Positions 1 through 64,000 of a stretch of 64,000 nt of DNA are shown one piece after another (position 1 is the first letter of the stretch; every line of letters begins with the position of its first letter). The notes beneath the pieces were generated by a model. That model had not been told where the DNA came from and ran no database searches. It saw only the letters and a program-made list of their open reading frames with translations. Position numbers and translations under genes: made by a program. This DNA comes from Bdellovibrio sp. SKB1291214 (lineage in GTDB: Bacteria > Bdellovibrionota > Bdellovibrionia > Bdellovibrionales > Bdellovibrionaceae). The stretch is taken from NCBI RefSeq assembly GCF_002209355.2, contig NZ_CP106855.1, positions 744,001 to 808,000 on the forward strand. Direction: 5' to 3'.

Positions 1-1048
1 TGATTTGTTCTTCCAACGTCGCTTTATCACGAGCAAGCAATTCTTGGCGCGCCTGTTGTTCTTGCAAGATCGTGCCAGTCATTTGTTCGTTACGACGAGC
101 TTGTTCGATTTCAAAACGAAGCTCTTGGATTTCCATTTCTTTTTTCTGAACTGTGGATTGTTTGTCGAAATGAAGCGTTTGGTGCTCTTCAACCATTTTC
201 TCTTTTTCAAGGATTTGAAGTTTCAAAACTTCCAATTGACCTTGAAGAGTCGAAAGGTTTGCATCGCCTTCGATTTCCATGCTTTGCGCTTCGTTGAAGA
301 TCGCTTGAGCTTCTTCAGCCGCGCGAGCCAGTTCTACGTACTGAGCTGTCGAAATCCACAAATCCAAATCTTCGATTTGGTTTTTGATAGTGCGGTAACG
401 TTCCGCACGTTGCGCTTGTCTTTGCAAAGAATCGATTTGGCGTTTCAACTCGCCCACAATGTCTTGCAAACGAAGCAAGTTTTGATCCGTCTGAACCAAT
501 TTACGTTGAGACTCTTTTTTACGAGCTTTGAACTTAGTGATACCCGCAGCTTCTTCAATAAGCATGCGGCGATCTTCAGGTTTCGAAGTGATGATCTTAC
601 CGATCATACCTTGAGCGATGATAGAGAAACCTTTAGAACCAGCACCTGTATCCATAAAGATTTCTTGCAAGTCTTTGAGACGTGCTGGTTCTTTATTGAT
701 GAAGTACTCCCCCTCGCCATTTCTGTGCAGACGACGAGTCACCATGATTTCAGAGTGCTTGATGTATTTCGCTGGGAATGCGCCACCGTCGTTTTCAAGC
801 GTCAACGACACTTCACACATACCTAGTGGAGCGTACCCTTCAGCACCACCAAAGATAACGTCAGTCATCTGAGATGCACGAAGGTCCTTCGCAGACTGGT
901 CACCCATAACCCACATAAGGGCGTCTACGATGTTAGATTTACCGCAACCATTTGGTCCCACGATACCTGTAATACCGGAATCGAAATGGATCACCGTGCG
1001 ATCTTTGAACGACTTAAAACCAATGAGTTCAATCTTTTTAATTCTCAA
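1..1048 (-). CDS. smc: Chromosome segregation protein SMC, N-terminal part (runs off the left edge)
   Basis: N-terminal ATPase head and first coiled coil of the SMC condensin, which compacts and segregates the chromosome with ScpA/ScpB. The reverse strand reads LRIKKIELIGFKSFKD, then the Walker A loop GPNGCGKSNIVD near residue 35, the family-typical GAGSKGFSIIAQG stretch near residue 140, and then long heptad-rich Glu/Gln/Arg coiled coil to the window edge. The reading frame appears to start at TTG (1046-1048), because GAGGGG lies 8 bases upstream and no ATG fits the conserved N-terminus. The hinge, second coiled coil and C-terminal head lie outside the window. The family assignment is certain; the TTG start is an inference. 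Confidence 0.95.
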   Translation of the reverse strand, partial: MRIKKIELIGFKSFKDRTVIHFDSGITGIVGPNGCGKSNIVDALMWVMGDQSAKDLRASQMTDVIFGGAEGYAPLGMCEVSLTLENDGGAFPAKYIKHSEIMVTRRLHRNGEGEYFINKEPARLKDLQEIFMDTGAGSKGFSIIAQGMIGKIITSKPEDRRMLIEEAAGITKFKARKKESQRKLVQTDQNLLRLQDIVGELKRQIDSLQRQAQRAERYRTIKNQIEDLDLWISTAQYVELARAAEEAQAIFNEAQSMEIEGDANLSTLQGQLEVLKLQILEKEKMVEEHQTLHFDKQSTVQKKEMEIQELRFEIEQARRNEQMTGTILQEQQARQELLARDKATLEEQI

Positions 1049-1123
1049 GGTATATTCCCCTCTTGAGCTACAATGAGCCTCGGCCTTCAGACCTCAGCAT
1101 CCCCTCAAAATATACAAGCCCAA

Positions 1124-1239
1124 GGTCTAGCAGGTCTTTGGCAAATCAGCTTATTCGAGGCGAGAGGGAGGAAGCCGTACACACAGTACTGCAACGACCG
1201 AGCAACGAAGAAGAAGGTGATTTGCCAAAGACCTAGACC
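1124..1239. repeat. Long inverted repeat in the smc upstream gap
   Basis: AGGTCTTTGGCAAATCA (1132-1148) is perfectly complementary to TGATTTGCCAAAGACCT (1218-1234). The pairing extends outward through GGTCTA (1124-1129) and TAGACC (1234-1239). The 70-base loop contains a GTAC..GTAC mini-palindrome flanked by GAGGCG and CGAGCAAC. Neither side has the T-run of a classical terminator. A similar, looser core is present at 38770-38920, so this may be a dispersed intergenic repeat family. Confidence 0.7.
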
Positions 1240-1440
1240 AAAGGCCATTTAACTGTCGGGTCAGAAGAGAACTATGTCAACTGTGGCATACCAAAAGAAG
1301 TCTAAACGCTGAAAAGTTAAGCAGAACTTCCCGGGTGAAATCTCAACTTGTCTATTGCGCGTTATTTGCGCCGCAGCAAGGAGATCTTTCAAACGAACCT
1401 GTCTTTACAAAGTTTTGATGTGGGAGTCGGAAAAATTAAG

Positions 1441-1484
1441 GCCTCCTTGATCACACCGGATCTATGATCCGCGTATCAGGAGGC
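1441..1484 (+). promoter_or_regulatory. Hairpin that buries the Shine-Dalgarno of the small ORF
   Basis: GCCTCCTTGAT (1441-1451) pairs with ATCAGGAGGC (1475-1484) with a one-base bulge, around an inner perfect helix CGGATC-tat-GATCCG (1457-1471). The right arm contains the AGGAGG ribosome-binding site (1478-1483) of the ORF starting at 1489. If transcribed, the leader should fold so that translation is blocked unless the helix is opened. No T-run follows, so it is not an ordinary terminator. Confidence 0.55.
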
Positions 1485-1488
1485 ATCT

Positions 1489-1605
1489 ATGCAATACAAG
1501 AAATCTGAAATTTATCCGAAAGAAAGATTCTCCAAAGGGTTTGCTGTCAGAATCTTACTGAGCACGTTAACACTCACCGTTTTGGTGACGTACTTTGCGA
1601 ATTAG
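1489..1605 (+). CDS. Small single-span membrane peptide, 38 residues
   Basis: ATG at 1489 with a perfect AGGAGG six bases upstream opens a 38-residue frame ending in TAG at 1603-1605. The product has a basic/charged N-terminus (MQYKKSEIYPKERF) and a C-terminal hydrophobic helix (about residues 19-37), as expected of a small inner-membrane protein. Its last bases overlap the end of the convergent gene at 1602 by four. The SD is locked in a hairpin, an architecture seen in leaders of type I toxins and other tightly controlled small proteins. I do not recognise the family. The SD and coding appearance argue that it is real, but expression is unproven. Confidence 0.5.
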   Translation: MQYKKSEIYPKERFSKGFAVRILLSTLTLTVLVTYFAN

Positions 1606-2648
1606 TTGATTCGTAAAGTTCCGACATAGGCACCTTTATGATCAAAGATTTTAAAGGTGCTATTTTTCGCGCTAGGCAAGCTCAGCTGAATTTGCAAACC
1701 GTGATAATAATTGTACATGGCATTTTGATTTGGAAATCTAGGTCGGTTCTCGATATCGATTCGCACCATGTGGGACTCTTGAAAAAAATCACTCATGACA
1801 ATGAAAAAGAAAGACTCTGGATTTTGCGCTGATCGCAAACGCATGATATCGCGCAAATCAATAGGACTTGGAAAAGGATCCGAGCAAACCGTTATATCGG
1901 AATTCACACAAAGATTTTTCGCCATCACATCTGCCCCACCCAGAAATTGCTCTAACGGCACTCGCACAGGGCTCCAATCAGCTTGCATCAATGACGAAGG
2001 GCGCGCGTCCAACATAATCGCGGGAACAACTGGCAAAATAGGTTCATTCAAGAATCTGCCCAAAGTATAAAGCATTCGAATCAAATCTTCTTTGAGCGAA
2101 CCCGGCGTAAAATAAGCCTGTGCACTTTGCTCGATTGAGATAATTTGTTGATAGGTTGCTTTTTGATTCACGATCCACAAGGCCTCATGAAACAACACAG
2201 CTGCCTGTTCAATTTCGCTTAAGCGGAAAAACTCCGGCAAAAGCATCGTGCGTTTTGTAGTGGGTTCAGTCACCGCAAAAATGACCACTTGATCAACAGG
2301 TACATGCAATATCTGCGAATAAATCAGTGTCAGTTCCTTGCGAGTCTGCGGATCAAATTTGTCCTCGGTAATTTGATGATAGCTCCGCGCAAAAGATGGA
2401 ATGACCGCCGCCGCAAGATCCGCTTTCACATTGTCAGGGACTGGCATCGCTAAAAGCTTTTCATTCAACAAGCTAAGACCTGGTACAGAGGCGTAAGCCA
2501 AGGCTTCTTTGTTAACCGTTATGCGAGCGGAACCGAATGTTTGGTAATTTCCACCCTCTTTCGTCCCGCCACCACCATTTTGCACTTCTTTGGCAGCATA
2601 GACATTTAAAGAAAAAAGAATAATCAAAACGATGGAGAGTGTTTTCAT
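1602..2648 (-). CDS. Exported protein of unknown function partnered with a TIGR02147-type regulator
   Basis: A 348-residue protein with a Sec signal peptide (MKTLSIVLIILFSLNVYAA) followed by a Gly-rich segment (NGGGGTKEGGN). A motif HEALW in a short helix (around residue 155) recalls a half metal-binding site, but no full HExxH is present, so I assign no enzymatic role. Its start overlaps the stop of the upstream regulator gene by four bases (ATGA), implying translational coupling and shared expression. From the pairing I infer that the regulator and this exported protein form one functional unit. I do not recognise a named domain. Confidence 0.8.
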   Translation of the reverse strand: MKTLSIVLIILFSLNVYAAKEVQNGGGGTKEGGNYQTFGSARITVNKEALAYASVPGLSLLNEKLLAMPVPDNVKADLAAAVIPSFARSYHQITEDKFDPQTRKELTLIYSQILHVPVDQVVIFAVTEPTTKRTMLLPEFFRLSEIEQAAVLFHEALWIVNQKATYQQIISIEQSAQAYFTPGSLKEDLIRMLYTLGRFLNEPILPVVPAIMLDARPSSLMQADWSPVRVPLEQFLGGADVMAKNLCVNSDITVCSDPFPSPIDLRDIMRLRSAQNPESFFFIVMSDFFQESHMVRIDIENRPRFPNQNAMYNYYHGLQIQLSLPSAKNSTFKIFDHKGAYVGTLRIN

Positions 2649-3454
2649 TCTGTGTCCCCTTTTAATTCAAACAGTTGCATGGAAAGGCTGTATACCTTTT
2701 CCTTGCCGGGCATGGACTCTAACTCTTTCACCAAAGCCCGGCGAAATTCGCGCAAACGGTCCTTGGCATATTTCATCTGCTCAGCACTCATCGCGAAAAT
2801 CACAGAGGAGAATTCGCGGTGTTCAACGTGGTCTTTTTCGATGGATCTTTTCGCGCGCGACAACATTTGGTGGTGAAAGTTTTTAATCGCCAGAGACGAC
2901 ACATCTGCTGAAGTGGTGAAATCCCCTTCAAGTGCCACCCAACGCTCTTGAGAAGTGTCCAACATTTTATTTTCAACCAATCGAGCCACAATATCGTCGA
3001 CTTCATAGTGAGGCAGCCCCAAGCGATCTGCGAAAGCTGCAACCGACGTTTCAATATCAGGAATATTCAATAGTTCCAAAACAGCTAAGCATCGCCAATC
3101 CGAAACGGTATTAAATTCAGAATCTGTCAAAGTGCGTTCATCCATCAAGTACATGCGAACGCGCTCTCTTGCTTCCTTCTTGGCTATTGCGCTGCGAGCA
3201 TGTTCTGCGCGAATTAAGTCCAAAAAGTATTCGCGGTCCTTTTCGACCAAACCGAATTTTTCTGCCATCTCTGCGCCTTTAACGTCAGACAGCCCCACCT
3301 TGCCATTCATGATTTCACTGAGGCGAGAAGCATTTAACTCAAGGTCTCGCGCAAAGGCCCGCAAAGAGTAAGAGGAATTCTTACGCTTTCTTCTTTTGAA
3401 CTCTTCAAAAAGGAAATCTCTGTATGTCGGGGTCTTCATTGAATCTGTGCTCAT
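2645..3454 (-). CDS. TIGR02147-like helix-turn-helix regulator (DUF4423 type)
   Basis: The N-terminus TYRDFLFEEFKRRK..SYSLRAFARDL, with SRLSEIMNGK as the recognition-helix region, is characteristic of the TIGR02147/DUF4423 family, common in Fibrobacteres and Bdellovibrio. The C-terminal half is the alpha-helical winged domain with the typical ending in a SLSMQLFELK-like strand. The open frame extends to a GTG at 3508, but the conserved start region favours ATG 3454 (MSTDSMKTP) or the ATG five codons later. No start has a strong SD. The gene is followed with a 4-base overlap by an exported protein. Family known, target genes unknown; the regulator may control its own operon. Confidence 0.8.
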   Translation of the reverse strand: MSTDSMKTPTYRDFLFEEFKRRKRKNSSYSLRAFARDLELNASRLSEIMNGKVGLSDVKGAEMAEKFGLVEKDREYFLDLIRAEHARSAIAKKEARERVRMYLMDERTLTDSEFNTVSDWRCLAVLELLNIPDIETSVAAFADRLGLPHYEVDDIVARLVENKMLDTSQERWVALEGDFTTSADVSSLAIKNFHHQMLSRAKRSIEKDHVEHREFSSVIFAMSAEQMKYAKDRLREFRRALVKELESMPGKEKVYSLSMQLFELKGDTE

Positions 3455-3638
3455 AACGCCGTCATTAAACATCGGTAACTTTATTTGTCGAACCATAACA
3501 CACGGCACTGTTTAGTTTTTCGGCATCATCATCGCATTGAAATGTAAGTAATTCGATACTCCGCCACCACCGCCAATGGACGCTAGTTGGAGTGTTCGAG
3601 CTTTGACAGGTGTGTAACCTTTTTCGGGAGATCTCACA

Positions 3639-5387
3639 ATGAGACAGTTTGCAGTAATTGCTCTATTGATGCCGGCAGTTCTTATGGGCTGCCGTCAGGA
3701 CAGTGGTAAAGAAGCAAAAACTCCAAGCGCTTTGGTATCTTCCCGGTCCAATAAGCCCGGTTCCACGATCAATGCCGATGGGACCATTCAATCCAGCAAG
3801 GACGATCGCGATTTTACAACGAGTCGAGCAGAGGTCTATAAGGCTTACTACCCTCTTGAGTTCGACTGCGCAAAGGATCTATGTCAGCCCATCTTTGATA
3901 AGTACCCAAGCATCATTAAGGCCGTGGAGGCCGCTAAGAAGCCCACAGCGGATCAAAAGGCGTATTTTGATCAATATATCCAACCCGCCCTGATTGAATA
4001 CAATACGGTCAGCAAAGAGCAGTCGCGCCAGTGGTTGAAAGCCATTCAGAACCAAGAGGCCCAATTTAAAAACACGGAACTTTCCGAGGATCAAATCCGG
4101 ATCATTCAAACTATTTCCTCCATGCAAAAGATCAAAGACACACCCGAGCTTCTGAATTACTGGCAAAAGCGATTAGTTCAAGTGCCGTTTTATCGCGCGA
4201 ACTTGATCTTTCAACAGATGGGCAAATGGACCTATTTGCAGGAAATGTATCCCACTCTTTCCATGGAAGAAGCGGCCCGTTCTGAACTCAAGATCGTGAA
4301 TCAACTTTTAAAAAGATTTGCCGAGGTCATTCGTGGTGCCGACCCCGTTGACCCTATGATCAGCTCAAAAATTGAAGCCGGACAAACTTTGGATATCGAG
4401 GAAGTTGAAGCCTTCACGAGTTATGCAGGCTCCATTCGTCTGTTGGATCATTTTCTTTTTGGCGAAGGGGCCTCTATCATTACGAAGTTGATGAAAAAGC
4501 AGCCTCTGACTTCGGCACAATTGTACGCTATCTATGATAAGGGCACGATCAAGAAAGACTTAGAAAAAAAGCTGCAGACTGATTTGAAAAATAACTGCTC
4601 GGAAAAATATTTCCAATCAATCAACCTCTATCCACAGCAAGCCCAATTAGAAAAATATAAAACCCTGGCAGAGCAAACTCGTGAAACAGCCCTAGCCCAA
4701 CTTAACCCACAAGACCCTGCTTACGAAAAAGTAAAGCAGATCAAAATCCTTTATCCACCGACGGCATCTGCGAATAGCACCGCCTGGCTTCGCTCTTTGA
4801 AAAGTGAAATTGGTCGCATGAAGGCTGACACGGCAAACCTCTCTCAAATCGACATTCAGTCGTTATACTCAGTTGTTCTTTTACGTTCCATCTCAGGTTC
4901 CACGGCCGACCAGAAAGACCTTTGCCCGCGAATCCCAGACTCCGAAATTTCTGACAAAAACATGGTGGCCTTTGGCTACGTGATGGTGTCTTGGTATTCG
5001 ACGCGCTATCCAGAAGTGGGCGCCTCTATTCTGGCCCATGAAATGGGTCATACGGTTTTTGAATACAGCAATGCGATTGATTCTGCGAAAGCGTGCTTGA
5101 TTGGCAAACAAACGTCAGAGACCTTCGCAAACGAAGATTTCGCCGACCTCTTTTCTGCAAAAGTGGGCAGTGAACTTTCTCGCAAGTACCAGATCGGGCC
5201 AGCAAATGTTGGTTGCAATCTCATGGAGCATTTAAGTCTTTTGCAGCAAACGGACAAGGATGACAATCACTCCACAACGCTTTTCCGCGCCCTGCAGTTT
5301 GCAACAGCGACAGGACAGACAATTCCCCAGTCCTGCCAGGATCTTGTAAGCCGGGATAATGCAAACGTTTTAAAGTCTTGTCACTAA
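3639..5387 (+). CDS. Lipoprotein with gluzincin-type zinc metallopeptidase motif
   Basis: Residues 1-18 form a lipoprotein signal peptide ending in the lipobox LMGC. The long middle part is helical and unassigned. Near residue 467 is HEMGH, a classic HExxH zinc site, followed about 30 residues later by NEDFADLFSAKVG. There a glutamate and aspartate in an ExxxD arrangement resemble the third ligand of M13 (neprilysin-like) peptidases. Several C-terminal cysteines could form periplasmic disulfides. GGGAG lies 9 bases before the ATG. It is probably membrane-anchored on the periplasmic or outer-membrane face. The metallopeptidase role is inferred from the two motifs only. It ends convergently, overlapping the next gene by four bases. 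Confidence 0.7.
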   Translation: MRQFAVIALLMPAVLMGCRQDSGKEAKTPSALVSSRSNKPGSTINADGTIQSSKDDRDFTTSRAEVYKAYYPLEFDCAKDLCQPIFDKYPSIIKAVEAAKKPTADQKAYFDQYIQPALIEYNTVSKEQSRQWLKAIQNQEAQFKNTELSEDQIRIIQTISSMQKIKDTPELLNYWQKRLVQVPFYRANLIFQQMGKWTYLQEMYPTLSMEEAARSELKIVNQLLKRFAEVIRGADPVDPMISSKIEAGQTLDIEEVEAFTSYAGSIRLLDHFLFGEGASIITKLMKKQPLTSAQLYAIYDKGTIKKDLEKKLQTDLKNNCSEKYFQSINLYPQQAQLEKYKTLAEQTRETALAQLNPQDPAYEKVKQIKILYPPTASANSTAWLRSLKSEIGRMKADTANLSQIDIQSLYSVVLLRSISGSTADQKDLCPRIPDSEISDKNMVAFGYVMVSWYSTRYPEVGASILAHEMGHTVFEYSNAIDSAKACLIGKQTSETFANEDFADLFSAKVGSELSRKYQIGPANVGCNLMEHLSLLQQTDKDDNHSTTLFRALQFATATGQTIPQSCQDLVSRDNANVLKSCH

Positions 5388-6283
5388 TCGATAGGAATCA
5401 ATCGTTCCCGTCTTAGTTTGCGATAGCGATTGATCACACCTTGAGTGTCTTCGGGCGAGACTGAGGGTCTTGCCGATTCACCGAATTGGTATGTAAGCCC
5501 CACGCCGTAACCCACGTTTAAATCTGTTTTATGCAAAGGGCTTGCGCGATTTGCGGACCACGAATAGTCAGAAACCGATCCCCCGATATACATCGAAAAA
5601 CGACCTGACGAAAATCTTTGATAATAGGATAGATTGTTGTTCAAAAAGCCTGACACCGCATTGTAGGCAGGCCTTGTGGCCGTCGCATAGGTTGGATCAA
5701 CCTGAAAATATGTGCGCATATATTCATCTGTGGCCGCGTTCATTTCCAAGGCTGCGGTGCCAGAAATTATAATTGGCGAAGCAAAGGGGCCACGAGTCTC
5801 CCCTTCCCAACGATAAATCAATTGAGCTTTAAAGCGCATTCCGTTTTGACGAATGTACGAGCCATCAGCTGCTGCAGATAAAAAGGGAGCCAGTTGAAAT
5901 TCCCACGTCCTGCCGCTTGCATACACTAACTGTGGACCCCCATCTAAAACCAGCGGCAGGTTTTCCATCCCAGCACGCGCCAAGTTTTTGGTGGAATCCA
6001 AAGGCAATCGTCCACCCCCAGAAAATTCCAAGGACCATGAGTCCGTTTTAAAAAGATAAGCACGCCCCCCTTCACGGTCGTCGGCGCGCAAAAATTCGCC
6101 ACGATATTGAAAGGTCGGAAATGGAATCATTATGTCGGAGTATTCATCAGAGGACGGATAATCAGCGTAGCGAATATAACCCAGACCTAAGCCCCAGTCC
6201 CATAACGGAGGTGCTTGCTCGTCGCCCGCGACAGCGAACGGAGTGATCGAAAGTACCAAAAGAAGGGTCAACAAAACTCGCAT
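5384..6283 (-). CDS. MipA/OmpV family outer-membrane protein
   Basis: A 299-residue barrel-like protein with signal peptide MRVLLTLLLVLSITPFAVA. The start of the mature part (WDWGLGLGYIRYADYPSSDEY, then PFPTFQYRGEFLRAD) is the hallmark of the MipA/OmpV family, which includes MltA-interacting scaffolds and small-solute porins. Alternating hydrophobic strands continue to the C-terminus, followed by a charged tail (RKLRRERLIPID) rather than the usual terminal aromatic residue. It is the last gene before convergence with the metallopeptidase-like lipoprotein. In other bacteria MipA links murein hydrolases to synthases; whether that applies here is unknown. Confidence 0.8.
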   Translation of the reverse strand: MRVLLTLLLVLSITPFAVAGDEQAPPLWDWGLGLGYIRYADYPSSDEYSDIMIPFPTFQYRGEFLRADDREGGRAYLFKTDSWSLEFSGGGRLPLDSTKNLARAGMENLPLVLDGGPQLVYASGRTWEFQLAPFLSAAADGSYIRQNGMRFKAQLIYRWEGETRGPFASPIIISGTAALEMNAATDEYMRTYFQVDPTYATATRPAYNAVSGFLNNNLSYYQRFSSGRFSMYIGGSVSDYSWSANRASPLHKTDLNVGYGVGLTYQFGESARPSVSPEDTQGVINRYRKLRRERLIPID

Positions 6284-6364
6284 GAAAGCGTATCGGACTT
6301 TTTTCTGCTTTCACAACTGGACAACCTGGAATTAATTCAAAGAAACGATCGCATTGAAAAGCAA

Positions 6365-6395
6365 GTTAGGGAGCCTGTGAGGCTCCCTAACCTTT
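6365..6395. terminator. Terminator hairpin after ppdK
   Basis: Perfect 12-bp stem GTTAGGGAGCCT / AGGCTCCCTAAC with a GTG loop (6365-6391), directly behind the ppdK stop codon. The reverse-strand T tract is interrupted, so efficiency is uncertain. Confidence 0.7.
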
Positions 6396-9116
<2,721 letters not shown>

Positions 9117-9162
9117 AGTTTTCCTTCCAGCTTTGTCTTCATTTTTCTTGTGAATACCTAGG

Positions 9163-9191
9163 ATAAGATCAAGCTAAACCCCTAATATCAA
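9163..9191 (-). promoter_or_regulatory. Candidate sigma-70-type promoter of ppdK
   Basis: On the reverse strand TTGATA (9186-9191) and TCTTAT (9163-9168) are separated by 17 bases and lie about 45-75 bases before the ATG. This is pattern matching only. Confidence 0.35.
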
Positions 9192-9399
9192 TGAAATATT
9201 TCGACACTTCGCCCCTCGCAATATAAGGGTCAACGCTCGATCCACGGGGTTCCGGAAACTTAAAGAAAAACCAGCACTTAGGTGACAAAATTTTGTACGT
9301 TCTTGCCTGTTTTACACGCGAAGCATTTACTTCACCGACGGTTCGCCTCGCTATGTTAAAACTCTGTTCATCTTATTTAACGAATTTAAGGAGATTTCC

Positions 9400-9702
9400 A
9401 TGAAAGTATTCGCTGTTCTTTTGACTATGATGGTTTCCATTTCTGCCTTCGCAAACGAGTGCAATAAAGAAGACGCACAAATCGTGGGCACTATCGTTTC
9501 TATTCAGCAAACAGACGGCGATCTTTGCGTGGCTCAACTTTCTTTCCGCAAAGGTATGTACAATCCAAATTACACTTGCCCGCTTGATAGAGACGTTGTT
9601 CTTTCTCAAGGTGTTTTGCTTGAATGTGGTCCGGTTGTTGGCTCACAAGTAGACGGTATCTTGTATCGCACTAGCGAAACAGGTCCGATCCTACTTTACT
9701 AA
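9400..9702 (+). CDS. Small exported protein of unknown function
   Basis: A 100-residue protein with a clear signal peptide (MKVFAVLLTMMVSISAFA) and four cysteines in the mature part, which could form two disulfides in the periplasm. AAGGAG lies 8 bases before the ATG. It is monocistronic, flanked by a 280-base upstream gap and a strong bidirectional terminator (9721-9754). No family recognised. Size, signal peptide and single-gene arrangement match many small secreted proteins of predatory bacteria, but no function can be assigned. Confidence 0.8.
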   Translation: MKVFAVLLTMMVSISAFANECNKEDAQIVGTIVSIQQTDGDLCVAQLSFRKGMYNPNYTCPLDRDVVLSQGVLLECGPVVGSQVDGILYRTSETGPILLY

Positions 9703-9720
9703 TCTGATTTAAAATTCGGA

Positions 9721-9754
9721 AAAAAAGGGAGCTTTAAGAAGCTCCCTTTTTTTA
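9721..9754. terminator. Bidirectional terminator
   Basis: A-run, GGGAGCTT (9727-9734), TAAG loop, AAGCTCCC (9739-9746), T-run of 8. It serves the gene at 9400 (+) and the convergent gene ending at 9752 (-). Confidence 0.9.
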
Positions 9755-10420
9755 TCTTTTTCTCAGCTGACTGTAGTTGCGCAGGTAAAGCTTACGATCC
9801 CGATACTCCATCACGATAAATTTTCCCGAATCAAACACCGAGCGGATGATTCCAGGATTTCCAGCTGATAGCACTTCGTACTCCGAGCAAAAGCCTTTAA
9901 AGCAATCGATTCGCTTTGCAACGAGGGGTTCGTTTCTGACATAGGAACGTCCATCAGTGTCTTCGATAACTATAAAGAGTCCGCGTTCATAAACGGCTCG
10001 CACGGTTCCTTGGGAGTATTGTTGATTTTTAAAGGGCCCGGTCAATACACGGTCACCCGGCCAGATATTGCGGGGACCTTTTTCCATTTTTCGCGAGATA
10101 TAGCGTGCTTCGCGTTTATAAATTTGCTGATCATCATCGTCTCGAACAGTGATCACTCTGCCGTCTTTCGATACGTCAACCACCATCCCCATAAAGTACT
10201 GACCACTTTTGAAAGGTCCCGATAAAACGAAATCGCCAATTTTAATTCGGCCTGGTGCGGGAGTCGGTGCCGGTGGTTGCTGGGGCGGAACGGGATCACC
10301 TGGATCCGGTGGGAGTGGTTGCGGAAGCTCATCCCCCGGTGTTGGAAGATCTTGAATTTCCGCCAAGGAGAAAGTTGAAAAACCAAAGAACAGAGTAAGG
10401 ACAAGCAATACCGTCTTCAT
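9752..10420 (-). CDS. Exported Pro-rich protein with three small beta-barrel repeats
   Basis: Signal peptide (MKTVLLVLTLFFGFSTFSLA) followed by an acidic, proline-rich linker (residues about 23-58), then three similar units of about 55 residues. Each begins with a GD-V-L-GPF pattern and contains a strand pair such as GTVRAVYERGLFIVIEDTDG, reminiscent of KOW/Tudor/SH3-type barrels that bind proteins or sugars. The ATG at 10420 is preferred over an upstream GTG because AAGGAG is 8 bases upstream of it. The protein is a clear paralogue of the next gene (10472-11329), with the same signal-linker-repeat plan, so the pair arose by duplication. Function unknown. Confidence 0.8.
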   Translation of the reverse strand: MKTVLLVLTLFFGFSTFSLAEIQDLPTPGDELPQPLPPDPGDPVPPQQPPAPTPAPGRIKIGDFVLSGPFKSGQYFMGMVVDVSKDGRVITVRDDDDQQIYKREARYISRKMEKGPRNIWPGDRVLTGPFKNQQYSQGTVRAVYERGLFIVIEDTDGRSYVRNEPLVAKRIDCFKGFCSEYEVLSAGNPGIIRSVFDSGKFIVMEYRDRKLYLRNYSQLRKR

Positions 10421-10471
10421 AAACACGACTCCTTATTTTAGGTGCCGTGTTCGAAATTCATACGGCCCCTC

Positions 10472-11329
10472 TTAGCGAATCTCGCGGTAAGGACGCAAAG
10501 TCAAATTACCAGAGTAAGGGTCTTGGATCGTGAAGAAACCATTGTCATAGGCACGCAAAATCGTACCGAACATCACTTGTTGACCAACACATAAGCTGCG
10601 ATGACATGTCACTTGTTTTACCAAGTCACCATTCTTGCGAATGTCTTTGCCGCCGTTTAGTGAATTGATCAAGTACACACCGTCTTCATAAACGTCCACC
10701 ACACGTGTTTCAAAATAAGGTTGCCCACCCACTGGCTCTGTCAAAACCATTTCATCTTTGCAAATGCGCGTTTTTCTGTCGCAGTTTGTGGCGCGCAATA
10801 CTTCTTTCAAAGTCGCGACATAGCGGCGTGTGGATAATTCCTCTTGCACTAACAAATAGCCATTTGAGTACACGCCTTCGATGTGAATCGGATTGTAATT
10901 ACGACCGCGGTTGTATTGGTACATACCTTGACCACCCACGCAGTAGCCTTTGCTATTACAGTTCAACCAAACACCCACATACTTTGATTTCAAGGAAGTG
11001 AACTGACCATTAAAGTCGTTACGAATTGTGATGATTTTACCATCGCGGGAAATATTCGCGATCGTACCCACCACGAAAAGTCCATCCGTCACACCCAACG
11101 CGCGATCCCCGATTGTGAATTGGTCATCCGTATCGACACCCGGACCACCACTTGATGGCGGAGGAGGAACAGGTTGAGGTGTTGGGTTTTCCGGTTGTTG
11201 TTGTGGAGGTTCCGGCAAAGGCTGAACTGTACCTGCGCCGTCATCACCCGGAACCGGAAGATCCGTTTCGTCGGCCCCTGCGTAAGAAAGATTAAAAACC
11301 ACCAAAACTGCGATGATCAGATTTTTCAT
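10472..11329 (-). CDS. Exported Pro-rich protein with SH3/KOW-like repeats, paralogue of the neighbour
   Basis: The start at 11329 (MKNLIIAVLVVFNLSYAGA) is chosen because GGGGAG precedes it; the open frame runs 20 codons further up without an SD. After the signal peptide comes a PEPPQQQPENPTPQP-type proline linker, then about four repeat units carrying motifs such as IGDRALGVTDGLFVVGTI and DVYEDGVYLINSLNGG. Paired cysteines (for example LNCNSKGYC, TNCDRKTRIC, VTCHRSLC) appear once per unit, suggesting one disulfide per repeat. The neighbour at 9752 has the same design with fewer cysteines. Probably periplasmic or secreted; function unknown. Confidence 0.8.
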   Translation of the reverse strand: MKNLIIAVLVVFNLSYAGADETDLPVPGDDGAGTVQPLPEPPQQQPENPTPQPVPPPPSSGGPGVDTDDQFTIGDRALGVTDGLFVVGTIANISRDGKIITIRNDFNGQFTSLKSKYVGVWLNCNSKGYCVGGQGMYQYNRGRNYNPIHIEGVYSNGYLLVQEELSTRRYVATLKEVLRATNCDRKTRICKDEMVLTEPVGGQPYFETRVVDVYEDGVYLINSLNGGKDIRKNGDLVKQVTCHRSLCVGQQVMFGTILRAYDNGFFTIQDPYSGNLTLRPYREIR

Positions 11330-11423
11330 AGTCGCTCCCCGTTCAAATACTGAGTGGGAGCTATCAAAGCGACTTCCCGCTGTCATCAATTACTAACAGC
11401 AAATGGACACATGAAGTTCAGAA

Positions 11424-11456
11424 TGAAAAAGAGAGTCCTAAGACTCCCTTTTTTGA
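11424..11456. terminator. Terminator between glyQS and the Pro-rich repeat genes
   Basis: GAGTC-ctaa-GACTC core (11433-11446) flanked by A-rich and T-rich runs on both sides. It serves the leftward glyQS gene. Confidence 0.75.
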
Positions 11457-11489
11457 CGCAGCATTCTGCAAAAAACCGGCAGGCACCTT

Positions 11490-12833
11490 TTAGAAGTTTT
11501 TAATTTTGCCGGCCACGTAAGCGTTTAACTGAGACATTGGGATGCGCTCTTGAACCATCGTGTCGCGGTGACGGACAGTCACAGCTTGGTCGTTGATGGT
11601 ATCAAAGTCGATAGTTACGCAGAACGGAGTACCGATCTCGTCTTGGCGACGGTAGCGTTTACCGATGGAAGCTGCTTCGTCGTATGTCACGTCGAAATCT
11701 TCAGCCAGTTGGTCGCGCAATTTATCTGCGATCGAAGTAAGCTCTTCTTTTTTCGACAATGGCAAAATCGCCACTTTGAACGGAGCGATTTCAGGGTGAA
11801 GACCCATGACCACGCGCACGTCTTCTTTACCCGCTTCGTCCTTCGTCACTTCTTCACGATAAGCATCGCACATGAACGCTAGGAACAAGCGATCACAACC
11901 CACAGCTGTTTCGATAACGTACGGGATGAATTTTTCTTTGTTCGCTTCATCGAAGTACTCCAAGTTTTTACCGGAGAACTTCATGTGTTGAGTCAAGTCA
12001 AAGTCAGAACGGTTATGGATACCTTCAAGTTCCGAGAAACCCATCGGGAATTTGTATTCAACGTCAACCGCAGCACGCGCATAGTGCGCAAGCTTTTCGT
12101 GAACGTGAACTTTCAAGTTTTCCTTTTTGATACCGTACTTGGAGTAGAAAGCCAAACGACGCTCTTTCCACTCTTCAAAGAATTTTTCGTCAGTTCCAGG
12201 TTTAACGAAATATTGCATTTCCATTTGTTCGAATTCGCGAGTTCTGAAAATGAAGTTACCCGGAGTGATTTCGTTACGGAATGATTTACCAATCGCCGCA
12301 ATACCAAATGGTACTTTGTAACGAGATGATTGTTGGCAGTTCAAGAAATTCACAAAGTGACCTTGAGCTGTTTCAGGACGCAAGTACACAACACTTGCAG
12401 AGTCCTCCAATGGACCCATGTGAGTTTTGAACATCAAATTGAAGTTACGTTCTTCAGACAAGTTTTTGCTGCCACAATTCGGGCACTTTTTATCTTTAAG
12501 GTAAGATTCGGTGTTGTCAGCGCGGAAACGCGTTTTACACTCCTTACAGTCAACCAATGGGTCTGAGAAACCATCCACGTGGCCCGACGCCTTCCAAACT
12601 TGGGGATGCATCAAGATCGCCGCATCAAGACCCACGATGTCTGGTCTGCGAGTCATTGCATTCCACCATGCACGTTTCACATTTAGCTTCATCAATGAGC
12701 CCAGCGGACCATAGTCCCAGCAGCTTCCCAAACCACCGTAAATTTCAGATGATTGAAAAACAAATCCACGACGTTTGCTAAGGCTGACAAGAGTGGCTAA
12801 ATCGGTAAGGGGTCTGATTTCGGGAGTGCTCAT
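11490..12833 (-). CDS. glyQS: Glycine--tRNA ligase (single-chain, class II)
   Basis: Charges tRNA-Gly. The homodimeric eukaryote/archaea-like type is evident from [19 protein letters not shown] at the N-terminus, a four-cysteine zinc-type insertion (CKECK..CPNCG), class II motif 2 ([24 protein letters not shown]) and motif 3 near GCDRLFLAF, with the C-terminal anticodon-binding domain ([13 protein letters not shown]). ATG 12833 (MSTPEIRPL) fits the family start better than a TTG 15 codons upstream. Monocistronic with a terminator behind it. Confidence 0.96.
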
Positions 12834-12961
12834 GATGGCTCGACTTTCTCCTCCGATGGCTTCGGAGTGGTTAGGCAATGAACGTACACTTGGGTCTAGA
12901 TACAGTCAACAAAACAGGGTCTTTCTTGATCTCGGGTCGGGTCCTAAGACATGCTAGTTTT

Positions 12962-13315
12962 ATGCAGCGCACTCATTTGGTTTTCATCCTTTTTACAACC
13001 ATTTTCTTTATGGGCTCCCTGTCTGTTGCGGAGTCAGTTCCCAAGTTCGTTAAAAATGAAGAAAAGATTCGTGAAGAGATGGTAACCATCTCTCGCGAAC
13101 TTGGTGTGACCTGCACCGAATGCCATAACGTTCAAAACTTCACAGATGATTCTAAGAAAAGTTTCAAAGTCGGCAAAGAGCACATGAAGCTGACTCAAAT
13201 GCTTAAAGAAAATGGCTTTGACGGAAAAAAAGGACCTGCAGCAACCTGCTACATGTGCCACCGCGGAAAACTAATGCCAGACTTCAAAGAGCCAGCGTCA
13301 GCAAAAGCCCACTGA
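12962..13315 (+). CDS. Small exported cytochrome c with two haem motifs
   Basis: Signal peptide (MQRTHLVFILFTTIFFMGSLSVA), then two CxxCH haem c attachment motifs, CTECH (around residue 53) and CYMCH (around residue 95), in a 117-residue protein. The region GVTCTECHNVQNF..FKVGKEHM resembles the photosynthetic-reaction-centre cytochrome c subunit family, whose short relatives are periplasmic electron carriers. ATG 12962 was chosen because it begins the signal peptide; the frame is open 28 codons further but without an SD. It is divergent from glyQS. The electron partner is unknown; no oxidase or reductase is adjacent. Confidence 0.8.
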   Translation: MQRTHLVFILFTTIFFMGSLSVAESVPKFVKNEEKIREEMVTISRELGVTCTECHNVQNFTDDSKKSFKVGKEHMKLTQMLKENGFDGKKGPAATCYMCHRGKLMPDFKEPASAKAH

Positions 13316-13468
13316 GTGACTTCCCCGGCTTCCCTTTCATGAACTTGGTTGTAGGCCAAGTTTGTCACATCGACGCCTCGCTTTGAGAAAGCGCCCTTCA
13401 GAGAAAAACCACAGGTTTTCAGCGAGCACAAACTTTGCTTTGAAACTGGATAACTCGGAGGGCCTTCG

Positions 13469-13933
13469 ATGCGCATGCTTTTGTGCTGTCTCATGTTGGG
13501 ACTGACATTTCTAAAATATGGTTCGCAGGTCGCAAACGAATTTGCTTCGACAAGCCCGCGAGCTTTATGGAGTGGTCGCGAAGGCGTCTATACTTTAAAA
13601 GGCGGAGCTGACGATTGCCCAACACAAATGACGTGGTTTGAGCAGTGCGATGGATTTGTTTTAAATCCTCAGGGCTCGGCACTGGATATGGAGACAATTC
13701 GGTTTTGCCATATCAATAAAGGAGCAAGGACCGTTCAACGCCACGACGGCAAAATAACTGCCAAAGTCGACACCAAAGATCACTATGTGCTTAAGGTTGA
13801 AAAATCGGTTTTTGCGAATTACAGCCTTCCAATGGGTGAAGACATCGTGATTATGGATAAAGACCGTTCCGGCTTTAACTTAGAACGTAGCAAAGCTGGA
13901 ATGGGATTGACCTGCGTCTATAGCAAACTTTAA
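13469..13933 (+). CDS. Exported protein of unknown function
   Basis: A 154-residue protein with a short N-terminal hydrophobic segment (MRMLLCCLMLGLTFL) and GGAGGG seven bases before the ATG. The mature part contains paired cysteines (DDCPTQMTWFEQC) and beta-rich sequence ending with a cysteine (GLTCVYSKL), suggesting a disulfide-stabilised periplasmic fold. It converges on the J-domain-like gene with 6 bases between stops. No family recognised. Confidence 0.7.
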   Translation: MRMLLCCLMLGLTFLKYGSQVANEFASTSPRALWSGREGVYTLKGGADDCPTQMTWFEQCDGFVLNPQGSALDMETIRFCHINKGARTVQRHDGKITAKVDTKDHYVLKVEKSVFANYSLPMGEDIVIMDKDRSGFNLERSKAGMGLTCVYSKL

Positions 13934-13939
13934 TTTCAA

Positions 13940-14356
13940 TTATTGCTTCTTCAAAATGGCGTTGTAAGCTGTTTCAAAGAACTCGATAGACTCTTTCTCG
14001 CAACGACGGATCGCCGTTTGATAAGCCTCCGTCACTGTCTTAATTGATGCCCCCGCTGGCACCCCTAAAACTTCGTATGCATCCCAAGTGTGGGAATTAT
14101 AGCTGAATATGACGTTTAAATTTTTGGGTCTAGTCCCTTGCAGATCCGGGTGCACCACAGGGCGAGTCGCAGCCACGGGACCGACCTCTTGGGCAGAGGC
14201 CACTGGCGGTTCCGGATTGATAAGCGGCGGCGCTGTATCCTTGGCTTTCATGTCGAGGCGCGTAGGAGGTTTGGCTCCTCCCCTCGATATTAGGTACCAG
14301 AGGACAAAGGCCCCTGCTCCCACAAGGTTCAACGTCAAAAAATCTTGGCTATTCAT
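13940..14356 (-). CDS. Membrane-anchored protein with a degenerate J-like domain
   Basis: ATG 14356 (MNSQDFLTLNLVGAG) starts a single transmembrane span (residues about 7-21), then a Pro/Ala-rich linker. The C-terminal segment SHTWDAYEVLGVPAGASIKTV.. matches helix I and II of a DnaJ J-domain. The HPD signature that stimulates DnaK is absent, and helix II runs almost directly into a short helix III (FFETAYNAIL). It would therefore be a J-like protein unable to activate Hsp70, or one using a different mode. It is divergent from mrp with 51 bases between the starts. Confidence 0.65.
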   Translation of the reverse strand: MNSQDFLTLNLVGAGAFVLWYLISRGGAKPPTRLDMKAKDTAPPLINPEPPVASAQEVGPVAATRPVVHPDLQGTRPKNLNVIFSYNSHTWDAYEVLGVPAGASIKTVTEAYQTAIRRCEKESIEFFETAYNAILKKQ

Positions 14357-14407
14357 GTAAAGTCTATTATTCGTTGTCAGTTCAAAATTAGCAAGGAGTC
14401 CCTGACA

Positions 14408-15202
14408 ATGGCTGCACCAAATCCCTTCGAAAAACAAACTTCCATTCCCGGAGTGAAACATATTATCGCCGTTAGCTCAGGCAAGGGTGGAGTTGGCAAG
14501 TCTACGGTCGCGACGAACCTTGCGATGGCCCTAGGGCGCAAATCAAAAGTTGGTTTACTTGATGCCGATATTTATGGCCCGAGCATTCCTCGCATGTTGG
14601 GTTCACTTGCTCAAAAACCAAATATCAACCCCGATACGAATCAACTTGAGCCAATCAACCGCTACGGCATCAAACTCATGTCGATCGGTTTTTTGATCGA
14701 AGAAGGTTCTGCCGTTGTATGGCGTGGACCGATGTTGTTTAAAGCCATGGACCAATTCCTACGTGACGTAAACTGGGGTGAGCTCGATTATCTTGTCGTG
14801 GATTTGCCTCCAGGTACGGGCGATATCCAGCTGACTTTGGCGCAAAAAGTTCCGGTAGCAGGTGCAGTCCTTGTATCCACTCCACAGAACGTTGCGTTGA
14901 TTGATGTCAAAAAAGCTGTCGATATGTTTCAACGCGTAAATGTTCCTCTTCTAGGAATGGTTGAAAATATGGCTTACATGGTCAACCCTGTTAACGGTGA
15001 AAAAATGCAGCTCTTCCCTAAGGGAGAGATCGACACTTACGCAGCACAAAAAGGTATTGCAAAGCTTGGGGAAATTCCATTCAACCCATCTGTCGGTTTA
15101 GCGTGTGAAGCGGGAATTCCAATCGTTGAAGCCAACAGCAATGGCGCTGAGGCACAGGCTTTCATGGCGATCGCTGACAAACTGCGCGAAATTTTGCCGT
15201 AA
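14408..15202 (+). CDS. mrp: Mrp/NBP35-family P-loop ATPase (iron-sulfur cluster carrier)
   Basis: Cytosolic ATPase that carries and delivers Fe-S clusters. Deviant Walker A SSGKGGVGKSTVATNLA near residue 25, then LLDADIYGPSIPRMLG, DLPPGTGDIQLTL (Walker B/switch) and the family-typical GMVENMAYM are all present. The usual N-terminal DUF59 domain is missing and the CxxC usually found after GMVENM is replaced (VNPVNGEKMQLFP). This version therefore lacks the canonical bridging-cluster cysteines, which weakens the Fe-S carrier role. Start 14408 has AAGGAG nine bases upstream. Confidence 0.9.
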   Translation: MAAPNPFEKQTSIPGVKHIIAVSSGKGGVGKSTVATNLAMALGRKSKVGLLDADIYGPSIPRMLGSLAQKPNINPDTNQLEPINRYGIKLMSIGFLIEEGSAVVWRGPMLFKAMDQFLRDVNWGELDYLVVDLPPGTGDIQLTLAQKVPVAGAVLVSTPQNVALIDVKKAVDMFQRVNVPLLGMVENMAYMVNPVNGEKMQLFPKGEIDTYAAQKGIAKLGEIPFNPSVGLACEAGIPIVEANSNGAEAQAFMAIADKLREILP

Positions 15203-15299
15203 AGAAATGTAACCAGTTTCCCTCTCCGTTAAGCTTTTACAACTTGCAAACGCCAACGTTTGTTTGTTGAATAGCGGAAACCACTTAGAGGGGGATCTC

Positions 15300-15587
15300 A
15301 TGAATAAATTCTTCGCTGCTACTTTGATCGCTTTGGGTTTCTGCTTTACTGCACAAGCCAACGAAATCGTTATGCCTGAACTTCCAGTTGTACAAGCTTC
15401 TGAAGTTTACGCGACAGCCGCTGACCAAGCTGCTGAAGCTACATTGTTCAAAACTCAAGGTAAGTACTGCTGCTACGAAAGCCATGGCGGTGGTTTCTGT
15501 GAGTTGTCTGCATATTACAATGTTGGCACTCCTTGCAAATGCTATAACGGTGGTAACAACTCTATCAGCGGTCACGTTTGCAAATAG
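15300..15587 (+). CDS. Secreted six-cysteine peptide, first of three tandem paralogues
   Basis: A 95-residue precursor: signal peptide MNKFFAATLIALGFCFTAQA, an acidic/alanine-rich spacer of about 35 residues, then a compact C-terminal domain (about 40 residues) with cysteines spaced CC-x8-C-x11-C-x-C-x12-C. The two genes downstream share the same pattern. Six cysteines with an adjacent pair and a CxC step are typical of knotted, disulfide-rich miniproteins. GAGGGGG lies 5-6 bases before the ATG. The spacer may be a pro-region. No named family is recognised; role in predation, defence or cell-surface structure is open. Confidence 0.75.
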   Translation: MNKFFAATLIALGFCFTAQANEIVMPELPVVQASEVYATAADQAAEATLFKTQGKYCCYESHGGGFCELSAYYNVGTPCKCYNGGNNSISGHVCK

Positions 15588-15626
15588 TTTTGCGCTAGTT
15601 TCCGAATAGTTTGTAATAAACTGCCT

Positions 15627-15709
15627 CGGCCATAAGTCAGTCGCTCGCATGTTCCGCAACACAGTATCTTGCGGAAACAAAAGCTTGAGCGAAAATAGAC
15701 TTGTGGCCG
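15627..15709 (+). ncRNA. Three-tier nested inverted repeat (possible structured leader or RNA)
   Basis: Three co-axial helices are readable: CGGCCATAAGTC (15627-15638) with GACTTGTGGCCG (15698-15709), TCGCTC (15641-15646) with GAGCGA (15687-15692), and TGTTCCGCAA (15650-15659) with TTGCGGAAACA (15669-15679, one bulge). The element lies between the first and second six-cysteine genes and ends 22 bases before the next ATG. It could be a 5-prime regulatory structure, a processing site or an intergenic repeat. The T-rich tail (GTTTCATTTTC) is too broken for a confident terminator call. Confidence 0.5.
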
Positions 15710-15731
15710 TTTCATTTTCAAGAGGCAATTT

Positions 15732-15950
15732 ATGAACACCCTTGCTCTTCTGCTCATCACTCCTTTGTTCCCCGTTGCAAATCAAGCTTCTGTGTCTTCA
15801 CCTGTGTATGTTCGAGATGATCATGATCGCGTTGGCGTTTGTTGTTCTGGAAATACTCAGTGCGCATGGCCTGCGAACTTTCCGAACGGCAGTTATTGCT
15901 ATTGCAGCTACAATGGCCAAATTTCACCAGGAACCGTTTGCGGAAGATGA
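15732..15950 (+). CDS. Secreted six-cysteine peptide, second of three tandem paralogues
   Basis: A 72-residue precursor with signal peptide (MNTLALLLITPLFPVANQA) and a C-terminal domain with spacing CC-x5-C-x11-C-x-C-x11-C. This matches its neighbours although the rest of the sequence differs. There is almost no spacer between signal peptide and domain, so this is the minimal form of the family. AGAGG is eight bases upstream of the ATG. A nested inverted repeat precedes it. Function unknown; the conserved cysteine frame shows selection on a disulfide fold. Confidence 0.75.
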   Translation: MNTLALLLITPLFPVANQASVSSPVYVRDDHDRVGVCCSGNTQCAWPANFPNGSYCYCSYNGQISPGTVCGR

Positions 15951-15980
15951 TTTCTGCAACCATTGATTAAGGAGGATTAT

Positions 15981-16295
15981 ATGAGAAAGGCACTTACCAC
16001 AGTCGCACTGGCTCTTGCTTTCTCTTTTGCTGCGAATGCGGCTCCGCAATCACAGCTCCCTGAAGGACGTCCACTTTTCCCGATCCAAACACAAGCATCA
16101 GGCTTAATGAGTACGACTGAAGAACAAGAAGAATTAGACATGGCCAGACAGGACGAGGCCGACACCAAATACTATTACGGCAATAAATGTTGTACGAATT
16201 ATGGTTGGTGTTATCTCAACCAATGGGCACCAATTGGTTGGAACTGTTACTGCTACAGCTGGGGCTGGTACTACTACGGCAGAGTTTGCTATTAG
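15981..16295 (+). CDS. Secreted six-cysteine peptide, third of three tandem paralogues
   Basis: ATG 15981 follows AAGGAGG by six bases. Signal peptide (MRKALTTVALALAFSFAANA), then a Glu/Asp-rich spacer of about 50 residues (TTEEQEELDMARQDE), then a domain with spacing CC-x5-C-x11-C-x-C-x11-C that is unusually rich in Tyr and Trp. The acidic spacer next to an aromatic disulfide domain resembles a pro-peptide/mature-peptide layout. It is the last gene of the cluster, followed by a terminator. No known family recognised. Confidence 0.75.
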   Translation: MRKALTTVALALAFSFAANAAPQSQLPEGRPLFPIQTQASGLMSTTEEQEELDMARQDEADTKYYYGNKCCTNYGWCYLNQWAPIGWNCYCYSWGWYYYGRVCY

Positions 16296-16316
16296 TACAG
16301 CCTGATTCTCGCCCTG

Positions 16317-16354
16317 AATAAAGACGCCGGTTTTTTAGCACCGGTGTCTTTATT
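16317..16354. terminator. Terminator after the six-cysteine peptide cluster
   Basis: AATAAAGACgCCGGT (16317-16331) pairs with ACCGGtGTCTTTATT (16340-16354). It lies between convergent genes and overlaps the stop of the gene at 16353. Confidence 0.7.
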
Positions 16355-16805
16355 ATTCCGTCACCCGAGCTTTCATCTTGATACTGAAAGTCTCTTTAAA
16401 ACCAGCACGCTCAAGGAAATAGTGAATGTCGGCATATCCTCTTTTCCGACCTACTGAACTCCCGGGATTTGCAAAGAAGGAGCATTTAATCGAAGTCGAC
16501 TGCCCTGGTGCTAATTCCAAATCCTCCATCGCATATCCAAATCCATCACCGACAAAAGCAGCACCTTTGTACTTTAAGGGGTATGCTGTTTTGTTCATAA
16601 AATTGATGAACTTCACTTTCGTTTCTTTATGTCTGACCTTCCCGAAATCAATTTCCTGGTGATTGCTGAGCACTTCTATTTGCCCCTCGTGGTTCTCGGT
16701 AATTTCGTATCTCGCAACCTCAACACCATCAAAGACGACAGCAGCGGGAGCAGAAAGATTCACGAACAAACTAACAAAAACTATCGTGAGCCAACACTTC
16801 ATCAT
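16353..16805 (-). CDS. Exported Ig-like (ASH/choice-of-anchor D type) protein
   Basis: A 150-residue protein with signal peptide (MMKCWLTIVFVSLFVNLSAPA) and one beta-sandwich-like domain. The pattern IDFGKVRHKETKVKFINFMNKT, then LAPGQSTSIKCSFF, is typical of ASH-like or DUF1573-like Ig modules, which often mediate surface or ciliary-type protein contacts. GAGG precedes the tandem ATG codons. Convergent with the peptide cluster. Fold inferred from the pattern, function unknown. Confidence 0.65.
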   Translation of the reverse strand: MMKCWLTIVFVSLFVNLSAPAAVVFDGVEVARYEITENHEGQIEVLSNHQEIDFGKVRHKETKVKFINFMNKTAYPLKYKGAAFVGDGFGYAMEDLELAPGQSTSIKCSFFANPGSSVGRKRGYADIHYFLERAGFKETFSIKMKARVTE

Positions 16806-17146
16806 CCAATCCTCTTTTTGTTTATGTCAGATTTTCTTGTTATGAACTTAAGATCAAGTGAAGATTCCGACGTGTGCTTTCCGTCAGATGATTGCAAAAT
16901 TCCAACGATCACAAATGAAAAAAGGCACCGAAATATTCTCGCGACGTACCCTCAATAACAAATATAGCGGCGTGTTTTCACTCTAGTATTCTCGGCGTGA
17001 GACGTTTCTCGAACTGTTTTGAGAAAATGATGTCCACCACTTTGTAGGAAAAGAAAATCGAGTTATTCTGTGAAAGTTGAACCGAGGGCCTGTTAGACTC
17101 GACTTGTTCGGGTGAATGCTACGGGGCCAGCTACAGGAGGACAGTG
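16806..17146. other. Gap with no convincing gene
   Basis: About 340 bases between the Ig-like gene and the 14-codon ORF. A frame on + from 16827 (about 44 codons) lacks any SD and I do not call it. No terminator or RNA fold that I can name is visible. The region must contain the promoter of the leftward gene and possibly of the small ORF. Confidence 0.5.
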
Positions 17147-17191
17147 ATGAAACATCGTATCCACGACCATCATGACGAAGCACCGAAGTGA
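17147..17191 (+). CDS. Possible 14-residue His/Asp-rich peptide upstream of the riboswitch RNA
   Basis: ATG 17147 has AGGAGG six bases upstream and opens a 14-codon frame ending in TGA, encoding a peptide with four histidines and three aspartates (MKHRIHDHHDEAPK). SD quality and spacing are as good as for any real gene here. The peptide is too short for family recognition. It could be a leader peptide or a chance match. Nothing but non-coding sequence follows before the c-di-GMP RNA. Confidence 0.3.
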   Translation: MKHRIHDHHDEAPK

Positions 17192-17300
17192 CGAGCGTCC
17201 AATAGTTTATTAAAACGAGGTTCAGTGTTCAGGCCTCGCTAAAAAATGATGAGCAGGAACGATTGGATTCTAAAGATAACTCAAAGGAGGTTCCTAGGGT

Positions 17301-17306
17301 TATACT
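17301..17306 (+). promoter_or_regulatory. Candidate -10 element of the riboswitch RNA
   Basis: TATACT sits directly before the first base of the predicted aptamer (about 17311). No good sigma-70 -35 lies 17 bases upstream, whereas CTAAAG (17270-17275) lies further up. An alternative sigma factor (FliA-like) is possible but not demonstrated. Confidence 0.3.
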
Positions 17307-17310
17307 CGTT

Positions 17311-17526
17311 AGGATTTAGATCCTTCCTTTGCCTCAAGGCAAACTATGGGAAACCATAGGGCGCAAAGCTACAGGGGCTTCACTGCCAGCCAGCTGCCAA
17401 AGGTCACAGAGTACCTAAGGGAACTTAGAGGTGTGCAAAATGGAAGGTCTTTTTATTACAAAGGATTGGTTTCATTCCCCTCGCCTAGGAGCTATCAATG
17501 ATGATTATTCCTAGGCACTTTTTTTT
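17311..17526 (+). ncRNA. Stand-alone c-di-GMP-I (GEMM) riboswitch RNA, merRNA-like
   Basis: The core of a GEMM-I aptamer is readable: closing helix CCTTTG (about 17325-17330) / CAAAGG (about 17398-17403), the conserved GGCAAAC, a helix capped by a GNRA loop (TATGG-GAAA-CCATA), the invariant GCGCAAAGC joining segment and the GGGGCTTCA..GCCAGCCAGCTGCC arm. The transcript runs on for about 80 bases to a strong terminator (17483-17526). No gene follows on the same strand; the next is antisense DUF488. A highly abundant, gene-less c-di-GMP-I RNA of this kind was described in Bdellovibrio attack-phase cells as merRNA and proposed to buffer or store c-di-GMP. The match here is from memory of the motif and context. 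Confidence 0.85.
17483..17526 (+). terminator. Terminator of the riboswitch RNA
   Basis: GCCTAGGA (17483-17490) and TCCTAGGC (17509-17516) form a perfect 8-bp stem followed by ACTTTTTTTT. A gene-less aptamer with its own terminator defines a self-contained RNA. Confidence 0.85.
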
Positions 17527-17573
17527 CCTTTTTCTCTTCTGATTAAATCACACAATTCGTAGGTTTCGGTACA

Positions 17574-17710
17574 CCCAGATTGCTGGGTAGACGTGCTTGC
17601 ATAACGCCGACACAGCGTCGTGCTTCGCCGTGGCGCCTTTGGCGGGTGCGCGCCTCCATGCGCCCACGGAGGTCGGCTTTTGTGCAAGCACGTCTACCCA
17701 TCAATCTGGG
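17574..17710. repeat. Large GC-rich inverted repeat with 28-nt arms
   Basis: Arms 17574-17601 and 17683-17710 (CCCAGATTG.TGGGTAGACG and its complement) match at 27 of 28 positions. The 81-base loop contains further complementary pieces (GCCGAC..GTCGGC, CGTGG..CCACG), so a branched cruciform or RNA is possible. It sits in the gap between the riboswitch RNA and the DUF488 gene and is more GC-rich than its surroundings. I found no ORF with an SD inside it. Confidence 0.75.
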
Positions 17711-17834
17711 CGTGCGAGTTCTTCGTCTTTGGACTTATTAGAAGGGAAAAAGGAAAATAAAGTCCTTGTTGGCTTCGTTCGGGGATATCGTCTTCGGTCG
17801 CTGAGGCTTCGCCCATTCCTTCTTCATGGAGTAT

Positions 17835-18320
17835 TTAGGATTTTGCTAGCCCCAGGGATTTGGTTTTTGGGAGGACGTTTATGTCTTTTACTTTGGTTTC
17901 GGGAAGTTTGGTTTTTATTTTCTCTGTTAAGTAGTGGCGGTGGCAATCGGTGGCTTCGTTTTCGTAGCATAGGAGGGCTGATCGTCCTCTTTTGCTTGAG
18001 AGTTCTATGACTTCTTCTACTTGTTTGGGGTGCTTCGGTAGGATTTTTGTTTTGTAGTCGTTGAACATTTTTTTGCGGGTGATGAGATGTTCTTTCGCGG
18101 CTTTTCTCCAGGCGGATGGCACGCCTAATTCTTTACCTAAATAACTGTATTCAATCCCAACTTTTTGAAGTTCAGCGGCTAGCTTATTTTTTGAGAAGCC
18201 TTTTTTACGACTCACAGGATTCCGACGAATATCAATGATCCGCTTGATCTTGTTCTTAACAAGCCCCGCAACAAACTCATCAATATCACACCCCTCATAA
18301 CCCACAGTATAGATCGTCAT
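17835..18320 (-). CDS. DUF488 family protein
   Basis: A 161-residue cytosolic protein. It has the family N-terminus MTIYTVGYEGCDIDEFV, the RIIDIRRNPVSRKKGF segment and the C-terminal LLCYENEATDCHRHYL motif, in which C-x-E and CHR are the most conserved residues. The biochemical role of the family is not established. ATG 18320 fits the conserved start; an ATG seven codons upstream has no better SD. Terminator from the mltD unit lies just upstream. Confidence 0.85.
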   Translation of the reverse strand: MTIYTVGYEGCDIDEFVAGLVKNKIKRIIDIRRNPVSRKKGFSKNKLAAELQKVGIEYSYLGKELGVPSAWRKAAKEHLITRKKMFNDYKTKILPKHPKQVEEVIELSSKRGRSALLCYENEATDCHRHYLTEKIKTKLPETKVKDINVLPKTKSLGLAKS

Positions 18321-18384
18321 AACACCACCCTGACCAATCATAACCCAACCAAGGAGGAAGCAAAGCGACCGCCGCCAAAAAGCA

Positions 18385-18418
18385 AAAAACCCACTCTTTC
18401 GAGTGGGCTTTTTGTTTT
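18385..18418 (-). terminator. Terminator of the mltD unit
   Basis: CCCACTC (18390-18396) / GAGTGGG (18401-18407) with A-run and T-run on either side, directly after the mltD stop codon. Confidence 0.88.
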
Positions 18419-18422
18419 TAGC

Positions 18423-20015
18423 TTAGTTATTCTCAGCTACTGGGATGTGGATTCTTGTTCCAACCATTAACGAGGCTGGGTTGCGCAGCTTGTTTTTTTG
18501 TTTTAGCTGGCTTACCGACACATTGTATTTTGCAGCGATGTCAGTCAGGTTGTCGCCCTTGCGGACTACGTGTACCTTGCTTTTGGCTACCTCCCGGGCG
18601 GAACTGCTGTCCCCACCTGGAATTTTAAGCTTCATGCCCAACTTCAATTTGCTTTTGCGTTTGATGTTATTTGCTTTTTGAAGCTCAGCAACTGATGTTG
18701 AATATCTTTGTGCGATGGAAAACAAAGAGTCACCTGATTGCACCACGTAATAGCGCCCACCAGAAAGCTCTGCTGTTGCCGTCTCAGACACTTTTTCTGG
18801 CGATGGCTTTGCATTTGTTTTTGCAGCGACAGTGCTATTGTTTTTGCGATCAGAACGGTCACGAAGAGGAGTGCGATCTGGTACATAGATCGTGCGGCCT
18901 ACTTTTAGACGTGATTTCCTTGGCAAGTCATTAAGATCGCGAAGGTAAGCAACAGAAGTTCTGTACTTACGAGCGATCGTTTTCAAGTTATCGCCTTTGC
19001 GGATTTTGTATGTTTGAGTATCACCGCTATCCGCGATGAAACGAACATCAGTCACTGCCGCTTCGTTAGCAGCAACTGTCGCTAATTCCGTTGTTCCCGG
19101 TGGAATACGAAGTACCAACTCAGAACCTTTTAAGATTGCCACTTCACCTTTGAACTTAGGATTCAACGCTTTGAAATCCTCGTAGTTCAAATTTAGCTTC
19201 TCAGCCATTTGGCGCATGTTCACCGGTTGTTTCACAGTGATGTGATCGAACTCGATCGGCGGAAGATAATCGATATCTTCAAAACCGTATTTAGCTGGCT
19301 CTTTAGCAATCAACTTAGCAGCAATAAATTTCGGTACGTAGTTGATCGTTTCTTTAGGCAAGCGTTTTTTGCGAGCAAGCTCCCAGAAATCACGCGTGTA
19401 GTGATTCATCACTTCGCGTTTTACACGGTTTTCACCCACGTTGTAGGAAGCCATTGCCAAATACCAAGAACCGAATACGGAATAAAGACCTTTGAAGTAT
19501 TCAGCTGCTGCTTGAGTCGCGAATACAGGGTCACGACGTTCATCGACGAATGGGTTGATTTCCAAACCATAACGTTTCCCCGTCCCACGAATGAACTGCC
19601 AGTAACCGACAGCTGCTGCGTGGGAAGTAGCTTGAGAACTGAAACCAGACTCAATCAATGCGATATAAAAAATGTCTTCAGGCAAACCGTTGTCGCGCAA
19701 AACTTTCTTCATCAACTTTTCATAGCGAGAAGAGCGCGCCAAATATCTTTCCATGTGCTCGCGACCGCGGCCCTGGAAATACGTGATCCACTTTTCTACA
19801 AGTGGGTTGATTTCTGTAGGGATAACATCCAACTCTTGGTCTACGACCTTGGGACCCTCAGGATCAGACAAACGGAACGAGCCGATATCTTTGATTTCAG
19901 AAGCAGGCTCGTTGCCCGCGTTCCCTGTTGCCTTTTCGCCATTTGCATTCAATTCCTTATGAACGCAACCCGAAAGCAGGCCCAGGACTATACTTAATGT
20001 AACTAGTCTCCTCAT
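18423..20015 (-). CDS. mltD: Membrane-bound lytic murein transglycosylase D with three LysM domains
   Basis: Lipoprotein (signal peptide to lipobox LLSGC, residues 1-17) that cleaves glycan strands with formation of 1,6-anhydro-MurNAc. The SLT goose-lysozyme-like domain has the catalytic glutamate in ALIESGFSSQATSHAAAVGYW (around residue 118) followed by GTGKRYGLEINPFVDERRDP and MASYNVGENRV. Three LysM modules follow (YKIRKGDNLKTIARKY, YYVVQSGDSLFSIAQRY, VHVVRKGDNLTDIAAKY), which bind peptidoglycan. It is 62 bases downstream of slt on the same strand and so probably co-expressed. Confidence 0.95.
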   Translation of the reverse strand: MRRLVTLSIVLGLLSGCVHKELNANGEKATGNAGNEPASEIKDIGSFRLSDPEGPKVVDQELDVIPTEINPLVEKWITYFQGRGREHMERYLARSSRYEKLMKKVLRDNGLPEDIFYIALIESGFSSQATSHAAAVGYWQFIRGTGKRYGLEINPFVDERRDPVFATQAAAEYFKGLYSVFGSWYLAMASYNVGENRVKREVMNHYTRDFWELARKKRLPKETINYVPKFIAAKLIAKEPAKYGFEDIDYLPPIEFDHITVKQPVNMRQMAEKLNLNYEDFKALNPKFKGEVAILKGSELVLRIPPGTTELATVAANEAAVTDVRFIADSGDTQTYKIRKGDNLKTIARKYRTSVAYLRDLNDLPRKSRLKVGRTIYVPDRTPLRDRSDRKNNSTVAAKTNAKPSPEKVSETATAELSGGRYYVVQSGDSLFSIAQRYSTSVAELQKANNIKRKSKLKLGMKLKIPGGDSSSAREVAKSKVHVVRKGDNLTDIAAKYNVSVSQLKQKNKLRNPASLMVGTRIHIPVAENN

Positions 20016-20077
20016 GAGTCCTCCGAACAGGTTTCAGGCTACAAAAATCGAAGGACTTTTACAATAAAACAACGTAC

Positions 20078-22315
20078 TTATTTTGCCTTTTTAGTAAGCA
20101 AGTCTTGCCATATGATAGGCTGGACGGAGTAGGACTCCTTACCAATCATCTGATAAAGCAGAGTATTTCTTAGGATAGCTTTCACATAGAAACTAGTCTC
20201 GTTCCAAGGCAATTCATCAACCCACACTTCTCCCTCAGGAGCCGCTACAGGACTTGTCATCGCTGAAGATATTTCGGGACGGGCCTCAATCCATTTTTTC
20301 AAACGATAGGGTCCTGCGTTATATGCTGCGAGCGCAAAAGGCACGCTCTGCGCGAACTGGCCTAACATCTGGGAAACATAGTAAGAACCCATAGGGATGT
20401 TTACTTCAGGTCGGAACATATCTTCGGGCACTTCGACTTTCATACCCAAGCGCTTCGCGGTATCTGCCGCGGTTGGCGGAATCATTTGCATCAAACCAAG
20501 GGCATTTGATGTGGAAACAGCTTTCATATTAAATCCACTCTCTTGTCGAGTCAGACTTCTGAGCAAGATCACATCAATACCATAACGATCGGCTTCTTTT
20601 TTATACAGAGTCGTGAATACTTCAGGGTATCCAATCTTAAGAAATTTTTCCTGACGAAGACGCGGATCATTTTCTAAAGCGTCATTCACCAAACGAATCG
20701 CATTAAAGTACTGACCGCGTTGCGAAAGTTTTTCTGCCAATGCCACTTTCAATGTGGGGTCTTTGATTGCTGGCAAATCGTTCAACTCTGTTTGCGCTTC
20801 ACTCACCCATCCGGCTTGTGACAACGACAGGAAACGATCCCAAGATTTTTTCTGAGTACCCACTAAGAAAATCGAATCAGCGAGTGCCGGATTCTTATCC
20901 GTCACTTCGGGCCAAGTCAGCTTTCCATTCTGAGTTTCTGCGCGCAAACGCAATCCGTAATAGGAGAACGGATATTTATCCATCAAGGCTTGAGCAGCTT
21001 TATCAGCGCGTTCCTTGCTAAACGATTGCAACGAGCGCACTAGCCAATACTGCGCATTCAAATCATATCGATCTTTACCTTGTTGCACCAGGCGCTCAAG
21101 TAAAGCCGCCGCTGTTGTGAATTCCTTTTTGCGATAGTAAATCAAACTTGAGCGGAATAAAGCTTCAGAGGACTCATCTGAACCATTCGCCATCACGATC
21201 AGCTTGTTATACAAATCCAAAGCCTTATCATACTGACCTAAGAAATGTGCTGAACGTGAAGCCACCCATAAAGCACTGACCATCGCCGGTGACTGAGAAC
21301 TTTTGTCGTAAGATTTTTGCGCCAGCACCAAACTTGAAGGCCAATCACCTTTACGGTGAAGATTTTGCGCCCACTCGAGCAAGCGAGATGCATCAGCTTC
21401 GCCCATCTCGACCAAAGCTTTTTCTGCAACCATTTTATCACTGATAGAATTGTAAATTTCTAGTGGCTTGTCTTTCAGGCGACGAGCAGCACGTCCACCA
21501 GGATATTGATTTAATAAACTAATAGTGTCTTTAAGAGCGGGAATCAGATCATTAGTTTTCAAGGATTGGCGAATACGTTCTTCAAGCTTGCCGTCTTCGC
21601 CGATGGCTTCAACTTGCACCGTGGCTGCAGGTTTTACGGTTTGGCTGCGCGCTTTTGCCAAAAAATCCAACTTATCTGTCAGATATCTAGAGTCTTTGTA
21701 GGACTGTGCTTCTTCGTAAAGAAACTGCGCTTGAACGTATTCATTTGCGTTCAACGCGAAATCGCCCAACATCTGATAACATTGAGACTTCTGTTCTCGG
21801 GATAGTTTCGCGCTGCGATCCAAAAGTCTTTCGATACGAGATTCTATTTTTCTGTTTTTCTTTTTAGCTTCCGAATCTAAATAGGAAAGCTCTTGAGTGA
21901 CCCACATGTTCCATAGATCTTGAGACCAAGGGCCTTCCTCGAAAAGATTCCAGGATTTGGCGATTGCCGTCAGAACGCGGTCTTCTTGACCCGCACTGGT
22001 TTTCTTTTGCTGAGCTTTATCCAAGCAGTGAAGCCATACTTGCCCGACCCAACCTTTTAACTCTTTTTGAGCTGCAAAAACTTTCGGTGACAGAGTTAAA
22101 CACTCATTCCAGTGTCCATTAATTTCGTGTCCTTTTAACTGAGCCAATGCCGGAAGTTTGGAAAGCTTTTTTGGATCCATATCATAAAGGTCCACATAAC
22201 CCGAACCCTTTAGATCTTTGTTGACATCGATCTTACGAACCACAGCCGACGGTCCTGCCGGAGCCGCTGTTGCACTCGTTACCAAAAGCTTTAATAGCAA
22301 AGACATTCCAGACAT
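20078..22315 (-). CDS. slt: Soluble lytic murein transglycosylase (Slt type)
   Basis: A 745-residue exported enzyme: short signal sequence, long alpha-superhelical U-domain with TPR-like repeats (QYDKALDLYNKLIVMA, FNAIRLVNDALEND), then the C-terminal catalytic SLT domain with LLRSLTRQESGFNMKAVS (catalytic Glu), NALGLMQMIPPTAADTAKRLG and LAAYNAGPYRLKKWIE. It would cut peptidoglycan exolytically in the periplasm. Its ATG overlaps the stop of the upstream membrane protein (TAATG), and mltD follows, forming a three-gene unit. Confidence 0.93.
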   Translation of the reverse strand: MSGMSLLLKLLVTSATAAPAGPSAVVRKIDVNKDLKGSGYVDLYDMDPKKLSKLPALAQLKGHEINGHWNECLTLSPKVFAAQKELKGWVGQVWLHCLDKAQQKKTSAGQEDRVLTAIAKSWNLFEEGPWSQDLWNMWVTQELSYLDSEAKKKNRKIESRIERLLDRSAKLSREQKSQCYQMLGDFALNANEYVQAQFLYEEAQSYKDSRYLTDKLDFLAKARSQTVKPAATVQVEAIGEDGKLEERIRQSLKTNDLIPALKDTISLLNQYPGGRAARRLKDKPLEIYNSISDKMVAEKALVEMGEADASRLLEWAQNLHRKGDWPSSLVLAQKSYDKSSQSPAMVSALWVASRSAHFLGQYDKALDLYNKLIVMANGSDESSEALFRSSLIYYRKKEFTTAAALLERLVQQGKDRYDLNAQYWLVRSLQSFSKERADKAAQALMDKYPFSYYGLRLRAETQNGKLTWPEVTDKNPALADSIFLVGTQKKSWDRFLSLSQAGWVSEAQTELNDLPAIKDPTLKVALAEKLSQRGQYFNAIRLVNDALENDPRLRQEKFLKIGYPEVFTTLYKKEADRYGIDVILLRSLTRQESGFNMKAVSTSNALGLMQMIPPTAADTAKRLGMKVEVPEDMFRPEVNIPMGSYYVSQMLGQFAQSVPFALAAYNAGPYRLKKWIEARPEISSAMTSPVAAPEGEVWVDELPWNETSFYVKAILRNTLLYQMIGKESYSVQPIIWQDLLTKKAK

Positions 22316-23826
22316 TACTGACTCTCTTTCGGAAGACCCACAGTTTCGTATTGGCCCTTATATACGCTCTCAAAAATACTTTTTTTAAGATAAAGTACCG
22401 AGACTTCTCGTTGTTGGCGAAGCATGACTCTGATTTTCATAAATGGTTCTGTAAGTTGTGACTCCACCACATTTTCGCCAGCAGCATCACAGTAATAGAA
22501 CCAGGCCCCTTCAATGGCTTTGTCTTTACAAAGATCCCAATGCGTCTTGAAAGCTCTAAACACCCATGGGAAGGGCCATTGTTCTTTAGAGCCCATTTGT
22601 ACTGGTTCTGTCAAAAGCGCTGGACGATCCTTGGCAGTCGCCATAATCATATCCATCAGGTCTTTCATTTCATATGTCGAGTTCACGTAAATATACGGAT
22701 GGCTCATATCGATGGGCTGCGCATAAACAGAACGCCAGTCGCTGCGCACACTTCCGATAGTTCCAACAAGTACGATGGAACCAAATAAGTATCCCTGCCA
22801 ATCCCGGTGAGCGAAAATTCTTTGCGCATACAAAGCTAAGACAAAGTAAAAGCCCCACACCAAAGACAAAACACACCAGACCGTTTTATAGGGAATCCAT
22901 GAATAAACGAAAAACTGAAATAATGAAAAAGCTGAAACCATGCGAAGGCGTGCATCTTTGGTGAAAAGTCCCACAATGGCCATTCCCAACCCAAACAGAA
23001 CTAACGGTTCAGCCTCAGCTAAAACTTTAACCCAATACAAAAATTCTTTATTGTGACCTGTTTCGCCGACACCGGTTTTCATCCAAGGAAGGAATGCTTT
23101 CACGAAATCAAATAATCCCGGCATGTAGCGCAGGAAACCAGTGAACAGAAAGACAAACGAGATCAACAATAAAACGACAAGGTAAGTCAGACGACGTGAC
23201 CATGCCGCCTTGATTTTTCGGAAATTAAAATATTCGCGAAGGACCTTCGGACCGGCAAAAACCAAACCGACCACCCATGATGCGAGCGTGATGGCAAAAG
23301 TCTCTTTCAGTGTGGCCATTCCGATGAAACCGGTTAGCAACAGGCCTAAAGACGTGACGTCCGATTTTTCATACCATCGAAGCATTCCTAACGCGAAAAG
23401 CAATTGAAAAAATACGAAGGGCATTTCGTGAATGCCAGAGCGGCCATAAAATAAAAATGCAGGGCTGAAAAACAAAAAGAAAAACATCGACCAGTTAATG
23501 ATGCGGGACTGGATCAAGTTAAAAGTAAAGATCATGACGCTTAATACGGCAAAGACACCAGGCACCGCCCTTAAAACTTCAACACTGTGTCCCCAAAGAG
23601 CTGTAAAAGCGCGCAACAGATAGAAATACAAAGGCCCATGATAGTTTGTGGGATCGTACTTATAGAATCCCATTTGCTTCATCTGCAGGACAAACCAGCC
23701 ATTGATGCCCTCGTCAAAGTGCAGTGGTTTATTGGCCAAAAGATAAAAACGAGTAAAGACAGTCAATAGAAGAATGACAAGCCAAATGATGTATTTCTGG
23801 ATTTGAGTGACGCGCAAGAATTTCAT
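22315..23826 (-). CDS. Multi-spanning GT39-like membrane protein (TIGR03663/Agl23-like)
   Basis: About ten hydrophobic helices with an acidic motif just after the first (PLHFDEGINGWF; the D-E pair is the catalytic-type signature of PMT/ArnT-fold GT-C glycosyltransferases) and YHGPLYFYLLRAF. The TIGR03663 group (flippase activity-associated, Agl23) has this arrangement. It probably transfers a sugar from a lipid carrier on the periplasmic face, or assists flipping. Start 23826 (MKFLRVTQIQKY) is only 17 bases from the start of a divergent glycosyltransferase, which may supply the lipid-linked sugar. The open frame extends 44 codons upstream into that gene, without support. Confidence 0.75.
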   Translation of the reverse strand: MKFLRVTQIQKYIIWLVILLLTVFTRFYLLANKPLHFDEGINGWFVLQMKQMGFYKYDPTNYHGPLYFYLLRAFTALWGHSVEVLRAVPGVFAVLSVMIFTFNLIQSRIINWSMFFFLFFSPAFLFYGRSGIHEMPFVFFQLLFALGMLRWYEKSDVTSLGLLLTGFIGMATLKETFAITLASWVVGLVFAGPKVLREYFNFRKIKAAWSRRLTYLVVLLLISFVFLFTGFLRYMPGLFDFVKAFLPWMKTGVGETGHNKEFLYWVKVLAEAEPLVLFGLGMAIVGLFTKDARLRMVSAFSLFQFFVYSWIPYKTVWCVLSLVWGFYFVLALYAQRIFAHRDWQGYLFGSIVLVGTIGSVRSDWRSVYAQPIDMSHPYIYVNSTYEMKDLMDMIMATAKDRPALLTEPVQMGSKEQWPFPWVFRAFKTHWDLCKDKAIEGAWFYYCDAAGENVVESQLTEPFMKIRVMLRQQREVSVLYLKKSIFESVYKGQYETVGLPKESQ

Positions 23827-23843
23827 TGTTATTAATCGTAAAG

Positions 23844-24587
23844 ATGGAATCTTCAGAGTCAACTCCTCACTGCTCACTCTTAGTATATCTGAACAAAGAT
23901 GCGGACGTAATCCCGTCATTTCTTCAGGATTTGCGCACGTTTTTTCAAAAGTTCCCAATGAAATACGAACTCATCGCATTAGTGGAGCACGGCGCCGACA
24001 AAACGTTTGCAGTGCTTAGTGCTCAGGCAGAAAAATCGGGTGCTAACGAAATTCTGGTGATTCACCGTAACGACAAGAAAAAGGGTCGCGCGCTGAGCCT
24101 TTATCAAGGCATGGAGCTTGCGCAGTCGCCCTATGTGATGATCTTGGATTCTGAATTGGCCTCGCCGTTCGGTGACGTATTTAAACTTTGGCAGCACTTG
24201 GTGGCCGAAGAAAAAGTTGATATCTGCTGGGGTGATCGCTACCGCAAAAAAGAAAATCCATTTTTAAAAGGTGAAACCTCACGCACGAAGACAGAAATTC
24301 TTTTCAACAACATCCTGCGGGAAAAGTATGACAATTCTTTGCAAGATCCGTTATGTGAAGTCATCGCTTTAAAGAAAAATGCTTGGGAAAAAATTCGTGA
24401 CGAGCTTCCTCTGCAAAAATTGCGGGGCTGGTATCTGACGCCTGCATTACATCAAAGCGCTCGCCTTAAGACACTGAATATCATCGAAATTCCCGTTTAC
24501 GATTCGGGCAGATCTTCACAGTCGTATCATGTGTGGAAAGAAAGAATTAATTTATTTCGAGACAGTATTTTTACGAACCGGCAGTAA
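23844..24587 (+). CDS. Family 2 glycosyltransferase
   Basis: A 247-residue cytosolic GT-A enzyme: CSLLVYLNKDADVIPSFLQDL at the N-terminus, KKGRALSLYQGMELAQSPYVMILDSELASP (the acidic metal-site region, with DSE in place of the usual DxD) and LQKLRGWYLTPALHQSARLK later. It lacks membrane spans, so it differs from full dolichol-phosphate mannosyl synthases. The start is uncertain; ATG 23844 is preferred over the frame-opening codon at 23826. Divergent from the GT39-like protein and overlapping the next convergent gene by 17 bases. Confidence 0.75.
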   Translation: MESSESTPHCSLLVYLNKDADVIPSFLQDLRTFFQKFPMKYELIALVEHGADKTFAVLSAQAEKSGANEILVIHRNDKKKGRALSLYQGMELAQSPYVMILDSELASPFGDVFKLWQHLVAEEKVDICWGDRYRKKENPFLKGETSRTKTEILFNNILREKYDNSLQDPLCEVIALKKNAWEKIRDELPLQKLRGWYLTPALHQSARLKTLNIIEIPVYDSGRSSQSYHVWKERINLFRDSIFTNRQ

Positions 24588-25557
24588 ATTCCTGCTCCAT
24601 GGCTTTGATCGCCTCGCGCAGGTAATAATCCATCCAACGATAGCTTCCAAGAGGCGTCTTTTTTTTCGTCAGATAGCCCATGTGTCCACCACGTTTTTCA
24701 ATGTGCAGTGAAATGTTATCGCGGAAATCTACTCCCTGATAATCTTCGATCTTTACAAATGGATCGTCTGCCGATGACAACATATAAGTTGGCACATCAA
24801 TATTGTGCAGATAGTGAATTGCTGAACAGCTTTCGTAATACTCTGTCCGATCTTTAAAACCACCCGCAGGAGCCGTATATATTTTATCGAAATCATTTAA
24901 GGTCGCCCACCACGGGATTTGATATCGTTCCTGAATCAGACCTTCTCGATATTTCATTTCTACATTTTGGCGCAGGCGATATACGAAACGCACATCATAG
25001 ATTCTGTTAAAACCTGTTCGTAGCATTCGAGCGCCACGATCTAAGTTAAGTGGTGCATTGACGGTGATGATTCCATCAGGCTTGTGCTCTCCGCGAAATC
25101 CTCCACCCAAACATAAAACGATACCGCCACTCATCGAATAGCCGACAGCGATTTGTTTTTTATTGGGGAATTTCTGACGAAGAGCCTTGATCACCTCAGA
25201 CACATCTTCAGCGCGGCCTGAGTGATAGGGATTTCTTGCGACTTTTAAGCCTGGCCCCGCTCCCCGGTGATTCACTAATACGACAGTGTGGCCTAACTCG
25301 CGGCAAAGGATGCCTGTTCTTTGCATATAGTCCGCGTTCATATCACCAGATAAGCCGTGATAAAGACTGACAACAATGTCGGTATGACCTGGGTGATAAA
25401 AACAAAAAAGTCGATCTCCATCAGGAAGATCGACCTCAAAATTTAATCCAGGATTTTCTAACTCAGGTGATTTTAAAAAATGCCCCCAAAGGGTTTGACT
25501 GTGACCACTGTCGGCCCAGAAAGGAGCTTCAATTGAAATCAACTCTAGTCTTTGCAA
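24571..25557 (-). CDS. YheT-like alpha/beta hydrolase
   Basis: A 328-residue alpha/beta hydrolase of the AB-hydrolase-4 (YheT/UPF0017) family. FWADSGHSQTLWGHF at the N-terminus is diagnostic, followed by the oxyanion segment YHGLSGDMNADYM, VNHRGAG, the nucleophile elbow GYSMSGGIVL (Ser about residue 150) and the catalytic acid/His near SSADDPFVK and RGGHMGYL. Substrate unknown; relatives are putative acyl esterases. It starts at TTG (25557), with GGAG seven bases upstream, overlapping the end of the DUF3465 gene by 13 bases. Confidence 0.85.
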   Translation of the reverse strand: MQRLELISIEAPFWADSGHSQTLWGHFLKSPELENPGLNFEVDLPDGDRLFCFYHPGHTDIVVSLYHGLSGDMNADYMQRTGILCRELGHTVVLVNHRGAGPGLKVARNPYHSGRAEDVSEVIKALRQKFPNKKQIAVGYSMSGGIVLCLGGGFRGEHKPDGIITVNAPLNLDRGARMLRTGFNRIYDVRFVYRLRQNVEMKYREGLIQERYQIPWWATLNDFDKIYTAPAGGFKDRTEYYESCSAIHYLHNIDVPTYMLSSADDPFVKIEDYQGVDFRDNISLHIEKRGGHMGYLTKKKTPLGSYRWMDYYLREAIKAMEQEFTAGS

Positions 25558-25985
25558 TAGTAAACTCCATTAATCATCACATAACCATCCGGGCGATTGC
25601 CGCGCGGATCATGATGAAGCCAGTGCAACAAACCACCTTGATTTGTCCAGAGGAACATTCCACCCATTGCAACACGATCACCAATTTCAACCGGTACGCG
25701 TGGGCACATGTCTGAATTGTACACAGCTTGCATTGTTTTTCCATTTGAAAGTCTCACAACCCACTTTTGGTGTTGATTGCCATTAGTGTCGTCAGGCAAA
25801 ACCTGAACAACTTCCATATCTGCACCCTCGACGAAATTCACTCGTTGGTGTGATTCCATGGCGCGAACAATGGCGGCATCTGGCGCTGAGGCCGAACCCT
25901 GTTGGTAACCGTAAGCTTGTGCGTGAGTGTTAAGTGCGGACGTGGAAATTAGAACGAAAAGTAGACGAGTCGTAAACTTCATCAT
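25545..25985 (-). CDS. DUF3465 exported protein
   Basis: A 146-residue protein with signal peptide (MMKFTTRLLFVLISTSALNTHAQA) and the family body: NGNQHQKWVVRLSNGKT, VEIGDRVAMGGMFLWTNQGGLLHW and HHDPRGNRPDGYVMINGVYY. This matches the DUF3465 small beta-barrel family, whose function is not known. It is co-directional and overlapping with the YheT-like hydrolase, suggesting a shared transcript. Confidence 0.8.
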   Translation of the reverse strand: MMKFTTRLLFVLISTSALNTHAQAYGYQQGSASAPDAAIVRAMESHQRVNFVEGADMEVVQVLPDDTNGNQHQKWVVRLSNGKTMQAVYNSDMCPRVPVEIGDRVAMGGMFLWTNQGGLLHWLHHDPRGNRPDGYVMINGVYYCKD

Positions 25986-26112
25986 GTGATCCCCCTCTGA
26001 ATCGCGGACAAAGTTATCATTTGTTAGATGAAAGACAACTCAATAAATACTTTATTTCTTTAGGGTTTTGTTAAGGCCATAGGGATGGCCTTAGTGACAA
26101 AGAGTGAAATTT

Positions 26113-26589
26113 TTACTTATACTCCACATTCTCAATCGTTACGTACTCCTCGCCAGAAGGTTTGACGAGTTTTACTTCATCTCCTAGTTTTTTTCCTAGA
26201 AGAGCACGAGCGACCGGGGACTTCCACGATATTTTGCCGACTTTAGGATCAAACTCGTCTTCACCGACGATTTGATAAATCACTTCATCCCCGCCCTCGT
26301 TGACCAAGGTCACCGTGGCGCTAAATAAAACCTTTTCCCCATTCATTAACTTTGGATCGACGACTTCAGCATCTTCGATTCTTTTCGTCAGAAAATGCAC
26401 GCGCCTATCGATTTCACGCAAACGCTTTTTACCATATTGATAGTCGGCATTTTCGGAGCGGTCACCATTGCTCGCAGCCCACTGAACGATCTCGACAATC
26501 TTAGGACGTTCACCATGCATCAGAGATTGGTACTCTTCTCGCAATTTGGCCAGACCTTCGGGGGTGATATAATTTTTGTTATTATCCAT
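26113..26589 (-). CDS. greB: Transcription elongation factor GreB
   Basis: A 158-residue cleavage factor that rescues backtracked RNA polymerase. N-terminal coiled coil with the acidic tip (GDRSENADYQYGKKRLREIDRR; the D/E pair enters the secondary channel) and C-terminal FKBP-like domain (VDPKLMNGEKVLFSATVTLVNEGG.., KISWKSPVARALLGKKLGDEVKL). Length and the KRLREID motif favour GreB over GreA. Start 26589 (MDNNKNYITPEG) fits the family; the frame extends 18 codons upstream without support. Confidence 0.93.
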   Translation of the reverse strand: MDNNKNYITPEGLAKLREEYQSLMHGERPKIVEIVQWAASNGDRSENADYQYGKKRLREIDRRVHFLTKRIEDAEVVDPKLMNGEKVLFSATVTLVNEGGDEVIYQIVGEDEFDPKVGKISWKSPVARALLGKKLGDEVKLVKPSGEEYVTIENVEYK

Positions 26590-26686
26590 GGGCAACATAC
26601 TAGACCAATTTCCTGTCACAATCCAAGTCTTTTGGCCCATCAAATATTTCGAAAAATTTTCCGAAAAGTAGGCGAGGAGGAAACAG

Positions 26687-28561
26687 ATGAAAAATCAATG
26701 GAATAGATTAGTGATCGCTGCGATCGCATCATCATCTGTTTTTGCGCTGACTTTTTATTGGTATCACTCTACCGGTAAAACGCAAAACTCACATAGCAAT
26801 GAAAAACCACTAGCATACGTTGGAAAAGTAGTTGATGACATTCAACGTCGTCAAGCCACTCGCCTTCTTTGGCAGCTGGTCAATACGGGCGAGCCCCTAT
26901 ACGACGGTGAAGCGATCCGCACATCTGACCGTGGTGAGGTTCGAATTCAGTTTACTGATTCTGATCGCTATTTGGATTTGGAACCAGAATCGTTGATTGT
27001 GATCAAAAAGACCCAAGGGGAAATCGCTTTGGATTTGATGGAAGGTAGTCTTTTCGTGAATGCCAAGGCTGGCGCTCAAGAAGGTGATGCTCCAGGATTG
27101 GTTCTTAATTCTGCGAATGGTAAAGTCGATCTAAGTCAGGCCTCCGCGTCCCTCTCCAAAGGCAGCGGAAATTCGGTTGATGTCCAAGTCCTTGAAGGTA
27201 AAGCGTCTGTTAAATCTAAAGATGGTAAAAGCACGGAACTTTCAACTGGTAGTATGGGAGCCGTGGGCGCCTCTGGTGTCGAGTTTGATAAACAGAAAGT
27301 CAAAGTCTCTAAACCGAATCTGCAAAAGCCTGTGGCGATGAACGCCGACGATTTGCAACCCATTCCATTCGAATGGTCAGGATTTCCGACTGAATCCCAG
27401 GTTTCTTTATATATAGGCAAAAACCGCCGTGATATGAAACCTATCGCTACAGCGAATATGGGGGATTCATCTTTGATGGCGGAACTTCCGTTTGGTAAAC
27501 ACTACTGGAAGTTAGTGGCAAAATCTCCATTGGGTGAAACCATGGGCGAGAGTGCCGTTTACAGAATGGAAGTCATTGCTCGCTATGCGCCGACAGTGGT
27601 CTTCCCAACTGCTGATGTCGAGATCCCAGCTACGACAAGTCCTTTTGATATGACGTTTAAGTGGCAAAAAAGCTCAGACACTCGTCAAATGACTTTGCAA
27701 GTTTGGGATGATCCAAAATTATCTCACTCCATTGCAACAAAGTCGTTCACGACAGAGGACAGCTATACCTTGCCAGGCCTGAAAGATGGTACTTACTACT
27801 GGCGCATGACTTCTTATTTCAATGACTCGGAAAAACCAGTCCTTGGAAAAATGCAAAAATTTTCGGTGAAGTACACAGACATGCAAAAAATGGCTGCTCT
27901 CCCTGCGGCAACTCCGCCCCCTGCTCCTAAACCTGAGGTGAAACCGGTCGCGTTTACGATGGCTGAGACCCAGATGACTCAATATTTTGTGACATCTCCG
28001 AAAGCTGATTTTTCTTGGGGCACGGAGAACTTACAAAACGTGAGTTCTTACCGCGTGCGTTTACACGATGAAGCTCAAGATGCTTCCGAAGTCACTCCGG
28101 TTGAAGTTAAGGAAAATAAATTCTCTGCACCCGTCCCAAAACCAGGTCGTTATATCGCATCTATTGAAGCTATGGATAAAGACGGTCAAGTTGTGGGCAC
28201 CGGCAGTTCTAAAGCTGTGACGGTGGCCCCAATGCCAATCTTGCAAGCGCCACTGTTTATTCCGACTGAAGGCCCCCTTCAAGCATCGATGGATGGTCGC
28301 TCTACATTAGAGTGGAATAACGTCGAAGGCGCGACTGACTATGAGCTTGTTATCAAAAAAGAAGGCAAAGAACTAAAACGCTCCAAATATAAAACAACAA
28401 CGACAGCCATCCGGAATCTTTTGCCAGGTGAATACGATGTGACCATTTCAGCGCGGGATACTTATGGCCGTCCTGGCGAAACAGGTCCTGTGCGCAAGCT
28501 CATCGTGCCTGACAAGTCGAACTTAAAAGCGCCTACCTTGAAGAAGATTAAAGTGAACTGA
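26687..28561 (+). CDS. FecR-domain protein with fibronectin III-like repeats
   Basis: A 624-residue protein with one N-terminal transmembrane helix (residues about 9-24) and the rest outside the cytoplasm. A FecR domain (about residues 60-150: GEPLYDGEAIRTSDRGEVRI, then GEIALDLMEGSLFVNAK) is followed by three or four Fn3-like units marked by FEWSGFPTESQV, FKWQKSSDTRQM and LEWNNVEGATDYEL. A Pro-rich hinge (PPPAPKPEVKP) lies mid-protein. AGGAGG precedes the ATG. The stop overlaps the start of the next gene (TGATG). The operon with a barrel and a membrane adenylate cyclase suggests a trans-envelope signalling assembly. Confidence 0.85.
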   Translation: MKNQWNRLVIAAIASSSVFALTFYWYHSTGKTQNSHSNEKPLAYVGKVVDDIQRRQATRLLWQLVNTGEPLYDGEAIRTSDRGEVRIQFTDSDRYLDLEPESLIVIKKTQGEIALDLMEGSLFVNAKAGAQEGDAPGLVLNSANGKVDLSQASASLSKGSGNSVDVQVLEGKASVKSKDGKSTELSTGSMGAVGASGVEFDKQKVKVSKPNLQKPVAMNADDLQPIPFEWSGFPTESQVSLYIGKNRRDMKPIATANMGDSSLMAELPFGKHYWKLVAKSPLGETMGESAVYRMEVIARYAPTVVFPTADVEIPATTSPFDMTFKWQKSSDTRQMTLQVWDDPKLSHSIATKSFTTEDSYTLPGLKDGTYYWRMTSYFNDSEKPVLGKMQKFSVKYTDMQKMAALPAATPPPAPKPEVKPVAFTMAETQMTQYFVTSPKADFSWGTENLQNVSSYRVRLHDEAQDASEVTPVEVKENKFSAPVPKPGRYIASIEAMDKDGQVVGTGSSKAVTVAPMPILQAPLFIPTEGPLQASMDGRSTLEWNNVEGATDYELVIKKEGKELKRSKYKTTTTAIRNLLPGEYDVTISARDTYGRPGETGPVRKLIVPDKSNLKAPTLKKIKVN

Positions 28562-30183
28562 TGCTAAAAAATTTGGCCACCCTTCTTTTATCAATGCTTC
28601 TTATCTGCGGAGTTGCCGCGAAGGCCGAGCCCTATCGTCGCCTCGTCAACTTTGAATGGGAGCAAATTGAAGGAGCTAAGTCTTACGATATCGACCTGAC
28701 CCAAGTTAAAAAAGAAGGCGAAACTGGCAAACCAAAAACTTTCAGCTTCAGAACCAAAGAGTCTATCTGGAATGGTCGCCTGACGCCGGGAAAATACATG
28801 ATGAAACTTCGTGCGCGCGATTACCGGGGAGTTCCCGGTGATTGGTCTGAACCTAGCGAATTCAACGTGGGATTAGATAACGTCAACATGAAGTCCCCTG
28901 CTCCAAAATCAACGGTACCTTCCAACGAAGAAGAAAAAACCAACCTTGAGTTCCGTTGGGACCCTGTGGGTGGCGCGGACCAGTATGCGTTTGAATTAAC
29001 ATCCGATGATGGCAAAACCAAAATTTCTGAAATCGTCAAAGAACCAAAATTCAAAACTTCAGTGCCCGTGGCAAACTCCTATACTTGGAAAGTCACTGCG
29101 CAAAATTCCGAAGGCATCAGCAGCGATGCAACTTCCGTTTCTCAGTTCACAGTGACTGGAAAACCTTTGGCTCCTCCAGCCATTGTTAAACCTGAATCCA
29201 TGTTTGTCCGTGAAATTAAATGGTCTCGTCCTGATTACATCAAAGAATATGAAGTGATCGTGGTGCGCGCCAATCCTGCGACTAAAAAGTGGGAAAAAGT
29301 TAGAACCTATGAAAACTATACGGCTGATTCATTGCCATTCGATTCCTCTTGGGAAGGTGGTAAGTATCAAATCCTTATTCGTGCGAAATCAGATTTAAGA
29401 CCGGCCTCACAGCAAAGCAAAATCATGTTCGACGTGCGCGACGGGGATCGCTCGGCGGCGGCGGAATACACAGCGCTGGTTCGTCGTTCGATTGAAAAGA
29501 CCAATGGTTGGTACGCGATTGCAAGCTATCTGGTCACAGACATGAAATACTCGGGAACAAATCCAGAAAAGAACTCGCAGGTTGCCTATGATGCCTTTGG
29601 CGGAACAGGTCGTGTGGGATTAGGATGGAATGGTCGCAAGTCCCCTTGGGGCTTTTTGACGATTGCAGACCTCAGTGGATTTACTATTAACGGTGAAATT
29701 AGAACGTTCGCCTCCCTTGAAGCGAATGCCGTCTATAAGCAACCGGTGGGTGATCGTGCAGAATTGCGCTATCAAATGGGCCTTTTTTATAAAGAGCTTC
29801 CAGAAACTATTGGTGATCCCTTCACCGGAGTTTCACAAAACGAAATGGTCAGTGCTATCGGTCCCCATGGTGGGGTCGAGTATTGGTATTCATTGACGCC
29901 TAAATGGGGTGTTCAATTGAATGCACATGTTTATGCCTCGGTAGCGAAGGTGTCGACGCCAAATGGTCAAGACATCTCCCCGAGCATTTCGACTCAATTT
30001 GGAATTTTAGGCAGTTACAGATTTAGTGATAAGTTCACAGGACTGATGGGTTATGCACGCCGCGAAGACCGAATGTCCTATAAGGCAGTGCCATCGACGA
30101 CGAATTTCGCTCTTGATGGTGATGTGAATGAGTCTGTGATTGTCGGCAACTATATCAACTTCTTCGCGGAATGGAGTTTCTAA
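28561..30183 (+). CDS. Fn3-repeat outer-membrane beta-barrel protein
   Basis: A 540-residue protein with a signal peptide (MLKNLATLLLSMLLICGVAAKA), then two to three Fn3-like units (FEWEQIEGAKSYDIDL, FRWDPVGGADQYAFEL, IKWSRPDYIKEYEV) as in the gene before it. The last third is a beta-barrel (amphipathic strands from about residue 310) ending in phenylalanine (FFAEWSF), the usual outer-membrane insertion signal. The shared Fn3 units suggest that it and the FecR protein interact or form a rod across the periplasm. One-base overlaps on both sides. Confidence 0.8.
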   Translation: MLKNLATLLLSMLLICGVAAKAEPYRRLVNFEWEQIEGAKSYDIDLTQVKKEGETGKPKTFSFRTKESIWNGRLTPGKYMMKLRARDYRGVPGDWSEPSEFNVGLDNVNMKSPAPKSTVPSNEEEKTNLEFRWDPVGGADQYAFELTSDDGKTKISEIVKEPKFKTSVPVANSYTWKVTAQNSEGISSDATSVSQFTVTGKPLAPPAIVKPESMFVREIKWSRPDYIKEYEVIVVRANPATKKWEKVRTYENYTADSLPFDSSWEGGKYQILIRAKSDLRPASQQSKIMFDVRDGDRSAAAEYTALVRRSIEKTNGWYAIASYLVTDMKYSGTNPEKNSQVAYDAFGGTGRVGLGWNGRKSPWGFLTIADLSGFTINGEIRTFASLEANAVYKQPVGDRAELRYQMGLFYKELPETIGDPFTGVSQNEMVSAIGPHGGVEYWYSLTPKWGVQLNAHVYASVAKVSTPNGQDISPSISTQFGILGSYRFSDKFTGLMGYARREDRMSYKAVPSTTNFALDGDVNESVIVGNYINFFAEWSF

Positions 30184-31994
30184 TGAGAATCCCTATCTCA
30201 ACCAAACTCATCACGGTCACGATTCTGATCCTGGTTGCGTCAACCGGGGCGATTACGTTGATCTCTTCGAACTACTTCGAAAAGAAGTCGTCTGAACAGG
30301 TCGATATCGCCAATCTGGAATCAGCTTCCGCTAAGGCCAAAGAGGTCGACAATATCATCGCATCTTTGATCGATAAAACGAGAACCAATGGATCGTTGCT
30401 TATGAAGGGTGAAGCAGCGTCCGCAGATCTTGATTTTAACTTTGTGAAAGACAAAAACTTCGTTGCGTTGGAAGTTTTGAAAATCAACGGTTCTTCCGTT
30501 GAAACAGTGGCTAAAAAAGTCAAAGAAGATGTCTTAAAGCCGTTCCTTTTAACTGAAGCGTATTTCGTGAACTTGCGTGCTTGGCAGCAATTCCCGGTGC
30601 GCAATTTGGCTGAAGGCGGTATTGAAATTAAAAACGCTTCTTATCCAAAAGCTCCAGCCATGATCACGATCGGGATTCCTTTAATCAAAGACGATCAAGG
30701 CAAAATCACCCACGTAGTGTTAGCGGATATCATGATGGCTCCCCTACAAAAGCCCTTCACAGATTTGTCCGAGCGCACGCAATACTTATTAGACGCGCAA
30801 GGTGAAGTCCTGGCCCATAAAGACGAGGAAAAGGCCATCGGCCGCTTGAACATGAAACAGTATCCGTTTGTAGCAAAAGCGATGGGCACGAAAACTCCTC
30901 AGTACCAAACGAAGTTCGTGGATCCACAAACTCGTTCCAACTTTTTTGGTGCGTCGGTAAAAACATCTTATGGACAAATGGTGATCTCGCAAACATCAGA
31001 GGCAGCCATCCTGGAAGTATCTAACGAAGTGAAACGTCGCTCGATCTTTGTGGCGGGTTCCGCCATCTCGCTTGCGATCTTTTTTATCTTCCTATTCTCT
31101 ATGACGTTGACCTCCCCTATTGAAAAATTGGCGGGCCTGATTAACTTGGTTTCCAAAGGTAATTTCGATGTGAAAGCCCGTGATCAAGTGAAGTCCCATG
31201 ACGAAGTCGGTGACTTAGCTGTGGCCTTCGATCACATGACGGAAGGTCTGAAAGAGCGTGACAAAGTAAAAAGTTTATTCTCGAAGTTCCACGGCTCGGC
31301 AGTCACTGAGGACTTGATCGGTAAAGACATCGGTGTCGGCGGTCAAAGTAAAGACGTAGTGGTCTTCTTCTCGGATATCCGTGGTTTCACGGCTTTCTCG
31401 GAAAAACGTTCACCCGAAGAAGTGGTTGAAATGCTGAATGAATACTTTGGAGTGATGGTAGGTATCATCAACGCCCATGGCGGCGTCGTGGATAAATTCA
31501 TCGGTGATGCGATCATGGCCGTTTGGGGTGCACCAAAAACAGGCCCACGTGATGCTCACAATGCTGTTCGTGCATGTCTTGAAATGCGCAGAGCTTTGGA
31601 TAAATTAAATGAAGCACGTATCGCGCGCCAACAACCTGCGATCAATATCGGTATGGGCCTGCACGCTGGAAAAGCGATTTCGGGCACCATCGGTTCTGAC
31701 GAGCGTATGGAGTACACAGTCATCGGTAATACCGTGAATACAGCATCTCGTATCGAGGCTTCCACAAAAGCCTTTGGTGCCGACTTGCTAGTCACTGACA
31801 CTGTTATCGAAAAAGTAGGCGACGCTTTCAAAATCGAGTTGGCCGGCGCCGCCGAAGTGAAAGGCCGTTCTGAAGCGATCAAAATGTACAAAGTCCGGGG
31901 CTATAAAGCTGGTGACAAATATGTCGACGTGACCACTCCCTACTCAGACTATGAAGCGGAAGCAGCTGATAAAGTAAAAATCAAAGCCTCATAA
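30183..31994 (+). CDS. Membrane adenylate cyclase (class III) with extracytoplasmic sensor and HAMP
   Basis: Start ATG 30183 overlaps the previous TAA; GGAG is seven bases upstream. Two transmembrane helices (about 8-30 and 285-308) flank a periplasmic sensor with Cache-like features (DLSERTQYLLDAQGEVLAHKD). A HAMP linker follows, then the catalytic domain with metal aspartates in FFSDIRGFTAFSE and VDKFIGDAIMAVWGAP and the transition-state Asn/Arg in NTASRIE. The adenine-site position usually Asp in VIGDTVN reads Asn (VIGNTVN), so nucleotide specificity should be tested. It closes the FecR-barrel-cyclase operon, presumably making cAMP in response to an envelope signal. Confidence 0.9.
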   Translation: MRIPISTKLITVTILILVASTGAITLISSNYFEKKSSEQVDIANLESASAKAKEVDNIIASLIDKTRTNGSLLMKGEAASADLDFNFVKDKNFVALEVLKINGSSVETVAKKVKEDVLKPFLLTEAYFVNLRAWQQFPVRNLAEGGIEIKNASYPKAPAMITIGIPLIKDDQGKITHVVLADIMMAPLQKPFTDLSERTQYLLDAQGEVLAHKDEEKAIGRLNMKQYPFVAKAMGTKTPQYQTKFVDPQTRSNFFGASVKTSYGQMVISQTSEAAILEVSNEVKRRSIFVAGSAISLAIFFIFLFSMTLTSPIEKLAGLINLVSKGNFDVKARDQVKSHDEVGDLAVAFDHMTEGLKERDKVKSLFSKFHGSAVTEDLIGKDIGVGGQSKDVVVFFSDIRGFTAFSEKRSPEEVVEMLNEYFGVMVGIINAHGGVVDKFIGDAIMAVWGAPKTGPRDAHNAVRACLEMRRALDKLNEARIARQQPAINIGMGLHAGKAISGTIGSDERMEYTVIGNTVNTASRIEASTKAFGADLLVTDTVIEKVGDAFKIELAGAAEVKGRSEAIKMYKVRGYKAGDKYVDVTTPYSDYEAEAADKVKIKAS

Positions 31995-32023
31995 CATCGA
32001 TCCCAGTTCGATAGCGTCCCAGT

Positions 32024-32053
32024 AAAAAAACGGCGGGTCTTCTCGCCGTTTTT
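32024..32053 (+). terminator. Terminator of the FecR-barrel-cyclase operon
   Basis: A-run, ACGGCG (32030-32035) / CGCCGT (32044-32049), T-run. Confidence 0.85.
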
Positions 32054-32063
32054 CATTTGCACA

Positions 32064-32098
32064 TAAAAAAAGGCCGCATCCGTTGGGAATGCAGCCTT
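32064..32098 (-). terminator. Terminator of pstS
   Basis: On the reverse strand AAGGCTGCAT (32089-32098) pairs imperfectly with ATGCGGCCTT (32070-32079) and is followed by a run of T. Confidence 0.8.
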
Positions 32099-32126
32099 GG
32101 AGGGACTCATCCTTTAACAGCGACTC

Positions 32127-33119
32127 TTAGAGAGTGGCTTCTTTTTTAAGGATCTGTTCGATCGTCAAACCAACATGTGGTTCGCCAGCGAATACAGTTC
32201 CTGTTTTCTTTTTCGACAAATGTTCTTTCGCAGTTGTATAGGCTTTTGCCGGCAATGGAATGTACTGAACTTGTTTTGCCATCTCTGCGCCTTTTTCCAA
32301 ATAGAACTCAACGTACTGTTTTACTTCAGGTCTGGTCATCGCTGTTTGAGAAACATAGATGAAGATCGGACGAGACAGTGGGTAGTACTGTCCAGAGATC
32401 ACTGTTTTTTCCTCTGGCAAAACTGCTTTGTGTTTCGCAGGAGATTTAGCTCCGCCGATCACGCCCAACAGTTTCAATTTATCTTTATTAGTTACATAGT
32501 AAGCATAAGGGATATAGCCCAAGCCACCTTTAACACCGTTAACTCCCGTCACGCGCGTGTTGTGATCAACAGACGCCGTGTAATCACCGCGAGATGATTT
32601 CGATTTTTCTACGATAGCTTCAGTAAAATAGTCAAAGGTACCGTTGTCAGTCGAAGCACCGAAAAGAGTTAGCTTTTCATCAGGCCATTTTGCATTCACT
32701 TGTTTCCAAGTCATGATCTTGCCTTGAGCAGCTGGCTCCCACATTTTTTTCAACTCTTCAGTTGTGATTTCGCTCACCCAGTTGTTTTTTGGGTTAACCA
32801 CGATTGCGATCGCGTCGAAAGCGATTGGCAATTCGAAGTAAGTGATTTTGCCATCACGGCAAGCTTTCATTTCTTCTTTAGTGATGGGACGAGAAGCATT
32901 TTGAATATCTGTTTCGCCACGACAGAACTTTTTGAAACCACCACCAGTACCAGAAACACCGACTGTTACTTTCGTTGCGCCTTTCGACACGGTTTGGAAT
33001 TCTTCAGAAACTGCTTCAGTCACTGGGAATACAGTGCTGGAACCATCAATTTTTACTAGAGACTCTGCTTTAGCAGAAAATGCGCACAAAACGAGGGCGC
33101 TTGCGATAACGAACTTCAT
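32127..33119 (-). CDS. pstS: Phosphate-binding protein PstS-like
   Basis: Periplasmic substrate-binding protein: signal peptide ([18 protein letters not shown]), then the phosphate-site motif [40 protein letters not shown], and [17 protein letters not shown], all hallmarks of the PstS/SphX family (TIGR02136-like). The membrane and ATPase subunits PstCAB are not adjacent, so it either serves a transporter encoded elsewhere or acts alone. The upstream gap carries three 11-bp-spaced CTAACA-type repeats that could be a PhoB-type operator. Confidence 0.9.
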
Positions 33120-33183
33120 TATTTCCTCCGATATTGGATATCAGAAAATTATCAAAGTCCGTTAGGGAGAGGTATCACCTCCC

Positions 33184-33211
33184 CGTTAAGATTGTGTTAG
33201 GGAATTGTTAG
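33184..33211 (-). promoter_or_regulatory. Candidate Pho-box-like direct repeats upstream of pstS
   Basis: On the reverse strand CTAACA (33206-33211), CTAACA (33195-33200) and TTAACG (33184-33189) recur with an exact 11-base period, the spacing of PhoB/PhoP half-sites. The sequence differs from the E. coli CTGTCAT consensus, so the link to phosphate control rests on position and periodicity. Confidence 0.4.
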
Positions 33212-33247
33212 CATCCGCAGCGGCGCCCTAAAAAAGGGAACTGTTAC

Positions 33248-34513
33248 CTAAAGGCGGACGCTGAGGCCGTCTTTGAGGGCTTGCTTTTGGGCGCGGAGGG
33301 CTGGAATCAGACCGATCAGAATTCCGACCACGATGGCGGCAAAGATGTATAAAAGCTCTTGGCCGGTGATGGCAGGTCCTTCTAGATATAGCCCAAATTC
33401 ATTTTCAAGCCATGGTTTTAATGCCGATGCCAATGCAAAAGATAAAATCGTTCCGGAAATGACTCCTACGATAGAGAGAACTGCGGATTCAAAAACCAGC
33501 AATCCCACGATTTGCTGAGGACTTGCGCCCACTGCACGCAAGATGGCCATCTCACGGCGGCGTTCATTTAATGTTGTCGTCAAGGCTATCAACATCCCCA
33601 TAAAGCCTACGGCCAAAACCATCCAGGAAATAATGCGCAAAACATTCTCCGCATAAGAAAGTCCCTGCCACAACTCACTTAAAGTCGCGCCCGGAATAAT
33701 CGCGAGCACTGGCTCTTTCGTATATTCATTAATTTCACGTTGCAGCTTTAAAGTTTCAATTCGAGATTTTGCACCGACAAAGAAGGAAGTGATGCTATCA
33801 ATCTTGATATTTTCTTTTTTGATCTCGACGGCTGGGGTTTCCTTGGCGGCAGACGGAACAACCCCATCTTGCCAATCCATATGTAAGGCTTCCATTCCCT
33901 CAAGGCTGATATAAACCGAACGATCTAATGGGGTGCCTGTACTTTTCAAAATACCCGCAATTTTGAAAGGACGACGATCATGCTTAACAACGCCTTCCCC
34001 TTTCGTCACTCCATGGGCCACGACGACGGCATCACCGACTCTGTAACTCAGCTTGCGAGCAACCTCGGCGCCAACCACTACATCCCAAAGATCCTGCAGC
34101 TCATGACCCGATTGCAGCTCGACTTTCTGGTCACCGCGGAAATGATAGAATTTAAAAAAATCATTCGTAGTTCCCACAACACGGAAACCACGATGACTAT
34201 CCCCCAAAGAGTATGGGATCGTCCATTCAATCGCTGGATGCTTTTGCAGCTCTTGATAGGTTTCGTAAGAGATGTTGTTCGTAGGATTTCCTAAGTTAAA
34301 AACCGTGTACAAAATCAATTGTAACGGACCACTACGCGGACCCACGATTAAATCTGTTTTTGAAATCGTTTGCGTGAAACCCTCTTGCGCCGCTCTGTGA
34401 GCTCGCTCCACGGAGAGCAACAGCCCCACGCTTAAAGCGATAGAGATCACCGTCAAAGTCGTTGCAAAGGCACGGTTTTTTAAAGATTTAATAGCCAGGT
34501 TCAAGAAGATCAT
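33248..34513 (-). CDS. FtsX/MacB-type ABC transporter permease
   Basis: A 421-residue inner-membrane protein with one N-terminal helix, a large extracytoplasmic domain (about residues 40-270) and three C-terminal helices containing the FtsX signature (TTTLNERRREMAILRAVGASPQQIVGLLVFES). It partners the LolD-like ATPase gene that overlaps its start by four bases. Together with the DUF2796 and DUF3299 genes this matches a Zrg-type cluster, linked in Vibrio cholerae to zinc uptake. Export or import direction cannot be read from the sequence. Confidence 0.85.
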   Translation of the reverse strand: MIFLNLAIKSLKNRAFATTLTVISIALSVGLLLSVERAHRAAQEGFTQTISKTDLIVGPRSGPLQLILYTVFNLGNPTNNISYETYQELQKHPAIEWTIPYSLGDSHRGFRVVGTTNDFFKFYHFRGDQKVELQSGHELQDLWDVVVGAEVARKLSYRVGDAVVVAHGVTKGEGVVKHDRRPFKIAGILKSTGTPLDRSVYISLEGMEALHMDWQDGVVPSAAKETPAVEIKKENIKIDSITSFFVGAKSRIETLKLQREINEYTKEPVLAIIPGATLSELWQGLSYAENVLRIISWMVLAVGFMGMLIALTTTLNERRREMAILRAVGASPQQIVGLLVFESAVLSIVGVISGTILSFALASALKPWLENEFGLYLEGPAITGQELLYIFAAIVVGILIGLIPALRAQKQALKDGLSVRL

Positions 34514-35205
34514 CGCGCTGTCCTGTTAATTGATTCAAGTGACAGTGAACGCGTAAATAGGTTTTCAATGCCTCGATCATGAGAGACAAACACCACTGTC
34601 GTTCCATACAGCTCAGACAATTCAAAAAGCAGCTTCAAAAATTTCTCGCGATGATCAGCGTCCAACGCTGACGTCGGCTCATCCGCCAACAACAAGTCAG
34701 GTTTCCCTAACAAGGCACGCGCCACGGCCACACGCTGCTGCTGTCCTACACTTAGCTCTGTGACTTTCTTATCTAACAAATCACCGATTCCTAAATTGCC
34801 ACACAACGCGCGAATCACCATATCAGTGTCCACACTGCCCAAACGCGACTTGCGCACCGGACTTAAATGCAACGGCAATTCGATGTTTTCCATAACTGAC
34901 AGATACGGAATCAAGTTGAAGCTTTGGAACACGTAGCCCATGTGCTCCGCACGGAAGGCATCCCGCTCGGAAGAACTCATAGAGCTCAGATCACGACCTA
35001 AAATCTTAATGCTTCCTTTAGTGGGAGTTAAGACCCCTGACAAACATTCCAGAAACGTCGTTTTACCCGTCCCGCTGGGACCGTACAAAAAAAGTTCCTC
35101 ACCCTTTTGCACTGTAAACTCGGGCACTACCAATGTCGGCTTGTTATAACCTGCATAGGTGTACTCTAGGTCACGAATTTCAATTAAAGCTTCATTAGAG
35201 CTCAA
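34510..35205 (-). CDS. ABC transporter ATPase, LolD/MacB type
   Basis: A 231-residue ATPase: Walker A GPSGTGKTTFLE, Q-loop YVFQSFNLIPYLSVMENIELPL, signature TELSVGQQQRVAVARALL (LSxGQ), Walker B LLLADEPTSALD and the switch histidine in VVFVSHDRG. The substitution LSVGQ for the canonical LSGGQ is common in this subfamily. Overlaps its permease by four bases and the DUF2796 gene by eleven, so the module is one transcript. Confidence 0.9.
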   Translation of the reverse strand: MSSNEALIEIRDLEYTYAGYNKPTLVVPEFTVQKGEELFLYGPSGTGKTTFLECLSGVLTPTKGSIKILGRDLSSMSSSERDAFRAEHMGYVFQSFNLIPYLSVMENIELPLHLSPVRKSRLGSVDTDMVIRALCGNLGIGDLLDKKVTELSVGQQQRVAVARALLGKPDLLLADEPTSALDADHREKFLKLLFELSELYGTTVVFVSHDRGIENLFTRSLSLESINRTAR

Positions 35206-35674
35206 CCTGTTCTCCGCTCTTCGTTAATTCCTGGGACTTTTGTGTTTCGCCGGTGATGACGTTCACCTTTACAGTTTTCACACGCGAAAACACTTTCTGC
35301 ACTCCAAATGTCATGGCTGTGCCATTTGGCGCTTTTTCACAAACGATATTAAAAATGGCATTTACATCAGCATGGTTGTCCTTTTGAACAACCTCGTTGT
35401 AATCCATTTTTACTTCACACTTGTTGTCTGCTGCAAACTGAAACAAGTCATTCACTTTATCATTAAATTTCTTAAGTCCCGCTTCTTTGCTGGCTTTATC
35501 TTTGACCGATTTTGCCTCGTACTCAAAACCATAAATACTGGAAGCAGGTGCGTGAAACTCGATTTTGCCGTTTTTTCCATCAAACGCTACATCCACAGTG
35601 GCGACACCGTGAGCATGCGCACCGTGTTCTCGTGCGGCCAACGCTAACATTGAAAACAAAAGCACCTTGAACAT
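35195..35674 (-). CDS. DUF2796/ZrgA-like periplasmic protein
   Basis: A 159-residue exported protein starting MFKVLLFSMLALAAREHGAHAHG; the HGAHAHG cluster, VDVAFDGKNGKIEFHAPASSIYGFEYEAKS and the C-terminal EVKMDYNEV..DNHADVNAIFNIVC are typical of the ZrgA (DUF2796) zinc-uptake family. Many members carry a long histidine-rich loop in the middle; here it is absent. The few remaining histidines (N-terminus and NHADV) may be the metal ligands. Clustered with an ABC ATPase and permease. Confidence 0.75.
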   Translation of the reverse strand: MFKVLLFSMLALAAREHGAHAHGVATVDVAFDGKNGKIEFHAPASSIYGFEYEAKSVKDKASKEAGLKKFNDKVNDLFQFAADNKCEVKMDYNEVVQKDNHADVNAIFNIVCEKAPNGTAMTFGVQKVFSRVKTVKVNVITGETQKSQELTKSGEQVEL

Positions 35675-35711
35675 AAAAACCCCCTGTTATTGGGAAGGCG
35701 ATATATCGAGC

Positions 35712-36158
35712 CTATTTATAAGGCTCTACGCCCTCACCGGTAATTTCAAAGGATGCGTCACCGTACATTGATTTCTTGGTTACTAGTTTTAACGTGCCAT
35801 AAAGCCAAATTGGGCCTTGCATTGCTGGCACACCCTTTTTCATTTTCACATAAACCATTTGATTTGGCGGTGGAGCTGGAACGTGAATACATGCTTGAGA
35901 GCTTGGCACCAAAAGGAACTCGACAACCTGGCGCTGTTCGTCTTCCAAAGGGACCATGAAACCAGGAATACGGACTGTCTTACCATCTAAAGCCATCAGC
36001 TCCGCAGTCGACTTACCCGTGATGTAATCCATCTCACCTAAAAGCCGCCAATCCACCAAGGCTCCACCACGATCTGGGCCGTCAGCCATGCGCTGGTAAA
36101 CAGCCACACCGACAACCACCGCGATACATAGAATTCCTGGGAACAGCCACTTCTTCAT
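35712..36158 (-). CDS. DUF3299 exported/anchored protein of the Zrg-type cluster
   Basis: A 148-residue protein with an N-terminal hydrophobic helix (LFPGILCIAVVVGVAVY) and the family pattern DGKTVRIPGFMVPLEDEQRQVVEFLLVPSSQACIHVPAPPPNQMVYVKM. The C-I-H..PPPNQ stretch is diagnostic for DUF3299, a lipocalin-like or OB-like fold of unknown biochemical role that is often found with DUF2796 and a MacB-like transporter. It is probably the first gene of the unit, 99 bases from divergent hisS. Confidence 0.8.
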   Translation of the reverse strand: MKKWLFPGILCIAVVVGVAVYQRMADGPDRGGALVDWRLLGEMDYITGKSTAELMALDGKTVRIPGFMVPLEDEQRQVVEFLLVPSSQACIHVPAPPPNQMVYVKMKKGVPAMQGPIWLYGTLKLVTKKSMYGDASFEITGEGVEPYK

Positions 36159-36258
36159 ACTTTTAATTTACGTCTTACGCCCTCTCAAAAGCAATAGCTT
36201 TGCTTGGCTCCACCATGTCTGATATAACGGAAAACCTTGATACCAAGAGGTACTAATT

Positions 36259-37509
36259 ATGAGCGGAAAATTGCAAACGGTTCGTGGCACTCGTGATCTT
36301 CTTCCAGAGGACAATTTAGTCTTCCGTTTTGTCGAAGAATCAGCCTATCAGAAAGCAAAACTTTACGGATATGGCGAAATCGAAACTCCTATTTTTGAAT
36401 TTTCTGACGTTTTTCACCGCACTCTGGGGGAAACTTCCGACGTTGTCAGTAAAGAGACTTACGACTTTACAGATCGTGGCGGAGAAAGCCTCACTTTAAG
36501 ACCCGAGGGAACAGCGGGCGTGGCTCGCTCTTTTATCTCGGAAGGCATGAGTCAGTTGCTTCCTCTTAAATTTTATTATTCGGGCCCGATGTTTCGTTAT
36601 GAGAGGCCGCAAAAAGGCCGCTACCGCCAATTCTTCCAATTAGGCGCAGAGTGTCTAGGTTATGACACTCCCTTAGCGGACGTCGAGTGCATCGCGATGG
36701 CCTGGGATCTTCTAAAACAAATCGGCATTTCTGCAGAGTGCGTTCTTGAAATCAACACATTAGGTGATGCAGAAAGCCGCGCTGCTTACCGCGATGCTCT
36801 GGTCGCTTACTTCAAATCTCACGAAAGTGAATTGTCCGCTGACAGCAAGACTCGCTTAGAAAAAAATCCGCTGCGTATTTTGGATTCCAAAGACGAAGGC
36901 GATAAAAAATTAAATGCAAACGCTCCTAAGTTTGAAACTTATTTGAATGAAAACTCTAAAAATTTCTTCAAAAAGGTTTTGGCCGGTATCGAAAAATTAG
37001 GAATTCCTTATAAGTTGAATCCTCTTTTGGTGCGCGGACTTGATTATTATTGCCACACGGTTTTTGAATTCACGACTTCAAAACTGGGAGCACAGGGCAC
37101 TGTTTTGGCGGGCGGTCGTTATGACGGTTTAGTGGAAACAATGGGTGGCCCGAAAACTCCGGCTGTGGGTTGGGCTGCGGGAATTGATCGTCTGGCTGAT
37201 TTGACTCCGAAGGAACTTGCGGTCTCCAAAGAGGTTTTGATCGCAATCATCGGTGCTGACGAAGCTGGCGACGAAGAAAGCGTCAAACTCGCCCATGAAA
37301 TCCGTTCGCGCGGGTTGAAGGCTGAAAATTTCCTGTCTGGCAAAATGGGCAAGAAAATGCAAAAGGCCAACAACAAAGGCGCTCACTACGCGTTGATCTT
37401 AGGCGGCAACGAAGTGACGAACAATACTGTTACGGTCAAAAACTTCCAGAGTGGCGAACAAACAACAGTTTCCCGCTCTGAAATAGCCACCTTCGATTTT
37501 AAAATCTAA
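36259..37509 (+). CDS. hisS: Histidine--tRNA ligase
   Basis: Class II synthetase charging tRNA-His: N-terminus [12 protein letters not shown], motif 1 region [22 protein letters not shown], motif 2 [29 protein letters not shown], the HisA motifs [15 protein letters not shown] and [15 protein letters not shown], then the C-terminal anticodon-binding domain. 416 residues is normal. Monocistronic and divergent from the DUF3299 unit, with its own terminator. Confidence 0.97.
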
Positions 37510-37511
37510 AT

Positions 37512-37543
37512 AAAAAAAGGGCAGTTCCACTGCCCTTTTTTTA
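37512..37543. terminator. Bidirectional terminator between hisS and brnA
   Basis: A-run, GGGCAG (37519-37524), loop, CTGCCC (37530-37535), T-run; it touches the stop codon of the convergent brnA. Confidence 0.88.
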
Positions 37544-37783
37544 TGCTTTTTTCTTAAAGATTGCGGTTTCCAATTTTTTAAGACGATCTTCAAAACTGTC
37601 TTGATCGCTCATCGCTTTCGCCAGAAACCAATTCAGAAAAGTTTGATATCCCATTCCCTGTTTTTCGCCTTCAGACTCAAGCCATTCCAGCACCGCAGGA
37701 TCCAGACGAAAAGTTTTAATTACCTTCACCTGTTTCGAACTTTTCCCTTTTTTTGCCTTAGAAAAATCGTACTCTTTTTTCAT
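37541..37783 (-). CDS. brnA: BrnA-like antitoxin
   Basis: An 80-residue protein. After a basic N-terminus (YDFSKAKKGKSSKQVKVIK) comes the ribbon-helix-helix-like TFRLDPAVLEWLESEGEKQGMGYQTFLNWFL, as in BrnA antitoxins, which bind and neutralise the BrnT RNase and repress the operon. Its start overlaps the brnT stop by four bases, with toxin first as is usual for this family. Confidence 0.85.
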   Translation of the reverse strand: MKKEYDFSKAKKGKSSKQVKVIKTFRLDPAVLEWLESEGEKQGMGYQTFLNWFLAKAMSDQDSFEDRLKKLETAIFKKKA

Positions 37784-38073
37784 AATCTTCTCGCAAAATA
37801 TTGTTCATTTTCCTTCGAAGTCGCCTTACGGGCCGATATCACCCTTACGCGAATCCCCGGGGACTTTTCAACAAAGACGACGACTAAAGTTTTAAACTGA
37901 TCGGTCATGCCCAGTCGAATCCATCGATCCTCGTCATCCGAATGATCAGGGTCTGCAATCTCAAGGGCGCTGTCGTCTTTCCAAATCGTTACGGCTTCCG
38001 CAAATGAAATCCCATGTTTTTGGCGATTCATGGATGCTTTATGGTCATCCCATTCAAATTCGATCAGCTCCAT
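37780..38073 (-). CDS. brnT: BrnT-like ribonuclease toxin
   Basis: A 97-residue toxin of the RelE-like BrnT family: FEWDDHKASMNRQKHGISFAEAVTIW, then RWIRLGMTDQFKTLVVVFVEKSPGIRVRVISARKAT and a C-terminal EQYFARRL, matching the family end to end. The conserved K/H/R catalytic set (KHGISF; RVISARKAT) is complete, so it is probably active. The upstream palindrome (38089-38099) overlaps a -10-like TACAAT. No strong SD is visible, so the message may have a very short leader. Confidence 0.88.
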   Translation of the reverse strand: MELIEFEWDDHKASMNRQKHGISFAEAVTIWKDDSALEIADPDHSDDEDRWIRLGMTDQFKTLVVVFVEKSPGIRVRVISARKATSKENEQYFARRL

Positions 38074-38088
38074 ATTACTACACTGTTG

Positions 38089-38099
38089 TTACATTGTAA
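38089..38099 (-). promoter_or_regulatory. Candidate operator/promoter of the brnTA pair
   Basis: The perfect palindrome TTACAATGTAA (reverse strand) contains TACAAT, a good -10 element, and lies 16-26 bases before the brnT start. An operator overlapping the -10 fits autorepression by BrnA. Confidence 0.4.
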
Positions 38100-38119
38100 A
38101 ACTTCTTTGCTCATGCGTG

Positions 38120-38241
38120 CTAAGCATGCAAAATCAGGGGAGTAACAAGCTTAAAGGGGTGTACCATTAAAGGCCCTGCTCCATCGAAACTCGGAAGACG
38201 CCATTTGATGATATCGCAACAACAGGGCTTTTAAGGCTTAG
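38120..38241 (+). promoter_or_regulatory. Structured leader region before the small exported protein gene
   Basis: TTAAAGGCCCTG (38168-38179) pairs with CAGGGCTTTTAA (38223-38234), and CTAAGC (38120-38125) with GCTTAG (38236-38241), enclosing about 45 bases. A candidate -35 TTGACG (38247-38252) lies just downstream, so this may be DNA upstream of the promoter rather than a leader. No riboswitch class recognised. Confidence 0.3.
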
Positions 38242-38297
38242 TAATTTGACGGCTCCTTTCTCCTTTGTTAATCAGTACGGCAAAAGGGAGACCTCAT

Positions 38298-38672
38298 ATG
38301 AAAAAATCAATTCTTGGTACAATTGCAACGTTGTTGGTAACAAGCTCAGCATTCGCCACTTCTCCACTGAAAATTGAATGCCGTAACTCAGATTCAAAAA
38401 GCCAATTCCTTTTCAACATCACAGCCGAAGTATCTGCCGCAAACCAACTGACTCAAGTGACAGTCGTTTCTGGATATCACGGCCAAGTTTGGACTTCACA
38501 CCACGAATCCATCACTGAACAGGATGGCAAATTCATCTTCAACCAAACTGACAGCTTGAAAGTCGAAGCCGGCCTTTTAGAACAAGCCCTTCGCTCCAAC
38601 ACTCAAGTTCAATTCCCAGCCATCTTGATTAATTCAAATAGCTACACACCATTGACGTGCGTTTCTAAATAA
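38298..38672 (+). CDS. Small exported protein of unknown function
   Basis: A 124-residue protein with signal peptide (MKKSILGTIATLLVTSSAFA), beta-rich mature sequence, and two cysteines (IECRN near the start, LTCVSK at the end) that could close one disulfide. GGGAG lies about 9 bases before ATG 38298. Followed by a perfect terminator. The overall size and layout resemble YebY/DUF-type small periplasmic proteins, but I do not recognise a family. Confidence 0.75.
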   Translation: MKKSILGTIATLLVTSSAFATSPLKIECRNSDSKSQFLFNITAEVSAANQLTQVTVVSGYHGQVWTSHHESITEQDGKFIFNQTDSLKVEAGLLEQALRSNTQVQFPAILINSNSYTPLTCVSK

Positions 38673-38691
38673 AAAAACAGCATTCAAAAAT

Positions 38692-38722
38692 AAAAAAGCG
38701 AACCTAATAGGTTCGCTTTTTT
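38692..38722. terminator. Terminator after the small exported protein
   Basis: AAAAAAGCGAACC (38692-38704), short loop, GGTTCGC followed by T-run. Confidence 0.9.
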
Positions 38723-38739
38723 TATATATCAACTCCCCG

Positions 38740-38922
38740 ATCCCGTCCCCGATTCCATCCCACCGCAGAACAGAAACGGTCAACACGGTTCGAGTGCACA
38801 AAAAGCTTTAGCTTTTTTGAGGCGCAGCCCATGCGGAGGTTCGGGACTGCCACGTAGGCGTACTCCAAGTACGCCGAAGAGCAAGGCCCGAGCCGACAAC
38901 GCAGCAACCGAGCCGTTTCCCC
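38740..38922. repeat. Intergenic repeat-like segment downstream of lgt
   Basis: It contains AAAAAGCTTTAGCTTTTT (38800-38817), GGCGTACT-cc-AAGTACGCC hairpin (38858-38876) and several CCGAGCC-type copies, with no ORF supported by an SD. The CGTACT..AAGTACG palindrome and flanking GAGGCG/GAGCAAGG resemble the core at 1160-1210. Confidence 0.45.
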
Positions 38923-39993
38923 CTATTTGCGGTTTAGGCGAATCGAGTGGCCTCGACCCCATCCAGGGATTTTAAGAGAGCCAGCTCTGCTCCAGATGAA
39001 CATCATCAAAAGACCCACGCACAACATTGCAATCGACAGCCACTGACCACGAGTCAGACCAAACAATTGGAAACCGATTTGCACGTCGGGCATTCGGAAA
39101 TGTTCGTCAGCGATACGCACTACTGCGTAAAGCATGATAAATACAGAAGCGATGAATCCTGGTTTACGTGGTTTTCTCCATAGGAAGAATAGCACCAAGA
39201 AAATGAACAAACCCTCTCCCACTGCCGCAAAAAGTTGCGAGGGATAACGAGGTGTCAACAATGGTTCGATGGCCGCTTTCACAGCAGTGTTGCCGTCCTG
39301 AATAGACAGAATAACTTTGTGAAGAGTTGCATAGACTTGCTCACGAGCGCCTTGGTCCATATTGAATTTACCAACAAGTTCCAACCACTGCTCGCGAGTC
39401 ATTCCGCCGACACCACCGATTTTATCCACCACATTTCCAAGGTCAGGCAAACGGCTGAATTCTTGAGAAGGCCACAATTCGATATCTTGAGGGAATTTTA
39501 CTGCCAAAGGGAATGAAGGATCACAAGCGCGACCCACCAGCTCGCCATTGATGAAATTCGCGATACGGCCAAAAAAGACACCGACAGGGCCCGCAACCGC
39601 GACAAGGTCAAACAGGTAAGTTGCGTTCACAGAGTACTTTCTTGCGTACAACAGGCAGGCAACAACGATACCGATGATACCTCCATGACTCGCCATGCCA
39701 CCCTCGTTAACAGCCAACACTCCCCAATATGGGAAGCTGCTTTTGAATTTCCAAATCAGATCCGGGCCATAAAAGAAAACGTAACCCAAACGACCGCCCA
39801 CCAAAGTACCAATGGCGCCATAAGTGATGAAATCGCCTACCATCTGAACAGTCAGGCCCGAGCGTTGGCGCGTTGCCAACCATTTGATTAACAAGTAGGC
39901 ACAGATAAAGCCCATCATGTAAGAGAGGCCGTACCAGCGAACTCCGAAGTCACCAGAAATTCTTAACGCAAAGGGATCAAAATCGTGAACCAC
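38923..39993 (-). CDS. lgt: Prolipoprotein diacylglyceryl transferase
   Basis: Inner-membrane enzyme that attaches diacylglycerol to the lipobox cysteine of lipoprotein precursors (several of which are encoded here). Multiple helices, the arginine motif TLVGGRLGYVFFYGPDL, MASHGGIIG with the catalytic-type His, and the Lgt signature GRIANFINGELVGR are present. At 356 residues it is about 60 longer than usual because of a hydrophilic insert between the signature and the last helices (about residues 175-230, FSRLPDLGNVVDKIGG onward). It starts at GTG 39993, with AAGG eight bases upstream. Confidence 0.95.
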   Translation of the reverse strand: MVHDFDPFALRISGDFGVRWYGLSYMMGFICAYLLIKWLATRQRSGLTVQMVGDFITYGAIGTLVGGRLGYVFFYGPDLIWKFKSSFPYWGVLAVNEGGMASHGGIIGIVVACLLYARKYSVNATYLFDLVAVAGPVGVFFGRIANFINGELVGRACDPSFPLAVKFPQDIELWPSQEFSRLPDLGNVVDKIGGVGGMTREQWLELVGKFNMDQGAREQVYATLHKVILSIQDGNTAVKAAIEPLLTPRYPSQLFAAVGEGLFIFLVLFFLWRKPRKPGFIASVFIMLYAVVRIADEHFRMPDVQIGFQLFGLTRGQWLSIAMLCVGLLMMFIWSRAGSLKIPGWGRGHSIRLNRK

Positions 39994-40006
39994 TGTTCAT
40001 CCTTCT

Positions 40007-40052
40007 ATGAGACGTTTTTTCGTCTCATATTTGTGTCTCATCCTGTGTCTCA
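40007..40052. promoter_or_regulatory. Hairpin plus repeated GTCTCA motif between lgt and a barrel gene
   Basis: ATGAGACG-T6-CGTCTCAT (40007-40028) is a perfect hairpin. GTCTCA then recurs at 40022, 40035 and 40047 (13- and 12-base steps). Position between divergent starts suggests an operator. The 9-mer ATGAGACAC recurs upstream of the kinase-like gene (42449-42457). Confidence 0.4.
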
Positions 40053-40100
40053 ACAGGGAAAATTTTAGACTCGATCCTAATAAAGCGAGAAAATAGGGTC

Positions 40101-40868
40101 ATGTCCAGATTTTCATATTTACTTCTGTTATGCATTATCGCCTTTTCTCTCGAATCTGTTGCGCAGACAGCCTCGAAATGGAGTAGTGGTTTTGATTTCA
40201 CTCAACGGGCGGCAAAACGGGAACAAGGTCGCTGGTCGCTGACGGATTGGCTGGCGATCAAAGACAAGAATCGAATGATGGATCAGTGGCTTTCGATGAA
40301 CAGCCCTTCTCCGTATGAGCTGATGTTGAGCGGAAGCTACCTGTCGTACGACAAGCACGTTGCGGACGGTACCACACTAGACACCGCACACTCGAATATT
40401 CTGACAGAGTTCGCAGCCTATGCCCAATTTGTCGGTGTGGGCGCAGAATATTCCAATAACACGAATGAAAATTACTCTGACTTAGCAGGGCTATTTAATT
40501 TACGTCTGCTAGGAAACTCGCTGCAAAACACGGGCTTTACTTTGTCCTATGGTTTGCGCACACGCGAAATGACCGGCACCTCTGCAACCACATTGCGCCA
40601 ACAATTTGGCCAAGCTGATTTGCAGCTGTATCTTACAAAATATTTTGGATTGGATTTAAAATATCGCTATTTCCTCCCCGTCACCAATGATGTTTTAGGC
40701 GACGTCAAAGAGGATCTCACGGAGGCAGGCTTGTTTATAGACTTCAAGGCCCTGCGAATCTTCGGAGCCTGGTACAAGGAGAACCAGAAAATAAAATCCC
40801 CAGGTGCGACGGATGAAGTACATACCGATCGCACGGGGATTAGGTCAGGAATTAAACTTTTCTTTTAG
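40101..40868 (+). CDS. Predicted outer-membrane or periplasmic beta-rich protein
   Basis: Signal peptide (MSRFSYLLLLCIIAFSLESVAQ), then strand-rich sequence with alternating residues (YELMLSGSYLSYDKHV, NTGFTLSYGLRTREMTG, YFGLDLKYRYFLP) ending in the aromatic pair FF, characteristic of outer-membrane barrels. About 12 strands would fit. No family recognised. The stop overlaps the convergent kinase-like gene by four bases. Confidence 0.7.
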   Translation: MSRFSYLLLLCIIAFSLESVAQTASKWSSGFDFTQRAAKREQGRWSLTDWLAIKDKNRMMDQWLSMNSPSPYELMLSGSYLSYDKHVADGTTLDTAHSNILTEFAAYAQFVGVGAEYSNNTNENYSDLAGLFNLRLLGNSLQNTGFTLSYGLRTREMTGTSATTLRQQFGQADLQLYLTKYFGLDLKYRYFLPVTNDVLGDVKEDLTEAGLFIDFKALRIFGAWYKENQKIKSPGATDEVHTDRTGIRSGIKLFF

Positions 40869-42412
40869 TGAAAGACACTCCGGCATGCCATTGCCGATCC
40901 AGAAATTCCTTTTGAATTAAGCATACTCAACAAACTTTCAATCTTCTTTGGAACCATCTGTGGGTTCGCTTGCTTGACTCGTAAAGCGTATTGATTGAGC
41001 GCAGCCAACAGACGTTTTTTAATTCCACCGTCGGAAGCAGTCTCAATCGAATGAAAAACATATTCAAAACTATAGACATTATTTAACAAGTTATCGAAAT
41101 GTCCTTTTTCAATACCTTCGGCAATACCCTGCCACATAAAGCTATTTAATTTTGAATCAGGAATAGTATCTCCCGAACGAAGAATATCAAAGCGAAGGCC
41201 GTACAGAATTTCTGCCGAGATTTCTCTTCGAATAATATCCACTACCCCAGCCGATGGCTTTTCTAATTTTAACAGGTCACGCAATACGGTCACCAGGAGC
41301 TGGGAGTTCACGGCTTGAAGAGATTTAAGCAATTCTTCCGGATAAGCGGCTACGATTTTACTTAAGCCCGTGGTTTGACCATTGCTTGCAAGCCCCGCCA
41401 TTATTTGCACCAAGTACATTCTTGTATTCGGAGAGTATGTCTTCCAATCTTGAATGACAATATCAAAGGAACGTGACTCGCCTGCAACCATTTGCTTCAA
41501 TCCCTCGATAGGATCTGTCGAAGCATATTCACCCAAAGCTTTTTGGAACAGCTGTAAATCCAATATATTTCCATTTTCAATGGGCATTACAAAAGGAAGC
41601 TTCGCAGATTGACGAACCACAGTCCGATCCTCTGAAACTTCCTTGGCACTACCAATTTCAGCCTGCACATTGCTGATATTATTCATAAAGCGATCGACTT
41701 TTTCTTTTGACAACACAGCCAAGAGATCTTTACGAAGCTTTTTCTTATCCAAATGAGTAAAACTACCTTTGAGATGACTTGAAATTTTATAAAGGCCTGC
41801 ACCCTTGATTTCAACTTCTGCATCATAGAAAGCGAGTGAATTATCAATCGCGACAAGTCGGCCATCCCGCCCTGTTACAATATTATGATTGCCGTGAATA
41901 TCGCGATCAAAATTTACCACAAGACCATCAAACCATTTTAAATCATACGCTCGGACTGTTTGCACTTCTCCCAACCTCTGCCGTTCGCTGGAAGCCGCTG
42001 GGTAAAACAGTTGCAAGCTATAGTCTTGTTGACCCATTTTTCGAGTCACTGTCAAAGGAACCATGTTCAAACCTAAAGCGCGATCTACCACATAGGCTGC
42101 ACGCTCGTTTGCCGCAGATTCTGGATTTTCTGACATAGCGGGCTTTAATACTGCAACGACATTATTTTCAAAGAATGCGACCCACGATTCAGTCATCCCG
42201 CCGCCAAGAGGCTTGATGTATCTGATAGGACTTGTTTGAAGAACTTTCTCCAGCTGCCCTTCAAATTGCGCAGCTTCAGCTCCATGCCCACTCTCTAAAA
42301 GATTCCAAAGAACACCCTGAGGGTTATCCACTGACGAGGGCAACGCCCACGTCGGAAGCGCCACGAGCATTGGAAGCAAAAATGAAAGCGATGACCGCAA
42401 CAAAGAATTCAT
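40865..42412 (-). CDS. Exported kinase-like (FAM20C/PI3-4-kinase-fold) protein
   Basis: ATG 42412 opens a signal peptide (MNSLLRSSLSFLLPMLVALPTWA); the frame runs 15 codons further to a GTG without an SD. Residues about 60-210 carry the marks of an atypical kinase: a lysine in NVVAVLKPAM, a glutamate in NERAAYVVDRALGLNMVP, the catalytic-loop-like VNFDRDIHGNHNI and the metal-binding-like AIDNSLAF. The helical C-terminal half (residues about 250-515) is unassigned. FAM20C-like secreted kinases and PI3/4-kinases share the D-R/D-x-H-x-x-N pattern. Being exported, it would need an ATP source outside the cytoplasm, such as the prey. The kinase assignment is inferred. Confidence 0.55.
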   Translation of the reverse strand: MNSLLRSSLSFLLPMLVALPTWALPSSVDNPQGVLWNLLESGHGAEAAQFEGQLEKVLQTSPIRYIKPLGGGMTESWVAFFENNVVAVLKPAMSENPESAANERAAYVVDRALGLNMVPLTVTRKMGQQDYSLQLFYPAASSERQRLGEVQTVRAYDLKWFDGLVVNFDRDIHGNHNIVTGRDGRLVAIDNSLAFYDAEVEIKGAGLYKISSHLKGSFTHLDKKKLRKDLLAVLSKEKVDRFMNNISNVQAEIGSAKEVSEDRTVVRQSAKLPFVMPIENGNILDLQLFQKALGEYASTDPIEGLKQMVAGESRSFDIVIQDWKTYSPNTRMYLVQIMAGLASNGQTTGLSKIVAAYPEELLKSLQAVNSQLLVTVLRDLLKLEKPSAGVVDIIRREISAEILYGLRFDILRSGDTIPDSKLNSFMWQGIAEGIEKGHFDNLLNNVYSFEYVFHSIETASDGGIKKRLLAALNQYALRVKQANPQMVPKKIESLLSMLNSKGISGSAMACRSVFH

Positions 42413-42553
42413 GCGGCTATCTATTGCAATCCATGCCAATGTCCCGTTATGAGACACTGGCGTTTCAGATCATTTTTAGGCTTATTGATCCCTCTTCAAC
42501 GATGCCACTGTTAGAAATATGTGATCAGTTTGCCAAAAATGCGCACCGCTCAT

Positions 42554-43249
42554 TTATTTCAAGGACTGAAAAGCACCTTCGCCAGTAATGAAATAACTTT
42601 GTGTAGATTCGATATGAGTGACTGTCGAATCCAATGTCCACTGCACATTCATTTGCATCGCTGCCACAGGATTATTCGTTGTTCCAATATTGGTGACTGC
42701 TGGAATATTTGCTATCACAGAGAAATCGAATCCCCACGCCACTGTTAAGCTTGCCGGAATCACTTGAGCATTTGTAATGTATTGGCCAACCCCATTCAAA
42801 TTTCCATTCGGTGTGTACATCACGCGGTAAGTGAAATCCACAACCGTCATATCAAAACCATTTTTGTATTGAACGTTGTAGGTTTTGTATTTCGGGGCAC
42901 TCCACCCTTGCAGGTCCGTCCAGCATTTCACCCCCACAGGCAAGGCATTGGCTGTATCAAATTTTGTGTTAATCGCAGGTTTACCGGCCTCGATGATTTT
43001 CCAAATCTCTTTGCCGATGTTGATGATTTGTTCTGGCGAAATCATATCCGCCGCCGCAGTGGGAGCTGCTTGTGACAGAGTTGTGCAATCAGACGCGACT
43101 TGAAATGTTGACGGGGGAATTTGTTCCGTCACTTCTTTGACGGTGATGTTTTTTATTTTGTAGTAATCTTGGTTGTGCGGATTTGTTTGCGCGTAAGAGT
43201 GTGAAGTAACGACAGCAGAAAGAGCGATGATTGCAAGAACACGAATCAT
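42554..43249 (-). CDS. Exported protein of unknown function
   Basis: A 231-residue protein with signal peptide (MIRVLAIIALSAVVTSHSYA) and GGGGAGG five bases before the ATG. The mature part contains two cysteines (ASDCTTL, VKCWTDL) and a beta-rich body in which VQYKNGFDMTVVDFTYRVMYTPNG and VNVQWTLDSTV-like strands alternate. It could be a periplasmic or outer-membrane-associated beta-sandwich. No family recognised. Confidence 0.7.
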   Translation of the reverse strand: MIRVLAIIALSAVVTSHSYAQTNPHNQDYYKIKNITVKEVTEQIPPSTFQVASDCTTLSQAAPTAAADMISPEQIINIGKEIWKIIEAGKPAINTKFDTANALPVGVKCWTDLQGWSAPKYKTYNVQYKNGFDMTVVDFTYRVMYTPNGNLNGVGQYITNAQVIPASLTVAWGFDFSVIANIPAVTNIGTTNNPVAAMQMNVQWTLDSTVTHIESTQSYFITGEGAFQSLK

Positions 43250-43312
43250 GAAAACCTCCCCTATTGTGGAAAGATTTCTATCAAGAGACGCTTGTCAGAA
43301 TCAAGTTGGGAT

Positions 43313-43894
43313 TTACCAAGTTTTGCTAAGGGCAAGCGACGGAAACATCCATGTCTTTGTATTACTTTCAGAAGTCTCCGTGCCATCGACGGTTTTCTTG
43401 CTGTAAGACGCTGAATAGTAGTTAATGGCAACCCCGATATGGAATCCGGATTTCACTTCCGGCATTAAGCCAAACGAAACAAGATAGCTTGTGCCATTCC
43501 ATGACTCAGTTTTATCCGTCACAACATTTTTAAAAGATGCTTTAGACAGGACGTTAAAAACGGCCGTCATGCTGAACACTTGATTTTTACCGAAGTAATA
43601 TCTGATTGCCGGACCAGTGTCCGAACTTTGGAACGAAGTCGATTCGTTACTGCCTGATGCGTTGGATGTGCCGGCCATGTTCACACCTAAGTAACTCCAA
43701 CCTGCCCACCATTTTTTTCCGAAGTCTAAATATCCAGCGACGTTATAGAAGTACTTTGTGGCGTCATCTTTGACGTCAGTGGCACCGGTCTTCTCGGTAA
43801 TATAAGTTCCTGAGACTTCAAACATGAAGTCAGCGCGGGCCGCTGGCGACAGCGCAAGAAGGATCAGAATGATAGAGAGAATTCTCGGTTGCAT
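43313..43894 (-). CDS. Predicted small outer-membrane beta-barrel
   Basis: A 193-residue protein with signal peptide (MQPRILSIILILLALSPAARA), about eight amphipathic strands (YFYNVAGYLDFGKKWWAGWSYLGV, FHIGVAINYYSASYSKK) and a C-terminal tryptophan. It resembles OmpW/OmpX-sized barrels, but the family motifs are not clear. No SD stronger than AGAATG is visible, so the start is less certain. It is downstream of the RsmB-like unit on the same strand. Confidence 0.7.
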   Translation of the reverse strand: MQPRILSIILILLALSPAARADFMFEVSGTYITEKTGATDVKDDATKYFYNVAGYLDFGKKWWAGWSYLGVNMAGTSNASGSNESTSFQSSDTGPAIRYYFGKNQVFSMTAVFNVLSKASFKNVVTDKTESWNGTSYLVSFGLMPEVKSGFHIGVAINYYSASYSKKTVDGTETSESNTKTWMFPSLALSKTW

Positions 43895-43980
43895 ATCATT
43901 CTGATCGGATTGTTCAAATCTTGACTGAATTTATTTAGCAGTCTGAATCAGCCTTGTAATTATCAAGGCTGTTGGTCTGG

Positions 43981-45171
43981 CTATTTGCGAATCAAAAGTG
44001 CGGCGTAAAAGCCGTCGAATCCTTCGCGGTCTGGACGAAGGTGGATCTCTTTTTCCAAAGACCACTCGGCACCATGCTCACTCATAAAGCGCTCGATCTG
44101 TTTTTCGTTTTCAGATGGGAATAAACTGCAAGTAGCATAAACCATCTTGCCGCCTTTTTTCGTCATTTTTGAATACGAAGTTAAAAGCTCGTACTGCAGG
44201 GTTTGCAAGCGAGTGATTTCCTCCTCTGTCAGTTTCCATTTTGAATCTGGATTTCGACGAAGAACACCCATGCCTGAGCAAGGCACATCCAACAACACGC
44301 GATCTGCTTCTTCATGAAGACGCTTAATCACTTTGCTAGAATCAATCACGCGAGTTTCAATAATATCAACGCTGTTACGGCGAGCGCGCACTTTCAACTC
44401 TTGAAGTTTCCACTCATGGATATCCATAGAGATGATGCGGCCTTTGTTTTTCATAAGCGAAGCTATATGTAAAGACTTACCGCCGGCACCAGCGCAAGCA
44501 TCAACAACACGTTGACCCGGTTGCACGTCAAGCATCGGCACAACCATCTGCGAAGCGGCGTCTTGCACCTCGAACATCCCTTTACGGAAAGCCTCGGTAA
44601 TAAAAACGTTACGACGCTCTTTTAATTTCAAGGCGTAGGGAAGATCCGGAGAAACCGGCAAAGCTTCAATGTCGGCTTTTTTAAGTTCTGCGATCACCTG
44701 ATCTGGAGTGAATTTCAAAGCGTTCACACGCATGAAAACTTCAGCAGGCTTATTCAAGGCCTTAACCACTTTTTCCCAAACATCGCCCAACTCTTGGCGA
44801 CCGCGAGTATCCATCCAATCAGGAATTGACTGCGCGACAGGGAACTTTTCTTGAGCTTCTTTTTCACGAGCTTTGATAAAGTCGTAACTTAAGCCTTCGA
44901 ACTCTTCCCAATCTGGAAGGTCAAAGCCCATTCGCAACCACTGAATACCCACGATGCGCCACATGTCCCCGCTTTGTCCCATGAACTCAAGCAAGCGGTA
45001 CCAACGAACGACTTCGTAAACTGTTTCAGCAAAAAATTTGCGATCACGGGAACCCCATTTGGAGTGCCCTTTAAGATTGTATTGAATAACTTTATCGGCG
45101 TATTTGTTCTGGTCGAATATTTCTTCTAAACCATTAACAACGGCCTCTGCGAGATGTCTGTGAATTTTCAA
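43981..45171 (-). CDS. RsmB/NOP family RNA m5C methyltransferase
   Basis: A 396-residue enzyme that methylates cytosine in rRNA (probably 16S). SAM-binding motif VVDACAGAGGKSLHIASLM, motif IV DVPCSGMGVLRRNPDSKW and motif VI MVYATCSLFPSENEKQI carry the two catalytic cysteines. The N-terminal NusB-like part is short, so RsmB versus RsmF-type specificity is not settled. Overlaps the upstream barrel gene by four bases. Confidence 0.9.
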   Translation of the reverse strand: MKIHRHLAEAVVNGLEEIFDQNKYADKVIQYNLKGHSKWGSRDRKFFAETVYEVVRWYRLLEFMGQSGDMWRIVGIQWLRMGFDLPDWEEFEGLSYDFIKAREKEAQEKFPVAQSIPDWMDTRGRQELGDVWEKVVKALNKPAEVFMRVNALKFTPDQVIAELKKADIEALPVSPDLPYALKLKERRNVFITEAFRKGMFEVQDAASQMVVPMLDVQPGQRVVDACAGAGGKSLHIASLMKNKGRIISMDIHEWKLQELKVRARRNSVDIIETRVIDSSKVIKRLHEEADRVLLDVPCSGMGVLRRNPDSKWKLTEEEITRLQTLQYELLTSYSKMTKKGGKMVYATCSLFPSENEKQIERFMSEHGAEWSLEKEIHLRPDREGFDGFYAALLIRK

Positions 45172-45815
45172 AACGTAAATACCAAGCCAGCGGCTAAAAA
45201 GGTTCCATTAATCTGCCCTGAAGAGAGCAAAAACAGGGAATTTCTTAACCCAGCCTCAATGAAGAAGCCAGTGTTTTCAAAGACATTGAAAAAGCGTGCA
45301 CCGGCGATCAATTGGTAGTCCAACGTTAAAGCGGACTTGGAGTTGGTTTGCTTCATAAAGATGCCAAGTCCCGCGCCTGCGCCGAAATACAGAGGGAAAC
45401 GAGAGTTTGCATCAGGAAACGTGATCACAGGCAGGAAGGAAATCTTGCTCGTGTTCTCATCACTCACATTGTAATCTGTGTACTCCATGCGGATATTCAA
45501 ATCCATGGAGTTGTACCACTCGCCCACACGGTATGTGACACCGAAATTATTTTTACCGATGTCATCTTGTTGCCCATTTTTACCCCAATCGTAAGATTGG
45601 GATGCCATATAGCGGGCCCAGTGCAAAGCCAGGTAATGATCCGATGACCCGCCACTTGTGGTATTACTTGTTCCACCTACGTACGTGGTGTTGTCGTCCA
45701 GATTGTCTTTTTGAAAATATTTCGCCGCGGCATCACGCCCTACTACTGGCTGCTGAGCTTGTGAGTAGGAAGCCAATAGAAATAGGGGCAAAAATACAGA
45801 AAAAACGTTCTTCAT
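45168..45815 (-). CDS. Predicted outer-membrane beta-barrel protein
   Basis: A 215-residue protein with signal peptide (MKNVFSVFLPLFLLASYSQAQ), a Gly/Ser/Thr-rich segment (NTTSGGSSD), then strands such as NNFGVTYRVGEWYNSMDLNIRMEYTDY and FLAAGLVFTF ending in phenylalanine. Typical of a small outer-membrane protein of 8-10 strands. Translationally coupled (4-base overlap) to the methyltransferase, an unusual pairing of functions. Confidence 0.7.
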   Translation of the reverse strand: MKNVFSVFLPLFLLASYSQAQQPVVGRDAAAKYFQKDNLDDNTTYVGGTSNTTSGGSSDHYLALHWARYMASQSYDWGKNGQQDDIGKNNFGVTYRVGEWYNSMDLNIRMEYTDYNVSDENTSKISFLPVITFPDANSRFPLYFGAGAGLGIFMKQTNSKSALTLDYQLIAGARFFNVFENTGFFIEAGLRNSLFLLSSGQINGTFLAAGLVFTF

Positions 45816-45881
45816 GAGTCACCTCGTCTACCCAATATTCTAGCCAGAATTTGGGCTCAGGCGGAACTCATTGCAGCACCA

Positions 45882-45920
45882 AATGACACATTTAGTCATT
45901 GAGTCTAGAGGCATTGACTC
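45882..45920. promoter_or_regulatory. Paired inverted repeats upstream of nrdR
   Basis: AATGAC (45882-45887) / GTCATT (45895-45900) and GAGTC (45901-45905) / GACTC (45916-45920) are contiguous; CATTGAGTC and CATTGACTC also repeat 15 bases apart. The location 55-95 bases before the nrdR ATG suits an operator. The sequence does not match the NrdR box I know. Confidence 0.3.
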
Positions 45921-45974
45921 TGAGAGAGGCGATACCTAATCTCCGGCTAACCTTTTGGGACGGGACCAAAGACT

Positions 45975-46559
45975 ATGAAATGCCCATTTTGTGGCCACGC
46001 AGACGACAGAGTTTTAGATACGAGAGTGCAGAAAGATGGCAGCATCCGCCGCCGTCGCGAATGCCTTGAGTGCAAAGCTCGTTTCTCGACTGTTGAAACA
46101 ATCATGATCGCCCTCCCCTATATCATTAAAAAAGACGGTCGCCGCGAACCATTCAGTAAAGAAAAAATCCTGAAGGGCTTGTCAGCTGCGACCCAAAAAC
46201 GTCCTGTCAGTGTCGCGCAAATCGATGCCGTGGTGGAGCGAATTGCAGCTTGGATCGTCAACCGTGGCGAATCCGAAGTGAGCTCTCGCCTGCTTGGCAA
46301 AAAAGTGATGGCCGAATTGAAACAGCTTGATGACGTGGCTTATGTTCGTTTCGCGAGTGTTTATCGTACCTTTAAAGACGTCCAGGAATTTGTTGAGACT
46401 CTTGAAGACGCTGAACTGCTTGATTTTGTCGATGCAAGTAATCCACAATTAAGCCTGACTGCGATGAACTTCGTTGAAAGCGAGAAAAAGCCAAATCATG
46501 AAACTGACAGCAAGACGCCAAGCCCGGGAGCTCGCACTCCAAATCCTGTTCCAAACTGA
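45975..46559 (+). CDS. nrdR: Transcriptional repressor NrdR
   Basis: Represses ribonucleotide reductase genes in response to dNTP/ATP state. N-terminal zinc ribbon MKCPFCGHADDRVLDTR..RRRRECLECKARFSTVE (four cysteines) followed by the ATP-cone (IKKDGRREPFSKEKILKGL). At 194 residues it is about 40 longer than the common length because of a polar C-terminal tail (from about residue 150). That tail overlaps nusB by 62 bases and is therefore under dual coding constraint. Confidence 0.94.
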   Translation: MKCPFCGHADDRVLDTRVQKDGSIRRRRECLECKARFSTVETIMIALPYIIKKDGRREPFSKEKILKGLSAATQKRPVSVAQIDAVVERIAAWIVNRGESEVSSRLLGKKVMAELKQLDDVAYVRFASVYRTFKDVQEFVETLEDAELLDFVDASNPQLSLTAMNFVESEKKPNHETDSKTPSPGARTPNPVPN

Positions 46560-46905
46560 GTTCACGCCAACTATCAGCGTTCGTACTTTCATGGATGTTT
46601 TCGAAGAGTCTTATGACACTGAAACGACTTCCTATGCAGATTTGATCATCAAAGGTGTTCAGGCAAATAAAGCCGCCGTTGATGCAAAAATTCAAGCCTC
46701 CAGCGCACACTGGAAAGTTGAACGTATGGCAACGATTGATCGCAACATTTTGCGCATCGCTGTTTGGGAAATGAAATTCTCTGCCGATCCTATCAAAGAA
46801 AACATTGCCATCAATGAAGCGGTTGAGATCGCTAAAAAGTACGGCACATCTGATTCTGCAAGCTTTGTTAATGGCTTGTTGGATCAAGTGAGCAAGGTGC
46901 ACTAA
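46498..46905 (+). CDS. nusB: Transcription antitermination factor NusB
   Basis: A 135-residue all-helical protein that with NusE (S10) binds boxA in rRNA antitermination. Family features are TARRQARELALQILFQTEF at the start, ERMATIDRNILRIAVWEMKF in the middle and INEAVEIAKKYGTSDSASFVNGLLDQV at the end. ATG 46498 fits the family length; a start 8 codons upstream also exists. It lies inside the nrdR tail by 62 bases and is followed with a one-base overlap by an unknown gene. Confidence 0.94.
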   Translation: MKLTARRQARELALQILFQTEFTPTISVRTFMDVFEESYDTETTSYADLIIKGVQANKAAVDAKIQASSAHWKVERMATIDRNILRIAVWEMKFSADPIKENIAINEAVEIAKKYGTSDSASFVNGLLDQVSKVH

Positions 46906-47357
46906 TGGCAGTCAATGTGCTTTCCCAAGCGGGCGCATTCAATCCCGGATCTGATCTTTGGGTTGTACCGCAACTTGGGAAATCAGAATGGACCAGCAAA
47001 CTTGATTGGTATTTGAACTTTCAACTTTGCAAATCATCCCGTCACGTCAGCAACCAGGTTCCTGGCTTTCTCAACGACGTGATCAAAGAAACCGAGCTGA
47101 CTAAATTCTATCGCCCGGTTGCTCAAAATGCGCCGATGATGATTGCCTCCGAAACGCTGCTTCCCAACAAGTGGGTTGTGGTGATTCCGTGGACAGAAGA
47201 TCTGGCTTCGTGGAGCCAAGCGATTTCCCAAGTTTGGAGCGGTTTACAGCAACCAACATTGCGCGTGTTTCTGCCACCTGGACAAAGTACTGGGAACTTT
47301 CAACAAGCTTGGTTGAAGCATCAAAGCCATCAAGATTTCACTGTCGTGCTTGATTAA
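46905..47357 (+). CDS. Conserved-looking protein of unknown function in the nusB operon
   Basis: A 150-residue protein without signal peptide; its ATG overlaps the nusB stop (TAATG). Sequence is rich in Trp (six residues) with an alternating strand-helix look (NKWVVVIPWTEDLASWSQAI). It is most likely cytosolic. No domain recognised. The operon context (nrdR, nusB, PDRP) gives little clue. Confidence 0.7.
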   Translation: MAVNVLSQAGAFNPGSDLWVVPQLGKSEWTSKLDWYLNFQLCKSSRHVSNQVPGFLNDVIKETELTKFYRPVAQNAPMMIASETLLPNKWVVVIPWTEDLASWSQAISQVWSGLQQPTLRVFLPPGQSTGNFQQAWLKHQSHQDFTVVLD

Positions 47358-47399
47358 TGATCTCCTCTGCCTTCACAATGAAGGAAAGAGGATTGCATC

Positions 47400-47957
47400 A
47401 TGGAACGTCTATCACAAGCGCTTGTCTCTAAAATTTCCACTTTTCAAAAACGTCTTCAGTCATTTTTAGAAAATGATTTTGATCCCCAATCCGAAGAGCG
47501 CGAACGCGTGCAACAAGAATTTGAAGCTTCTCGTGATGAATCTTTGGTGCGTGGTTTGTCTCAAGGCTTGCCTGAAGATCATATCGACCGCGCGATCGTG
47601 GTGTTTTCTCGCCTAGCGATGTTGTTCCAAGCAGGCATCTTACTTGAAAATCACGATGGTGACTGGAAAGCACAGGCATTTTTTCATAAGGGAGTTTCAG
47701 AGCTTTTTAAAAACAGCGCGAAATCTTCTTTAAGTCTTCCGAATGCAAATTTGATGACCTGGTTGAAAACCGATTCTGCAGCCATCTTACGCAAAACGAA
47801 TTTACAGCACTTGGATATGGATCACAAAACAACCTGTCTGTTGATCAAGGTCACTCCCGATTTTTCATTTATTTTGATGTCCTCTTTACCTGATATCTGG
47901 TTGCAAGCTCATGCAGAAAACGTGCGCCGTGCTTTAATCAATGGTTTTGCAGATTAA
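47400..47957 (+). CDS. Helical protein of unknown function next to the PDRP gene
   Basis: A 185-residue mainly helical protein with acidic-basic heptad-like stretches (FQKRLQSFLENDFDPQSEERERVQQEF) and no signal peptide. GAAAGAGGA precedes the ATG by about 8 bases. It ends two bases before the PDRP gene, which suggests translational coupling and possibly a role with it. Not recognised. Confidence 0.65.
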   Translation: MERLSQALVSKISTFQKRLQSFLENDFDPQSEERERVQQEFEASRDESLVRGLSQGLPEDHIDRAIVVFSRLAMLFQAGILLENHDGDWKAQAFFHKGVSELFKNSAKSSLSLPNANLMTWLKTDSAAILRKTNLQHLDMDHKTTCLLIKVTPDFSFILMSSLPDIWLQAHAENVRRALINGFAD

Positions 47958-47959
47958 TT

Positions 47960-48805
47960 ATGAGCATCGAGAATAAGACCTATACCATTTACATTCTTTC
48001 AGACAGTACTGGTGAAACGGCTGCGACCATGATTCGCGCTGCCTTGGTTCAATACTCGAATAAAGACATCAATATCATTCGTTGCAAAAATGTTCGTTCA
48101 GAAGCCCAAGCCGAAGCCGTGATCGAAGAATGTTTCGAGCGCCGCGGGATGCTGGCGTACACCGTCGCCAGTCCTTCATTACGTAACAAGATTCGGGATG
48201 CAGCTGCTGGGAAGGGTATTCCTTATTTTGACTTGCTGGGGCCATTGCTTTCAACTTTGGATACTTTCTTTGGTGAGCACTCCGAATCCCACGTCGGCGC
48301 CTTGCGTGCTGTCGATGAAAGATACTTCAAGCGCATCGAAGCGATTGAATACACCGTCAAACATGACGACGGAAAAACATTTGCCGAGCTTGATAAAGCA
48401 GACATCGTACTGGTCGGAATTTCCAGAACCAGCAAAACACCACTTTCAATTTTCCTCAGTCACAAAGGCTGGAAAGTTGCTAACGTTCCTTTGGTTTTGA
48501 ATGCGCCCCTTCCCGAGGAGCTTTTCAAAGTCGATCAACGTCGCGTAGTGGGTTTGATTATTGATATGGATTCGCTGCAAAGAATTCGCAAGAATCGTCT
48601 GGAAAAATTCGGGCAAGACCCTGGTGGCGAATACGCCTCGATGTCACATATCGCCAAGGAAATTGAGTTCGCTGAAAAGATCTTTAAACAAAATCGCAGA
48701 TGGCCGGTGTTCAATGTGACCGAGCGTGCCCTTGAAGAAACTGCGAGTGAGATCGTGCGTATCATCGCTGCCCGCCTAGGTTTGCCAGACAGCGTGATCT
48801 TTTAA
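47960..48805 (+). CDS. Kinase/pyrophosphorylase regulator of pyruvate phosphate dikinase or PEP synthase (PDRP/PSRP family)
   Basis: A 281-residue bifunctional enzyme that phosphorylates (with ADP) and dephosphorylates (with Pi) the regulatory threonine next to the catalytic histidine of its dikinase. N-terminus YTIYILSDSTGETAATMIRAALVQ, P-loop-like VLVGISRTSKTPLSIFLSHKGWKVANVPL and MDSLQRIRKNRLEK are family hallmarks. The cognate substrate is probably the ppdK product at 6396-9116, about 39 kb away. Confidence 0.93.
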   Translation: MSIENKTYTIYILSDSTGETAATMIRAALVQYSNKDINIIRCKNVRSEAQAEAVIEECFERRGMLAYTVASPSLRNKIRDAAAGKGIPYFDLLGPLLSTLDTFFGEHSESHVGALRAVDERYFKRIEAIEYTVKHDDGKTFAELDKADIVLVGISRTSKTPLSIFLSHKGWKVANVPLVLNAPLPEELFKVDQRRVVGLIIDMDSLQRIRKNRLEKFGQDPGGEYASMSHIAKEIEFAEKIFKQNRRWPVFNVTERALEETASEIVRIIAARLGLPDSVIF

Positions 48806-48814
48806 GGTTTCCGC

Positions 48815-50323
48815 TTACAATAAGAAATCCAAGACGTTTGCCAACGGAAGCGTCATCCAGAAAAGCACCTTCTTTGAAACTGGAACGTTTTCATGCATGG
48901 GACGACCGTCTTCTCTAAGGCCTGCGCGATTCAACTTTGCCGCCGACGCAATATGCTCTTTAATATTTTTTTGCACAGCCATGGCAAGCTTTGGATTATC
49001 ACGACAGATCAGGGCCATCTCCGCATTGATATTTGTGGACCTCGGGTCCATATTGAAAGTACCAACGATGACCGTTCGTTCATCAATCACTGCGCGCTTG
49101 GAATGAGTGCCCCATCTTGAGGGACGGGCATCCGGAATCACAGGATAGATTTTAGGATCGATGGTCCCCTTATGCATCCAGACATTCACACCTAGCTCTG
49201 TCCAACGACGAATGCGCGTGTCGAAAATCGCTTGAGTATAAAACGCATCTGTTGAGTAAAGGCTGTTCGAAATAACGTTGATCTCGACATCACGACGAAG
49301 AAGATCATCCAAGATCGTGGAGATTTCTTTTTTCACAACGAAATAGGGTGATTCTATATAGATTTTCTTTTCAGCAAGATTTGCTTCGACGGCCAGTTGC
49401 TTACGCAACACTCGAGTTTTTTCACCCATCCCCGGAAAGTCGGCAGCAAAAATCATATCGTTACAGACGCCCGTGGCTTCTTTAGCTAAGAGTTGCGCCC
49501 CAAAGGTATCAACATAACTGCGGATACGACGATCTTCACTGGTAAGAACGGTGAAAGCTTTGGCCTTTGCAGTTCCGTCTTCGTAACGGGCTATCTCCCC
49601 TTTATAACGACTGATACTGATACGAGCATCCTTGTCTTGGGTGGCCCATGGATCGTTTTCAAAGTTATCGCTCAATCCTGGAAAATCTGAAGGGCGTGGA
49701 CGACGCACCAGGGGCGCATCTTCAGTTAAATCTGCATTCCAGAACTCTTCAAAACTTTTTCGCATGTCTTGAACGATAGAACCCTTAACCACGATATCTG
49801 TATCCAAAAAGTTATATTCGGGACTTAAATCAAAATACTCGTCGGCTATATTTCGACCGCCGGTGATGCCTTCAACACCGTCCACGATCAACGTTTTTCG
49901 ATGGCTACGGAATTGCGCCGTTACGACACGCACCAAGACCGCGGGATTATAGTAATGTACTTGAATTCCCGCCTCTTTCAGCACCGAAGCGTAGTATTTA
50001 TTCAGCTCAAAAATCGGCAATGACGTATCAACGATAACGCGAATTTTTACGCCTTGGCGTGCTTTGCGAATCAGGGCATCGGTGACTAAACGGCCTGCCG
50101 TATCGATGCTATAAATAAAGTATTCCATCTCGATCGACTGTTTAGCATTTTCGATCATATCCAGACGCTTTTTTAAGGAGGCAATGCCGCTGTCAAGGAT
50201 GGTTACCTGTTGTGGCTCTTTACTGCGGCGGTAAACGCCGGTGGCATCTTTCATATTTCGGGAGGCGATGGCAGTACTCGTGAATCCAATCGCAACAGCC
50301 ATCAAACACACACTTATTTTCAC
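48815..50323 (-). CDS. Exported phospholipase D-like enzyme (two HKD motifs)
   Basis: A 502-residue protein with GTG start at 50323, GGAGG five bases upstream, and signal peptide (VKISVCLMAVAIGFTSTAIA). Two complete HxKxxxxD motifs, SHRKTLIVDG..GGRNIADEY and THSKRAVIDERTVIVGTFNMDPRS, form the active site of PLD-superfamily enzymes. The arrangement resembles cardiolipin synthase, but the signal peptide and the absence of the usual N-terminal membrane helices suggest a secreted phospholipase or transphosphatidylase acting in the periplasm or on prey membranes. Convergent with the PDRP gene. Confidence 0.85.
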   Translation of the reverse strand: MKISVCLMAVAIGFTSTAIASRNMKDATGVYRRSKEPQQVTILDSGIASLKKRLDMIENAKQSIEMEYFIYSIDTAGRLVTDALIRKARQGVKIRVIVDTSLPIFELNKYYASVLKEAGIQVHYYNPAVLVRVVTAQFRSHRKTLIVDGVEGITGGRNIADEYFDLSPEYNFLDTDIVVKGSIVQDMRKSFEEFWNADLTEDAPLVRRPRPSDFPGLSDNFENDPWATQDKDARISISRYKGEIARYEDGTAKAKAFTVLTSEDRRIRSYVDTFGAQLLAKEATGVCNDMIFAADFPGMGEKTRVLRKQLAVEANLAEKKIYIESPYFVVKKEISTILDDLLRRDVEINVISNSLYSTDAFYTQAIFDTRIRRWTELGVNVWMHKGTIDPKIYPVIPDARPSRWGTHSKRAVIDERTVIVGTFNMDPRSTNINAEMALICRDNPKLAMAVQKNIKEHIASAAKLNRAGLREDGRPMHENVPVSKKVLFWMTLPLANVLDFLL

Positions 50324-50580
50324 CGAGACCTCCGAATTGGAAACGCTAGAATACCGACTCCAACTATGCAAATTGACGGCCATTCCAGTGCAAATCCACA
50401 GCACTTGGCAGAGGATATTCTCGGGACCTAGGCAATTTTTTCAAGGCTGTTCAAGGACTTAACAGTCATGACTTTTGTGGGTGAATGTTTGATCGCAAGG
50501 CCGTCGCAATACATAGGGAATTTTGAAAATCCCTGTGCGATGCTGTGACCGTTTTCAACAACCAATGACAGGAGGTCATT

Positions 50581-51087
50581 ATGTTTTCGAAAGTGATTGC
50601 CGCCGCACTTCTTCTTTCCTCTAACATCGCACTTGCTTATCCAGCCTTGGGTGACAAAGTGACGTGGAAAGGTTCCGAAGACAAACTCGACGGAACTAGC
50701 ACACCCGTTTCTGCCACTAAAGAAGTGACTGCTTGGGACATGGATGCTCACAAGTGGACAGTAAAATTCGATATGACAAAAGGTGACCAAACAACTACAG
50801 AACAGATTGTTACATCTTGCTTGTGGAATCCTGAAGAGTGGCAATTGCTAATGGCAAAATGCGCTGAAAAAGGCGGAACAATGGAAGACGTTGCGGTAAC
50901 AACCGGCACGTATTCTGCCTGCCGTATGACGGTGACCGCCGATGATGGCCGGGTGATCAAAACATGGATGGGTGATGTCCCATTTGGTCTTATCAAAAAA
51001 GAAGTCACTGATGTCACTGCCGGCACTAAAACGACACTGGCTATTGAGTCAATCACTGAAGGTCCTGCACCAACACAAGGTCAATAA
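50581..51087 (+). CDS. Exported protein of unknown function
   Basis: A 168-residue protein with signal peptide (MFSKVIAAALLLSSNIALA), GGAGG about 5 bases upstream of the ATG, and three mature cysteines (TSCLWNPEEW, AKCAEKGG, SACRMTV). The beta-rich body ends in a Thr/Pro/Gln-rich tail (EGPAPTQGQ). No family recognised; likely periplasmic. Confidence 0.7.
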   Translation: MFSKVIAAALLLSSNIALAYPALGDKVTWKGSEDKLDGTSTPVSATKEVTAWDMDAHKWTVKFDMTKGDQTTTEQIVTSCLWNPEEWQLLMAKCAEKGGTMEDVAVTTGTYSACRMTVTADDGRVIKTWMGDVPFGLIKKEVTDVTAGTKTTLAIESITEGPAPTQGQ

Positions 51088-51093
51088 CTAGAA

Positions 51094-51129
51094 TAAAAAA
51101 GAGCGAGGAGACCACCCCTCGCTCTTTTA
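51094..51129. terminator. Bidirectional terminator
   Basis: AAAAGAGCGAGG (51097-51108) / CCTCGCTCTTTT (51117-51128), between convergent genes. Confidence 0.9.
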
Positions 51130-51162
51130 GTAAAGCCGCCGATGGCGGTTACTTTTCGCAAA

Positions 51163-52992
51163 CTATGCTGCTTTTTTCAATTCCCCGTGAACAAATACGT
51201 TCATTTCATCTGTGGAAGCTTTCATAACATTGGCCTGATTGCTGATATCGGTCGATGTACCTGCGATCTCTTCCGAAGAGGCCGCATTTGACTGTACAGA
51301 CGCATCCAATTGGTTCATCGCTTTGGAAATCTGTTGGATACCCGTGGCTTGCTCTTCGCTGGCTGTTGAAATTTCAAGATTCAAGTCTGAAACTTTTTTG
51401 ACTGAAGTGACGATGCTTTTTAAAACTTCACCGGAGCGATTTGCCTGCAACGTGCCGTTTTCAATCTTGATGACATTGGATTTGATCAAGGTGTTAATAT
51501 CTTTCGCAGCCACTGCAGATCTTTGTGCCAAGGCGCGAACGGCCTCTGCGACCACCGCAAAACCTTTACCTTGTTCGCCTGCACGGGCAGCCTCAACCGC
51601 CGCATTCAAGGCTAAAAGATTCGTTTGAAACGCGATATCGTCAATCACGTTGATGATTTCTTCGATTTCTTTCGAAGACTTAGAAATGTCTTCCATAGAT
51701 TGCATTAAAGAGGTCATCTCGATTTCACCCTTGTGTGCAGATTCTGAAGACTGAGAAGACAATTGGGCCGCTTGTTTCGCGTTATCGGAATTCATACGAA
51801 CCATGGAGCTCATTTCTTCCAAGGCAGCTACAGTCTCTTCCAAGGACGCTGCCGATTCGCTAGCAGACTGTGACAGGCTTTGACCGGCCAAGGACAACTG
51901 TTCGATTGCTACCGTCACGTTATCACCGGTTTCTGAAAGGCGATTCGTAATAGATGTCACCGCTTTTGCAATATAGCGAGCGATGAAAAGAACAGCCACC
52001 AACAACACAAGGGTACCAATCAGGGCAATAACAGCCTGAGTCCACACCATTGCACGAGCATCTGCCATGACAGTCTTAAGTGGAGTACGAATCACCAAAG
52101 ACCATGGCGCGTCCGTCCCGCCCATCACCATCGGCGACACCACGTAAAGACATTCTTCTTTAAGATCTGGGTCCATGCCGGTGATCACTAGACTTTCACC
52201 TTTTGCAAAGGCTGCCTTAAATTTTTCCGGCGCCACTTCAAAAGTAGAATGTTTTGTCAGCATCTTTTCATCGGGGTGAGCTACGAAATTACCCGCATTT
52301 GTCACCAAATAGGCCGTGGATGTCTCAAAAGGTTTGATTTTCAATGCATCATTTTGCAGATCTTTTAGCGGCAAATCGACACCCGCCACTCCCACGAATT
52401 TTCCTTCAAAGAAAATTGGTACCACTGCTGATGTCATTAAGGTTTGAACGCCGTCCACGGGATAAAGATAAGGCTCAACCATCGTCTCTTTGCCGCGAGC
52501 TTTCGGAACTAAGTAGTAATCACCGACACCTGGTTTGTCGTAATCCATAAGTGGCGTCAAAGTTGCTTTACCTTTTTCAAAACTTAAATAAGGAACAAAG
52601 CGACCCGTTTTATCGTAGCCTTTTGCGTTGGCAAAATGAACATCTTGGCCGTCCCAGGCGTTGGGCTCCCAGCCCGTCCACACACCGATCAGACCTTGAT
52701 TTGATTCAAGTATATGTTGGAAAGAGTGCTCAACCGGACCGCGCTCCAGATGATTGTTTTTCTTGGCGGATGCCAAGTGCTGCGCCAGAGTTCTTGCGAT
52801 CCCCAGTCCCTGCTCGACCGACAAGCGCATCTCGTTCGCGTAAGCTTTCGCAATCGCAGTTGATTTATCGACGGCTTGGCGCTCTGCTGTGTTCAAACTG
52901 TTTTCCGCCACCAAGAAATTCATTGCGACAAAAACTATGATCGCAATAAGAATAATGGGTACGGACATTTTGACTTGGATGGAATGCTTCAC
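51163..52992 (-). CDS. Methyl-accepting chemotaxis protein with dCache-like sensor
   Basis: A 609-residue chemoreceptor: N-terminal helix ([19 protein letters not shown]), a periplasmic dCache_1-like sensor ([50 protein letters not shown]), second helix ([19 protein letters not shown]), then the signalling hairpin with the conserved tip [47 protein letters not shown]. The HAMP domain is short or atypical. GTG start at 52992 with its SD (AAGGTG) inside a 17-bp-arm hairpin. Lies downstream of a LysR gene on the same strand. Confidence 0.93.
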
Positions 52993-52997
52993 GAAAA

Positions 52998-53045
52998 CAC
53001 CTTTTCCGAAAAGTTAAGAATCTTAAAGACTTTTCGGAAAAGGTG
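52998..53045. repeat. Long near-perfect palindrome between the LysR and chemoreceptor genes
   Basis: CACCTTTTCCGAAAAGT (52998-53014) and ACTTTTCGGAAAAGGTG (53029-53045) are perfect 17-base complements; the loop holds TTAAGA..TCTTAA and can extend the helix. It contains the chemoreceptor SD and sits before its GTG. It could end the LysR transcript, hide the SD or act as an operator. Confidence 0.75.
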
Positions 53046-53070
53046 AATTTTTATATAACTGGGTGTAGGT

Positions 53071-53970
53071 CTAGGCTTTCTCTTGACCAGCTAGAGTCGA
53101 ATAAAAGACCTCGACTAAGGGCTTATTAGCAGAGTTCTTTTTATAATAAAACATCAGATCCATTTCGTACGGAAGATCTTTCACGTACACACGATTCAAG
53201 CGACCCGAGCGAACTTGTTTTTTAATGGAATGAGCAGGCAAAAACCCCCACCCCAAACCCGCCTCGATGACTCGCTTCAATGTACCGACGTTGGCTGATT
53301 CAAAAATAGCGTGGGCTTGGGAAGCTTCCATTTTTTCTTTCAACAGCCGATTGAAACGAGGAAATTCTTGCGTAAAGTCGACAACGGGGAATTGCCCCAG
53401 ATCTTTGGAAGTAATTTGTTGGGGCATCTTTTCGTCTTTACTGGAACCGACTAACCACATCTCTTCTTTGACCAGGAACTTTTGCTCGACGCCATCTAGT
53501 TCTTCGGCAAATTCGGTTTTCGTATCTGGCAAAATGATCACGTCGTACAGAGACTTTTTAAAATTCTTAATCAAGTCCTCGCCGGATTCGTAATCAATCT
53601 TCAAGGACAAATCCGGATTATGGCGCATCAATCGTCCCACAATTGGACTCATCAAGTGGAGACCAATGGAATTCAACGTACCAATTCTCAATTGGCCTTT
53701 CATTTGATTACCTATGGATTTGATCGCGATTTCTGCTTGCTGAGTCAGGTGAATGATCTTTTTAGCGTAATCGAATAAAACTTCCCCTTGTGGCGTTGCC
53801 TTAATTTGGCGCACGCCCCGGACCAGGAGTTCAACCCCCAGATCTTCCTCTAGATTACGAATTTGCTGGCTGACCGCCGGCTGAGTCAAATAGAGCTTAT
53901 CTGCAGCTGCCGTCATGCTGCCTTCACTGATGACCGTCACAAAGGTAGTTAGCTGGTACAAATTCTTCAC
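53071..53970 (-). CDS. LysR-type transcriptional regulator
   Basis: A 299-residue regulator: N-terminal winged helix (LYQLTTFVTVISEGSMTAAADKLYLTQPAVSQQIRNLEEDLGVELLVRG) and the periplasmic-binding-like effector domain (GQLRIGTLNSIGLHLMSPIVGRL, SANVGTLKRVIEAGLGWGFLPAH). It could control the chemoreceptor downstream or the divergent exported gene (54049), 78 bases away. The effector is not identifiable. Confidence 0.9.
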   Translation of the reverse strand: MKNLYQLTTFVTVISEGSMTAAADKLYLTQPAVSQQIRNLEEDLGVELLVRGVRQIKATPQGEVLFDYAKKIIHLTQQAEIAIKSIGNQMKGQLRIGTLNSIGLHLMSPIVGRLMRHNPDLSLKIDYESGEDLIKNFKKSLYDVIILPDTKTEFAEELDGVEQKFLVKEEMWLVGSSKDEKMPQQITSKDLGQFPVVDFTQEFPRFNRLLKEKMEASQAHAIFESANVGTLKRVIEAGLGWGFLPAHSIKKQVRSGRLNRVYVKDLPYEMDLMFYYKKNSANKPLVEVFYSTLAGQEKA

Positions 53971-54048
53971 GACAATTTCTCCTTTGCGCTTTGATCCCGA
54001 TGCATTTTGTTATTATACTTACTAACGTCTGCATTTGGAGGTATCAAA

Positions 54049-54765
54049 ATGAAGTTTCGCTTCTTAGCGCCGTTGGCAGTTATTCTACTCAGTTTTAGCG
54101 CCAATGCAAAAGTCTTCCGCAACGCTTACATCTCTTTTGAGCTTCCTGACACTTGGAAGTGCAATCTTGAGCAAACAGAGTGGGTTTGCAGAAGCGAACA
54201 GAATAAAGAGTCCAAAGAAGCCATCATCATTCTTACAGCTAAAGAAATCGGTCCTACGGATACCTTCCAACTTTATCAAGCCCATTTGGACTCGCCGATT
54301 TCAGTTATGTCTAAAGGTGGCGCTTTGACTTCGAAGGTGGTTTATAAAAGTAAGCAAGAGACAATCAATGACCAACCATGGGTCGATGCTTTGCACATGA
54401 ACTCTGAAGTGCCAAATTACTTCACTCGTTATGTGGCAACGATCAAAAATAAAATTGCGATCTTGGTTACGTTCTCAGCTCACAAACAATACTACACAAA
54501 ATACAGCCAAGATTTCTTTAAGGCCGTGATGAGTATGAGAGTGATCGCTGCTCCAAATTTGGGTGCAAGACCTGAACTGGGAGTCGGTGGAGCTGGCGGA
54601 ATGATCGGCAGTAACATTCAAAACGCCATGCCGGGTGATATGTACCAAGATGGTCAATCTGGCGGTGGCAAAAGCAATAAGGCCCTACTACTCGGGGGCG
54701 CACTGATCCTGGCAGCCCTGGGAGCCCTGATCTTCCTAAGAGCTAAGAAAAACAAACGCAAATAA
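54049..54765 (+). CDS. Exported protein with C-terminal membrane anchor
   Basis: ATG 54049 follows GGAGG by eight bases. Signal peptide (MKFRFLAPLAVILLSFSANA), a globular mature domain (about residues 20-175; two cysteines TWKCNLEQTEWVCR close together), a Gly-rich spacer (GVGGAGGMIGSN.., SGGGKSNK) and a C-terminal hydrophobic helix followed by RAKKNKRK. The glycine-rich linker, helix and basic tail resemble GlyGly-CTERM or similar cell-surface sorting signals. Function unknown. Confidence 0.75.
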   Translation: MKFRFLAPLAVILLSFSANAKVFRNAYISFELPDTWKCNLEQTEWVCRSEQNKESKEAIIILTAKEIGPTDTFQLYQAHLDSPISVMSKGGALTSKVVYKSKQETINDQPWVDALHMNSEVPNYFTRYVATIKNKIAILVTFSAHKQYYTKYSQDFFKAVMSMRVIAAPNLGARPELGVGGAGGMIGSNIQNAMPGDMYQDGQSGGGKSNKALLLGGALILAALGALIFLRAKKNKRK

Positions 54766-54782
54766 CCAAGATCTTTAAAAAC

Positions 54783-54818
54783 AAAAAAGCCCACTTCTTC
54801 AAGTGGGCTTTTTTTTTG
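54783..54818. terminator. Bidirectional terminator
   Basis: AAAGCCCACTT (54786-54796) / AAGTGGGCTTT (54801-54811) with A- and T-runs, between convergent genes. Confidence 0.9.
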
Positions 54819-56249
54819 TTATTTGGCCAATCGTACGATTTCAGGCTTATAATCTTTGAACTGAGGAATGATGGATTCGTTTCCGTACACAACCACTTTA
54901 AACTTTGTCGGATCCACATGGCGCTTCATCGCGTTGTTGGCATCCTTCTGTTTAATCTTGTTCACATTCGAAATATAATCCGTCAGATACTCATAAGAAA
55001 TGTCGTAGTAATCCAACACTAACAAGTTATACGCCAGTCGATCCGAAGTTTCGATGGCTCGGGGGAACTGACCTACCAATTGGTTTCTGGCCGCCACGGC
55101 CTCTTGTTCTGTGGAACCACCCTCAACGTATTCCTTCACAACCTTCAGCGTTTCATCCAAGGCTTTCACAGCCGTTTCATTTTTCGTGAATGTCGAGATA
55201 TCGAAACTGCCGCGGTCTTTGCGCGAATCAAAGCCGGAATAAATCGAATAAGTTAAACCCAAGTCGTCACGGACTTTTTGATTTAGACGGCTGCCAAAGC
55301 TGCCACCCAAGGACTCATTGGCCATGCGTAAAGGAATGAAATCATCGTCTTTACGTTGAATCCCTAACTGAGACACGCGAATCTGAGTTTGTTGCAATCC
55401 CTTTTTCACAATCAACTTTACTTGTGTCGACTCAATCGTCGGAGCAGGTGTTGCCGTCAATGTTGGAATCGTGCGTTTTGTCCACTTGCCCATCGTCTCT
55501 TGCAACTGCTTTTCGAATTCGTCATCAAACTGTCCTACGACTGCCATCGTCGCGTTGTTCGGACGATAGAATGTCAGGTAGTGCTTGATGATGTCTTGTT
55601 TGCGAAGCGTGCGTAGACCCTCCGGAGTTCCGTTGGCATCCCGACCGTACGGGTGATCTCCGTACAAGAACTGATCCATCTGCTCGTCCGCAAATGCAGA
55701 GGGATTATCAACTTTCTTTTTAAGACTTGCCATGATCTGCGAACGAAGTCTGTTGATTTCAGCATCTTTAAACGCCGGATTCATTAAAACGTCAGCAAAT
55801 AGCTGAAGCAATTGATTTGAATTGCTGGTCAGTGCATCCGCATAGATCGTTGTGACATCAAACCCAGGGCTGACATCTAACGACGTTCCCATTTGACCAA
55901 ATTCATCTGCGATCTTCATCGCATCACGAGTTTGCGTCCCCTGCTCCAGCAGGTATGCCGTCATCGCATTAAGGCCCGCAAGATCCTTAGGTTCTTGCAT
56001 GTTTCCGGTTTTGAACAAAACCGTCAGACTTAAACGCGGAAGACTGTTATCACGAATATAAATAATCTTAAGTCCGTTTTCTAAAACCACTTCTTTAAAC
56101 GGCATCAGCTTAAAACTGCCGGCACTTCTTGGAGCTGAATATCCCGTAGGCACCGCCTGTGTAGAAGCCGTTTTCGTTCCTTTACCCGCACAAGAAGCAA
56201 GGGCCGCACACATCAGAGGCAAAGTCAGAGTTTGAGCTAATTTATTCAT
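54819..56249 (-). CDS. M16-family lipoprotein lacking the zinc-binding motif
   Basis: A 476-residue lipoprotein (lipobox ALASC) with the M16 peptidase fold: VVLENGLKIIYIRDNSLPRLSLTVLFKTGNM at the start, FYRPNNATMAVVGQFD and GGSFGSRLNQKVRDDLGLTYSIYSGF later. The HxxEH zinc site is absent (LNAMTAYLLEQGT), so it is likely the non-catalytic partner of the active M16 protein encoded just upstream. ATG 56249 has AAGGAG; it overlaps the upstream stop by eight bases. Confidence 0.88.
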   Translation of the reverse strand: MNKLAQTLTLPLMCAALASCAGKGTKTASTQAVPTGYSAPRSAGSFKLMPFKEVVLENGLKIIYIRDNSLPRLSLTVLFKTGNMQEPKDLAGLNAMTAYLLEQGTQTRDAMKIADEFGQMGTSLDVSPGFDVTTIYADALTSNSNQLLQLFADVLMNPAFKDAEINRLRSQIMASLKKKVDNPSAFADEQMDQFLYGDHPYGRDANGTPEGLRTLRKQDIIKHYLTFYRPNNATMAVVGQFDDEFEKQLQETMGKWTKRTIPTLTATPAPTIESTQVKLIVKKGLQQTQIRVSQLGIQRKDDDFIPLRMANESLGGSFGSRLNQKVRDDLGLTYSIYSGFDSRKDRGSFDISTFTKNETAVKALDETLKVVKEYVEGGSTEQEAVAARNQLVGQFPRAIETSDRLAYNLLVLDYYDISYEYLTDYISNVNKIKQKDANNAMKRHVDPTKFKVVVYGNESIIPQFKDYKPEIVRLAK

Positions 56250-57654
56250 TTGCAGCTCCTTTTTTATTCTTAGGTTCCAGCACGATGATGGAGCGTTGTG
56301 TTTGATTCGTATATTTTTCGCTGACACGCTTGATATCGTCGGCGGTTACGGCTTGATATTTGGCTGTGTCACTGAAAAGGGTTTCATAAGTGCCAGTCAC
56401 GATTTCATTCACCGCCAACGCACGAGCCTTGCCATCCATTGTTTTCAATGAATCAACCAATTCCTTAATCGTTTGTGTTTTCGCCTTTTGCAACTCAAGG
56501 TCAGAAATTTTCGCGTTTCTTAATTTCCACAGTTCGTTATAAACGATTTCCAAAGTTTCTTTGTAATCCACACCGGGCTTCATGTTCACGCCCACAGCGT
56601 AAACTCCGGCCTCTTTCATCGCATAGTTAAATGCATAAGTGGATGTCGCAGATTGTTTTTGATACACCAAACGTTTATGCAAGCGCGACGATGTCCCATT
56701 TCCTAAGATGTTCGCGGCCAAATCCAAAGCGTACATATCGGGATCGCTTTGCGCCGGGCTTTGGAAAGCCACGATGAAAGAATCATTTTGAACATCTTTT
56801 TTAATCGTGGCGTTTTGCTGAACTGTTTGAGTTTTCTCTTTAGGATATTCGCGACGTGGCAAGGGACGATATTCTAAACTGCCATAGTATTTCTCGATCA
56901 AAGCTTTGGTTTTAGCCGTATCGAAATCGCCGACCAACACCAGAACTGCATTATTCGGGACATAATATGTACTGTAAAAAAAGCGAAGCTTGTCGGAGTC
57001 ATATCTTTCGATATCTTTCATGTAACCGATGACAGGCCAGTGATAAGCACTAGTTTTGAAAACTGTACTCATCATCGTTTCACGCACAACTCCCATAGGG
57101 TTGTTGTCTACGCGCCAGCGGCGTTCTTCCATCACAACTTGTTTTTCGCTTTTCAAATCTTCAGGCTTTAAAGCAAGCGCACTCATACGATCGACTTCCA
57201 TATCCATGACTAATTCTAATTTGTCACTTGGAAGATTTTGATAAAAGCCCGTGTAATCGTTTGTGGTGAAGGCATTATTGGAAATACCGTTCTCATGGAA
57301 AATACGATCAAAAGCTTTCCCATCGTATTTTTTAGCGCCCTTAAACATCATGTGCTCAAGCATATGAGCCGCGCCCGTTACTCCTGGTGATTCATCGCGA
57401 GAACCCACACGGTACCAAGTGTGGTAGCTCACCATTGGCACAGAGTGATCCTCCACCAATAACACCGTCAATCCGTTCTTTAACTGAAACTTTGTTACCG
57501 GCAAGGATAACTTTAATACTTCATTGCCAGTCCATCCTTTGATGGCACCAATAACTTCTGTTTTTGGAGTTTGGTTTGGAGTTGGTTCGACAGCGTGCGC
57601 AGAACTCGCAGACATGCAAGCCACCGCGACAAGCAAAGTAGAAATCCGTTTCAT
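56242..57654 (-). CDS. Active M16-family zinc peptidase
   Basis: A 470-residue exported protein (signal peptide MKRISTLLVAVACMSASSAHA). The inverted zinc motif HMLEHMMFKG (HxxEH) with the downstream glutamate in SEKQVVMEERRWRVDNN is intact. The second half has the M16C fold (LGNGTSSRLHKRLVYQKQSATSTYAFNY). It works with the non-catalytic lipoprotein as a heterodimer, as in other bacterial PqqL/YmxG-type pairs. Probably degrades peptides in the periplasm, conceivably those derived from prey. Confidence 0.9.
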   Translation of the reverse strand: MKRISTLLVAVACMSASSAHAVEPTPNQTPKTEVIGAIKGWTGNEVLKLSLPVTKFQLKNGLTVLLVEDHSVPMVSYHTWYRVGSRDESPGVTGAAHMLEHMMFKGAKKYDGKAFDRIFHENGISNNAFTTNDYTGFYQNLPSDKLELVMDMEVDRMSALALKPEDLKSEKQVVMEERRWRVDNNPMGVVRETMMSTVFKTSAYHWPVIGYMKDIERYDSDKLRFFYSTYYVPNNAVLVLVGDFDTAKTKALIEKYYGSLEYRPLPRREYPKEKTQTVQQNATIKKDVQNDSFIVAFQSPAQSDPDMYALDLAANILGNGTSSRLHKRLVYQKQSATSTYAFNYAMKEAGVYAVGVNMKPGVDYKETLEIVYNELWKLRNAKISDLELQKAKTQTIKELVDSLKTMDGKARALAVNEIVTGTYETLFSDTAKYQAVTADDIKRVSEKYTNQTQRSIIVLEPKNKKGAANE

Positions 57655-57792
57655 AGTTGCTTCTTTCCTTGGAGTAATTTCTATAGATGTAAGTTTGGGC
57701 TGGTCCTACCAAGATGACAACAACTAGCCGCGCTTTAAGACTTAAGACAGCACCGACTTTCGTTGGGACTAGGAGCACACAGATCGCAAAAT

Positions 57793-57822
57793 AAAAAAAG
57801 CTCCGGCAGGTGCCAGAGCTTA
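57793..57822 (-). terminator. Terminator of fliL
   Basis: On the reverse strand AAGCTCTGGCA / TGCCGGAGCTT (57799-57821, one mismatch) is followed by a T-run. Confidence 0.75.
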
Positions 57823-57883
57823 GTAAGTTTCAAACTAGATCTAAGTAACGTGTAAGTGCTACTGCACGGGTTAACCGTGTGTA

Positions 57884-58396
57884 CTATTGCACTGGAACAA
57901 AGTCGGAAAAGAACACGTCCTTTACGACGCCCTTATGAAGGATGCCGTTTACTTGAGAGGCGATTTTGTCCTTAAGGAACAGTTTGCCTTGGATGCTTTC
58001 AAGATCACTAAAACCTTCTTCGTTCAGGATACGAACGATTTTATCACGCGCTTTGGCGCGATTCTCAGGCTCCATGACCTCTTCAAAGCCATCTTTACCG
58101 AGCATTTGTAAGTTCACTTCAAGACGGATCGTTCTTTTAGGCTCCCCGGTCAAATTCACAGTGAATTTGTCCATGGTGTAAACCATCGGGGCCAATTCAG
58201 TCTCTTCAGTTGATGCCAGTTCTCTTTGAGCAGATTCCTCGTTGATAACAGGGCTTTCCCACCCCATCGTCGAGGCATATACCATATAAGCTCCGCCACC
58301 CATAACAGTCAGATTGATCACCGCAAATACGATTTGCAGGATCATGCCTGTATTCTTAGGCTTTGCCGGGGCTTGTCCCTCTTGACTCTCTGCCAT
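57884..58396 (-). CDS. fliL: FliL-like flagellar basal-body protein
   Basis: A 170-residue membrane protein: cytoplasmic tail, single helix (GMILQIVFAVINLTVMGGGAYMVY), then a periplasmic stomatin-like domain with VYTMDKFTVNLTGEPKRTIRLEVNLQM, the acidic EPENRAKARDKIVRILNEEGFSDLES and VNGILHKGVVKDVFFSDFVPVQ, all typical of FliL. FliL surrounds and stabilises the MotAB stator. Start 58396 has GAGG six bases upstream. No other flagellar gene is adjacent. Confidence 0.88.
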   Translation of the reverse strand: MAESQEGQAPAKPKNTGMILQIVFAVINLTVMGGGAYMVYASTMGWESPVINEESAQRELASTEETELAPMVYTMDKFTVNLTGEPKRTIRLEVNLQMLGKDGFEEVMEPENRAKARDKIVRILNEEGFSDLESIQGKLFLKDKIASQVNGILHKGVVKDVFFSDFVPVQ

Positions 58397-58556
58397 GTAA
58401 ACCTCTTCCTTCATAAACGATATCGGAGCAACAGTCCTAGGTCTTAACGGGAATAGGCTCAAATTTTCTTGAGGGATTTCGGATATTTCGTCGAACCTCT
58501 AGACAATTTCATTCTGAGGCTTGACAAAAATCACCAGTCTTCCGAAATAATATATT

Positions 58557-59567
58557 ATGAGAATTTTGCTCTCGGGTTGCCTAATATTACTATCGTGTTT
58601 GCCTGCAAAGGCGGAATCTGTATCATCTGCACCGTCTCAGTTTGAGGCGACCGATTTGCTTCCAGCTCCGCTGTTGCAAATCTCTGAGACAGAGGCTTTT
58701 TCTAAATTCGTATTCCTCGTTGATAAAGAAAAGCGCAAGCTGACTGTTTTCGAACGCAACGGCGAACAAATCAAAAAAGTTGACGAGTTCCCTGCTGACA
58801 TCGGTAAAAACGGTGGCAACAAAACCAAGCGTGATGATGCCAGGACTCCCGAAGGTATCTATTTCTTGGAAAAGCGTCTGACTCAGCCGGAAATCCCTTT
58901 CAACCTTTATGGCGGCTTGGCTTTCACAACGAATTATCCAAATCTATTTGATAAGCGTGAAAACAAAACGGGTTCAGGTATTTGGCTTCATGCGATTCCT
59001 GATACAGTTCCATTAACTCGCGGGTCTCGTGGCTGCGTTGTTGTTCGCAATGAAGTTATCAAAAAGTTAGCTGATTACGTAAAACTAAACGAAACGCCGA
59101 TCTTGATCTTTGATCATGTTAGCTATGTTCAAAAAGACGAACATGAAAAACGTCGCGTGGCTTTGAACTCTTTCATTGAAGGCTGGAGACAGTCTTGGGA
59201 AGCGCAAGATATCGACAAGTATATGAGCTATTATGATTCTGATTTTAAAGCGCCAGGCTTTAACTTCGCCTCATGGAAGACTCATAAGTCGAATTTGAAA
59301 AAACAATATGAATTTATCAAAGTTCACCTTTCACAACCTTACATCGTTGCACACAACGAACAGTTGTTGGTGAAAACGCTTCAGCGCTATGAATCGGACA
59401 AACACATCGATTACGGTGTGAAAACGATTTACGCGATCAAAGCTGGTGACACTTATAAAATCATCCGTGAAGAGTGGGCTCCATTCAGCCAAAAAGCTGT
59501 CACAAATGCGATCGCTCACGAAAATTCGATGACGGCCCAAGCTGGCAACGTTCAACAAACTCAGTAA
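58557..59567 (+). CDS. L,D-transpeptidase (YkuD) with C-terminal NTF2-like domain
   Basis: A 336-residue exported enzyme: signal peptide (MRILLSGCLILLSCLPAKA), YkuD catalytic domain with VFLVDKEKRKLTVFERNGE, HAIPDTVPLTRGSRGCVVVRN (His, Ser-x-GC with catalytic Cys about residue 160) and a C-terminal SnoaL/NTF2-like domain (WRQSWEAQDIDKYMSYYDSDFKAPG). It would form 3-3 or lipoprotein cross-links in peptidoglycan. No SD precedes the ATG. TTGACA (58522-58527) and TAATAT just before the ATG suggest a very short leader. Confidence 0.88.
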   Translation: MRILLSGCLILLSCLPAKAESVSSAPSQFEATDLLPAPLLQISETEAFSKFVFLVDKEKRKLTVFERNGEQIKKVDEFPADIGKNGGNKTKRDDARTPEGIYFLEKRLTQPEIPFNLYGGLAFTTNYPNLFDKRENKTGSGIWLHAIPDTVPLTRGSRGCVVVRNEVIKKLADYVKLNETPILIFDHVSYVQKDEHEKRRVALNSFIEGWRQSWEAQDIDKYMSYYDSDFKAPGFNFASWKTHKSNLKKQYEFIKVHLSQPYIVAHNEQLLVKTLQRYESDKHIDYGVKTIYAIKAGDTYKIIREEWAPFSQKAVTNAIAHENSMTAQAGNVQQTQ

Positions 59568-59585
59568 TCTTAAGGGACGATTGAA

Positions 59586-60521
59586 ATGACGAAAAGATCG
59601 TCCCCACCCGCAACGAATCCGCACGTTCAAAATTTCATTGAAGACCTCCAGCTGCTAAGCAGCCTGCCCACTTCTAAAAAACATTCCAAAATAGCACTGA
59701 CTGAATACCCTTTGGATGAGCAATTGCTTCATGCAAGCTCCCTTTATCGCGCCAGCCGTGAAATGTATTTGGAATTGGGCGGAGTGTTCGAAGCAAAACT
59801 ATGCTCAACGATGCGATCATTGAGTGCTCAGGATTTATTTGCAGACGTGATTCAATACTCCCCATCTTGGTCTGAATTGTTATGGTTTAAAGATCATTCT
59901 CATGAACTTGCTGATCCCGATAAAGAGCTTGAGGCGTTGGGTCGCTTTAATGAGATCTCGTTGTATCACGAGCAGAACCACCGCGTGTTGTGGCGCCTGT
60001 TGCCTCCTGCACCTAAGGATGCCACGGCCTTTCGCAGATATTTAAATTTCGCGGAAAGCTTGGTTGTGGTTTTAGATTTAGCATTGGGTGACGAACTTGG
60101 TAAAAAGCACTCGCCGATCTTTGAAGATCTGAAAGTTATTTATCGCTCAGGTGGCGAACACAGTTATCACACTAAAGATTTGCAAACCTACCGCAAGTAC
60201 TTGCTGTCCATGGTATGCGCGACTTATTGCACTTTGGAATTAGTGAACCCTGAAGACGTCGTCAAAGTCGTGGATTACGTTTTCCCCGGCCAAAAGAAAA
60301 TGAACAAAGACGCTACCACGCGCAGCCTTGAAATTAACGAGCTGTTCACACGTGTGACAAACCCTCAATGGCAGGAACGCTACTGGCAAAAGGCACAAAA
60401 GAAGCTGGCGCGCCTGCACAAGCCTTCCAAAGAACCGACATTCCATCTTGCCGCCGACCCTTTGGACATGGAACACGAGTTTGCCGTAGCTCTTAGAGTC
60501 TTTGAGTACTACGGGATTTGA
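59586..60521 (+). CDS. Cytosolic protein of unknown function
   Basis: A 311-residue protein without signal peptide, 18 bases after the L,D-transpeptidase stop, so probably in the same transcript. It is mainly helical with a basic end (KKLARLHKPSKEP) and a His-containing motif (ISLYHEQNHRVLWRLLPPAP). E-x-x-H spacing there is suggestive but no catalytic site is identified. Not recognised. Confidence 0.7.
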   Translation: MTKRSSPPATNPHVQNFIEDLQLLSSLPTSKKHSKIALTEYPLDEQLLHASSLYRASREMYLELGGVFEAKLCSTMRSLSAQDLFADVIQYSPSWSELLWFKDHSHELADPDKELEALGRFNEISLYHEQNHRVLWRLLPPAPKDATAFRRYLNFAESLVVVLDLALGDELGKKHSPIFEDLKVIYRSGGEHSYHTKDLQTYRKYLLSMVCATYCTLELVNPEDVVKVVDYVFPGQKKMNKDATTRSLEINELFTRVTNPQWQERYWQKAQKKLARLHKPSKEPTFHLAADPLDMEHEFAVALRVFEYYGI

Positions 60522-60546
60522 TTACATTATCCCGCGACGAAAGCAT

Positions 60547-60578
60547 AAAAAAAGCAGCCTCAAAGGGCTGCTTTTTTC
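60547..60578. terminator. Terminator after the L,D-transpeptidase unit
   Basis: AGCAGCC (60553-60559) / GGCTGCT (60566-60572) with flanking A- and T-runs. Confidence 0.88.
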
Positions 60579-60601
60579 ATTTTCAACTATCTTGAAAAAT
60601 C

Positions 60602-60787
60602 TTAGTGAGATTCGTCAGAAGAAGCTGGTTTACCGTCAATCGTGAATTTCTCAACGTTGTGAGCAAGGTCTGGAAGTTGCTCAAGGTGCTTTTGCAATTC
60701 ATCCTTTTTAAGCTCACCAGAGTTAACCTTAGCTTCAGTCATTCGAGTATCCCATTTAAGATTTTTATTAGCTTCAGCCAAAGACAT
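60602..60787 (-). CDS. Small acidic-basic helical protein, 61 residues
   Basis: ATG 60787 follows AAGGAG by about seven bases. The 61-residue product is highly charged with a likely helix (MTEAKVNSGELKKDELQKHLEQL) and no membrane span. The frame can be extended upstream, but only the downstream ATG has an SD. It may be a small cytosolic adaptor; not recognised. Confidence 0.65.
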   Translation of the reverse strand: MSLAEANKNLKWDTRMTEAKVNSGELKKDELQKHLEQLPDLAHNVEKFTIDGKPASSDESH

Positions 60788-60967
60788 CGCGCGCTCCTTT
60801 AGAATATATAATCGCCATCTTTTATATCCAAATGACCTAATTTTGTCCAGTCCCAAAGCCAAACAGGGAAATCCCTCCCCAGAACGAAGACCTCGACAAC
60901 AAAGCAGTCGGTGGCTTTAGGGCCTTCGGGTCCTTAAGAACTGGAAAGGGCCCGGCAGGCCCTTTCT

Positions 60968-61717
60968 TTAGTTCCAGTATTTTGGAGGTTTATCGGACTT
61001 CTTCTCGTTATCGACGACCAAGCGAAGGTTTCGGCCCTTGTTTTTAGCCTTCTTCTTAAAATCCTGGCGTATAAACCAAGCTTTCACCTGCAAAGTCACG
61101 AAACCCGCCACGATACCACCCAAATGGGCAAGATAAGCCACTTCCCCACCCGTGACGCCAGATGTCATCATGGAGGCAAATTGAACTAAGCCCATTAAGG
61201 CTACGAACCATTTGTTCTTCATTGGGAAAAGCATAAAGAAGTACACGATGCGCTCACCAAAGATGATCCCTTGAGCCAGCAGCAAACCAAAGATGGCACC
61301 CGAAGCACCGACCACCGGCACGATCAAGCCTGTTTCAGAGCCCGTCGCCAAAGCCCACGTCCACACACCGACGCAGTAGATGATGGCGGCGCCGATACCG
61401 GATGCGAAGTAATAAGTCAGAAAGAACTTCGTCCCCCAGCGCTGTTCAAGCTCGGCACCAAAGAACCAAAGCATCAACATGTTGAACAGGATGTGCGTGA
61501 CCTGCAAAGAGTGCACGAACATGTAAGTGAACAACTGCCAGATCTCAAAATTGAAAAGGACTTTTCCCGGGTAAAGCGCCAAGTATTGAGTGATAGGAAT
61601 TTTAGCGAATCCCTCCACCATAACTTGCAGAAGGAACCAAACCGCTACATTGATGATCAGCAACCATTTCACCGCAGGAGTCATGGGAGCTGTTTGAAAA
61701 CTTACGCCTCTATTCAT
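60968..61717 (-). CDS. Rhomboid family intramembrane serine protease
   Basis: A 249-residue membrane protein with six helices. The catalytic serine is in VGASGAIFGLLLAQG (GASG), the catalytic histidine in YLAHLGGIVAGF, and the helix-2 pattern HILFNMLMLWFFGAELEQRWG is the rhomboid hallmark. It cuts transmembrane segments of other proteins. It overlaps the HIT gene by four bases and ends with a weak hairpin (60944-60966). Confidence 0.93.
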   Translation of the reverse strand: MNRGVSFQTAPMTPAVKWLLIINVAVWFLLQVMVEGFAKIPITQYLALYPGKVLFNFEIWQLFTYMFVHSLQVTHILFNMLMLWFFGAELEQRWGTKFFLTYYFASGIGAAIIYCVGVWTWALATGSETGLIVPVVGASGAIFGLLLAQGIIFGERIVYFFMLFPMKNKWFVALMGLVQFASMMTSGVTGGEVAYLAHLGGIVAGFVTLQVKAWFIRQDFKKKAKNKGRNLRLVVDNEKKSDKPPKYWN

Positions 61718-62325
61718 ATCTTTTTAAAATACTCCAAAAACTTCTCATAGGTCTGCTCGAGACTTTCAACCAAGACCTTTGTCTCAGCAATCAAAGGGAA
61801 GAAATTAAGATCCCCCGCCCATCGCGGAATCATATGATAGTGAAGATGTTCAGGAATCCCCGCACCAGCCACTGCTCCATGATTTAATCCCAGGTTAATT
61901 CCTCCGGGTTCATAAATCGAGTTGATCGCAGCCATCGTGTGACGAATCGTATTTTGAACATCGGTAAACTCGGCATCGCTGAGTTTTAACAAATCCCCAC
62001 AGTGACGAATCGGCAAGACCAGCACATGACCACTGTTATAAGGAAACTTGTTCAGAACAACCATCGCGTGTTTGGATTTGTAGACACACAATGTATCGAA
62101 AGAAATATCATGTTTAGCAGCGTTACAGAAAACGCATCCCTCTGGTTTAATCAACTTACGCACGTATTTCATGCGGTCCGGACGGAACAAAACATCACGC
62201 TCCATCGGCCAGACATTCTGATTAATACAAACCACTGCCTTTTCAGCCGAAGCCGATTTTTTAACCGACTTTTTCGCAGCTGACTTTTTAACAGTGGTTT
62301 TTTTGGATGCTTTCTTTTTCGCCAT
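61714..62325 (-). CDS. HIT-family nucleotide hydrolase/transferase
   Basis: A 203-residue protein with a lysine-rich N-terminal tail (AKKKASKKTTVKKSAAKK) and a HIT domain containing the catalytic HLHYHMIPRW (HxHxH) and the GCVFCNAAKHD start. Related to Ap4A-degrading or nucleotide-transferase members. The basic tail is unusual for the family. ATG 62325 has GGGAG upstream. Follows sppA by a few bases and overlaps rhomboid by four. Confidence 0.88.
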   Translation of the reverse strand: MAKKKASKKTTVKKSAAKKSVKKSASAEKAVVCINQNVWPMERDVLFRPDRMKYVRKLIKPEGCVFCNAAKHDISFDTLCVYKSKHAMVVLNKFPYNSGHVLVLPIRHCGDLLKLSDAEFTDVQNTIRHTMAAINSIYEPGGINLGLNHGAVAGAGIPEHLHYHMIPRWAGDLNFFPLIAETKVLVESLEQTYEKFLEYFKKI

Positions 62326-62328
62326 CAA

Positions 62329-63327
62329 CTACTCCCAGTAGCCTGGCATCATGTACAGCGGCTGATTCAAGTATTTTGCGCGAAGCAAATACTTCACAGC
62401 CCCCTCTACATTCACACCCGGCGTGATACCCGCCGCAACTGCAGCCTTCCCTTTAAGAAGATCTGCGTATTCAGCCAACGAATTCAAATCGTCTTCTGAA
62501 TCTTTATCGCCGAAATCAAAAATGCTCATTTTCTTTTTAGGTACTTCGAAAACGTCGTAATCTTTTTTATCAAGTTTTGCCATCTCTGCCGCCAATTTGA
62601 TGGCATCATCTAAGAAACCCTCTTGGTCGGCGAAACCTGTTTTAACTGCGAAGGCACCTGTGAACACACGACCATCTGCATACTCAGAAACGACTTCGTC
62701 TTTAAGCTTACGCTCTTTCGCCACTGTTCCTTTGAACTGTGCATAGACCTCGTTGATCATGTTTTGGAAAAGTTCTTTTTCATCCGCGCGCATACCGCGG
62801 TATTCAGCGCCAGAGTCTTTGAATTTTCCAGACGTGATTGAATAGCGAGAAACCTTGGCCCAATCGTAAAGCTTTTCAAGATTCGCGAATTCCATGATCA
62901 CACCGATGGAGCCCACCAAAGCACCTGGAGCCACGACAATTTTATCGCAAGCCACTGCAGAGTAGTAAGCGCCAGAAGCCATCACACCCGTCGTTACACA
63001 AACGATTGGTTTTTTAAGTTCTTCACGAACCTTCTTAATATGGTGATAAATCTCTTGAGACGGACCAACGGATCCACCTGGGGAGTTGATGTTAATCACG
63101 ATCGCTTTAACTTTATTGTCTTCAGAATACTTCTTAAGATTTTTTAGAAAGCGCTTACCGTTTAAGATCACGCCGTTCATCTCAAGTTGAAGAATCGTGT
63201 TTTTAGCAGTCAGCTTTTTTTCTTGCTCGCCAAACATACCGGAGCCGGCTTTTAGAACCGCACCGATACCGATAAATACTAAAATAATAATGATGAGTTT
63301 TTTGAAGAAACCTGACTTCTGCGCCAC
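62329..63327 (-). CDS. sppA: Signal peptide peptidase SppA
   Basis: A 332-residue membrane-bound serine peptidase (single N-terminal helix IIIIILVFIGIGAVL). The S49 nucleophile serine is in TGVMASGAYYSA and the general-base lysine in ITSGKFKDSG. It degrades cleaved signal peptides. Starts at GTG 63327 (AGGAG upstream) and heads an operon with the HIT protein and rhomboid, all membrane-linked quality-control functions. Confidence 0.92.
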   Translation of the reverse strand: MAQKSGFFKKLIIIILVFIGIGAVLKAGSGMFGEQEKKLTAKNTILQLEMNGVILNGKRFLKNLKKYSEDNKVKAIVININSPGGSVGPSQEIYHHIKKVREELKKPIVCVTTGVMASGAYYSAVACDKIVVAPGALVGSIGVIMEFANLEKLYDWAKVSRYSITSGKFKDSGAEYRGMRADEKELFQNMINEVYAQFKGTVAKERKLKDEVVSEYADGRVFTGAFAVKTGFADQEGFLDDAIKLAAEMAKLDKKDYDVFEVPKKKMSIFDFGDKDSEDDLNSLAEYADLLKGKAAVAAGITPGVNVEGAVKYLLRAKYLNQPLYMMPGYWE

Positions 63328-63347
63328 GCTGCTGACTCCTGCTGAAA

Positions 63348-63384
63348 TAAAAAAAGGGGAACCTTGATAGGCTCCCCTTTTTCG
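63348..63384 (-). terminator. Terminator of rpsA
   Basis: AAAAAGGGGA / CTCCCCTTTTT with A- and T-runs, between sppA and rpsA. On the reverse strand it follows rpsA. Confidence 0.75.
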
Positions 63385-63417
63385 ACATTTCAGTCAATTA
63401 CGCCAAGCGTCTGATTC

Positions 63418-63465
63418 ACTCCGGCTCGCGCCGGAGTAGCTACACACTCCGACTCGCGTCGGATT
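63418..63465. repeat. Two tandem 20-bp palindromes
   Basis: ACTCCGGC-tcgc-GCCGGAGT (63418-63437) and ACTCCGAC-tcgc-GTCGGATT (63446-63465) share sequence and loop. They follow rpsA and resemble a small palindromic (REP-like) repeat. Confidence 0.7.
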
Positions 63466-63472
63466 AGGCATA

Positions 63473-64000
63473 CTATTGCTTGCCGTCAGTCTTCATGTTT
63501 TTCAACTGGTCAGCGAACAAGTCACCGAAAGTTGATTTAGAAGTTGCTGTTGCTTTCTTAACATAGTCATCAACGTCAGCTTTTGACTCACGAAGTTTAA
63601 CTAGTTTTGCAGACAAACCGATCTTACGAGCGTCTTTGTCGATAGAGATAACTTCAGCTTTTACAGATTGACCCGGTTTAATGAAGTCTTCAACTGTGTT
63701 GATTTTATCAGTTGTTAGTTCAGAAATGTGGATCAAACCTTCGATATCAGACTCAAGCTCAACGAAAGCACCAAAATCAGCTGTTTTAGTTACTTTAACG
63801 TCGTGTTGTGTACCGATAGCGTATTTGTTTTCGATGTTAGCCCAAGGGTCAGACTCAAGTTGTTTGATGCCCAAAGAGAATCTTTCGTTCTCGATGTCTA
63901 CACCTAGAACAACGGCGCGTACTTTAGCACCTTTAGCGAACATTTCGCTTGGGTGGTTAACACGTTTAGTCCAAGAGAAGTCAGAGATGTGAACTAGGCC
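63473..64000 (-). CDS. rpsA: 30S ribosomal protein S1, C-terminal part (runs off the right edge)
   Basis: Two S1 RNA-binding repeats are visible: KGAKVRAVVLGVDIENERFSLGIKQLESDPW.. and HDVKVTKTADFGAFVELESDIEGLIHISEL..VEDFIKPGQSVKAEVISIDKDARKIGLSAK, with an acidic-basic helical tail ending KNMKTDGKQ. The left-hand repeats and start lie beyond the window. The encoded protein binds mRNA on the ribosome. Confidence 0.95.
   Translation of the reverse strand, partial: GLVHISDFSWTKRVNHPSEMFAKGAKVRAVVLGVDIENERFSLGIKQLESDPWANIENKYAIGTQHDVKVTKTADFGAFVELESDIEGLIHISELTTDKINTVEDFIKPGQSVKAEVISIDKDARKIGLSAKLVKLRESKADVDDYVKKATATSKSTFGDLFADQLKNMKTDGKQ

Follow-up and report, generated by a model that had tools for sequence, protein, structure and literature searches.

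Sequence comparison indicates that the Bdellovibrio merRNA carries two tiny conserved genes flanking its c-di-GMP sensor

The merRNA of Bdellovibrio has until now been called non-coding. When we compared merRNA loci from 89 genomes, the evidence pointed to two very short conserved genes within it, one on each side of a c-di-GMP sensor. The work started from a window of 64,000 nucleotides of Bdellovibrio sp. SKB1291214, in which we consider the merRNA, about 450 nt long, to be probably a tiny messenger of two genes separated by a c-di-GMP-I aptamer. The proposed order of elements would be promoter, ribosome site, micro-ORF1, linker, P0 hairpin, aptamer, a hairpin over a second ribosome site, micro-ORF2, and terminator. 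The aptamer, the terminator, the single copy, and the shared location close to mrp and to a gene for a LysM transglycosylase are established by comparison, and evolutionary signs indicate that both micro-ORFs are translated. A preliminary description had seen here a gene-less riboswitch, followed by a terminator and not by a gene; this does not hold, as two conserved micro-ORFs flank the aptamer.

The same description had recognized a c-di-GMP-I (GEMM-I) aptamer, and the Rfam covariance models bore this out. Positions 17328 to 17401 of the plus strand match RF01051 over the full model (positions 1 to 87) with 60.6 bits against a cutoff of 35 (E = 2.2e-9 for 64 kb). This is the sole Rfam match at the gathering threshold within the 64-kb window and the single RF01051 copy in the 3.68-Mb genome. 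The c-di-GMP-I core is conserved in the sequence, and P1 can be closed by pairing CCTTTG (17326 to 17331) with CAAAGG (17398 to 17403), so that the aptamer including P1 covers 17326 to 17403. A full-length match was also obtained with RF03167 (c-di-GMP-I-GGC), but its score of 53.5 bits lies under the cutoff of 59 and the aptamer was not assigned to that family. The RNA shares with RF01051 riboswitches the full-length aptamer match above the cutoff; unlike the usual members, which precede a long gene, it has micro-ORFs as neighbors, and it carries G, not A, before CGCAAAGC. This base (17361), presumably a ligand-contacting position, is G in the clade of the window and in 18 of the 89 loci, and A in 63; with G instead of A at this contact, the ligand affinity may differ. 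Adjoining the aptamer, the P0 hairpin (AGGAU-UUAG-AUCCU, 17311 to 17324, plus strand) changes its stem letters by genus and keeps its pairing (AAGGA/UCCUU, AUACGG/CCGUAU, and AUAAAC/GUUUAU, compared by eye); this and the other hairpins reported here come from single-sequence folds and reading by eye.

The perfect 8-bp terminator attributed to the RNA is likewise present in the sequence and in relatives (17483 to 17526, plus strand). Its arms, GCCTAGGA (17483 to 17490) and TCCTAGGC (17509 to 17516), enclose a loop of 18 nt and are followed by T8 (17519 to 17526); the pattern scanner missed it because it allows loops of 3 to 8 nt. Just past the terminator, positions 17572 to 17714 form an imperfect inverted repeat of 143 bp. 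The inner portion, about positions 37 to 110 of the repeat, recurs at 12 other sites of the genome with 78 to 94% identity, and the repeat may therefore be a dispersed element. The closest long ORFs flanking the RNA are both encoded on the minus strand. The downstream ORF contains a DUF488 domain, and a LysM/SLT protein comes after it. Since c-di-GMP riboswitches of the antisense type are reported to be over-represented (PMC9943018) and a convergent minus-strand gene comes next downstream, the riboswitch might act as an antisense element on that gene. We regard this as extremely improbable: the RNA stops at 17526, whereas the end of the gene lies at 17835, without the overlap with an opposite-strand gene that would place the element among antisense riboswitches, and the downstream neighbor differs between relatives.

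A sequence search of 60 relatives gave 46 genomes with one match each. One relative, genome G006, we take to be B. bacteriovorus HD100. The single aptamer of G006 (1,073,868 to 1,073,951, minus strand) lies within the published merRNA (1,073,741 to 1,074,185, minus strand; PMC3627812), and the window aligns with HD100 along the entire merRNA length. By its orthologous locus and full-length similarity, the element that had been called merRNA-like is thus an ortholog of merRNA itself, sharing with it the aptamer position, promoter, and terminator. By its published ends, the HD100 RNA begins 234 nt upstream of the aptamer start and finishes 210 nt downstream of that start, with the 3' end at the T-run of the terminator, and a promoter-like TTGAAA-N18-TATCCT has its -10 element ending 17 nt ahead of the published 5' end. 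Aligned with it in the window is TTGTAG - 16 nt - TATTCT (17042 to 17069, plus strand), a weak match to the consensus that is absent from the pattern-scan list; no FliA-type promoter pattern was found in the window. From the full-length alignment, the RNA should span about 17076-17086 to 17526. The interval originally given, 17311 to 17526, contains the aptamer and the terminator but is too short, as both sequence conservation and the published HD100 transcript reach about 230 nt farther upstream than the aptamer, and the RNA is expected to begin about 230 nt ahead of 17311.

Karunker et al. published merRNA in 2013 as non-coding, without a conserved downstream ORF, and as not conserved outside Bdellovibrio (PMC3627812). 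We find instead two conserved micro-ORFs, both within the published HD100 transcript, and aptamer-plus-terminator RNAs in six families. As the coding signatures are also present in the HD100 merRNA, it is the description as non-coding that is corrected, and the assignment to merRNA is intact. With stricter filters, by which weak matches are lost, RF01051 was detected once each in 59 of 66 genomes of the family (all 20 genera), 89 of 141 of the order, and 116 of 291 of the phylum, and never more than once per genome in these sets. By eye, nearly all of the 89 order-level loci have a terminator-like hairpin with a T-run about 60 to 190 nt past the aptamer and no long same-strand gene in between; loci L044 and L046 reach a contig edge before any terminator. 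An Mrp-ATPase-related gene lies upstream in 40 loci and a LysM-transglycosylase-related gene downstream in 39, across several families, and 11 loci have both within the fetched stretch. More distant phylum members (L108 to L114 and L116 to L123) show the aptamer in a different setting, mostly with a CAAAGGGGG-type tail, and several of them have after the aptamer what reads as a queE-type protein start (EIFHSLQGE). Elsewhere in the window, three small adjoining plus-strand ORFs (15264 to 16295) with signal-like N termini have similar Cys/Tyr/Trp-rich C termini and gave no Pfam match.

Micro-ORF1 (17147 to 17191, plus strand) has 14 codons, MKHRIHDHHDEAPK, and a strong ribosome-binding site, AGGAGG, at 17135 to 17140 of the same strand. 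About 64 of the 89 loci, in five families, have a related ORF; the scan gave 67 candidates, from which L042, L046, L047, and L057 were dropped as unrelated and to which L066 (MRRVFNHNDKAPK, with a weak ribosome site) was added. The predicted peptide resembles RIHDHHDEPPK or HNDKSPK within the family, ends in LDPPPK or LDPPPE in other families, and is the divergent MRTHEHHDDELK in HD100. Residues R, H, D, and K are invariant across 35 loci. Changes counted on the tree at codon positions 1, 2, and 3 were 48, 34, and 80 for a class of 35 loci (P = 2e-5) and 19, 19, and 62 for a class of 24 (P = 4e-9). For the last 12 codons in a set of 32 loci, they were 34, 19, and 62 (P = 1e-5 after correction), and the third-position excess was absent from five other 36-nt segments of merRNA that served as controls in that set. 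ORF1 was not found in 8 of the 20 genera of the family, and the aptamer and terminator persist in loci without it. Upstream of its aptamer, L006 has two consecutive Pro-Pro-Pro micro-ORFs, MAKVKIFRLDPPPE and MKLHSKQWNLFPPPI. Farther along the RNA, AAAGGAGG (17283 to 17290, plus strand) is a conserved ribosome-site-like element without a consistent start codon: a related GGAGG-type element occurs in 77 of the 89 loci, only 12 of which have a start codon 3 to 12 nt after it.

Micro-ORF2 (17440 to 17514, plus strand) has 24 codons, MEGLFITKDWFHSPRLGAINDDYS. Its GAGGTG ribosome site (17428 to 17433, plus strand) is held in the 3' arm of a hairpin with a GGAA loop, read from the sequence at 17412 to 17433 of the same strand, and folding predicts hairpins here in most relatives. 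The ORF runs from ATGGAAG to an FHSP core and fills most of the tail between aptamer and terminator. In relatives, it is usually 14 to 18 codons long and in most ends at or near FHSP; the stop codon abuts the terminator stem in most species, and in the clade of the window the ORF extends into the stem. The length of ORF2 is highly variable in the family, and of the 15 length changes inferred, 13 preserve the frame as multiples of three (P = 3e-5), compared to 4 of 16, 3 of 14, and 3 of 25 in three other variable segments of merRNA. None of the 33 distinct variable parts contains an in-frame stop, whereas across 2,000 shuffles the stop-free parts averaged 13 and never exceeded 22 out of 33, with the caveat that 25 of the 33 are stop-free in each other frame too. 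Genera without ATGGAAG have short ORFs of their own with similar ends (for example, MERFYSP, MSLENRFHSP, and MLFNTIQKFHSP); the exceptions in the family are L016, L031, and L060, which have no ORF2 frame from the usual start. In L005 and L017 (family f6), the aptamer is followed by a ribosome site and an ATG, whose frame reads as poly-proline inside the terminator loop.

We found no third-position excess in ORF2, because its DNA core, GGATTGGTTTCATTCCCC (17463 to 17480, plus strand), is nearly invariant, almost without synonymous change. Such invariance makes a role at the RNA level likely in addition, and part of the conservation of ORF2 is, judging from this pattern, RNA-level. The tail for which no role had been known thus appears to be largely a ribosome-site hairpin and micro-ORF2, with a frame kept across the family, which answers that question in large part. 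The almost invariant DNA of the GGTTTCATTCCCC core might also suggest a small RNA that acts in trans by pairing through this core. A search with one 13-base seed gave no fully complementary match in the rest of the genome, and sites with one mismatch numbered two against three for the reversed control pattern, which leaves trans action highly unlikely.

The abundance of the RNA has been explained differently. The authors of the 2013 paper proposed, and themselves labeled as speculation, that merRNA stores c-di-GMP in attack phase; as a non-coding reservoir, it would release the ligand on prey entry and its ORFs would be incidental. In attack phase, merRNA reaches 2,038,479 RPKM, about 5000-fold over growth phase (PMC3627812), and host-independent stator mutants have less of it according to a later published paper. 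However, the abundance is published for HD100 only, and neither the third-position excess of ORF1 nor the preserved frame of ORF2 is expected of a purely non-coding RNA, so we judge a reservoir with incidental ORFs improbable. Somewhat less improbable, though still unlikely, is a mixed form in which the aptamer has the functional role, in storage or sensing, and the micro-ORFs merely load ribosomes that protect the RNA against decay. Strong ribosome sites, the ORF2 stop adjoining the terminator in most species, and the retention of aptamer and terminator where ORF1 is absent fit such loading, but loading alone would not need the conserved peptide residues of ORF1 (R, H, D, and K).

Within the two-gene messenger, we tentatively propose that the aptamer most likely serves to control micro-ORF2, or the stability of the RNA, in cis. 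As expected from its family, the aptamer would bind c-di-GMP, and binding would alter either the yield from micro-ORF2 or how long the RNA persists; on closure of P1 by c-di-GMP, access to the ORF2 ribosome site was expected to shift. When P1 was forced or forbidden in equilibrium folding, this access was unchanged (lower with P1 in 29 of 56 loci), in a calculation that leaves out the energy of the ligand, tertiary contacts, and folding during transcription. It is this absent effect, in a limited calculation, that keeps our support for cis control or RNA stability tentative. The contrary statement, that the riboswitch is unable to control a neighboring ORF in cis, is wrong or unproven, given the adjacent micro-ORFs. 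Storage of c-di-GMP, which the data do not require, may be a second consequence of the high abundance and can coexist with cis control. A switch in which CCCCUUAG of ORF2 pairs with CUA-AGGGG of the aptamer was rejected, because CCCC is retained in the tail of loci whose aptamer has AGGGA (by eye).

Pro-Pro-Pro before a stop codon and Pro-stop contexts slow ribosomes. With Pro-Pro-Pro before the stop in distant ORF1 and Pro-stop at the terminator in ORF2, it is conceivable that merRNA holds ribosomes, the abundant RNA parking them in attack phase and c-di-GMP acting on their release; we consider this very unlikely.

No prior report of ORFs in merRNA was found in the literature searched, with most subscription journals outside its reach. 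ModT, a raiA-motif RNA of Clostridioides difficile (PMC11706538), is also a widespread structured RNA outside ordinary mRNAs and belongs to a different RNA family from merRNA. In attack-phase Bdellovibrio, merRNA is reported to rank among the most abundant RNAs, while ideas about its role have been speculative since 2013. Two micro-ORFs make this role concretely and cheaply testable and shift the question from the function of a gene-less riboswitch to the function of its peptides or its ribosomes. They also serve as a warning that "orphan" riboswitches may precede genes too short for annotation.
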